DNA of 34,256 nucleotides, taken from Alkalihalobacillus bogoriensis ATCC BAA-922 (GTDB lineage Bacteria; Bacillota; Bacilli; Bacillales; Bacillaceae_F). The stretch is taken from the NCBI RefSeq assembly GCF_000621445.1, contig NZ_KK211283.1, positions 1 through 34,256 of the forward strand. The letters are read 5' to 3'. This document shows, piece after piece, positions 1 to 34,256 of this stretch. The notes below the pieces were generated by a model. The model was not told the DNA's origin and made no database searches. It worked only from the letters and a program-made list of their open reading frames with translations. Every line of letters starts with the position of its first letter. Position 1 is the first letter of the stretch. A program made the position numbers and the translations under genes.

Positions 1-95
1 AGAATATTGGGAATAGACTTAAGGCTAATAGTAGCAAGGGTTTGAGTAGAGTTAAGGGAAAAGGGGAGGAGGAGCGAGTTTTTTAGTCGGATACA

Positions 96-425
96 ACTTT
101 TCCGGTAGGCTTTCGGTTTTTTTTATCTAAAATTCGATAGGTGTCCAATCGCAATCCAATCCTGATCCTACAGTTCTTTTCATATTCAGTTTTACTCCAA
201 TCCTTTCTCCAGCAAGATGTCTCCACAAAAAAATTCACTTCCTTAGATAATAATAACGTTCCAGAGAAAAAAATTACGTTCCAAATCCGAAGGTTTTTCC
301 GGTACTTTTCCGGTAGGCCTTCGATTTTTTTAATCCAAAATTCGATAGGGTTCCAATCGAAATCCAATCCGGATCCTACATTTCTTTTCTTATTCAGTTT
401 TGCTCCAATCCTTTCTCCAGCAAGA
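96..425 (+). repeat. Imperfect 122-bp direct repeat, two copies
   Basis: Copy 1 is at 96-217 and copy 2 at 304-425, with a 208-bp period. Both begin ACTTTTCCGGTAGGC and end with CTCCAATCCTTTCTCCAGCA followed by AGA. They differ by scattered substitutions and a few small indels. A weaker echo of the same motif order (CAATCGAAAT, GATCC, TTTTGTCCAAT) occurs at about 2758-2830. Confidence 0.75.
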
Positions 426-559
426 CTTAGACCATATCCAGTCCTATTCGGTTGGCTTCCACACGCAATAGAATCTGAGTTTTCTCTTGGATAATCCAGA
501 CAGAAAATCTTGCTACTTCCCGTCTGCTCTCTCTTCTATTCTGGAACGTAATTTTTTTC
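266..559. repeat. 18-bp perfect inverted repeat
   Basis: The 18 bases at 266-283 (GAAAAAAATTACGTTCCA) recur as their exact reverse complement at 542-559. The arms are 258 bp apart, and the left arm lies between the two copies of the 122-bp direct repeat. No function can be assigned. Confidence 0.6.
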
Positions 560-753
560 CAAACGACAAATGTATGGGGAAAGTAGTTGGAACCATATGT
601 AGTGCATTCGTTTTTCAGTCAATATCCAATAGACAAATTCATGTAATCTCATGGGAGAGAAAGAAATTGGGAGATAGAAAGGAAAGTTATTGATTTATCT
701 AAGGGCATGGAATATAATGGCATAATATTTATTGTTAAGTGAGGAGGGTAATG

Positions 754-1545
754 ATGAAGCAGGAAGATGCTGTTATGGTCATTTCGCAAAGTTTAATGAA
801 GGATAAACTTGTAAAGGCAATCTTTTTAAAAGGTTCTATGGGTAGAGGTGAATATGATGAATATTCGGATGTAGACCTTTACTGTTTGGTTGATGAAAAA
901 GATGAAGATTTGTTTTTAACACATCGATTAAAGCATTTAGAGACTTATAGAAAGATATTGTTTTATGAAGATTTCTTTATCATTGCACCTCAAATCATAG
1001 CAGTCTTTGACAATCTCCTTCATGTAGATTTATTTACTGTTACTGAAAAGAGTTTCAAAGAAAAGGATTATTTCCAGGTGTTGTATGATCCAGAAGGTCG
1101 GCTAACTAAATTTCAATCCACTCAAAACTTACTTCTTTCCTTAGAAGAGTTTAGCGGATGTGCCTATGATGTCGCATGGTTTCTTTTTCAATATAATAAG
1201 GCGAGACAGAGAGGAAACGACTTATGGGCCGTAGAAATGTTGCAACACGTCATGGTGAACCTTTCTAAAGTATTATTGCATAGGTATAAACCAGAAAAAG
1301 CTCAATTGGGTTTAAAAAGTCTTGAATCACAATTACCTCTTATTCAACTCGACAAAGTAAAGACAATTTTTATGTACATAACACCAAATTCTCATAAAAA
1401 AGCAGTGTATTACATAATTAACTTATTGAATGCTGAAATCAATTGGATAGAATCCGAGGTGGAAAGATGTTCTCAAGCAGTTCCATTTATAAGAATGATG
1501 ATAAACCTACTAAATCAGTCAGAAGAGGAAGAAAAAAATAGTTAA
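754..1545 (+). CDS. Nucleotidyltransferase-fold protein
   Basis: This 263-aa protein resembles the MNT/aminoglycoside-nucleotidyltransferase superfamily, which transfers NMP from NTP to a small molecule or protein. The N-terminal part carries the signature KGSMGRG (residues 26-32) followed by SDVDLY (38-43). This matches the GS...SDxD active-site pattern, with D39 and D41 as metal ligands. The remainder (about 110-260) is a helical C-terminal domain. The ribosome binding site GAGGAGGG lies at 741-748, so ATG 754 (5-nt spacer) is preferred over ATG 751 or GTG 739. It leads a co-directional run with a Nudix hydrolase and a histidine phosphatase, which together suggest nucleotide or phosphoryl handling of an unknown small molecule. 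The substrate, including any antibiotic, cannot be read from sequence. Confidence 0.8.
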   Translation: MKQEDAVMVISQSLMKDKLVKAIFLKGSMGRGEYDEYSDVDLYCLVDEKDEDLFLTHRLKHLETYRKILFYEDFFIIAPQIIAVFDNLLHVDLFTVTEKSFKEKDYFQVLYDPEGRLTKFQSTQNLLLSLEEFSGCAYDVAWFLFQYNKARQRGNDLWAVEMLQHVMVNLSKVLLHRYKPEKAQLGLKSLESQLPLIQLDKVKTIFMYITPNSHKKAVYYIINLLNAEINWIESEVERCSQAVPFIRMMINLLNQSEEEEKNS

Positions 1546-1609
1546 GTTTTCAGTAAAGAGAAAGTAAATTTCTATTAGAAAAAACTTGTATATCCCATTG
1601 GAGGTTTAT

Positions 1610-2047
1610 ATGTTCATTGTAAATGTAGAGGGTGCGATATATAAAGATGATAAATGGTTGATTATTGAACGAAGTAAAAAAGAGAAACATGCTAGTGGAT
1701 TGCTATCACTTGTTGGAGGTAAAGCTGAACAGGAAGGGTATTTGTCAGATATTTTAGAAAGAACTGTGAAACGTGAAATAAGTGAAGAAGTGGATGTAAA
1801 AGTGAAAGGGAAATTAAAATACGTACATAGTACATCTTTTGTAACAGATTCGGGTGAAAATGTAGTGGATATAGTATTTCTATGTGAATATGACTCTGGT
1901 AGGGCAATTCCCAAAAGTCCTGATGAAGTAGAGTCAGTAAACTGGATGACAGCTCAACAAGTATATGAACACCCTAATGCTCCCGAATATTTAAAAGTGA
2001 GTATTAAAAGGGCTGAGAATGTTAAGAGTGCAAATGTTACCTTGTAG
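1610..2047 (+). CDS. Nudix hydrolase
   Basis: This 145-aa protein has the Nudix fold layout. A short beta start (MFIVNVEGAIYKDDKWLIIE) is followed by a Nudix box around residues 36-61, with VGGKAE and REISEEV. The REuxEE core that binds metal is intact. The upstream GX5E half is slightly irregular, with D in place of the usual E and extra spacing. Family members hydrolyse nucleoside diphosphates linked to another moiety. The start is ATG 1610 behind GGAGG at 1600-1604; an upstream in-frame ATG at 1586 lacks a ribosome binding site. The stop is 19 bp before the histidine phosphatase, so the two are probably co-transcribed. Confidence 0.85.
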   Translation: MFIVNVEGAIYKDDKWLIIERSKKEKHASGLLSLVGGKAEQEGYLSDILERTVKREISEEVDVKVKGKLKYVHSTSFVTDSGENVVDIVFLCEYDSGRAIPKSPDEVESVNWMTAQQVYEHPNAPEYLKVSIKRAENVKSANVTL

Positions 2048-2066
2048 GTTTATAAAAGGAGAAAGT

Positions 2067-2618
2067 ATGAATAAAAACATTTATATTATTAGGCATTGTG
2101 AAGCGGAGGGACAATCTTCTGATTCATCATTAACGGAAAGAGGATTCACACAAGCAAATGTACTATCAGACCTTCTATCGGATGGAAAGGTAAAGGTTGA
2201 TAGAGTTATTTCCAGTCCTTACTTGCGAGCGGTTCAAACGATAAAGCCATTTGTTGAGAGTAAAAATATAGAACTTGAGATGGATAGTCGACTAACTGAA
2301 CGTATACTTAGCTCCACCTTTTTTCCAGATTGGATGGATAAACTGGAAGCAACATTCAATGATATGGATTTGAAGTATGAAGGTGGAGAATCCAGTAATG
2401 AAGCCATGAATCGAATTGTAGAAGTTGTAAATGATATTATGGCAAGTGATTCTGAAAATACGATTATCGTGGCACATGGAGGGGTTATATCCTTATTATT
2501 AAATCACTATGATAAGAATTTTGGCTTTGAGCAATGGAAAGGTCTGAGTAATCCAGATGTGTATCAATTGAGCATCTTCCAAAACAACTTTGATATTAAA
2601 CGATTATGGAATGATTAA
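2067..2618 (+). CDS. Histidine phosphatase family protein
   Basis: This 183-aa protein belongs to the phosphoglycerate-mutase-like/histidine phosphatase superfamily. The phosphohistidine motif is IRHCEAEG (residues 8-15); the usual RHG is RHC here and the catalytic His is H10. SSPYLRAVQT follows, with the phosphate-pocket Arg, and the second catalytic His is H137 in IIVAHGGV. The start is ATG 2067 behind AAAGGAG at 2056-2062; an upstream in-frame start at 2019 overlaps the Nudix gene and lacks a ribosome binding site. It is the third gene of the 754-2618 cluster. It may be a small-molecule phosphatase acting after the Nudix step (inference). Confidence 0.85.
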   Translation: MNKNIYIIRHCEAEGQSSDSSLTERGFTQANVLSDLLSDGKVKVDRVISSPYLRAVQTIKPFVESKNIELEMDSRLTERILSSTFFPDWMDKLEATFNDMDLKYEGGESSNEAMNRIVEVVNDIMASDSENTIIVAHGGVISLLLNHYDKNFGFEQWKGLSNPDVYQLSIFQNNFDIKRLWND

Positions 2619-3092
2619 TGTATTAATTAATATGGAGTACTTAAAGACTTTGAGGAGAATTATGTCCCTGTCTTTAAAAAGTCGGTAACCAGAGCGGAAA
2701 AGGTAGTGAGAAGAGAAAAGTAGGAGAGAAGTATATATTCAATCTTGATAAAAAAAGCAATCGAAATTCAGGCTCGATCCAACAGTGATCCAGTCTTTTG
2801 TTTTGTCCAATATTCTTTCAATCCCTTGTTCATTGCGTAACTCTTCAATTTTGTATCCATTTGCTTTTTTTACAAGGGGGGTGAGTCGTGTGCTTACTTA
2901 ACTCTCCATCTAGAAGTATTCTCTTTAAAAAAACCTAACAATACTATAATAAATATTTCCAGTTTTACCCACCTGCTTTATAATTAGTTTAAATATTCTT
3001 GGATTATTCTAGAAACTATCTTTCTACTAAGGAAGAGAACCAAGATAAAACAATATGTTTTTCGAATTGGAAAGATAAGGGAGGTACGTGGA
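2619..3092. other. Intergenic region, no gene recognised
   Basis: This AT-rich spacer follows the histidine phosphatase gene. It starts with an interrupted inverted repeat (TTAAAGAC at 2641-2648, GTCTTTAA at 2670-2677) that lacks a good T tract, so I do not call it a terminator. Bases around 2758-2830 weakly resemble the 122-bp repeat at 96-425. Confidence 0.5.
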
Positions 3093-3428
3093 TTGAAGAG
3101 CTATTATTGGATTGTAAGTGGTATAGTTAATTATTTATTAGGAATCGTATTTGTTATTCCCGGTGGATTCTTGTATATTTCTATCCTCTATCTGTTAGAA
3201 GAGACAGTGGGGTGGGTGATAGATCCTACATTGGAGCCGGATTTTCTACTAGGGGCGTTGTTTTTTGCAACAATAACTGGTCTTTTCTATTTTCCTATTG
3301 TAATTTTAGTAAATGTCTTTATGTATAAGCGATTATTTGCTAAGAAGTATTTGTACTATCTATTTGTTATTCTATTTTGGGTATTGGGTGTTCTTTCGTT
3401 TCTCTATTACAAATTGTATTTATTTTAG
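3093..3428 (+). CDS. Small membrane protein, paralogous family copy 1
   Basis: This 111-aa hydrophobic protein has about three membrane segments (roughly residues 5-32, 50-75 and 85-108). The conserved stretch VGWVIDPTLEPDFLL (about 38-52) recurs in the products at 4862-5191 and 5206-5457. It starts at TTG 3093 behind GGGAGG at 3080-3084 with an 8-nt spacer. It is followed 89 bp later by the anchored protein gene at 3518. I do not recognise the family. It belongs to a locus of interleaved duplicated genes. Confidence 0.65.
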   Translation: MKSYYWIVSGIVNYLLGIVFVIPGGFLYISILYLLEETVGWVIDPTLEPDFLLGALFFATITGLFYFPIVILVNVFMYKRLFAKKYLYYLFVILFWVLGVLSFLYYKLYLF

Positions 3429-3517
3429 CATCAAACTATCGAATATGTTTATACCTTGTGATCTTCGTCTGGAGACATTCGAATATAAGTAAATAATACA
3501 AAGTAAGGGGGGGTAGA

Positions 3518-3967
3518 ATGACATTTAAAAAAGGGTGTCTTATTTCTCTAGGTATTGCTTTCATCTTGTTTTTAGCTCTTATAGGATTCATTTCAAAATT
3601 GGTAAATGAATCCTATAACAGTAACGAATTTCTACTTGTGAGTCAGTCTCCAAATAAAATCAATACCATCGAAATAGAAGAAGTGACATTTTTTCATTCG
3701 ATGCGTGGACCGAATATAGTAGAAATTAGATATGAAAATCATATTATGGAACATGAAGTGTACCCCGATGCTCGTTACTTAAATTCGTCAAATTTTCGTA
3801 TAGAGTGGGAAAATGATACAGAGGCTACCATTTTTGTGATGGGTGATGAACAAAGGACAGAAGAAATTCAATTTAATGCAGATAACGGATATCCATTTGA
3901 ACTGACAGTGAGCAAATATGGGGAATCTGAATTTTGGGATGACATAGAGATAGAATTTTCAGAGTAA
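3518..3967 (+). CDS. Membrane-anchored protein of unknown function, copy 1
   Basis: This 149-aa protein has one N-terminal membrane segment (about residues 6-28) and a soluble extracytoplasmic domain. The pattern SQSPNKINTIEI, then RGPN, then IEWENDTEATIF resembles small Bacillus proteins of the DUF5412 kind; this is a loose pattern match, not a firm assignment. By my count it differs at only 13 of 149 residues from the product of 9433-9882, and the first 61 residues are identical. A third, diverged and broken copy lies at 4290-4747. The start ATG follows a purine-rich AAGGGGGGG. Confidence 0.7.
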   Translation: MTFKKGCLISLGIAFILFLALIGFISKLVNESYNSNEFLLVSQSPNKINTIEIEEVTFFHSMRGPNIVEIRYENHIMEHEVYPDARYLNSSNFRIEWENDTEATIFVMGDEQRTEEIQFNADNGYPFELTVSKYGESEFWDDIEIEFSE

Positions 3968-4289
3968 TCTTAAGCAAAAAAAAGGGGATTCCCATTGTTG
4001 AACTTTTTCTTTACTCTACTATATTCGTAAAGATCTTCTTCCTGATTGCTCATGCTTATCCCACTTTCTATACTTTACTTATATTATTCGAGATTGACTT
4101 GCAATCACAGTTTCTTTGTTCTGTCAATTATTCTAGGAAGCTAATACAGGGTACAAAAGAATGTTGTTTCATTTAATAAAAGTAATAGTTTATTGGAGAA
4201 GTCGTTCAAGGTTGTTGAGTAACAAGTGCGATTTAATTTTCTAAAAGAGCTGTGACCAATGAAATGAAAAGAGGTTAGAGGTGTTTCAT
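3968..4289. other. Intergenic region, no gene recognised
   Basis: No supportable open frame was found. Bases around 4217-4240 weakly resemble the 5' part of the membrane-protein paralogs (compare 5224-5250), possibly the remnant of another copy. That is too short to call. Confidence 0.4.
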
Positions 4290-4747
4290 ATGGAGGAAAT
4301 GTATGATGAAGAGGAATATGAGAGGATTAGGAAAGAAACTATAAAGAAAACCTATAAAGGGTGTTTCATAGGGTTTATAGCAGTAACATGTGCTTTACTC
4401 TTTTTAATCTCAATTCCAATCGTTATATGGGGAATATATATGAAGAACTAAATGAAGAAACAGTCTTGCTAATAAGTGAGTCACCTAATGCCACCAATAC
4501 AATTGAAGTTGTTGAAAAAGGGTATGTTGGGGGTGAAACGGATTCTAAAGTCATTATTAAATCTCAAGACAACTCCATTGAACGAAGGGTTTTAAATGAC
4601 GGATACAGACTTGAATCATCCAATATAATAGTGGAATGGATTAATGAACAGGAAGCATATATTACCCTTTTTGGAAAGAAACAAGAGCCGGAGATAAAAG
4701 AGTTTAGGGAATCTGAACTTGAAACTCCATTTATAGTTTTGGAATAA
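4290..4747 (+). pseudogene. Frameshifted third copy of the anchored protein family
   Basis: A good ribosome binding site (AGAGGTG) precedes ATG 4290. That frame encodes a hydrophilic start, then KGCFIGFIAVTCALLFLI as the membrane anchor, and stops at a TAA at 4449-4451. The homologous soluble domain (LLISESPNATNTIEV and onward to IVEWINEQEAYITLF) continues in another frame to 4747. Removing one AT unit from the (AT)4 tract at 4434-4441 joins the two into a 151-aa protein of the same length and architecture as the 149-aa copies at 3518 and 9433. It is therefore a gene broken, or switched, by slippage in a dinucleotide repeat, unless it is an assembly error. Confidence 0.7.
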
Positions 4748-4861
4748 TAACGAAATGGAAACTACCACCACTTTTTATATTTCATGCAAGTAGATAAAGA
4801 GACTGTGATTGTAAGTCAAAAATCGAAACAAGGTCACTATGATTGAAATAGGAGGATTATT

Positions 4862-5191
4862 TTGAAGAAAACTATGGTTATTGTCGGCCTAATGGTTAAT
4901 ATTTTGTTTGGGTATATCCTGACAAAAATCGTTCTCATCGTGTACCTATTGCTTTTTCTATCATTTACACAGCTAATTGGTTGGAATCTTGATCCAACTA
5001 TGGAAGAAGGATTGTTTTTTCTTATGTTTATCATAAGTCTCATAGTCACAGCATTTTATTTTGTACCACTTATTTTGTTAAATATGAAAGTCTACCGTAA
5101 CCTTAGAATTACCAAAGTCAAATACATCATGGTGGTTCTCTTACTGATCATTGTTGGAGGGATACTAGGTATTGACTTTGATAAATATTAA
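4862..5191 (+). CDS. Small membrane protein, paralogous family copy 2
   Basis: This 109-aa product has about three membrane segments. The family stretch IGWNLDPTMEEGLFF aligns with VGWVIDPTLEPDFLL of the copy at 3093. It starts at TTG 4862 behind GGAGG at 4851-4855, the same start style as copy 1. Its stop is 14 bp before the TTG start of copy 3, so the two are probably one transcript. Function unknown. Confidence 0.65.
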   Translation: MKKTMVIVGLMVNILFGYILTKIVLIVYLLLFLSFTQLIGWNLDPTMEEGLFFLMFIISLIVTAFYFVPLILLNMKVYRNLRITKVKYIMVVLLLIIVGGILGIDFDKY

Positions 5192-5205
5192 TGAGGCGGG
5201 GATTC

Positions 5206-5457
5206 TTGCATCAAACCTCATTTTTGGGTAATAAGTGCGGTGATAAATTTTGTGTTAGGAATAGCATTCCATTTTTTTATATTTCGTTGTATCTATATTT
5301 ATCGGTTGCTTACTTGTCGGAAGCTATTTTTGGACTAGCTATAGATTCTAAGTTAGAACCAGACTTCCTCTTAATAGAAATTATCATTGCTTTTATACTA
5401 TGTCTCTTCCTTATTTTTCTTCCCCACGCTAAAAAGGTGTTACCTACTGCTAAATAG
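5206..5457 (+). CDS. Small membrane protein copy 3, with two compensating frameshifts
   Basis: The frame from TTG 5206 (behind GAGGCGGGG) stays open for 83 codons, and its second half matches the family (LAIDSKLEPDFLL). The segment between the T5 run at 5221-5225 and the T7 run at 5272-5278, however, is homologous to the other copies only in a shifted frame. There it would read WVISAVINFVLGIAF, matching WIVSGIVNYLLGIVF of copy 1. One T gained in the first run and one lost in the second would explain this. As it stands, the first membrane helix is replaced by a Cys/Lys/Asp-containing stretch. The C-terminus is also shorter than in the other copies. It is probably a decaying gene; a sequencing error is the alternative. 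Confidence 0.5.
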   Translation: MHQTSFLGNKCGDKFCVRNSIPFFYISLYLYLSVAYLSEAIFGLAIDSKLEPDFLLIEIIIAFILCLFLIFLPHAKKVLPTAK

Positions 5458-5681
5458 TTTGTTTCGAGAACGGAAAGAAGAGAGGGGGAAAAAGAGCAAG
5501 CGAACCAAGTTGGAACCAATCTGATTTTTTCCTTATTTTTTCCGCTCAACCTTTAATCCCATAAGTTTTTTTTATTTCGTTTTCTATTTAGTGTGAAAGA
5601 ACACAGAATAGAAGGAAGAGAGGGCAGAATAATAATTTTTCAACTTGCTGTTTTATTTCAAAGTAAGCCTGTCGCTCTGAC

Positions 5682-6983
5682 TTAATCATTCACAGGACTA
5701 AGTACAACAACCTCTTCTTCCAATTCTTCATTCTCATTTAACCATTGTATGAGGATATGTACAGTTGTTAAGTCATCAATTGTTGCTCTTTCTCTTCTAG
5801 CATTGTCATACCCACTATCTTTTGTTACACGTCCACCGGTTGTCGTTTCTTTTATTTCATATATTTCTTCTGTAAATCTTTGAGTGCCAACAGAATATTC
5901 ATGAAATTGTACCTCTAAACGCTCATTAAAAACGCCAATCACTGTTACTTGGAAAAATTTTGTTTCTAGAACCCCTTCTGGCTTATAAATGAGTGTTCCC
6001 TCAACCATTTCGTTGTAGTAATTCCACCAAAATATTACTTCGTAGTTTTCAACTTTCCAATTCTCGCTTTCTCCTGAAAACATTCTACTTGCTTCTTCTC
6101 TTGGTCTCGCATTAAGTTGATCTTCCGCATGACGAAGAATGACAGCTAAATTACTTAAATCATATGTGTTTTCATCCGTCCACTTGACTTCAAATTTCAA
6201 CCTGTACAATATATGTTGAACATCTTCCATCGTTACAGAATCCTTGAGGATCAGTTTACGCTCACCATATCTCACTTCAACAGGAGTTTCATCAAGTTCA
6301 ACATTCTCCCATAATTGATACGTGTCATATTTTATTTTTTCATAAGAGTCATAGGATTGAATGTTTACATATCCAGAGAGAATGAAGAAAGAAACAAATA
6401 GAATGGCTTTGACTTTCAAAGGAATGATACTCAGTTTAGGTGGAGTATCTTTTTGCACAAAGGATGGTGCATGGTTACGTAAGGTACTCTGCAAAAATTG
6501 CTTCGCCTCAGAATCCAACTGATCTTTTCGTAATACATGACCGGCAGTTTTTTTCTTTGATATAAAAAAGAAATGAGTTTTGTTTTCGATTACTCTATGA
6601 AACTTATCCCACGTCAAGTGAGTTGACGGAGTTGTCAAGTTGAATGTGATGCCATCACTACTTACTTTCATGATCATATCCTTGTAAAAGTAACTTTGGT
6701 TTCGGTTCAGTTGTCTTTTTATATAGAACAAATCACTCAGTTCTATCAATAGAGAGATAAATAAAAAAACCCATAAAAAAACAAAGAGAAGCCCATAGCC
6801 TACAATAATAGATAAAGGAATAGCAGGGTGCCAGTAATAGTTATAATACAAAAAGAACAAAATGGCAGGAGATAAAACAAACCCACAAAAATATTTGAAG
6901 AATTTAATCATTGCAACATGGGATTTAACTTCCATTAAAAAGGCTTTAGAGTCTTCAGGTGTTACCATATATTTTATATCCAT
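5682..6983 (-). CDS. YcxB-like membrane protein with C-terminal extension
   Basis: This 433-aa protein has two N-terminal membrane helices (about residues 30-48 and 55-82). They are followed by a YcxB-like domain (SSDGITFNLTTPSTHLTWDKF, then NKTHFFFISKKK, then VLRKDQL) at about 105-165. A third hydrophobic segment (about 190-208) leads into an acidic region of about 225 residues with no family I recognise. The N-terminal half is paralogous to the next gene upstream (7057-7707), including the motif FVFLWVFLF/FVFLWCFLF and the ending APSFVQK/VPSFCQK. It is probably transcribed with that gene, downstream of the sigma-factor pair. Function unknown. Confidence 0.65.
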   Translation of the reverse strand: MDIKYMVTPEDSKAFLMEVKSHVAMIKFFKYFCGFVLSPAILFFLYYNYYWHPAIPLSIIVGYGLLFVFLWVFLFISLLIELSDLFYIKRQLNRNQSYFYKDMIMKVSSDGITFNLTTPSTHLTWDKFHRVIENKTHFFFISKKKTAGHVLRKDQLDSEAKQFLQSTLRNHAPSFVQKDTPPKLSIIPLKVKAILFVSFFILSGYVNIQSYDSYEKIKYDTYQLWENVELDETPVEVRYGERKLILKDSVTMEDVQHILYRLKFEVKWTDENTYDLSNLAVILRHAEDQLNARPREEASRMFSGESENWKVENYEVIFWWNYYNEMVEGTLIYKPEGVLETKFFQVTVIGVFNERLEVQFHEYSVGTQRFTEEIYEIKETTTGGRVTKDSGYDNARRERATIDDLTTVHILIQWLNENEELEEEVVVLSPVND

Positions 6984-7056
6984 TCTATTTCACTCCGTAG
7001 CTGTTGATTTTAGTGACTATCTTCTACTGTACCGACTTTGTATATGTACAAACCCT

Positions 7057-7707
7057 TCACTGTAAGACGTAGGTGACAATAAAAAGAATCAGACAAAGAA
7101 TACATAACGCTGCTCGATTAACGAAGGGGATGCTTCTCAGTGTAGGAGCATTATTCTTTTGACAAAACGAAGGTACCCGTGTAGACAATATATGATGTAG
7201 CTCATCTATGATGTCCTGTTTTAGGTCATCCTTTGGCAGGACTCGGCCACCCGTTTCTGATGATGTAGATTCTTTGAAAATAAAAAAGAAATGAGTGTTG
7301 TTTTCGACTACGTTCAGAAACTGCTCCCATTGAACATGAATGGTAGAGGCTGGTGACATAAAGGATACTCCGTCTTTCTTTACAGCTAATTTTTTTTCAT
7401 CAAGAAGGGTGTTTTTTTCAACCTTTAGTGTCGATTGAAGGTTTTGAATAGAAAAAAGTCTCCAAATATCAACGACAAGAGGGATAAATAAAAAGCACCA
7501 CAAAAAGACAAAGAAAAGGGCATGGCTCAATAAAATGAATAAAGGATCAGATGAATTCCAATAAAAATGATAGTAAATATAGAAAAAAAGAAGAGGTAAA
7601 ATAATATAGTGAAAAAGAATCCGTAAGAGCTTTCTGTTTGAGTTAGGTCTTCCTTCAATGAGCAAATCCCGATAATCTTTGGATTTGGTTGTGTAAGTCA
7701 CTTCCAT
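7057..7707 (-). CDS. YcxB-like membrane protein
   Basis: This 216-aa protein has two N-terminal membrane helices (about residues 32-50 and 57-82), a YcxB-like region (VKKDGVSFMSPASTIHVQW, then ENNTHFFFIFKE, then VLPKDDL) and a terminal hydrophobic segment (about 195-215). It parallels the first half of the neighbouring 433-aa protein but lacks the long extension, so one is a duplicate that gained or lost a domain. The ribosome binding site sits just upstream on the minus strand. A terminator at 7767-7812 separates it from the anti-sigma gene. Confidence 0.65.
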   Translation of the reverse strand: MEVTYTTKSKDYRDLLIEGRPNSNRKLLRILFHYIILPLLFFYIYYHFYWNSSDPLFILLSHALFFVFLWCFLFIPLVVDIWRLFSIQNLQSTLKVEKNTLLDEKKLAVKKDGVSFMSPASTIHVQWEQFLNVVENNTHFFFIFKESTSSETGGRVLPKDDLKQDIIDELHHILSTRVPSFCQKNNAPTLRSIPFVNRAALCILCLILFIVTYVLQ

Positions 7708-7766
7708 TTGCTTTCACTCCGTGTGATAATTTTAGTCTATATTCATAGTATCTTTTCAGTTTTGTG

Positions 7767-7812
7767 AAAAAAAGGTAAAAAGTACCTAACCTGTAGTAGC
7801 ACTCTTTACCTT
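7767..7812 (-). terminator. Terminator of the sigma/anti-sigma operon
   Basis: Read on the minus strand, the arms AAGGTAAAGAGT and ACTTTTTACCTT (plus-strand 7801-7812 and 7772-7783) pair over 12 positions with one wobble. A run of T residues follows. It lies after the anti-sigma gene stop at 7855. Confidence 0.7.
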
Positions 7813-7854
7813 CTCATCTATGTTCTCCATCTTAAACAAGAATGGGGAATTTAG

Positions 7855-8661
7855 TTACTCACCGTTTATATACTCATTAAACTCGACTGTTAATTTACGC
7901 ATTTTCTCCACAAGTCGTTCCATTTCTTCGCCCTGTGGATACGGTCCATCATCATCTCCTGCCATTTCTTCAGCAACAGCTACAATCTCTGCAACTTGTC
8001 TTTCAATTTCCTCTCCTGTCACTTGGATAAAACCATATTGTCCAAGTGAATTTAGAACGGCACTTGCTTCTAAATAATAATAATAGTCGTCGGTGAAGCC
8101 AAATTCATCTAACTTAGACTTTTCATGCCAAGGTACTTCTTTAAAGGCTCTCTCCATATTTTCTGCCGAATCTTTTATATTGTAAACTTCAATATGAATT
8201 TCATCTTCTCTTCCCTCGTCAATCAGTTCCACAGCATGCGTATTGACCGAGATATAATCATCTTCCACAATGTAGAACTCCCCATATTTCGCAACAGGGT
8301 CTTCTTCTTCCACATCTACTTCTCTTTCTTCGATTGTTTCTTCATTGTTCTCTTCTACCTCTTCTTCATTAGAAGGTGTCTCCGGATCTTCGTCTGAGGC
8401 ATTAGGTTGAGAATTTGGCGACGGAACATTAGTGTCTTCATTAAAAATAGGCGATGAAGTTAAGTGAAAAGCAAGGAACAATACACCAACAAAGGCCGCA
8501 ATAGAAAGAGCGGGTTTCAAAAACACCCATTTGTTGTGTCGTTGTTCGTGTTTATCCATATCACGCATTAATTTTTCTAACGTTTCTCGTTTCTTGATCG
8601 GATTTCGCTCCGATATAATATTGTCATCTAAACTTTGAAAATCAATAGGTGATCTCTTCAT
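7855..8661 (-). CDS. Probable anti-sigma factor (single-pass membrane protein)
   Basis: This 268-aa protein has a charged cytoplasmic N-terminus (about residues 1-45), one membrane helix (about 50-68), a very acidic Glu/Asp/Pro-rich linker (about 75-125) and an extracytoplasmic domain. Its start overlaps the end of the ECF sigma factor gene by 20 bp. This is the standard arrangement and topology for a membrane anti-sigma factor that sequesters its cognate sigma until a cell-envelope signal releases it. The N-terminus does not show a clear zinc-anti-sigma HxxxCxxC motif. The assignment therefore rests on topology and neighbourhood rather than a recognised domain. Confidence 0.65.
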   Translation of the reverse strand: MKRSPIDFQSLDDNIISERNPIKKRETLEKLMRDMDKHEQRHNKWVFLKPALSIAAFVGVLFLAFHLTSSPIFNEDTNVPSPNSQPNASDEDPETPSNEEEVEENNEETIEEREVDVEEEDPVAKYGEFYIVEDDYISVNTHAVELIDEGREDEIHIEVYNIKDSAENMERAFKEVPWHEKSKLDEFGFTDDYYYYLEASAVLNSLGQYGFIQVTGEEIERQVAEIVAVAEEMAGDDDGPYPQGEEMERLVEKMRKLTVEFNEYINGE

Positions 8662-9172
8662 AAGTAACCCCCCTGTCTTTCATTTTTGCCTCTAATGCCA
8701 GAATCGCTCGATGTAGTGTGCTTTTGACTTTACTTTCACTCCACCCTAAAATTTCACATGTCTCTTTAATGCTAAACCTTTTTATCTTCCTCATGATAAT
8801 CACCATTTTCTGAGATGGCTTTAACTCATCAAGAGCTTGAAGCAGCTCTACGTTTTCTTCCTTTAACACAAACATCGTTTCTGGATTTCCTGCTGAACCT
8901 TCATTATCAACAGCCGAAACGTCCTTAAACATAAAAACCGTTTTTCGTTTTCGAATGTAATCAATCGTTGTTCGGTGGGCAATGGAGAACAACCACGTTT
9001 TTTCTGAGGCTTCCCCATGAAATGTATGGAGTTTTTTGTAGGCTTTGAAAAACGTTTCCTGTGTTAAATCTTCAGATTGTTGATAATCTCGTACCATCAT
9101 ATAGATATAGGATTGGATAGAATCACTGTGCATGTTATACCAATCCGCCATTAATTCGTAGTCTTCCGACAA
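8642..9172 (-). CDS. ECF-type RNA polymerase sigma factor
   Basis: This 176-aa protein is a group 4 (ECF) sigma factor. Region 2 covers about residues 10-80, with the core-binding and -10-recognition stretch DLTQETFFKAYKKLHTF and TWLFSIAHRTTIDYIRKRK. A linker leads to region 4 (about 115-165: FSIKETCEILGWSESKVKSTLHRA), the -35-recognition helix-turn-helix. I chose TTG 9172 because a strong AGGAGG site lies 7 nt upstream (plus-strand 9180-9184). The longer reading from 9217 contains this Shine-Dalgarno within its coding part. Its end overlaps the anti-sigma gene, implying translational coupling. It is in the same broad class as SigX, SigW and SigM of Bacillus; I cannot say which. Confidence 0.88.
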   Translation of the reverse strand: MSEDYELMADWYNMHSDSIQSYIYMMVRDYQQSEDLTQETFFKAYKKLHTFHGEASEKTWLFSIAHRTTIDYIRKRKTVFMFKDVSAVDNEGSAGNPETMFVLKEENVELLQALDELKPSQKMVIIMRKIKRFSIKETCEILGWSESKVKSTLHRAILALEAKMKDRGVTYEEITY

Positions 9173-9207
9173 GGTGACACCTCCTATTGTCTTTCTTTCA
9201 TTACTTA

Positions 9208-9211
9208 GACG
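9208..9211 (-). promoter_or_regulatory. Possible ECF -10 element (CGTC)
   Basis: On the minus strand a CGTC followed by TAAG lies 36 nt upstream of the sigma factor start, as expected for an autoregulated ECF promoter. The matching AAC-type -35 is not well placed (AACAAC is about 20 nt upstream rather than 16-17), so this is weak. Confidence 0.25.
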
Positions 9212-9432
9212 TAACATGTTTAAAAAAAGTGTTGTTTTTATAGAAAGTTTTTGTGGAAATGTTAAATTTAGTATATTTATGATACTCTATGAGGAAGCAA
9301 GGGTGAAGTGTTTTATTTAAGAGGACTACCAATACGATTGAAAGAGTAGAAGTAACATAGAACTGGATACAATTAGTTATAACAATACATAGAAGTAAGA
9401 AAAATCCATTTAGAAAGTGAGGGGAATATAGA

Positions 9433-9882
9433 ATGACGTTTAAAAAAGGGTGTCTTATTTCTCTAGGTATTGCTTTCATCTTGTTTTTGGCTCTTATAGG
9501 ATTTATTTCAAAGTTAGTAAATGAATCCTATAATAGTAATGAATTTCTACTTGTGAGTCAGTCTCCAAATAAAATCAATACCATAGAAATAGAAGAAGTC
9601 ACCTTCTTTCATTCGGTTCGTGGACCGAATATGGTCGAAATCAGGTATGAGGATCATATTATGGAACATAGGGTACATCCAGATGCAACCCACTTAACTT
9701 CATCAAACTTTCGTATTGAATGGGAAAGCGATACAGAGGCTACCATTTTTGTGATGGGTGATGAACAAAGGACAGAAGAAATTCAATTTAATGCAGATAA
9801 CGAATATCCATTTGAAATTACAGTAAGCAAGTATGGGGAATCTGAATTTTGGGATGACATAGAGGTAGATTTTTCAGAGTAA
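9433..9882 (+). CDS. Membrane-anchored protein of unknown function, copy 2
   Basis: This 149-aa protein is nearly identical to the product of 3518-3967, with the first 61 residues the same and 13 substitutions afterwards by my count. It has one N-terminal membrane helix (about 6-28) and an extracytoplasmic domain. The nucleotide match starts near the ATG and ends shortly after the stop, where both copies continue with an A-rich stretch and AAAGGGGA, so the duplication is essentially gene-sized. The start ATG follows GTGAGGGG. It stands alone on the plus strand between the sigma factor and tetR genes. Confidence 0.7.
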   Translation: MTFKKGCLISLGIAFILFLALIGFISKLVNESYNSNEFLLVSQSPNKINTIEIEEVTFFHSVRGPNMVEIRYEDHIMEHRVHPDATHLTSSNFRIEWESDTEATIFVMGDEQRTEEIQFNADNEYPFEITVSKYGESEFWDDIEVDFSE

Positions 9883-10081
9883 TCAAAAGCAAAAAAAGGG
9901 GAGAGTAGAGAATATGTCGTAGTTAAGTTAATAAAGGCAACTTTTGAATAGTGGAGAGTTGGTGTATGAAACATAATTTTGAGTAATAAGTTAAGTAGAG
10001 CAAAAAACAACAATGTGGGTCTGATTTTTTTGCAAATTCTGTTCATACTTTCTTGAATTTGTATCTGACTTCATGTATCCT

Positions 10082-10105
10082 AAAAGAGACTGAACGGTAT
10101 CTTTT
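10082..10105. promoter_or_regulatory. TetR-family operator, site 1
   Basis: The 24-bp imperfect palindrome has arms AAAAGAGAC and GTATCTTTT around TGAACG. It sits just upstream of the ribosome binding site of the tetR-type gene and matches the site at 10744-10767. It is likely an autoregulatory operator. Confidence 0.75.
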
Positions 10106-10120
10106 TTTTGGAGGGTGTTA

Positions 10121-10723
10121 ATGAAAAAGGGAGAGTTAACAAGACGTAATATTATACGAAAATCTGCTCTGGTTTTTAACAAACAAGGTTACAGGACCAC
10201 ATCGATGAGTGACATTATTCAGGAAACAAAAATTCAAAAAGGGGGGATTTATCGTCACTTTAAAGATAAAGAGCAGCTGATGGTCGAATCATTTCATTAT
10301 TCTACCGAAATCATGCGAAATCATTTAATAACAAGCGTGTTACAACACGAAAATGCAACAGACAAATTAATTGCATTTGGGGAGGCGTTTTTACAATTAA
10401 GTGAAGGAAAACCGATGATAGGCGGGTGTCCCATTTTTAATGCAGCGGTAGAAATGGATGATGTAGAAGAGAATGTATTACTGCCGTCGATTAATGAAGC
10501 AATCGATATGATGATAAACTGGATGGTAAAAATTATAGAGGATGGTATTAGAAATCAGGAGCTTAAGCCGTCAATACACCCATACGATACTGCAATTTAT
10601 ATCGTGTCAACACTGGAAGGTGGACTCGTATTAGACCGACTAAAGAAAGAAGAGAAATTAGCGGAGATTATCCTAAATAACTTAAGGCAATATATTTTAA
10701 TGATTTCGACCGAGCGGCAGTGA
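10121..10723 (+). CDS. TetR/AcrR family transcriptional regulator
   Basis: This 200-aa repressor-type protein has an N-terminal helix-turn-helix domain (about residues 5-52, with TRRNIIRKSALVFNKQGYRT, SMSDIIQETKIQKGGIYRHF and KDKEQL). The all-helical ligand-binding domain carries GGCPIFNAAVEMDD (about 105-118), a pattern seen in TetR proteins of the YfiR/AcuR-like group. The start is ATG 10121 behind GGAGGG at 10110-10115; GTG 10115 overlaps that site and is rejected. Near-identical 24-bp palindromes upstream of this gene and of the following hydrolase gene suggest it represses itself and the hydrolase. The ligand is unknown. Confidence 0.88.
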   Translation: MKKGELTRRNIIRKSALVFNKQGYRTTSMSDIIQETKIQKGGIYRHFKDKEQLMVESFHYSTEIMRNHLITSVLQHENATDKLIAFGEAFLQLSEGKPMIGGCPIFNAAVEMDDVEENVLLPSINEAIDMMINWMVKIIEDGIRNQELKPSIHPYDTAIYIVSTLEGGLVLDRLKKEEKLAEIILNNLRQYILMISTERQ

Positions 10724-10743
10724 CGCCGCTATTTTCACAGTTG

Positions 10744-10767
10744 AAAAGAGACTGATCGGTCTCTTTT
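10744..10767. promoter_or_regulatory. TetR-family operator, site 2
   Basis: The arms AAAAGAGAC and GTCTCTTTT are perfectly complementary (9 bp each) around TGATCG. The site lies between the tetR stop and the hydrolase gene, overlapping where its promoter should be. It is the better-conserved twin of the site at 10082-10105. Confidence 0.8.
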
Positions 10768-10784
10768 ATGAAGGGAGATATTAT

Positions 10785-11639
10785 ATGAGCTATTTATTAT
10801 TCATTGCTTTCTTAGTCCTAATTTTATTTTTGAGGAGCTATATCATACGTCATATATTCACACCGAAACGGAAAGAGGTAAAAGAATATCCGAATGCGAC
10901 TTATGACAACATTGAAATCAAACTCGATATTGGGACATTAAGCGGATGGCATATTAAAAGTGAGAGAACAAAAGGCTTCTTTTTACTAATACATGGATGG
11001 AGTTCTAATAAATCAGATATGTTACGATATGTCGATCCCTTAGTAGCTAATGGGTATGATGTAATCATTGTCGATGTTCTTGGTCATGGCCAAAGTGAGT
11101 TAAAACAAAACCAAGTGAGTATTGAATCGTTTGTACAAAGTATAACCGCAACGATTGATTATGTGTGTGTGAGGCCAGAACTGAGTCGACAAGCAATTTA
11201 TGTTTTAGGGCACTCAATGGGAGGAATCGCAGCTAGTATTGTGAATGCAACTGATTTAAGGATAAAAGCTCTTATTACCGATTCAATGCCTACATCTTTA
11301 GAGAATATTAGCAAATCAATGGCTGGACGAGTAACAATCCCTTATATGCCATTTGGTTGGCTATTAATAAGTTGGTTTCTAATACGAGGAGGTGTTTTTT
11401 TAAAAGCTAAAAGAGAATGGCGCTTAGACACAATATTGAAAACACAACAGTCCCCAGCTCTTGCGATACATTCTATTCATGATAAGAAAGTATCGGTATC
11501 CAATGTGGATGTCCTAGTAAAGGAGAGTAACTTTAAAGAAGTAATAAAAGTAGAAACAAAAGGTCACCACAACTGTGTAAAAGATCAATATTTTTGGGAT
11601 AACGTTTTTCATTTTTTAGCAAGCAATGAAAAGAGATAG
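10785..11639 (+). CDS. Alpha/beta hydrolase
   Basis: This 284-aa protein has a hydrophobic N-terminus (about residues 1-20) that could anchor it to the membrane, followed by an alpha/beta hydrolase domain. The oxyanion region is LLIHGWSSN (about 67-75). The nucleophile elbow is GHSMGG with Ser144. Asp233 (SIHDKK) and His261 (KGHHNC) complete a plausible catalytic triad. It resembles the BAAT/YqkD-like serine hydrolases found beside TetR regulators. The operator 18 bp upstream suggests induction by whatever ligand the TetR protein senses. The substrate is unknown. Confidence 0.85.
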   Translation: MSYLLFIAFLVLILFLRSYIIRHIFTPKRKEVKEYPNATYDNIEIKLDIGTLSGWHIKSERTKGFFLLIHGWSSNKSDMLRYVDPLVANGYDVIIVDVLGHGQSELKQNQVSIESFVQSITATIDYVCVRPELSRQAIYVLGHSMGGIAASIVNATDLRIKALITDSMPTSLENISKSMAGRVTIPYMPFGWLLISWFLIRGGVFLKAKREWRLDTILKTQQSPALAIHSIHDKKVSVSNVDVLVKESNFKEVIKVETKGHHNCVKDQYFWDNVFHFLASNEKR

Positions 11640-11978
11640 ATGCGGTATTTATTACGCATGTAAGTGTGCATTTCCAGGAAGAGACGAATTTTTTTCAAAA
11701 AAATCATTTTACAATTTCTCAACAAAACCTTAATTTAATAAAATATTAAAAATCTATTCTAACTGTATAATTAGATAGAATACATGGCCAAGTATAGTTT
11801 AGTGTTTAGTCTATAACTACCTGGAAACCCATTATGAAGGAATATGTGTACTATGTAGAGTTTTGCCCCTAGTAATGTTAATGGTTATGTAAAGTATCAT
11901 TCGTTTATATACAAGTAATTTAAGAGGAAACGCCATCTAGCTATTGGCGTTTTCTCTTTCGCTTAGGAGAAGATAATA
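11640..11978 (+). other. Long 5' region of the TraX-like gene with a leader hairpin
   Basis: No gene is seen in this stretch. At its end is a hairpin with an 11-bp stem (arms GAGGAAACGCC at 11924-11934 and GGCGTTTTCTC at 11946-11956) and an 11-nt loop. It stands directly before the AGGAGAAG ribosome binding site of the gene at 11979. The right arm merges with a pyrimidine-rich run (TTTTCTCTTT), so it could act as an attenuator or terminator in the leader. I do not recognise a known riboswitch aptamer in 11700-11920. Confidence 0.45.
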
Positions 11979-12773
11979 ATGAACAATACGAATATAAAAA
12001 TTATGGCCCTAATTATGATGTTAATTGATCACATTGGATATTATATTCCAGATACCCCTGTGTGGTTTCATTGGATTGGGAGAGTCGCTGCTCCTCTCTT
12101 TATTTATTGTGTAGTAATTGGTTATCACCATACAACGAATAAATCCAAGTATCTCGCCCGTTTAGGGGCGGCGGCGGTTGCCATGGGTTTATTGACGTTA
12201 TTTATCAATCGCCGTCTTGCCTATTTAGCTAGTATAGGGGAATTGGATGGGACATTGGACTATATTACTCATAACTTTTTTGCTTCCTTATTTTTAATAG
12301 CATTCATTATCATGTTATTGGAAAAAAAGAAAGTGAAATATATACTTTTGTTTATCATCTGGCAAGTTGTTTCAACTGTAATGGTACTTTATTTAGAAAG
12401 TAATGTTTTCGTATCTGTACCGTTGGAATTATTCATTTTTCCTCTCGTTGGTAATGTACTTTTGGTAGAAGGAAGTTTGTTCATCGTATTATTAGGAGTA
12501 GCTTTTTACTATACATATAATGATAAAGTAAAAGTCACAATCGGATACACCGCATTCTGCCTTCTTCTTGCATTATTGATACGAAGATGGGGGTGGATGA
12601 GAGAATGGTCATTTTTGCTTCCGTTTGCGGATTACCAGTGGATGATGATTTTTGCCTTGCTTTTCATCTTGTTATACAACGGAAAAAAAGGATTCGGTTT
12701 AAAATATTTTTTCTACCTATTCTATCCTATTCATATTGTAGCTCTTTATTTTATCGGTCGCTTCCTAGATTAG
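11979..12773 (+). CDS. TraX-like membrane protein
   Basis: This 264-aa polytopic membrane protein begins with the TraX family pattern KIMALIMMLIDHIGYYI and continues with IGRVAAPLFIYCVVIGY, covering the first two helices. About seven to eight hydrophobic segments follow. TraX of the F plasmid acetylates pilin; chromosomal homologues in Firmicutes are acyltransferase-like membrane proteins of unknown target. The start ATG is well placed behind AGGAGAAG. It is monocistronic and convergent with the gene at 12804-13274. Confidence 0.8.
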   Translation: MNNTNIKIMALIMMLIDHIGYYIPDTPVWFHWIGRVAAPLFIYCVVIGYHHTTNKSKYLARLGAAAVAMGLLTLFINRRLAYLASIGELDGTLDYITHNFFASLFLIAFIIMLLEKKKVKYILLFIIWQVVSTVMVLYLESNVFVSVPLELFIFPLVGNVLLVEGSLFIVLLGVAFYYTYNDKVKVTIGYTAFCLLLALLIRRWGWMREWSFLLPFADYQWMMIFALLFILLYNGKKGFGLKYFFYLFYPIHIVALYFIGRFLD

Positions 12774-12803
12774 TATAATGGGCAGAGGCAGCTACTCGAA
12801 TTT

Positions 12804-13274
12804 TCATTTTTCTTCAAGTTTCAACAATACATGGCTATTCGGCAGACAAGTAGCTGTAACAATATCGCCTGTCTGCAGTTTCCGAACGGTATGTGTTAGA
12901 AAAAAACGCTCACACTGTTGGTCTTCGATTGTAAGGCGATATAAGCCTTTTGACCCTCTTTCCACTTTTTGCACCTCACCTGTGACAGTGAAATCTTCTT
13001 TGTTCAACAAATGGGGAAGATCGTGTAGGAAAGGGAGACATATATAAACCCCAACAGTTAGAGCGATTATTACGCTTCCAAGGAAAACTAACGTAGCTCT
13101 CATGTTTTCTTTAAAATTTGTTGTTCTTCGCTTTTTTCTCCACTTGACTTGTCTTTTTTTATTTCTTTTATTTCTGAGTTCTTGTACGATATGCCAACTT
13201 AAAAATATTGGCATAAAGATGAGAATCACAATAGCAAAAAAGACACCTATCAAATAGTCAATCACTTGGCTCAC
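12804..13274 (-). CDS. Membrane protein of unknown function
   Basis: This 156-aa protein has two membrane segments (about residues 8-28 and 60-84) separated by a very basic cytoplasmic stretch (about 32-52, rich in Arg and Lys). A C-terminal domain of about 65 residues follows (FTVTGEVQKVERGSKGLYRL and onward), whose beta-strand pattern suggests a small OB-like barrel outside the membrane. I do not recognise the family. It ends convergently with the TraX-like gene. Confidence 0.55.
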   Translation of the reverse strand: MSQVIDYLIGVFFAIVILIFMPIFLSWHIVQELRNKRNKKRQVKWRKKRRTTNFKENMRATLVFLGSVIIALTVGVYICLPFLHDLPHLLNKEDFTVTGEVQKVERGSKGLYRLTIEDQQCERFFLTHTVRKLQTGDIVTATCLPNSHVLLKLEEK

Positions 13275-13519
13275 CTCTTGTATGATTTCTAAGTTTACTA
13301 TCTTTTACTAGAATACTCAAACATTGAAAATAGCTGTATTAAATCAACTGGACGCCATTTTTAAAAAATATTTATATAAAAAGAGTCAAAAGTAGCACTC
13401 CATTAGTTGTGTAATCGTGATACGAATGAGTTTGAATAGGAAAATGTAAATATTGTAACACCTGGTATGATTAGATAAAATGTCTAGATGGTTAAAAGAG
13501 AAAAAGCGGGGTGGGAAAA

Positions 13520-14554
13520 ATGGTTCAAAATAAAAAATGGGGCTTTATCGCGCTGATACTATTAGTTTTTATTTTACTGGCAGCGTGCCAATCAGCAGAT
13601 GAAGTAGACACAGCTGATAAAAATGACGAAAAAGCCATAGAACAACAGAATGTGCCAAGTGAAGAAAACGAACAAGAACAAGAACTTGTTGACAGTACAA
13701 TAGAAGAACCTGAAACAAGTGGCACTACAGAAAATCTAGGTGATTATGAAGTAGACTGGGAAATTAGAGTGGAAGAGTTAGAGGATAAATATCTCATTCA
13801 TGGAGAATCAAATTTATTGCCAGAAACAAAAGTAAGAGTGTATCTACAATCGCCTGATCATATTATTCAAGGGTATTCCGAGGATATCATGGTTGAAGAA
13901 GATGGATCGTTTTCAGGTGAGTTAGAGCACCTTCAACAATATGATACTGAAATGAATATAGGATTTGATGTGCGGCCAAGTCTACAAAAGGAAGAGATTT
14001 TACAACATTATGGACGTCAGTTTGAAAAGATGACTGGGCCATTCATGGCAGTCAGAGATAATTTTGGAAGGGAGTTAGTGTATTATGTAACGACAACATT
14101 AACCCATTATCCAGAAGAAAATCAATTAGCTGAACTCGTGTCAGAAAGACCAGAGTGGGATTTTCCAAGTGATCAAGGTGATTTAGAAGTAAGATTTGAC
14201 AATGTTGAAGTTGAAAAAGGGGAAAGTCGACTTTTTATTTCAGGAGAATCGAACTTATTGGATGGTAGTATCCTTGTTGTTGATGTGAGCCTTCCAGGAT
14301 ATAGAACGGTTGGGTATTCGGCTAAGAAGAAAGTGAATCCAGATGGAAGCTTTAATCTTAGTGTAAGTTATCCGACTGATATAGATGATGATGCTGAAAT
14401 GAATGTAATCATTCAGTTTACACCTTTTCGAGACAATAATCTTCCTTATATTATAGAACATTATGGTGTTAAAGGAGAGAATCTTAAAGGAGAATTTGTT
14501 GAGGACCATAGTTTTGACAACAAACATATAAAATTTAAGGTCAATGTCCAATAG
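13520..14554 (+). CDS. Acidic lipoprotein, tandem copy 1
   Basis: This 344-aa product has a lipoprotein signal (hydrophobic helix ending LLAAC, lipidated Cys23) and an acidic Glu/Asp/Gln linker (about 24-70). Two similar domains follow. Domain 1 (about 75-185) has VEELEDKYLIHGESNLLPET, then VEEDGSFSGEL, and ends HYGRQFEKMTGPF. Domain 2 (about 215-335) has VEKGESRLFISGESNLLDGS, then VNPDGSFNLSV, and ends HYGVKGENLKG. The internal duplication is clear from the shared GESNLL and DGSF blocks. The start is ATG 13520 behind GGGGTGGG. It is anchored outside the membrane; function unknown. Confidence 0.75.
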   Translation: MVQNKKWGFIALILLVFILLAACQSADEVDTADKNDEKAIEQQNVPSEENEQEQELVDSTIEEPETSGTTENLGDYEVDWEIRVEELEDKYLIHGESNLLPETKVRVYLQSPDHIIQGYSEDIMVEEDGSFSGELEHLQQYDTEMNIGFDVRPSLQKEEILQHYGRQFEKMTGPFMAVRDNFGRELVYYVTTTLTHYPEENQLAELVSERPEWDFPSDQGDLEVRFDNVEVEKGESRLFISGESNLLDGSILVVDVSLPGYRTVGYSAKKKVNPDGSFNLSVSYPTDIDDDAEMNVIIQFTPFRDNNLPYIIEHYGVKGENLKGEFVEDHSFDNKHIKFKVNVQ

Positions 14555-14595
14555 AATTGCAATAATGTAAGGAATATAACAAAGTGGAGGACAGT

Positions 14596-15612
14596 ATGTT
14601 TCAAAAGAATAAATTGTGTTATATGGCAATATTGTTTATCTTTATTTTACTAGCGGCTTGTAAATCAGCAGATGAAGTTAACACAACCGAAAAAGGTGAA
14701 GAACAAACGGAAGAACATAGTAATGTAGAAAATGAACGTGAAGCAGTTGAGATTAATATAGAAGAACCTGAAACGAGTGTGGCAAGGGAGGACCAAGGTG
14801 ACTTCGACATTAATTGGGAGATTACAGTAGAAGAGTTAGAAGACAAATATATTATCCATGGAGAATCGAATTTATTGCCTGAAACGAGAGTAAGGATATA
14901 TCTTAAATCACCCGATTATACGATAGTGGGCTATTATAAAAATTTGACTGTTGAAGAAGATGGAACATTCTCGGGTGAGTTAAATCACCTTCAAAAATAT
15001 GATACAGAAATTAATTTAGGCTTTGATGTAAGACCGCAAATGCAACAAGAAGAAATTCTAAATCATTATGGAGAACGATTTGAACATGCGACAGGACCAT
15101 TTGTCGCTGTAAGAGATAGTGATGGTGACGAGGTAGAGTATTATGTAACGACAACGTTGACACATTACCCTAAAAAAGGTGAATACACAGAGCTTGTGTC
15201 CGAAGTGCCGGAATGGGATTTTCCTAGTGACCAAGGTGACCTAGAGGTGAGAATTGAGATAGACGAAATTGAAAAAGATGAAAGTCGCTTTTATATTACA
15301 GGAAAAACAAATTTGTTAGATGGTAGTGTCCTTGCTGTTGATGTCAATCTCCCAGAGTATATATATTCCTTTGGGTATAACGCGCATAAGTATGTAAACC
15401 CTGACGGAAGTTTTTCAATTAGTGTTAAATATCCGCAAGATAAAGACGAGGATAAAATGGATTTAGTGTTTAAGTTTACGCCGTCTCAATATGGGCAAAG
15501 TGATTATATACAAAATCATTACGGACCTAAAGGAGAGAATTTACAAGGAGATATAGCAGAAGAACAAAGTGGTGGCATGAAGAATATTGAGTTACGAGTG
15601 AATGTTCAATAA
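14596..15612 (+). CDS. Acidic lipoprotein, tandem copy 2
   Basis: This 338-aa product is a full-length paralog of the preceding gene. It has the same lipobox (LLAAC, Cys22), an acidic linker and the same two-domain body (YIIHGESNLLPET and DGTFSGEL in domain 1; KTNLLDGSVLAVD and NPDGSFSISV in domain 2). The start is ATG 14596 with GGAGG at 14586-14590. It lies 41 bp after copy 1, so the pair is probably one transcript produced by tandem duplication. Function unknown. Confidence 0.75.
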   Translation: MFQKNKLCYMAILFIFILLAACKSADEVNTTEKGEEQTEEHSNVENEREAVEINIEEPETSVAREDQGDFDINWEITVEELEDKYIIHGESNLLPETRVRIYLKSPDYTIVGYYKNLTVEEDGTFSGELNHLQKYDTEINLGFDVRPQMQQEEILNHYGERFEHATGPFVAVRDSDGDEVEYYVTTTLTHYPKKGEYTELVSEVPEWDFPSDQGDLEVRIEIDEIEKDESRFYITGKTNLLDGSVLAVDVNLPEYIYSFGYNAHKYVNPDGSFSISVKYPQDKDEDKMDLVFKFTPSQYGQSDYIQNHYGPKGENLQGDIAEEQSGGMKNIELRVNVQ

Positions 15613-15634
15613 ACTGAAAGCTGTAGACATGTCG

Positions 15635-15820
15635 TTACGGACATCTGTTCCGCTATTTTGATAATAAATAACCTTTTTCAAAAGCTTACGGACACTGGTT
15701 CCTTTAAATGAGAAAAACGGATAGTTTTTATAGCTATATTGGGCCATTAGCGGAACGTATGTCCGTAAGAACTGAAAAAGACGGGATTTTCTTGAAATTG
15801 CGGAATACATGTCCGTTATG
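15635..15820. repeat. 186-bp dispersed element, four units (F-F-R-R), copy A
   Basis: Units of about 24 bp lie at 15635-15659 and 15686-15708 in the forward direction (TTACGGACATCTGTTCCGC type) and at 15746-15769 and 15797-15820 in reverse (GCGGAACGTATGTCCGTAA type). Start-to-start spacings are 51, 60 and 51. The same architecture recurs at 28884-29068. Spacer bases are also partly shared (for example GAAAAAC after unit 2 and a GGCCA just before unit 3). Confidence 0.85.
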
Positions 15821-15841
15821 ATGGAACAGACGAAAGAAAGT

Positions 15842-15874
15842 AGGCTACTCTTTTAAAATACGAGTGGCTTTTTT
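15842..15874 (+). terminator. Terminator after the repeat element
   Basis: GGCTACTC (15843-15850) pairs with GAGTGGCT (15862-15869), allowing wobbles, and is followed by T6. It probably ends the lipoprotein transcript downstream of the repeat element. Confidence 0.65.
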
Positions 15875-15965
15875 AAATTATTTCTTCCTTTCTTCAATAG
15901 AAAGATTAAATATAAAAGTTTTAAAACTTTTAAAATAGATATGTTAACTTTTCTAGGAAACCCCA

Positions 15966-16027
15966 TTGACAATCGTTTTCAATGAAGTTAAGATTATATT
16001 TGTGTTAAGTGGTGATAATGATTTTCA
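15966..16027 (+). promoter_or_regulatory. Promoter with two Fur-like boxes
   Basis: A perfect -35 TTGACA (15966-15971), a 17-bp spacer and TAAGAT (15989-15994) form a plausible vegetative promoter. TGACAATCGTTTTCA (15967-15981) overlaps the -35 and TGATAATGATTTTCA (16013-16027) lies downstream of the start site. Both resemble the 7-1-7 Fur box TGATAATNATTATCA, the second closely. Iron-dependent repression of the downstream ferric transporter is expected. Confidence 0.75.
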
Positions 16028-16073
16028 GTATCAGCACTTATGAAAAACAAACATAAAATGGGGGAAGAAACTG

Positions 16074-17198
16074 ATGAACAAAGCATTAAAGTTTTTACTA
16101 TTCTCAATGTTAGCTTTAGCTGTAGTGCTTATGACAGCTTGTGGTAGCGACGAAGAAACTCCACCAGCTGAACAAGAAGAACCACAAGAAACACCTGCTG
16201 CTGAGGATACAGAAGAACCAGCAGAAGAAGCTACGGAAGAAGCAGGCGGAGTAGTGAACCTGTATACGAGCCGTCACTATGATACGGACCGTGAATTATA
16301 TGAATTATTTACAGAACAAACAGGGATTGAAGTAAATGTTATTGAAGGAAAAGGCGATGAATTAATGGAGCGTCTTGACCGTGAAGGAGCAGCAACAGAA
16401 GCAGATGTATTTATTACCGCTGATGCTGGTAACCTTGCAAGATTAAAAGAAAAAGAATTGACTCAAGCCGTTAACAGTGATGTGTTAGCAGCGAACATTC
16501 CGGACAAGTTCCGTGATGATGATAATGAGTGGTTCGGTTTAACAAAAAGAGCTCGAGTTATCGTTTATGATAAAGACCGTGTAGACCCATCTGAACTTTC
16601 GACTTATGAGGCATTAACAGAAGCAGAGTGGGAAGGAAGAGTTTTAATTCGTTCATCTGAGAATATTTATAATCAGTCTATTTTGGCTTCATTTATTGAA
16701 TTAAATGGTGAAGAAGCTGCTAAAGAATGGGCTGCTGGAATTGTAAAGAACATGGCTAGAGAACCACAAGGTGGGGACACAGACCAAGTAATTGCTGTTG
16801 TTGCTGGTGAAGGTGATGTAGCAATTTCAAACACATATTATATTGGTAGACTTTTAAATTCTGAAGATCCTGAGGAAGTAAAAGTTGGGGAGCAAGTCGG
16901 AATTTTCTTCCCGAACCAAGACACAAATGGTACACATGTTAATATTAGTGGAGTAACTGTAACAAAGCATGCTAAAAATGTAGAAAATGCCATTAAGTTT
17001 ATTGAGTTTTTATCTAGTGAAGAAGCACAATTTGTGTTTGCTGATGGAAATAATGAATACCCAGTTAATCCAGAAGTAGAAGTTCCAGAACTACTTCAAT
17101 CTTGGGGTGAGTTTAAAGAGCAAGACATTGATTTAACAATTCTTGGTGACAACAATGCACGAGCAATTCAATTATTTAACGAAGTTGGTTGGAAATAA
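16074..17198 (+). CDS. Ferric-iron ABC transporter, substrate-binding lipoprotein
   Basis: This 374-aa protein has a lipoprotein signal (LMTAC, Cys23), an acidic Glu/Pro/Ala linker to about residue 60 and an FbpA/FutA-type ferric-binding fold. Recognisable blocks are VNLYTSRHYDTDRELY, EADVFITADAGNLARLKE, RARVIVYDKDRV and the tyrosine pair in NTYYIGRL that ligates Fe(III) in this family. It delivers iron to the permease and ATPase encoded downstream. Two Fur-like boxes upstream fit iron starvation control. A stable hairpin after the stop may favour higher expression of this component than of the membrane parts. Confidence 0.9.
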   Translation: MNKALKFLLFSMLALAVVLMTACGSDEETPPAEQEEPQETPAAEDTEEPAEEATEEAGGVVNLYTSRHYDTDRELYELFTEQTGIEVNVIEGKGDELMERLDREGAATEADVFITADAGNLARLKEKELTQAVNSDVLAANIPDKFRDDDNEWFGLTKRARVIVYDKDRVDPSELSTYEALTEAEWEGRVLIRSSENIYNQSILASFIELNGEEAAKEWAAGIVKNMAREPQGGDTDQVIAVVAGEGDVAISNTYYIGRLLNSEDPEEVKVGEQVGIFFPNQDTNGTHVNISGVTVTKHAKNVENAIKFIEFLSSEEAQFVFADGNNEYPVNPEVEVPELLQSWGEFKEQDIDLTILGDNNARAIQLFNEVGWK

Positions 17199-17220
17199 GC
17201 TTTTGTGTGGTAAAATGGAT

Positions 17221-17251
17221 ATATACCGTGTCATAATATGATACGGTATAT
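17221..17251 (+). promoter_or_regulatory. Intercistronic hairpin within the iron-transport operon
   Basis: A 14-bp stem (17221-17234 with 17238-17251, one G-U pair) closes a 3-nt loop. No T tract follows, so it is more likely an RNA-stabilising or partial-attenuation structure between the binding-protein gene and the permease gene than a full terminator. Confidence 0.6.
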
Positions 17252-17330
17252 TCCTATTTATTCGGTGTGACAACAAGAGTGCCACCCGTATTGTGATAAG
17301 GATGTGTCAGCCTTGAGGGTAGTTCAACAT

Positions 17331-18950
17331 ATGAAAAGACAACTAGATATATGGGCGGTATTAAGCTTACTATTCATTTCGATTATACTATTACCAAATA
17401 TATTAATCGCGGTTGAATTTTTTTCAGAACCGAATGAAAATTGGCTTCATATCAAAGAGTATTTACTTCTTGATATTATACGTAATACGATTATTATTTT
17501 ATTTTTTGCAGGTCTTTTTACAACAATAATTGGAACGAGCCTAGCATGGATTATTACCGTTTATAAGTTTCCTTTGCGGAACTTTTTACGGTGGGGTCTG
17601 ATTTTACCTTTGGCGATTCCCCCTTTCATCGGGGCTTATACGTATCATGGAATTTTAAATTATACGGGTATTATTCAAGTAACATTACGCAAGTTTGATA
17701 TTCAAGTAGATCAACAGTTTTTTAACATTATGAACATTGAAGGAACCATTTTTATTTTTACAATGTTTCTTTTCCCTTATATATTTGTTATAACAAAAGG
17801 ATTTTTTGAAAACCAATCTTCCTCTCTTGTAGAAAATGCAAGACTACTAGGTGGAAATGCAGTTGAAGTATTCTTTCGAGTAATATTACCGATTTCTAGA
17901 GCGGCCATTATTGGTGGAGTTACTATTGTTATGCTTGAAATTATTAATGACTATGGTGTCGTAAAGTATTTCGGTGTACAAACATTCATTACAGCTATTT
18001 TCCAAACATGGTTTGCCATGGGGGATTTAGACTCTGCCTTTAAGCTAGCGGGAACGTTAATGATTGTAGTTATATTCATTTTAGTTTTTGAGAAGATTGT
18101 TAGAGGGCGGAAACGATACAGTTATTCAACTTCAAAAATACGGCCGATACAGCCACAGCAGTTAAAAGGTGGTAAAGCTTGGTTGGCTTTTAGTTATTGT
18201 TTCGGAATTTTTAGCATCGCTTTCCTTATTCCATTTGCTCAATTACTTTATTGGATGTTCATGACATATGAGAAAATCTTAAGTGTGGAGTTTATTACTC
18301 TTATAAAGAATTCTTTTTTTGTAGCCAGTGTTGCATCGCTTTGTATTGTTGTAATCGCTTTAGTTATTGCTAATTACACCCGTCTCCACAACGGCATCTT
18401 TAGCAAGGTCGTTTCTAAATTAAGTGTCCTCGGCTATTCGATTCCAGGGGCTGTCATTGCGATTGCGGTTATTACGGTATTTCTTGCGTTAGATGAGTAT
18501 ATTTACGCATTCTTTCAAGTTTTTCAAGCAGAACCGAGTTTCTTTTTTCGTACAAGTTTAATCGTGTTAGTTTCTGCTTATGTGATACGGTTTTTAGCAG
18601 TAGGGTTTAATTCCATTGACGCTGGATTTGAAAAAGTTGGCCGGAATTTCACCGATGCCTCGAGAACGTTAGGTACGTCAACAGTCGGGTCTTTTTTTAA
18701 AGTTGATATTCCGATGATAAAAGGTGGGATAATGGGTGGCTTTATTTTAGTATTTGTTGATATTCTAAAGGAATTGCCACTAACGATGCTCTTGCAACCC
18801 TTTAACTTTTCGACCTTGGCTACAAAAGCATTTGTCTATGCCAATGATGAAATGGTTAATGAAGCTGCTTCAGCATCGGTACTCATTATATTAATAAGTG
18901 CAGCATGTATTTTTGTCTTTCATAAAGTCTTAGATAAGGAGTCTAGCTAA
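17331..18950 (+). CDS. Ferric-iron ABC transporter, fused permease
   Basis: The product is about 539 aa with twelve or so membrane helices, made of two binding-protein-dependent permease modules as in FbpB/SfuB. EAA-type coupling loops are seen at ENARLLGGNAVEVFFRVILP and DASRTLGTSTVGSFFKVDIP. The start is uncertain. ATG 17331 follows GAGGG with a long spacer. TTG 17313 follows AAGGA with a 10-nt spacer. GTG 17304 sits too close to that AAGGA. The stop codon overlaps the ATPase start (TAATG), implying translational coupling. Confidence 0.9.
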   Translation: MKRQLDIWAVLSLLFISIILLPNILIAVEFFSEPNENWLHIKEYLLLDIIRNTIIILFFAGLFTTIIGTSLAWIITVYKFPLRNFLRWGLILPLAIPPFIGAYTYHGILNYTGIIQVTLRKFDIQVDQQFFNIMNIEGTIFIFTMFLFPYIFVITKGFFENQSSSLVENARLLGGNAVEVFFRVILPISRAAIIGGVTIVMLEIINDYGVVKYFGVQTFITAIFQTWFAMGDLDSAFKLAGTLMIVVIFILVFEKIVRGRKRYSYSTSKIRPIQPQQLKGGKAWLAFSYCFGIFSIAFLIPFAQLLYWMFMTYEKILSVEFITLIKNSFFVASVASLCIVVIALVIANYTRLHNGIFSKVVSKLSVLGYSIPGAVIAIAVITVFLALDEYIYAFFQVFQAEPSFFFRTSLIVLVSAYVIRFLAVGFNSIDAGFEKVGRNFTDASRTLGTSTVGSFFKVDIPMIKGGIMGGFILVFVDILKELPLTMLLQPFNFSTLATKAFVYANDEMVNEAASASVLIILISAACIFVFHKVLDKESS

Positions 18951-19660
18951 TGTTTGTACAAATAAAAAACTTAAAGTATAAGTATCCAAATGTAAGCGAA
19001 GCAACGATCAAAGATTTTTCTCTAGACATTGAACAAGGTGAAGTCGTATGTATTCTTGGAGAAAGTGGAAGTGGAAAAAGCACAATACTACGGTTGATCG
19101 CTGGTCTCGAGGTAGCGACAGCAGGTTCCATTGCTATTAATGATTTGATTATTGTTGATGATAGTCATTATACTCCCCCAGAAAAAAGAGGAGTTGGGAT
19201 GGTATTTCAAGATTATGCGCTATTCCCTCATATGACTGTTGCTAAAAATATAAAATATGGTCTTAGAAAAATGTCTCGGAAGCAAAAGGAAGAACGTCTT
19301 GAGGAAATGTTAACATTAATAAATATGGTAGAGTATAAAGACCGTTATCCCTATGAATTAAGTGGTGGACAACAACAGCGAGTTGCCCTTGCAAGAGCTT
19401 TAGCGCCGGCTCCCTCATTACTAATATTTGACGAGCCTTTCAGTAATCTCGACGCGAGTCTACAAGTGAAAATCCGCGACGAACTTAGATCAATCTTAAA
19501 GAAAATGAATATTACATCGATTTTTGTGACACATGACCAAGATGATGCTCAAGCGATTGCAGATCGTATTGTTTTTATAGAAAAAGGAATTGTGAAGCGA
19601 ATCGGTCCGCCTGAAGAGATTTTAGGTTGTGCTAGTCTTGTTATGTGGGCAAATTCATAG
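18950..19660 (+). CDS. Ferric-iron ABC transporter, ATP-binding protein
   Basis: This 236-aa ATPase has Walker A GESGSGKST (about residues 37-45), Q-loop in MVFQDYALFPHMTV, signature LSGGQQQRVALARAL, Walker B LLIFDEPFSNLD and switch His in FVTHDQDDAQAIAD. It powers the permease upstream. FbpC/PotA-type subunits normally continue for about 100 residues as a TOBE-like regulatory domain. This one stops right after IGPPEEILG, with a short atypical tail, so it is a minimal version or a truncation. A terminator follows within 10 bp. Confidence 0.9.
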   Translation: MFVQIKNLKYKYPNVSEATIKDFSLDIEQGEVVCILGESGSGKSTILRLIAGLEVATAGSIAINDLIIVDDSHYTPPEKRGVGMVFQDYALFPHMTVAKNIKYGLRKMSRKQKEERLEEMLTLINMVEYKDRYPYELSGGQQQRVALARALAPAPSLLIFDEPFSNLDASLQVKIRDELRSILKKMNITSIFVTHDQDDAQAIADRIVFIEKGIVKRIGPPEEILGCASLVMWANS

Positions 19661-19669
19661 TAGTTAAGG

Positions 19670-19697
19670 AGAAACCTTATGTGAGGTTTCTTTTTTT
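19670..19697 (+). terminator. Terminator of the iron-transport operon
   Basis: AGAAACCT (19670-19677) and AGGTTTCT (19684-19691) form a perfect 8-bp stem with a 6-nt loop, followed by T7. Confidence 0.85.
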
Positions 19698-19741
19698 GTG
19701 GAAAACAGGTACTAAAAGTAAGAATGCCCAATTATTTCACA

Positions 19742-19769
19742 TAGACAAACACACCCCTTTTAGTAAAAT
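19742..19769 (+). promoter_or_regulatory. Candidate promoter for the riboswitch/chemoreceptor transcript
   Basis: TAGACA (19742-19747) and TAAAAT (19764-19769), separated by 16 bp, each match the vegetative consensus at five of six positions. They lie about 90 bp upstream of the riboswitch aptamer. Confidence 0.45.
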
Positions 19770-19857
19770 AGTATTAGTTCAAAAAAACTAAAATCAATTG
19801 GTTTAGTTCTTTTTATAAATGGGTAATAGTAAAAAAGTATGATAACTAAAGACTACC

Positions 19858-19986
19858 GATAAAGGCAAACCTATTGAAAAATAGGGACGCAAAGCTACGG
19901 GTCTAAGGCATGACGCTAAGATAGCCGGGTTACCGAAGAAGATGGATACACAACAAATCCGCCTTTCTGAGGTGGATTTTTTTCGG
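19858..19986 (+). ncRNA. Cyclic di-GMP-I (GEMM-I) riboswitch with terminator platform
   Basis: The aptamer hallmarks appear in order: GGCAAACC, a CCTATT stem capped by a GAAA tetraloop, GGGACGCAAAGC, a second arm (GGGTCTAAGG, then GACGCTAAGATAGCC) and GGGTTACCG closing the junction (about 19858-19938). Downstream, AAATCCGCCT (19955-19964) pairs with AGGTGGATTT (19970-19979), followed by a T tract, giving an intrinsic terminator as expression platform. This class binds the second messenger c-di-GMP. Here it controls a chemoreceptor gene, a typical target. Whether ligand binding turns the gene on or off cannot be read by eye. Confidence 0.93.
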
Positions 19987-20074
19987 AACATTGACGAAGG
20001 AGTTGGGGTTAAAAAATAGTTGGTCGCATGCAAAGTAAACTTTTATTACACATTATGGTATAGGAGAAAAGAAC

Positions 20075-22120
20075 ATGAAAAAGAGAAACCTTAAAAATAG
20101 TTTATTTATTAAAATATCATTTATTTCATTATTATGCGTATTTATCCCACTGCTCATTAATTTATTTTATTCTACTTATTCCTCATCGAAGGCTTTAGAA
20201 AGTGAAGCGAAAAGTTCGTTAACGACATTGACAGAGGAAAAAAATCGTCAAGTTGATTTAGTATTTTATTTGCAATCGCAAATTTCAGAATCAATGGTGA
20301 ATGAACTTTACATAGTTGAGTTCTTTCAAGAACTTGCAAGTTCAGGAACTGTTAGCGATACAGAAAGAGAGAATATTGCAAACAGCTTAGGTGAGAGATT
20401 ACTTAATTCAAATGGATTATACGAAAATATCTTTTTCTCCTATGGTGGAGAAGTGTTTATTGATGGCATTGGGGGCAATTCTGTTGGTCATGTGTTTGAT
20501 AAAGAGGTAGAGTCGTACTATTATGAACAGCTTGAAAACCCTGGTATGACAACGGCAGATTATATGTACTCACCGATTACAGGGCGACCAGTAATCCCTA
20601 TCGTCAACTCGATTGTAGATGAGGAAACAAACGAAGTACTCTCTGTGTTTGTAATCGCTGTTGATGTGAATAGATTAACTGACGAAGTCGTGCATGCGAA
20701 TGAAGGTCAAAGTGTAAACACGATGGTTCTAGATTTATCGGGTCTTGTCATTGCTTCAAGTCAACCTGACCAAGCTCTCACATTAAACTTTAGTGAAGTA
20801 CAAGGGATTTCCCCTTTTTATGAGCAAATGCTAGCTGAAGATAAAGGTGAAGGTATGTTTACCCTAATGGGAAGTGAGAATATTGCTTCTTACGGAAAAA
20901 ATGAAGATTATGGTGTTTTTGTTGTAACATATATGCCTGTGGAACAATTTTTAGGGAAGTTAGATGATTTAAAATCAGGAATAGTAACAGTCATTGTGAT
21001 CAGTATGATTTTAGCAAGTGTGATCATTATTCTTAATGTACGGACAATTGTAAAACCAATAAAATTAGTGTCTCATTCTGCTCAACAAATTGCAGCGGGG
21101 AATTTAAAAACACCGTCGTTACAAATTAAAAATAATGATGAAGTTGGGGAATTAGCTCATTCATTTAATGTGATGCTACGAAATCTACAAACGATGGTTG
21201 AGCAATTAAATCTTACATCAGAAAAAGTAGCGTCGTCAGCAGAAGAGTTTTCTGCAACGTCAGAACAATCATCCCAAATTAGTAAACAAGTTGCAGAAGC
21301 AATTCAGCAAGTGGCAGCAGGGGCACAAAATCAGTCTGCTCATGTTGGAACAAGCTCAGATATGGTACAAGAAGTCACAAAAGGACTTAATCAAGTAACT
21401 GATAATACACAAAACGTTGCAACTTCGGCATTATTAACAACAGAAAAGGCCAATAAAGGTGCTGCGACTATTGATCAATCAATCTCAGAAATTGAAGCAG
21501 TCAATCAAAATATTCATGATGTAGCTTCGAAAATTGAAAAGCTAGGTGATCGCTCGAAGGAAATTGGGCAAATTGTCGGTGTTATTACACAAATTGCAGA
21601 ACAAACGAATTTACTTGCGCTAAATGCGGCAATCGAAGCAGCGAGAGCCGGAGAGCATGGTCGAGGATTTGCGGTTGTTGCAAATGAAGTTAGAAAGCTT
21701 GCAGAACAATCAAAAGGATCTTCTGACCAAATTCGCGAGCTAATCGAAACGATTCTTCAAGAGACAAACGAGACGATCGTTTCAATGGGAGAAACAGTTG
21801 AACAGTCTTCAAAAGGCATTTCTGCCATTCGCTCGGTTGAACAAACGTTTGATGATATTCAGCAATCCGTAAACGCGGTAACTAACCAAATTCAATCCGT
21901 TTCTGCAGCAACAAAACAGATGAATGATGCAATCAATCATATTGTTTCAAATATAAATGAAATAAGTGACATCTCAACAGAAACTGCGTCGAAAACACAA
22001 CAAGTGTCTTCAGCAATGGAAGAGCAGTTAGCGTCAGCAGAGGAAATAGCCGTTTCATCAAATTCGATGGCCAAATTGGCAGAAGAGCTTCAAAATGTCG
22101 TCAATAAATTTAAGGTATAA
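20075..22120 (+). CDS. Methyl-accepting chemotaxis protein
   Basis: This 681-aa chemoreceptor has a first membrane helix (about residues 13-33), an extracytoplasmic dCache-like sensor (about 35-298), a second helix (about 300-322), a HAMP linker (about 325-378) and a long cytoplasmic signalling coiled coil. The highly conserved hairpin tip ([20 protein letters not shown], then [19 protein letters not shown]) starts at about residue 506, where CheA and CheW bind. Several Glu/Gln pairs around it are candidate methylation sites. The sensed ligand is unknown. A c-di-GMP riboswitch lies upstream, coupling receptor level to the motility-biofilm switch, and a strong terminator follows. Confidence 0.95.
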
Positions 22121-22130
22121 TGTATGAGGT

Positions 22131-22156
22131 AGGCTAGGTACTAACCTAGCCTTTTT
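22131..22156 (+). terminator. Terminator of the chemoreceptor gene
   Basis: AGGCTAGGT (22131-22139) and ACCTAGCCT (22144-22152) form a perfect 9-bp stem with a 4-nt loop, followed by T residues. Confidence 0.88.
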
Positions 22157-22284
22157 ACTTTTTCCACATGCAAATTTTTTATTCAGGCAATAATTTCAAT
22201 TATAAATAAAATGAAAAAAACAAAGGCTATGTAGTGATATTCAATTGAATATCGCTTATATCCTTTCCATTAGAGGTGATTCGA

Positions 22285-22437
22285 ATGAGTTATAAAGATC
22301 AATTAGATCAGCATTCTCAACTTTTTCACCACAACTGGACAAGACCTAAACGATCGAAGTCTCAAGTGAATGGTCATACTGAAATGTCACAAAAGACCAT
22401 TATTTTGCGAAGCAACGCTAAAGCACATCGTTGGTAA
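22285..22437 (+). CDS. Small basic protein, YpzG-like
   Basis: This 50-aa protein starts at ATG 22285 behind AGAGGTG. The sequence is rich in His, Lys, Arg and Ser. The blocks LFHHNWTRPKRSKSQVNG and the C-terminal IILRSNAKAHRW resemble what I recall of the small YpzG-like family of Bacillaceae (SQVNG motif). That assignment is from memory and should be checked. It stands between two terminators, so it is probably expressed alone. Function unknown in the family. Confidence 0.7.
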   Translation: MSYKDQLDQHSQLFHHNWTRPKRSKSQVNGHTEMSQKTIILRSNAKAHRW

Positions 22438-22453
22438 GGATATGTAAAAAGAT

Positions 22454-22483
22454 AAAATGGAATCCATTTACGGATTCCATTTT
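22454..22483. terminator. Bidirectional terminator
   Basis: AAAATGGAATCC (22454-22465) and GGATTCCATTTT (22472-22483) form a perfect 12-bp stem with a 6-nt loop and T/A tracts on both sides. It serves the small gene at 22285 and the convergent gene at 22488-23330. Confidence 0.85.
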
Positions 22484-22487
22484 ATTT

Positions 22488-23330
22488 CTATTTTACCGTA
22501 TCGACGAATTGTTGTAATAACAGTAAGGCATTTTCCTCATTCGGTGAGTCCATAATAACAGTAGCGATCAATTGGTTTGGTTTACGCTCAAGGTGAGAGA
22601 ACATCGGATGATCTGACACATCTAGCCCATACGTTAATTCAGTCGGGTTTTCTTCAGTTTCTGTTTTAATAAACCGTTCTTCAACCCCTTCAAATTTTTC
22701 TTCAGGAAGAGGAAGTAATGAACCGGACCGAGAAAAGCGAACAAAGCTTTCTTCATCAAAAAGATAAACATCCGCTTTTTGCGTTGCAATTAACACCATA
22801 CTTTTTTGCTGTTGAGCAATATCAAAACTATCACTAGTTTGTGATGGAGTGTAGATGATATCAGCTGTGACTCGCTCCCACTCGGGGATCATGTCAAGAA
22901 TGTCTCCTTCAATAAGTGAAGGGTCTTCAAGCATATAATCACCTACAAAAAGGATATCCACTTCAGCGGGTGGTAAGCTTTCTAAATAGGCTTTTTCTTG
23001 TTGGGCAGAAATAAACGTCGATGCAAGAGAATAAACAATGACAATACAAACCACTGATATGACAACATGAAATTTATAGTAATGAAAAAAATGGTCAAGC
23101 TTTTCACGGAACGGACTTTTTGGAGTTTTCGTTCCATATTTTTTATCAAGTAAGTCCTCTTTAATCAATCGATATGCTTCATTTATATCATCCATTGGTA
23201 TCGGAGTTTGATTAGGGTTATTTAATTGTGCTTTATGTTGCCGGATCCAGACCATATATTGCTGTTCAATTTCTTCCTCAGTTGCGTTTTCAGGAATATC
23301 TAATACATGATAGGCTTTTTTTAGGTCCAT
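22488..23330 (-). CDS. Membrane protein with degenerate J-like N-terminus
   Basis: In this 280-aa protein the first 65 residues follow the J-domain pattern (YHVLDIPENATEEEIEQQY, then DINEAYRLIKEDL). The HPD tripeptide that stimulates DnaK is absent, with RQHKAQ in its place, so co-chaperone activity is unlikely. One membrane helix (about 85-108) is followed by an extracytoplasmic domain of about 170 residues that includes VDILFVGDYMLEDPSLIEGD. The start ATG lies behind AAAGGAGG. Function unknown. Confidence 0.65.
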   Translation of the reverse strand: MDLKKAYHVLDIPENATEEEIEQQYMVWIRQHKAQLNNPNQTPIPMDDINEAYRLIKEDLLDKKYGTKTPKSPFREKLDHFFHYYKFHVVISVVCIVIVYSLASTFISAQQEKAYLESLPPAEVDILFVGDYMLEDPSLIEGDILDMIPEWERVTADIIYTPSQTSDSFDIAQQQKSMVLIATQKADVYLFDEESFVRFSRSGSLLPLPEEKFEGVEERFIKTETEENPTELTYGLDVSDHPMFSHLERKPNQLIATVIMDSPNEENALLLLQQFVDTVK

Positions 23331-23423
23331 TTAGAATAACCTCCTTTGTCCTACTCTATTAATCTTAATCGAAAAGTAGAGACATGGAAAGTGAAGATTA
23401 TTAACAATTGATTGACACAACCA

Positions 23424-23906
23424 CTATAATTGTTTCTTTAGTGTAATGTGAAAGGTGATAACTTGGACAAGCGGGACTAAGAGAATAACGATAATCGGAA
23501 AATAAGGCATTGTCTCTTTGATAAAAGGATAAGCAAATATGAATATCGTAAGTGCTGTCGGAAACGAAATCCACATTGAAATGTATGAATTCCGGCAGGC
23601 TTTTCCAGTAATCATTTGTTCACGTTCGTCATCTTCGACTAATTCAGTTGGCATAAATAAAGTATGGATCCATGGCTTCTTTTTGCGTTTGCGATTGTAA
23701 TAATAAGACAAAGGAATAAGAACAGCGCCTATTAATAGTATGAAAAATAACGGAGTAGCTGAAATGGTTACCTCCCACGGTGGCTCTACATCTTCATTGA
23801 CAATACGGGCAAATTCTATATTTGCGGAATAAAAAGAGATCATTGCCCATCCAAATAGGATGATAGTAAAAAAAGAAACCCAAAAACTTCCTAATAACTT
23901 TTTCAT
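23424..23906 (-). CDS. Four-helix membrane protein paired with an Xre regulator
   Basis: This 160-aa protein has about four membrane segments (roughly residues 8-28, 50-70, 108-128 and 134-155). A cytoplasmic loop between the second and third contains KRKKKPW and DDEREQM. Pairs of a short Xre-type regulator and a membrane protein of this size (DUF2178-like) are common in Firmicutes; their role is not established. Its ATG overlaps the regulator's TGA (ATGA), so the two are translationally coupled. Confidence 0.7.
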   Translation of the reverse strand: MKKLLGSFWVSFFTIILFGWAMISFYSANIEFARIVNEDVEPPWEVTISATPLFFILLIGAVLIPLSYYYNRKRKKKPWIHTLFMPTELVEDDEREQMITGKACRNSYISMWISFPTALTIFIFAYPFIKETMPYFPIIVILLVPLVQVITFHITLKKQL

Positions 23907-24118
23907 AATTGATCCTCCTTTAACGAAAATACCTTTTCCATTGGTAATTCAAAAACGTTACATATACAAAGAGCTAAATAAGCAGAAGGGATATATTCTC
24001 CTTTTTCAACGGCAGCAATCGTTTGTCGAGTGACCCCAACTTTGCTTGCTAAATCGCCTTGTGTAAAATTATGACGAGCCCGTAATTCTTTGACTCTGTT
24101 GTATAATTTCTTTTCCAA
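23903..24118 (-). CDS. Small Xre-family helix-turn-helix regulator
   Basis: This 71-aa protein consists almost entirely of an HTH_3 domain: VKELRARHNFTQGDLASKVG, then VTRQTIAAVEKGEYIPSAYL, then ALCICNVFELPMEKVF. It belongs to the YozG/YgzD-like group of stand-alone small regulators. It starts at TTG 24118 behind GAAAGGGG. The promoter region is a 58-bp palindrome (24136-24193), the natural candidate for autoregulation. It overlaps the membrane-protein gene by 4 bp. Confidence 0.85.
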   Translation of the reverse strand: MEKKLYNRVKELRARHNFTQGDLASKVGVTRQTIAAVEKGEYIPSAYLALCICNVFELPMEKVFSLKEDQL

Positions 24119-24135
24119 AACAGTAACCCCTTTCT

Positions 24136-24193
24136 GTTATTTACACTTAACTTAATGTTAAGTTTACCTTACATTAAGTTAAGTGTAAATAAC
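24136..24193 (-). promoter_or_regulatory. Promoter/operator embedded in a perfect 23-bp inverted repeat
   Basis: The arms 24136-24158 and 24171-24193 are exact reverse complements around a 12-nt centre. On the minus strand a -35 TTTACA (plus 24184-24189) and a -10 TAAACT (plus 24161-24166) with a 17-bp spacer lie within it, 40-70 bp before the xre start. It could be an extended operator for the Xre protein, and its transcribed half contributes to the leader. Confidence 0.75.
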
Positions 24194-24196
24194 AAA

Positions 24197-24225
24197 AACC
24201 ACCTAATTGTAAAAATTAGGTGGTT
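24197..24225 (-). terminator. Terminator of the nitroreductase gene
   Basis: AACCACCTAAT (24197-24207) and ATTAGGTGGTT (24215-24225) form a perfect 11-bp stem with a 7-nt loop. Read on the minus strand, the hairpin overlaps the stop codon and is followed by a T tract. Confidence 0.85.
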
Positions 24226-24787
24226 AGAACCACATCACTCTCTCTTTATAAGGTAAAAAGACTCTTTGCTCAACGGATTCATCTGCGCCTCCAAACGGCA
24301 TTTGAGCTAGTAATGTCCAATTTGAATCAATTGTTATTTGTTTTGGTTCGGTCGTGAAATGTTGTATGGATGCTGCTATGTGTTGAGTTGTAAGAGCAAG
24401 CCATACAGCATATTGAAGCATTGCATTTCCTTCCAGGGCACAACGCTCAAACCATTCTTTATATTTAGGGTATTCAGTTTCCATGTTTTTTATCGTTTTA
24501 TTATCTTCATAAAAAAGAACCGTCCCATTTCCGTTTTGAAAACCAGTTATTTTTGTCCTAGCCACATGTTCATTTTCTTTAACGGATTCCCAATAGGCAT
24601 GGTTGATATCTTCGGTTAAAACAATGATGCGTGAACTTTGCATATGAAAAGCAGAAGGGGAATGAAGTGCGAGTTTAATTGCTTCATTAATTTGTTCTTT
24701 CGTAATAGATGGGTCATGTTTTAATTTGCGAATAGACCGTCGCTCCATGAGGGTTGTGGCAAAGGATTTGTGAAATAAAGGGTTCAT
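24224..24787 (-). CDS. Nitroreductase family protein
   Basis: This 187-aa flavoprotein is of the HBN1/Frm2-like nitroreductase group (FMN-dependent NAD(P)H oxidoreductase). It shows the N-terminal MERRSIRKLKHDPSITKEQI, the FMN-contacting HSPSAFHMQSSRIIVLTED, a middle helix AMLQYAVWLALTTQHIAASI and the C-terminal QMPFGG. Length fits the family. The start ATG 24787 follows AAAGGAGATATGTAG. It is divergent from the marR-type gene, so the two may share regulation. Physiological substrate unknown. Confidence 0.85.
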   Translation of the reverse strand: MNPLFHKSFATTLMERRSIRKLKHDPSITKEQINEAIKLALHSPSAFHMQSSRIIVLTEDINHAYWESVKENEHVARTKITGFQNGNGTVLFYEDNKTIKNMETEYPKYKEWFERCALEGNAMLQYAVWLALTTQHIAASIQHFTTEPKQITIDSNWTLLAQMPFGGADESVEQRVFLPYKERVMWF

Positions 24788-24891
24788 CTACATATCTCCT
24801 TTCAATATTGATACTATCATTACTAAGGAAATCGTATTGGAAAGTAAAGGGGATTCACTGGATCGACTCATTCAAATAAAAAAGGTCAAAT

Positions 24892-24920
24892 TTGACGAAA
24901 GTGTGAACGCGAGATATATT
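24892..24920 (+). promoter_or_regulatory. Promoter of the marR-MFS operon
   Basis: TTGACG (24892-24897), a 17-bp spacer and TATATT (24915-24920) form a near-consensus vegetative promoter 47 bp upstream of the TTG start. Confidence 0.7.
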
Positions 24921-24966
24921 TTAGAAAGTGAATAGTTTAGTAATTAAAATAATAGGAGTGGAATAA

Positions 24967-25401
24967 TTGAATATATATGAACAACTGATTGTGTCTTTAA
25001 AACAAATTCATGAAGAAACGGTTGAAGTGCTGCGGCCGAACGAAAATGAGGGCATATCGCATGGGCAAATGTTTTTATTGTTCGCGATTTATAACCATGG
25101 ACAAATTAAAACGACTGATATTGCCAATCATTTTGGGATTACACCAGGAGCGGCAACATCAATAGCTGATAAATTAGAAAGTCTAGGGTTAATCGAAAGG
25201 CAACGAAACACACAAGATAGAAGAGTCGTTATGATTACGTTGTCGGATAAAGGGAGAGAGTATGTTGTTCACACAAAGAAACGGAATGTAGAAAAACTAG
25301 AGCAAATTTTATTTTCTGTTTCTGAAGAAAAATTACAAGCAACGATTCAAGCGATCGATGAAATTTCAACGATCTTTAAAGCAGTTAATACAAATAAATA
25401 G
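24967..25401 (+). CDS. MarR-family transcriptional regulator
   Basis: This 144-aa protein has the MarR winged-helix layout. A helical N-terminus is followed by the DNA-binding core (TTDIANHFGITPGAATSIAD and KLESLGLIERQRN), the wing (TQDRRVVMITLSDKGREYV) and a C-terminal dimerisation helix. It starts at TTG 24967 behind AGGAGTG. The stop is 15 bp before the TTG of the efflux pump gene, so the regulator most likely represses its own operon and is released by a toxic ligand. Confidence 0.9.
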   Translation: MNIYEQLIVSLKQIHEETVEVLRPNENEGISHGQMFLLFAIYNHGQIKTTDIANHFGITPGAATSIADKLESLGLIERQRNTQDRRVVMITLSDKGREYVVHTKKRNVEKLEQILFSVSEEKLQATIQAIDEISTIFKAVNTNK

Positions 25402-25411
25402 TGGAGGTTTT

Positions 25412-25435
25412 ATGATTTGGAACACCTTGATATGA
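25412..25435 (+). other. Possible 7-codon leader cistron before the efflux gene
   Basis: ATG 25412 follows GGAGG (25403-25407) by 4 nt and opens a seven-codon frame (MIWNTLI). Its TGA overlaps an in-frame ATG of the efflux gene at 25432 (ATGA). It could couple translation of the pump to the leader. Chance is not excluded. Confidence 0.3.
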
Positions 25436-26985
25436 AACAGAAAATAACAATTATGATTGCTGTCATGTCTGTCATGTTATTTGCGGCGTTAAATATGACC
25501 ATTGTTGGAACGTCTCTCCCTAAAATTATTGCAGATATTGGGGGAATGGAATATTTCAACTGGGTGTTTATGATTTATATGCTAACCTCAAGTATTACAG
25601 CGATTTTAGTAGGAAAACTTTCTGATTTATACGGAAGAAAATTATTTATTTTGGTCGGTATCATTATTTTTATCCTAGGTTCCTTGCTTTGTGGTTTTTC
25701 AACCTCCATTTCTCAACTGATAACATTTCGCGGACTACAAGGATTTGGTGGGGGAATGATTATGTCTACGGCTATGACAACCGTTGGTGATTTATTTTCT
25801 CCGCGTGAACGAGGACGTTGGCAAGGGTTAATGACGGGAGTCTTTGGCGTTTCAAGCTTATTTGGACCAACACTTGGTGGAGTGATTGTCGATAATATGA
25901 ATTGGTCATGGGTGTTTTGGATCTTCCTACCTGTTGGAATGATTGCTTTTTTCATGATTTTGAAGCTATACCCACAATCTGAAAGAAAACAGAAAGAAAA
26001 AATTGATTTTGTGGGTTCCATTGTATTATCGGGGTTTATCTTAACTGTGTTACTAGGGTTTAGCTGGGCAGGGACTCAATTTGACTGGATATCGTTTGAA
26101 ATTATAGGACTGTTTAGTGTAGCTATTGTTTTGTTATGTCTTTTTATTTTTATTGAAGGAAAAGTAAAAAGTCCTGTCGTACCACTGCATCTTTTTGGAA
26201 ACCGCATTGTTTCGATTTCAAATATTGTTTCTTTCTTATCAGGAGCAGGGATGTTTGGCATCATTATGTACGCTCCTTTCTATGTCCAAGGAGTACTTGG
26301 AAGAAGTGCAACGACTTCAGGGTTGGTGGAAATGGTCATGACGATCGCTTTAGTGATCTGTAGTGCTCTAGCAGGTCAACTCATTACAAAAACGGGGAAG
26401 TATAAGAAATTAGCACTGTTGGGCTTTCTCATTATGGCGGTAGGGTTCTTTTTAAATGCCACATTGACACCGGGTAGCTCTCTTCTTTTGATGGTCATTT
26501 ATTTAGTCATCACGGGGATTGGTTTAGGGTTAACGATGCCGATTTTTACATTAACGGTTCAAAATGCGGTTGCACATAAATATTTAGGTGTCGCTACAGC
26601 AACGTCACAACTTAGTCGGCAAATGGGGGGAACAATCGGGGTTGCGGTATTAGGAACGGTGATGAGCTCACGGTTAGCAAAGCAAATGGAAGGTGTTCCT
26701 GATGCAGGATTGCCAGAGGTTGCAGCTGAAATTAGTGCTGAGGTGTTAATGGATCAAGAAATGGTCGAACAGATAAAAATGACAATACCAGAGCAAGCGT
26801 ATGCTGAGTTTGAACAATATTTGCTAATGTTAAGAGAAGCGCTAAGTTACGGTTTAACAGGGGTGTTTATTGTTTGTGGAATTGTTATTGTGGGAGCGTT
26901 TGGGATGACATTAGCGTTAAAAGAAATCCCTTTGCGTCAAACAAACGAAGAGCTTGTAACGGAAGAAAATATAAGGCAAGAGTAA
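25417..26985 (+). CDS. MFS multidrug efflux protein (DHA2, 14-helix type)
   Basis: This 522-aa drug:proton antiporter is of the EmrB/QacA family. It has motif A LVGKLSDLYGRKLFILVG after helix 2, motif C in MTGVFGVSSLFGPTLGGVIVD at helix 5 and about fourteen membrane segments. TTG 25417 is 9 nt after GGAGG. ATG 25432 is an alternative start, coupled to a 7-codon leader frame. It forms an operon with the marR-type gene, fitting drug-inducible efflux. Substrates cannot be read from sequence. Confidence 0.92.
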   Translation: MEHLDMKQKITIMIAVMSVMLFAALNMTIVGTSLPKIIADIGGMEYFNWVFMIYMLTSSITAILVGKLSDLYGRKLFILVGIIIFILGSLLCGFSTSISQLITFRGLQGFGGGMIMSTAMTTVGDLFSPRERGRWQGLMTGVFGVSSLFGPTLGGVIVDNMNWSWVFWIFLPVGMIAFFMILKLYPQSERKQKEKIDFVGSIVLSGFILTVLLGFSWAGTQFDWISFEIIGLFSVAIVLLCLFIFIEGKVKSPVVPLHLFGNRIVSISNIVSFLSGAGMFGIIMYAPFYVQGVLGRSATTSGLVEMVMTIALVICSALAGQLITKTGKYKKLALLGFLIMAVGFFLNATLTPGSSLLLMVIYLVITGIGLGLTMPIFTLTVQNAVAHKYLGVATATSQLSRQMGGTIGVAVLGTVMSSRLAKQMEGVPDAGLPEVAAEISAEVLMDQEMVEQIKMTIPEQAYAEFEQYLLMLREALSYGLTGVFIVCGIVIVGAFGMTLALKEIPLRQTNEELVTEENIRQE

Positions 26986-26988
26986 GAG

Positions 26989-27028
26989 AAAGCAGACTCA
27001 AGAGGTATGTGGCCTTTGAGTCTGCTTT
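26989..27028. terminator. Terminator after the efflux gene
   Basis: AAAGCAGACTCAA (26989-27001) and TTGAGTCTGCTTT (27016-27028) form a perfect 13-bp stem, followed by TTATCTT. It lies between convergent genes and could serve both. Confidence 0.8.
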
Positions 27029-27032
27029 TATC

Positions 27033-28421
27033 TTAAGCACGTTTTCTAACTTCGACATAAAGCTGTTGGTACATCGTTGCTTCGTCCGTTTGACCTATTT
27101 CCCGGTAAATTTTTGCAAGCGACTGTATGGGTCTTGGATCATATTCATGTAACTCCATATCAAATGTATAACATTCAATCGCCTTTTCCATTAGGGCAAA
27201 TTCATGGTATAAATCTCCAAGCTCCCGTTGTGCATCAGGGTTATCTTGAAGTTCAACCATAGTCTCCAACTTTTTAATAATCGATAACGTCGGGTATTTG
27301 TCTTTAAGCGGCCGTAATAACTGTAGGACGTCTGTAAGGGAGTGATCCACCAATAAATAACGAACATATCGTTGTAACCAACGTTCAGCTTTTTCTGAGT
27401 TAGAATAAAGTAATGGTAAATTGACTGTTTTCGTTTGTAATAAAGGATTTTTTTCAACGGGAATTTTCTCAAGTAATGTATCGAGTGATTGATTATAAGT
27501 CGGTAGTGAAAGTTGTTTAGAAATGACAAGTTGTAGCGCATCAATATAACGCTGTTCTTGTAATAGCCGTTCATAAAGCTCAGAATGAAATGAATGACAT
27601 TGATATGAATGGTCACTAATGTTCTTTAAAATATGTGTGAGCTCTTCTTTTTTGAAATAGGGGGATAGTAATGAAAGTAAGGTTTGGTAATCGATAATGG
27701 ATTTTTTACAAGCTTCGATTAGTAATGATAAATAGGATATGATTCGTTTATGTGAAAGATAATATTCTTCAAGTTTTTTTGCATGGGATGGCTTTTCTCT
27801 TGTAATAAAATAATAGTGCTCCAAATAAAGCGGGTCTTTTTCAAACAGTGAGTTAGTTGGCTTTTCATATAAATCCGTATATTTTCCAAACTGCAAAGAG
27901 TTACTAAATTCTTTAACCCATTTATGTTTCGGTGCGAACTTTTTTAAAATTTGGATAATCCGATAGCATCCAAAGGTTTGTCCGTTTCTCCGACATTGAA
28001 AGTATAATTGTTGAATTTCTTCAAATAACAATTTTTTCGGGACAAACGATTCTAAATACGTGAAAATAAGCGCTGTTTCATATGTGTCGTATGATCGTTG
28101 TATAGAAGTTAGGAAAGATGAAATGTGGCTTTTTTGCATAATTGGAAATGTCTTGTTTGAACTCAAAAGAAGAGTGAGAAGTGGATGTGGGGCAGGAAAT
28201 GTTATCCCGTTTTTTAAAGCATGCTCCATATGTGAATACCTTCTTATACGGGTAGCATTCACTGCTGTTATCATTTTTTCTTTGTAAAACAAAATATAGT
28301 AAAGCTGATTTTGGGAGCAGTGCGCTTCGACAATTTGACTTTGAGCATAGATGACAAGTTGAGTAACGGAAGCTTCTACTGGCTTCTTTCCAACGAGTAA
28401 CGTAATCGTAGGTTTGTTCAA
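27033..28421 (-). CDS. TPR-repeat protein of unknown function
   Basis: This 462-aa, mostly helical protein has tetratricopeptide-like repeats near the C-terminus (LGDLYHEFALMEKAIECYTF and IQSLAKIYREIGQTDEATMY). I place the start at TTG 28421, because a GGGAGG site lies 8 nt upstream of it and inside the longer frame that begins at 28454. No catalytic motif is apparent. The N-terminal part (TITLLVGKKPVEASVTQLVI) looks like a small beta domain. Function unknown; TPR proteins usually mediate protein-protein contacts. Confidence 0.7.
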   Translation of the reverse strand: MNKPTITLLVGKKPVEASVTQLVIYAQSQIVEAHCSQNQLYYILFYKEKMITAVNATRIRRYSHMEHALKNGITFPAPHPLLTLLLSSNKTFPIMQKSHISSFLTSIQRSYDTYETALIFTYLESFVPKKLLFEEIQQLYFQCRRNGQTFGCYRIIQILKKFAPKHKWVKEFSNSLQFGKYTDLYEKPTNSLFEKDPLYLEHYYFITREKPSHAKKLEEYYLSHKRIISYLSLLIEACKKSIIDYQTLLSLLSPYFKKEELTHILKNISDHSYQCHSFHSELYERLLQEQRYIDALQLVISKQLSLPTYNQSLDTLLEKIPVEKNPLLQTKTVNLPLLYSNSEKAERWLQRYVRYLLVDHSLTDVLQLLRPLKDKYPTLSIIKKLETMVELQDNPDAQRELGDLYHEFALMEKAIECYTFDMELHEYDPRPIQSLAKIYREIGQTDEATMYQQLYVEVRKRA

Positions 28422-28468
28422 AAAACATTCCTCCCTGTTCGTTTTCTTTATCATACCACATATTCCAG

Positions 28469-28501
28469 CTTCTTACACCTTTTGGAAAAAGGTAAAAGAA
28501 G
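28469..28501. repeat. Interrupted palindrome in a divergent promoter region
   Basis: A 33-bp sequence pairs at 13 of 15 positions around its centre (CTTCTT, two mismatches, ACCTTTT, and the complements). It lies between the divergent TPR and small lipoprotein genes. It is an operator candidate or a chance structure. Confidence 0.4.
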
Positions 28502-28649
28502 TATGTAACAATGTCAAAACAAATGGGCAATTATCAAATGAGTATAAAAGAGTATCTGAATGTAAGGAATCCTCTTTTCTCCCAGCTTGTACCAGTGGTA
28601 GAGTGAGAGAGGTAAAGCAGTCATCTACCAATTCTAGGAGGCGGTAAGA

Positions 28650-28781
28650 ATGAATAAGAAGTTTTTATTAACAATTGCTTCAAGTTTACTTGCAATTAGT
28701 ATGCTAGCTGCATGCGGTGGAGAAGGAACAGATGAGCCAATCGATAGTGAGCCAATTGAGGATGTAGAAACAGGAGAATAA
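28650..28781 (+). CDS. Very small acidic lipoprotein
   Basis: This 43-aa product starts at ATG 28650 behind AGGAGGCGG. Signal peptide NKKFLLTIASSLLAISM runs into lipobox LAAC (Cys23). The mature part is only about 21 residues, rich in Glu, Asp, Gly and Pro with a repeated EPI(D/E). A terminator follows at 28822, so it is a complete transcription unit. It resembles the many tiny lipoproteins of Bacillaceae with no known role. Confidence 0.75.
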   Translation: MNKKFLLTIASSLLAISMLAACGGEGTDEPIDSEPIEDVETGE

Positions 28782-28821
28782 GAATATACTTAAGTGAAAA
28801 TTGCTGTTTGCAAATTTTCAG

Positions 28822-28849
28822 GCTGTCGAGATATATCGGCAGCTTTTTT
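28822..28849 (+). terminator. Terminator of the small lipoprotein gene
   Basis: GCTGTCGA (28822-28829) pairs with TCGGCAGC (28836-28843), one G-U, followed by T6. Confidence 0.85.
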
Positions 28850-28883
28850 CTTGTTTTTTTAGGTGCTGCGGGGTAACGTAACG

Positions 28884-29068
28884 TTACGGACATAGGTTCC
28901 GCTATTCTTAGAAAAAATCAAGTTTATGAAAAGCGAACGGACATCTGTTCTGTTATATTAGAAAAACTGGGAGCTTTTCATGTTCGTTTGGCCAAATAGC
29001 GGAACGTATGTCCGTTAAAAATGAAAAAGGCTCATTTTTGTTAAAATAGCGGAATATATGTCCGAACG
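28884..29068. repeat. 186-bp dispersed element, four units (F-F-R-R), copy B
   Basis: Units lie at 28884-28908 and 28935-28959 in the forward direction and at 28995-29018 and 29045-29068 in reverse. Spacings of 51, 60 and 50 are almost identical to copy A at 15635-15820. The outer and inner unit pairs could each form long-range stems. It sits between a terminator and the ars operon. Confidence 0.85.
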
Positions 29069-29121
29069 AGAACTCGCTGTATGATGAATGGCTTGGTCGC
29101 ATGGTAAGAACTAGCATTGAA

Positions 29122-29144
29122 GCTTTGAAAGCTTATTCTAGAAA
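29122..29144 (+). repeat. Left copy of a 23-bp repeat flanking the ars operon
   Basis: GCTTTGAAAGCT, then T, then ATTCTAGAAA at 29122-29144 matches 33964-33986 with a single difference (T versus A) in the same orientation. The two copies bracket the whole ars operon. Confidence 0.65.
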
Positions 29145-29176
29145 GGTTAAGAGTTTGTAAAGAAGATAATATACTA

Positions 29177-29205
29177 TTGCGTATATAAGTATATGCTTAT
29201 ATACT
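29177..29205 (+). promoter_or_regulatory. ars promoter with ArsR operator between -35 and -10
   Basis: TTGCGT (29177-29182), a 17-bp spacer and TATACT (29200-29205) form the promoter. The palindrome GTATATAAG/CTTATATAC (29181-29189 and 29196-29204, 6-nt centre) fills the spacer. ArsR bound there would block RNA polymerase until arsenite or antimonite is bound. Confidence 0.8.
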
Positions 29206-29233
29206 ATTTTATGAAAGAGAAAGGAGAATCAAT

Positions 29234-29569
29234 ATGACGGTTCAAATTGAGACAGCAACGAAGGTCTTAAAGCTTCTAGGCGATAAAACACGGCTGACAA
29301 TGATGTCGCTTTTAATGGAAGATGAATGCTGTGTGTGTGAATTTGTTTCTCTTTTTGATATGAGTCAACCTTCTGTAAGCCAACACCTTCGAAAACTTAG
29401 AGATATAGGGTTAGTACTTGAGGAACGGCGTGGTCAATGGATTTTTTATCGGGCAAATGCAAATCATGAAGCATATGAGCTGATGGTTTCATTATTGAAA
29501 CATCTTCCTAGTCAAAAAGAAAAATTACATGACCTTGAACAGAAGGGGTTGCGGGTTTGTTGTGAATAA
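29234..29569 (+). CDS. arsR: Arsenite-responsive repressor ArsR
   Basis: This 111-aa ArsR/SmtB-family winged-helix repressor carries the thiolate As(III)-binding motif ECCVCE (Cys32, Cys33, Cys35) at the start of the recognition region. The recognition helix follows (MSQPSVSQHLRKLRDIGLV), then the wing (EERRGQWIFYRAN). Trivalent arsenic binding to the cysteines releases DNA. The start ATG follows GAAAGGAG. A palindrome inside its promoter is the operator. It is the first gene of the arsR-B-C-D-A-hesB operon. Confidence 0.95.
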   Translation: MTVQIETATKVLKLLGDKTRLTMMSLLMEDECCVCEFVSLFDMSQPSVSQHLRKLRDIGLVLEERRGQWIFYRANANHEAYELMVSLLKHLPSQKEKLHDLEQKGLRVCCE

Positions 29570-29595
29570 TTAGGTAAAAGAGGAGAGGAGTTACT

Positions 29596-30906
29596 ATGAC
29601 TTCTGTAGTTTTAGCGTCGGCCATCTTCCTGCTTACATTAGTGCTCGTGATTTGGCAGCCGAAAGGTTTATCAATAGGTTGGTCTGCCACGATTGGAGCA
29701 GTACTTGCTTTACTTGTTGGTGTTGTCGATTTTGGAGACGTTCTAACCGTAACGGGGATTGTGTGGAATGCAACATTAACCTTTGTGGCGATCATTATTA
29801 TTTCACTAATCTTAGATGAAATTGGATTTTTTGAATGGTCCGCCTTACATATGGCACGGTTTGCAAATGGAAATGGAATAAAGATGTTTATTTATGTTTC
29901 TTTATTAGGAGCGGTTGTAGCAGCATTATTTGCAAATGATGGGGCCGCCCTCATTTTAACCCCGATTGTATTAGCGATGGTCCGTGCTTTGCGATTTAAA
30001 GATGCGATGATTCTTCCGTTTATTATGGCAAGTGGTTTTATCGCGGATACGACGTCATTGCCTTTGATTGTTAGTAATTTAGTAAACATCGTGTCGGCCG
30101 ACTTTTTTGGAATTGGATTTGTCGAGTATGCGACAAGAATGATTGTTCCGAACTTCTTTGCACTAGGTGCAAGTATTCTTGTCTTGTATGTTTACTTTAG
30201 AAAAGACATTCCGAAGCAATATGATATGGATCAATTAAAGAAACCTGAAGAAGCGATTAAAGATAAACAGTTATTTTCATTATCATGGTGGATTTTAGCT
30301 GTATTATTAATTGGGTATTTTGTCAGTGAATTTATTGAAATTCCAGTATCGTTTGTCGCTATGCCAGTGGCCTTTGTGTTTTATTTTATTTTTAGAATGA
30401 TTAGTGCGAAAAATGAACAATTAAGCTCCCCTGGAATTATAAAAGGAGCGCCTTGGGCGATTGTTGTCTTTTCAATTGGAATGTATGTTGTTGTCTATAG
30501 CTTACGAAATGTAGGTTTAACCGATATGTTAGCGATTGTGATTGAACAGGCGGCAGAACAAGGATTATTTGTTGGAACGATTTCAATGGGGTTTATTGCT
30601 GCGATATTGTCTTCGGTTATGAATAACATGCCAACAGTAATGATTAATGCCCTTGCAATAGCAGATACTTCCACAACAGGAGCAATGAGAGAAGCATTAA
30701 TTTATGCCAATATTATTGGTTCTGATTTAGGGCCAAAAATAACACCGATAGGATCGTTAGCTACATTATTATGGCTTCATGTGTTAGCGAAAAAAGGTGT
30801 AAAAATCACGTGGGGTTATTATTTTAAAGTTGGAATTATATTAACGTTACCAACATTGTTTATCACATTAGTTGGTTTGTATTTATGGCTATTACTCATA
30901 CTTTAA
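29596..30906 (+). CDS. arsB: Arsenite efflux permease ArsB
   Basis: This 436-aa membrane protein with about twelve helices belongs to the ArsB/NhaD family of As(III)/Sb(III) exporters. Typical blocks are [57 protein letters not shown] and [13 protein letters not shown] near the C-terminal half-domain. It can act as a secondary antiporter or, with ArsA, as an ATP-driven pump. The ArsA gene lies downstream in the same operon. It lies 26 bp after arsR and 18 bp before arsC. Confidence 0.95.
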
Positions 30907-30924
30907 ATGAAAAGGGGAATTATG

Positions 30925-31344
30925 ATGTCAAAACCAATTATTTATTTTTTATGTACAGGGAATTCATGCAGAAGCCAAATGGCAGAAGGATGGGGGAAAT
31001 ACTTTTTAAGCGAGAAGTATGATGTCTATTCGGCAGGGATTGAAGCACATGGTGTCAATCCGAATGCAGTAAAAGCGATGGCAGAAGCGGGAGTAGATAT
31101 TTCAGCGCAAACATCTGATACGATAAACCCTGAAATTTTACAAAAAGCAGACCTTGTTGTTACTTTATGTGGTCATGCTAATGATGTATGTCCTGCAACA
31201 CCACCGAATAAAGACAGAGTTCATTGGGGATTTGATGACCCGGCTAAAGCAGAAGGAACAGATGAAGAAAAATGGGCATTTTTCCAGCGAGTACGTGATG
31301 AAATTCGCGATAGAATAAAAGAGTTTGCTGAAACAGGAAAATAA
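30925..31344 (+). CDS. arsC: Arsenate reductase ArsC (thioredoxin-coupled)
   Basis: This 139-aa protein belongs to the low-molecular-weight phosphatase-like ArsC family (S. aureus pI258/B. subtilis type). The P-loop [14 protein letters not shown] contains the nucleophile Cys10, and the disulfide relay Cys82 and Cys89 is in [11 protein letters not shown]. It reduces As(V) to As(III) with thioredoxin as reductant. ATG 30925 is preferred (6 nt after AAGGGGA) over ATG 30922 and ATG 30907. A strong hairpin follows before arsD. Confidence 0.95.
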
Positions 31345-31350
31345 AAAGTA

Positions 31351-31378
31351 AGGGGATGTTTCCTTTGAAACATCCCTT
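31351..31378 (+). promoter_or_regulatory. Intercistronic hairpin between arsC and arsD
   Basis: AGGGGATGTTTC and GAAACATCCCTT (31351-31362 and 31367-31378) form a 12-bp stem with one G-U pair and a CTTT loop. There is no T tract, so it looks like an mRNA processing or stability element separating arsRBC from arsDA rather than a terminator. Confidence 0.6.
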
Positions 31379-31409
31379 CCATGTATAGCGCAAAAAAGGA
31401 GGAATACGA

Positions 31410-31766
31410 ATGAAAATAGAAATATTTGATCCGGCAATGTGTTGTGATACAGGTGTGTGCGGACCGAACGTAGACCCAGAGTTAACAAGAGTAGCGACAG
31501 CGATTTATATGCTTCAACAGCAGGGCATTTCCATTGTTCGATATAACTTAACTTCTGAACCACAAGCGTATGTGGATCAGAAAGAGGTCACTCAATTATT
31601 GGAGGAGAAAGGAACAGATAGTCTTCCTATTGTGATTGTAAATGACAAAGTTGAAAAAATAGGTGAATATCCAACAAATGAAGAACTTGCTAAGTGGACA
31701 GGACTGGATATAAGTCTTTTTACAAAAAAAGAGAAAAGCTTAGGAAAAGAAATTAAACTGTTATAA
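31410..31766 (+). CDS. arsD: Arsenic metallochaperone ArsD
   Basis: This 118-aa protein has the chaperone motif PAMCCDTGVCGP with Cys11, Cys12 and Cys17, equivalent to Cys12/13/18 of plasmid R773 ArsD. A thioredoxin-like fold follows (SLPIVIVNDKVEKIGEYPTN). It hands As(III) to ArsA and raises its ATPase activity. The additional C-terminal vicinal cysteine pairs of R773 ArsD are absent, as in many short ArsD proteins. It lies 13 bp before arsA. Confidence 0.95.
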   Translation: MKIEIFDPAMCCDTGVCGPNVDPELTRVATAIYMLQQQGISIVRYNLTSEPQAYVDQKEVTQLLEEKGTDSLPIVIVNDKVEKIGEYPTNEELAKWTGLDISLFTKKEKSLGKEIKLL

Positions 31767-31779
31767 AAGGGTGGATATT

Positions 31780-33540
31780 ATGAGGCAGCGATTTCTTCCA
31801 GCAGAGATGGAAATGACCCGTTATTTGTTTTTTACGGGGAAAGGTGGCGTTGGAAAAACATCAACAGCATGTGCCACCGCGCTACAGTTAGCTGAGGTAG
31901 GGAAAAAAGTGTTAATTGTAAGCACAGACCCGGCCTCGAATTTACAAGATGTGTTCCGTATAAACATTGACCGTCAAACCATAGCTATCCCTGATGTAAA
32001 CGGCTTATTTGCGATAAACATTAATCCAGAACAAGTCGCAGCGCAGTACCGAGAAAGTGTAATAGGACCATATCGAGAAAAGCTTCCAGCACCAGTTATT
32101 ATGCAAATGGAAGAGCAATTATCAGGAGCATGTACAGTTGAAATTGCAGCATTTAATGAATTTGCTGACGTTTTAACGAATGAAGAAATCAGAAATCAAT
32201 ACGACCATATTATATTTGATACGGCACCAACTGGCCACACGTTAAGATTATTACAGTTACCAACAGCATGGTCACAGTTTTTAGAAGAATCCACACATGG
32301 CGCATCATGTCTAGGTCCGCTTTCTGGTTTAGCTGAAAAACAACACCTGTACAATGAAGCTGTTCATGCGTTATCGGATAAAGAAAAAACAACCTTGTTA
32401 TTAGTAACGAGACCGGATAAATCCGCGATTCAAGAAGCGAACCGGGCATCAGCTGAACTCTTTGACATTGGCTTACAAAATCAATGGCTCATTATTAATG
32501 GCAAGATGCAGCGATATGAAAAATTTGATGAAATCGCAAAGGCGTTTTACAACCGCCAGGAACAGGCACTTGAAACATTGACAGGTCGTTTACTAAAACT
32601 TCCGACATTTGAGATTCCGTTTGTGTCTTATGAAATAACAGGGACAGAGGCATTACGAGTATTTTTTAAAGAAAGTGAAAGGCTGGAAACGGAAGAAGAA
32701 ACAAACAAAACAACGCTTCCTCCATTATCGGAGCTGCTACATACACTGGGGAAAAAGAAAAGTGGTGTCGTCATGACGATGGGAAAGGGCGGCGTTGGGA
32801 AAACTACAATTGCATCAGCGATAGCGATTGGATTAGCTGAGCAAGGCCATCAAGTACACTTAACGACAACCGATCCGGCTGCTCACTTATCTCACGTGTT
32901 TGGGAACGAAATCACGAAAAAAAATCTTCAAATGAGTGTGATTAATCCTGATATTGAAGTAGAAAAATATAAAAAAGATATTTTATCAAAGGCAAAAGAT
33001 ATGCTTGATGAAAATGGCTTAGCTTATTTAAAGGAAGACCTACAATCACCATGTACGGAAGAAATTGCTGTATTTCAAGCATTTGCCAAAGTTGTCGACG
33101 AAGCGGAAAATCAGTTTGTTGTTATAGATACGGCGCCAACGGGTCACACATTACTATTATTAGACGCAGCTCAGTCTTACCAAAAGGAAGTAACAAGAAC
33201 AACAGGTGAAGTTCCAAAGGAAGTTGAACGCTTATTGCCAAGACTACGTAATAACCGAGAAACAGATGTTATCATTGTAACTTTACCAGAAGCAACACCG
33301 TATTATGAAGCAAAGCGGTTGGCTGATGATTTAAAACGAGCTGAAATCAGTCCAACATGGACAGTAATTAATCAAAGCTTTGCGATGACAACGACGACAG
33401 ACCCGATTTTAAAACAACGAGCAACAGCAGAATGGAAATGGATAGAGAAAATACAAACATTAACAAGTCAAACCGTTATCACACCTTGGCAAATTCATGA
33501 TACGATTGGATATAAGCATGTAAAAGATTTACTAACATAG
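31780..33540 (+). CDS. arsA: Arsenite-stimulated pump ATPase ArsA
   Basis: This 586-aa protein is a tandem of two ATPase halves. P-loops are GKGGVGKTS (residues 20-28) and GKGGVGKTT (335-343), and each half has the signature DTAPTGHT. The three metal-site cysteines are Cys118 (SGAC), Cys177 (ASCLGP) and Cys425 (SPCTEE), matching Cys113, Cys172 and Cys422 of E. coli ArsA. It couples ATP hydrolysis to ArsB. The start is ATG 31780 behind GGGTGG; GTG 31771 overlaps that site. Its stop codon forms part of the AGGAGG site of the next gene. Confidence 0.95.
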   Translation: MRQRFLPAEMEMTRYLFFTGKGGVGKTSTACATALQLAEVGKKVLIVSTDPASNLQDVFRINIDRQTIAIPDVNGLFAININPEQVAAQYRESVIGPYREKLPAPVIMQMEEQLSGACTVEIAAFNEFADVLTNEEIRNQYDHIIFDTAPTGHTLRLLQLPTAWSQFLEESTHGASCLGPLSGLAEKQHLYNEAVHALSDKEKTTLLLVTRPDKSAIQEANRASAELFDIGLQNQWLIINGKMQRYEKFDEIAKAFYNRQEQALETLTGRLLKLPTFEIPFVSYEITGTEALRVFFKESERLETEEETNKTTLPPLSELLHTLGKKKSGVVMTMGKGGVGKTTIASAIAIGLAEQGHQVHLTTTDPAAHLSHVFGNEITKKNLQMSVINPDIEVEKYKKDILSKAKDMLDENGLAYLKEDLQSPCTEEIAVFQAFAKVVDEAENQFVVIDTAPTGHTLLLLDAAQSYQKEVTRTTGEVPKEVERLLPRLRNNRETDVIIVTLPEATPYYEAKRLADDLKRAEISPTWTVINQSFAMTTTTDPILKQRATAEWKWIEKIQTLTSQTVITPWQIHDTIGYKHVKDLLT

Positions 33541-33551
33541 GAGGTACAGAG

Positions 33552-33833
33552 ATGGAGATTACAGCAACAGCAAAAGAAACATTACTTGAAATTATGGAAG
33601 AAAAACAAGCAAGCGCAGTTCGCTTTTATTTTGCGGGCATGGGCTGAGGGAGCCCTAAGATTGGACTGGCTCTGGATGAGCCAGAAGAAGATGATATTGT
33701 AGAAGAGATTTCAGGGATTACGGTTGCCATTGATAAGATGATTGAACACGAGGCAAAAACAATAACTCTAGATGTACAAGAACATAACGGACAGCGAGGA
33801 TTTGTGCTATTAGGGACAAATGATTGTTGTTAA
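33552..33833 (+). CDS. HesB/IscA-like selenoprotein (in-frame UGA as selenocysteine)
   Basis: ATG 33552 lies 6 nt after AGGAGGT, which overlaps the arsA stop. The frame runs 31 codons to TGA at 33645-33647 and continues open, with clear homology, to TAA at 33831. If TGA is read through, the product is 93 aa: FYFAGMG, then Sec32, then GSPKIGLALDEPEEDD, then a HesB-type beta domain ending TNDCC. Sec32 sits where A-type Fe-S carriers (IscA/HesB) have their first conserved Cys, and Cys92-Cys93 correspond to the C-terminal Cys pair. HesB-like selenoproteins are an established family with Cys and Sec members. A bacterial SECIS-type hairpin follows the TGA. As the terminal gene of an ars operon it may bind Fe-S or trivalent arsenic/selenium species (inference). 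The alternative is a point-mutated Cys gene. Confidence 0.85.
33645..33684 (+). promoter_or_regulatory. Bacterial SECIS element
   Basis: After the TGA (33645-33647), CTGGCTC (33666-33672) and GAGCCAG (33678-33684) form a perfect 7-bp stem with the loop TGGAT. The loop begins 25 nt after the UGA, within the roughly 16-37 nt described for bacterial SECIS. It has G at the second loop position, as SelB recognition requires. The stem is encoded by CTG GCT CTG GAT GAG CCA, where CTG is unusual beside the TTA-rich neighbours, hinting at selection on RNA structure. Confidence 0.82.
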
Positions 33834-33900
33834 TAAATGAAAGAGTGTGGTTGAGTAAGAGGCGTGGAAAGGCTCCCCCGATAACTACATTTCACCACGG

Positions 33901-33930
33901 GAACTATCGAAACTCGATAGTTCTTTTTTT
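33901..33930 (+). terminator. Terminator of the ars operon
   Basis: GAACTATCGA (33901-33910) and TCGATAGTTC (33914-33923) form a perfect 10-bp stem with a 3-nt loop followed by T7. It lies after the HesB-like gene and so places that gene inside the ars transcript. Confidence 0.9.
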
Positions 33931-34256
33931 GAAAGATAAGAAAAAAATTGGTGTAGCTGTGATGCTTTGAAAGCTAATTCTAGAAAAGCGAAGGCTGCGC
34001 ACCTGCGCGTTTCACCCAAGAAGAGCACTTGGGGTTCACTTTAAAAAGCGGGCAGGGCTCCGGATTTAGCTTGAAAGAAAAGACGCTCTCACGTTTTTCT
34101 TAAGCTTTTTATATTTATTATGAAACGAACACGTTAAACTTCGTTAAATGCAAATTTAGCCGTTGTTATTAATACAGTGGTGAGGGACAAAATAAGGACA
34201 AAACGAGGAGAAAATGAAGCGAAAGTGTCCTTCATAAAGGCGATGAAGGACAAAAC
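33931..34256. other. Intergenic region after the ars operon
   Basis: No gene is supportable here. The region contains the right copy of the ars-flanking repeat (33964-33986) and a hairpin-rich GC patch at about 33988-34060. At its end is a repetitive patch with AGGGACAAAA (34183), AAGGACAAAA (34194) and an inverted repeat GTCCTTCAT/ATGAAGGAC (34227-34235 and 34243-34251, 7-nt loop). The last looks like part of another dispersed repeat running out of the window. Confidence 0.5.
33964..33986 (+). repeat. Right copy of a 23-bp repeat flanking the ars operon
   Basis: GCTTTGAAAGCT, then A, then ATTCTAGAAA lies 34 bp after the ars terminator. It matches 29122-29144 with one difference in the same orientation. 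Confidence 0.65.

Follow-up and report, generated by a model that had tools for sequence, protein, structure and literature searches.

The window analyzed here, a stretch of 34,256 nucleotides from Alkalihalobacillus bogoriensis ATCC BAA-922 (contig NZ_KK211283.1, positions 1 to 34,256), carries a row of ars genes in the order arsR-arsB-arsC-arsD-arsA-hesB, with the hesB-like gene last and in the same direction as the others (Table 1). The hesB frame runs from an ATG through 31 sense codons to an in-frame TGA, and then through 61 further sense codons to a TAA at 33831-33833; arsA in front of it ends with a TAG (33538-33540). The sequence-only reading of this DNA had described the same succession of AGGAGG, ATG, TGA and TAA, and both the coordinates and the 93-aa product agree with it; the ars context was missing from that reading. 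Terminator-like sites, one of which follows hesB, number 11 in the region, compared with 4.1 in shuffled sequences. Between arsC and arsD there is also a 10-bp hairpin (31353-31376); in Bacillus sp. CDB3, according to the accessible text of the report, a hairpin between arsC and arsD lowers expression of the full operon (PMC4562236).

Table 1. Features of the ars-hesB region (positions in the window).
Feature	Coordinates	Strand	Remarks
arsR-family metalloregulator	29234..29569	+	first gene of the row
arsB, arsenite efflux pump	29596..30906	+	TIGR00935, 770.8 bits
arsC, thioredoxin-type arsenate reductase	30907..31344	+	TIGR02691, 226.7 bits; start codon approximate
arsD, arsenite metallochaperone	31410..31766	+	NF033727, 138 bits
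arsA, arsenical pump-driving ATPase	31771..33540	+	TIGR04291, 835.2 bits; 11 bp before hesB
AGGAGG ribosome-binding site	33539..33544	+	read directly; overlaps the arsA stop, 7 nt before the ATG
hesB-like gene, probable selenoprotein	33552..33833	+	93 aa, predicted Sec at residue 32, C-terminal Cys-Cys; TGA-bearing homologs at the same codon
In-frame TGA, putative Sec codon 32	33645..33647	+	read in the sequence; TGA in 65 of 92 distinct relatives' genes
Bacterial SECIS-like hairpin	33666..33684	+	7-bp stem CUGGCUC/GAGCCAG, loop UGGAU; covariation, synonymous-codon control
Terminator-like hairpin (33899-33925) and T run	33899..33930	+	consensus match; likely operon end

The matches of the read-through product to NF038090 (61.2 bits, 9.6e-17) and TIGR01911 (47.4 bits, 2.2e-12) both span the TGA, so that the same HesB-like protein continues past this codon, as had been claimed. 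The proposed assignment to the HesB selenoprotein models holds in part: the matches extend across the TGA, but both scores lie under the curated cut-offs (85 and 66.35 bits, respectively). The other 44 members of protein alignment A2, which holds 45 of the 92 distinct genes compared below, reach best E-values of 5.1e-17 with TIGR01911 and 3.8e-17 with NF038090. The score against PF01521 is 20.6 bits (cut-off 26.3), and the window hesB gene is absent from the matches of a genome-wide PF01521 search. That search yielded four proteins, three of them TGA-less and over the cut-off; the fourth is described below. The window gene very probably encodes a small selenoprotein of iron-sulfur/metal-binding type, and a standard gene finder would truncate it.

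An AlphaFold model of the product, with Cys replacing Sec, has a pLDDT of 88.0 and a pTM of 0.74. Its best structural match is IscA (1r94, TM 0.78, E 7.6e-06), followed by IscA with [2Fe-2S], HI1723, DsrR, SufA, and AQ_1857; eight PDB chains in all matched at E ≤ 0.001. The 45-member sequence profile, compared with solved structures, retrieves HI1723, AQ_1857, and IscA, in agreement with the model. These predictions assign an IscA-like fold to the read-through product. IscA proteins carry a first ligand cysteine plus a C-terminal CxC. In the window protein Sec32 would occupy the first site and the C-terminus is CC, so the protein departs from the IscA ligand pattern with its CxC; for this reason we call it IscA/HesB-like, and not IscA.

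To compare homologs we used 299 related genomes, of which 163 had a match at E ≤ 0.001. Among the 150 matches listed, 83 contain one TGA and 67 contain none. The two congeners in the set, with 95% and 71% identity, both carry the TGA. From the stronger matches, and not at random, we chose loci yielding 97 genes, and 92 distinct genes remained after removal of five with identical DNA. Codon 32 is TGA in 65 of these, TGC or TGT in 23, and GAA, GAC, or GAT in four; in the alignment of all 97, every TGA occupies one and the same codon position. The sequence-only reading had placed the TGA at a conserved-cysteine codon, and indeed 23 of the 27 distinct TGA-less genes encode Cys there. Together with the profile matches across the TGA, its presence in 83 of the 150 listed homologs shows that the interrupted frame did not arise by chance.

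The distribution of selA follows that of the TGA. The 150 listed matches, which are the stronger ones, cover 128 of the 163 genomes with a match. Within them, selA exceeded the cut-off in all 71 genomes for which a TGA copy is listed, and in 7 of 57 whose listed copies are all TGA-less (absent in 50 of 57; Fisher p = 2e-28, kinship not corrected). The earlier statement that Sec and Cys are interchangeable in this family thus fits what the relatives hold, as they carry both TGA and TGC/TGT forms and the TGA tracks selA. Since 138 of the 299 related genomes have selA over the cut-off, Sec decoding appears to be common in Bacillales.

The genome itself (5.0 Mb, 51 contigs, completeness 100) encodes the complete set of Sec-decoding factors that had been named as a check: selA (574.4 bits), selB (368.3 bits), selD (404 bits), and tRNA-Sec (60.5 bits), all over their cut-offs. 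ARAGORN also reports a tRNA-SeC with anticodon tca (UCA in the RNA). All four genes lie on contig C1 between positions 3967 and 15383. In 14 control genomes the same searches exceeded the cut-offs once for selA, twice each for selB and selD, and five times for tRNA-Sec.

The region around these genes shows several further features. selD (L059:5692-6834, plus strand), next to selA, contains one in-frame TGA of its own (KAGUGCK). It adjoins an ORF of the Rdx family (SelW-like; L059:5411-5662, minus strand) with a CxxU motif, which lies between selA and selD. These two genes are candidates for two more selenoproteins of the genome. Between selD and selB there are genes for the binding protein, permease, and ATPase of a phosphonate-type ABC transporter (L059:7522-10014, minus strand), which might be tied to selenium uptake.

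A hairpin suited to direct Sec insertion is found downstream of the UGA. Its stem starts 18 nt and its UGGAU loop (33673-33677) 25 nt past the UGA, and its folding energy is −12.9 kcal/mol. Published limits for bacterial SECIS elements, as given in the available text of PMC13188914, are a loop of 3-9 nt with a G in its first two positions, a stem of 4-16 bp, a spacing of 16-37 nt, and an energy of at most −7.5 kcal/mol; the window hairpin lies within all of them, with a loop of 5 nt and a stem of 7 bp. The fold of the 65 nt around the UGA also contains a small hairpin enclosing the UGA itself; alignment A1 begins at the UGA and so leaves the 5′ arm of this hairpin outside. A search of Rfam with positions 29000-34256, at E-values up to 1, gave no match; hence the case for a SECIS element rests on covariation and the published structural constraints.

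The comparison of relatives supports the element. The best hairpin has a UGGA-type loop in 65 of the 65 distinct TGA genes (UGGAU in 61, UGGAC in one, GGA in three) and in none of the 27 others; in the TGA genes the spacing is 25-26 nt. The mean hairpin energy is −11.1 kcal/mol in the TGA genes vs. −6.8 kcal/mol in the others, and the mean z-score relative to synonymous recodings is −2.5 vs. −0.5. These are averages: synonymous recodings fold equally well in more than 5% of cases for 16 of the 65 TGA genes, four TGA-gene hairpins (L102, L121, L125, L131) fall short of −7.5 kcal/mol, and some TGA-less genes fold strongly in another way (e.g., L071, −13.7 kcal/mol).

Covariation was assessed on 63 distinct TGA segments, two of the 65 being identical to others and removed. 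Of the stem pair cells, 96.1% are paired, compared with 25-51% in slid controls. Both sides changed in 34 cells, distributed over pairs 22-40, 24-38, 25-37, and 27-35 in 13, 1, 14, and 6 rows, respectively. None of 500 shuffles, which leave kinship uncorrected, equalled the number of paired cells, the number of cells with both sides changed, or the covariation score; 14 of the 500 reached the count of four pairs with both sides changed, and 87 of them that of further pair types. The codon usage points in the same direction. Leu41 is encoded by CTG in all 65 TGA genes and in two of the 23 Cys genes. Where residue 40 is Ser, residue 44 is Ala in 14 of 15 TGA genes, but Pro in 11 of 12 Cys genes. 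This bias and this coupling indicate constraint on the RNA; the needs of the protein would not by themselves account for the hairpin.

One alternative is a broken gene or a sequencing error, with the TGA produced by nonsense mutation or miscalling in a gene that is dead or in truth encodes Cys. The TGC or TGT at codon 32 of some relatives would fit. A single TGA, however, recurs in 83 of 150 listed matches, both congeners included; moreover, selA is present in all 71 genomes with the TGA, the hairpin covaries, and all 65 distinct TGA genes encode a Cys among their last three residues. We therefore consider this explanation extremely improbable. The UGA could also be a real stop, releasing a 31-aa peptide, or a codon translated as Trp or Cys without the help of a SECIS element; we found no positive evidence for either. 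The conserved protein runs on for 61 codons after the putative stop, Trp occurs at codon 32 in none of the 27 TGA-less genes (Cys in 23, Asp or Glu in four), and the hairpin and the sel genes fit Sec decoding, all of which makes this reading very improbable as well. Sequencing error, pseudogene, and UGA as Trp are thus disfavored by recurrence, by the selA association, and by covariation.

Sec decoding at codon 32 is, on the other hand, supported by comparison. In the mechanism we propose, the UGA would be decoded as Sec by the host SelA, SelB, SelD, and tRNA-Sec, directed by the bSECIS hairpin through its loop 25 nt downstream, and Cys would replace Sec in most lineages without Sec decoding. 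On the sequence evidence, the window almost certainly contains a functional selenoprotein gene in an ars operon, a judgment that excludes its exact function.

The position in the ars operon is the best lead to that function. To see how general it is, we examined 82 neighborhoods, selected and not random: they are the 85 long ones minus three (L061, L063, L064) that have the same genes as L098, L131, and L142. Twelve loci with 1.5-kb flanks were part of the gene comparison and stand outside the 82. We called a neighborhood ars-linked if the fetched flank contains arsA, arsB, arsC, or arsD upstream of hesB in the same orientation; arsR was not counted. By this definition 40 of the 82 are ars-linked, namely 18 of 56 with Sec, 18 of 22 with Cys, and four of four with Asp or Glu. 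As the remaining 38 of the 56 Sec neighborhoods have no ars link, Sec and arsenic are separable. Other Sec hesB genes are found at other loci, for instance next to a gene resembling that of a dipeptidase or of a metal-binding lipoprotein (both named by reading). In 19 of the 82 neighborhoods, genes of one cluster directly precede hesB, following arsA in 17 and arsC in two; the one member scanned is a dual-specificity phosphatase (PF00782, 43.2 bits).

The protein tree, built on 93 columns and leaving 34 of 79 inner branches open, was used solely for the grouping of the window protein, which falls with other ars-linked forms (SH-aLRT 85-89). Two Cys forms (L070 and L071, from G030 and G182), encoded directly after arsA, group with the window gene and L067 (support 89), and neither genome is among the selA-positive ones. 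This is likely a Sec/Cys exchange in place. In four homologs encoded after arsC (L104, L108, L129, L132), position 32 is Asp or Glu and the last three residues include no Cys.

Of the 65 distinct TGA genes, 59 encode a terminal Cys-Cys and all 65 a Cys somewhere in the last three residues; for the 23 Cys genes the numbers are 16 and 21. None of the four Asp/Glu genes encodes a Cys there. The joint loss in the Asp/Glu forms suggests that position 32 and the C-terminal cysteines work together, although these forms make up one branch (support 87) and so count as one event at most. Sec32 and Cys92-Cys93 may form one soft-metal or redox site. Such a site could bind As(III) and pass it to or from ArsD and ArsA; alternatively, it could protect and rebuild Fe-S clusters under arsenite.

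The ars linkage favors an arsenic-related role, which we infer from this linkage only, while the IscA fold favors Fe-S chemistry. To direct handling of As(III) or another soft metal we give slightly less than an even chance; protection or repair of Fe-S clusters is a tentative second reading, and other thiol-redox roles take up the rest. If the selenoprotein is an Fe-S carrier, its place in the ars operon would reflect protection of Fe-S enzymes and not arsenic binding. Its IscA/SufA fold would then be explained, as would the 38 Sec neighborhoods without an ars link, but the C-terminal CC replaces the CxC of IscA, and the three other PF01521 proteins over the cut-off could do the housekeeping; we hold this carrier role to be possible, short of probable. 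Whichever role applies, a Sec hesB gene ending an ars operon, with Cys and Asp/Glu forms in the ars operons of relatives, offers a direct clue to function, and naturally occurring Sec/Cys pairs are available to probe it.

The fourth PF01521 protein of the genome (C6:26992-27267; L148:1501-1776) scores 25.1 bits, below the cut-off of 26.3, and contains a single in-frame TGA within the motif DTYEUSTM; it has no other Cys. A search of 120 relatives gave matches in 19 genomes. The best 12 of the 19 have TGA in eight cases and TGC in four, within the motif DTYE/DTFE-[U/C]-STM; the seven weaker ones, at E 1e-5 to 9e-4, lack a TGA. Each of the eight TGA members has as its best hairpin one whose UGGAU loop is 28 nt past the UGA, and all eight genomes have selA over the cut-off. 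Of the four TGC genomes, this holds for that of a congener alone (G001). Its copy (L149, G001:C1:3111373-3111648) has the loop UUGAU instead of UGGAU; here Sec was apparently exchanged for Cys recently, and the loop G was lost. In A. bogoriensis the hairpin is weak (−7.5 kcal/mol), and shuffled sequence folds at least as well as the 60 nt from the UGA (z 1.07). The protein reaches 32.4 of the 85 bits required by NF038090. We regard this second, divergent HesB-like gene as a candidate for an undescribed selenoprotein family. Short selenoprotein genes in Bacillales can evidently fall under curated cut-offs. A broader and rather unlikely reading would be that the Bacillales HesB branch is a dedicated As(III)-chelating selenoprotein, using Sec32 and the C-terminal Cys pair in the ArsD/ArsA pathway, and that the DTYEUSTM type, with its own SECIS, accompanies it in some of the same genomes, the two making up a Sec-based metalloid/Fe-S system outside the curated models.

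HesB-like selenoproteins are a known family in the available text of several reports (PMC1794560, PMC5029168, PMC9312934, PMC13188914). Table 3 of one of them counts 90 proteins in 86 bacteria (PMC5029168), the motif is given elsewhere as UxGP (PMC13188914), and a 2006 survey lists three selenoproteins of three families for Bacillales (PMC1794560). The window protein shares with the family modeled by TIGR01911 the predicted IscA-type fold, the putative Sec at the Cys of homologs, and a bSECIS-like hairpin. It differs in scoring under the TIGR01911 and NF038090 cut-offs, in its motif UGSP (many of its relatives have UGGP), and in its ars operon. In Methanococcus maripaludis a HesB-like selenoprotein was found by mutagenesis and 75Se labeling; the accessible part of the report calls its function unclear and quotes an unpublished observation that a disruption mutant still fixed nitrogen (PMC11097638). 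That protein is archaeal, unlike the window protein.

In the open-licence literature searched, no title or abstract described a Sec-containing HesB in an ars operon. A close known arrangement is the ars1 operon of Bacillus sp. CDB3, arsRYCDATorf7orf8, in which, as far as the available text of the reports goes, orf7 is HesB-like and orf8 encodes a phosphatase (PMC4562236, PMC5481582). Like the window gene, orf7 lies toward the 3′ end of an ars operon that includes arsD and arsA. A dual-specificity phosphatase gene is next to orf7, as in the 19 neighborhoods above. Compared by description, orf7 is not termed a selenoprotein in the portions available of these reports, and the window has no phosphatase gene between arsA and hesB. 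The ars gene sets of Exiguobacterium likewise contain hesB, described in the accessible text without mention of selenocysteine (PMC8779447). Published reports thus exist both for HesB-like selenoproteins and for a Bacillus ars operon with a HesB-like gene, and the gene described here is an ars-linked variant of the known selenoprotein kind.
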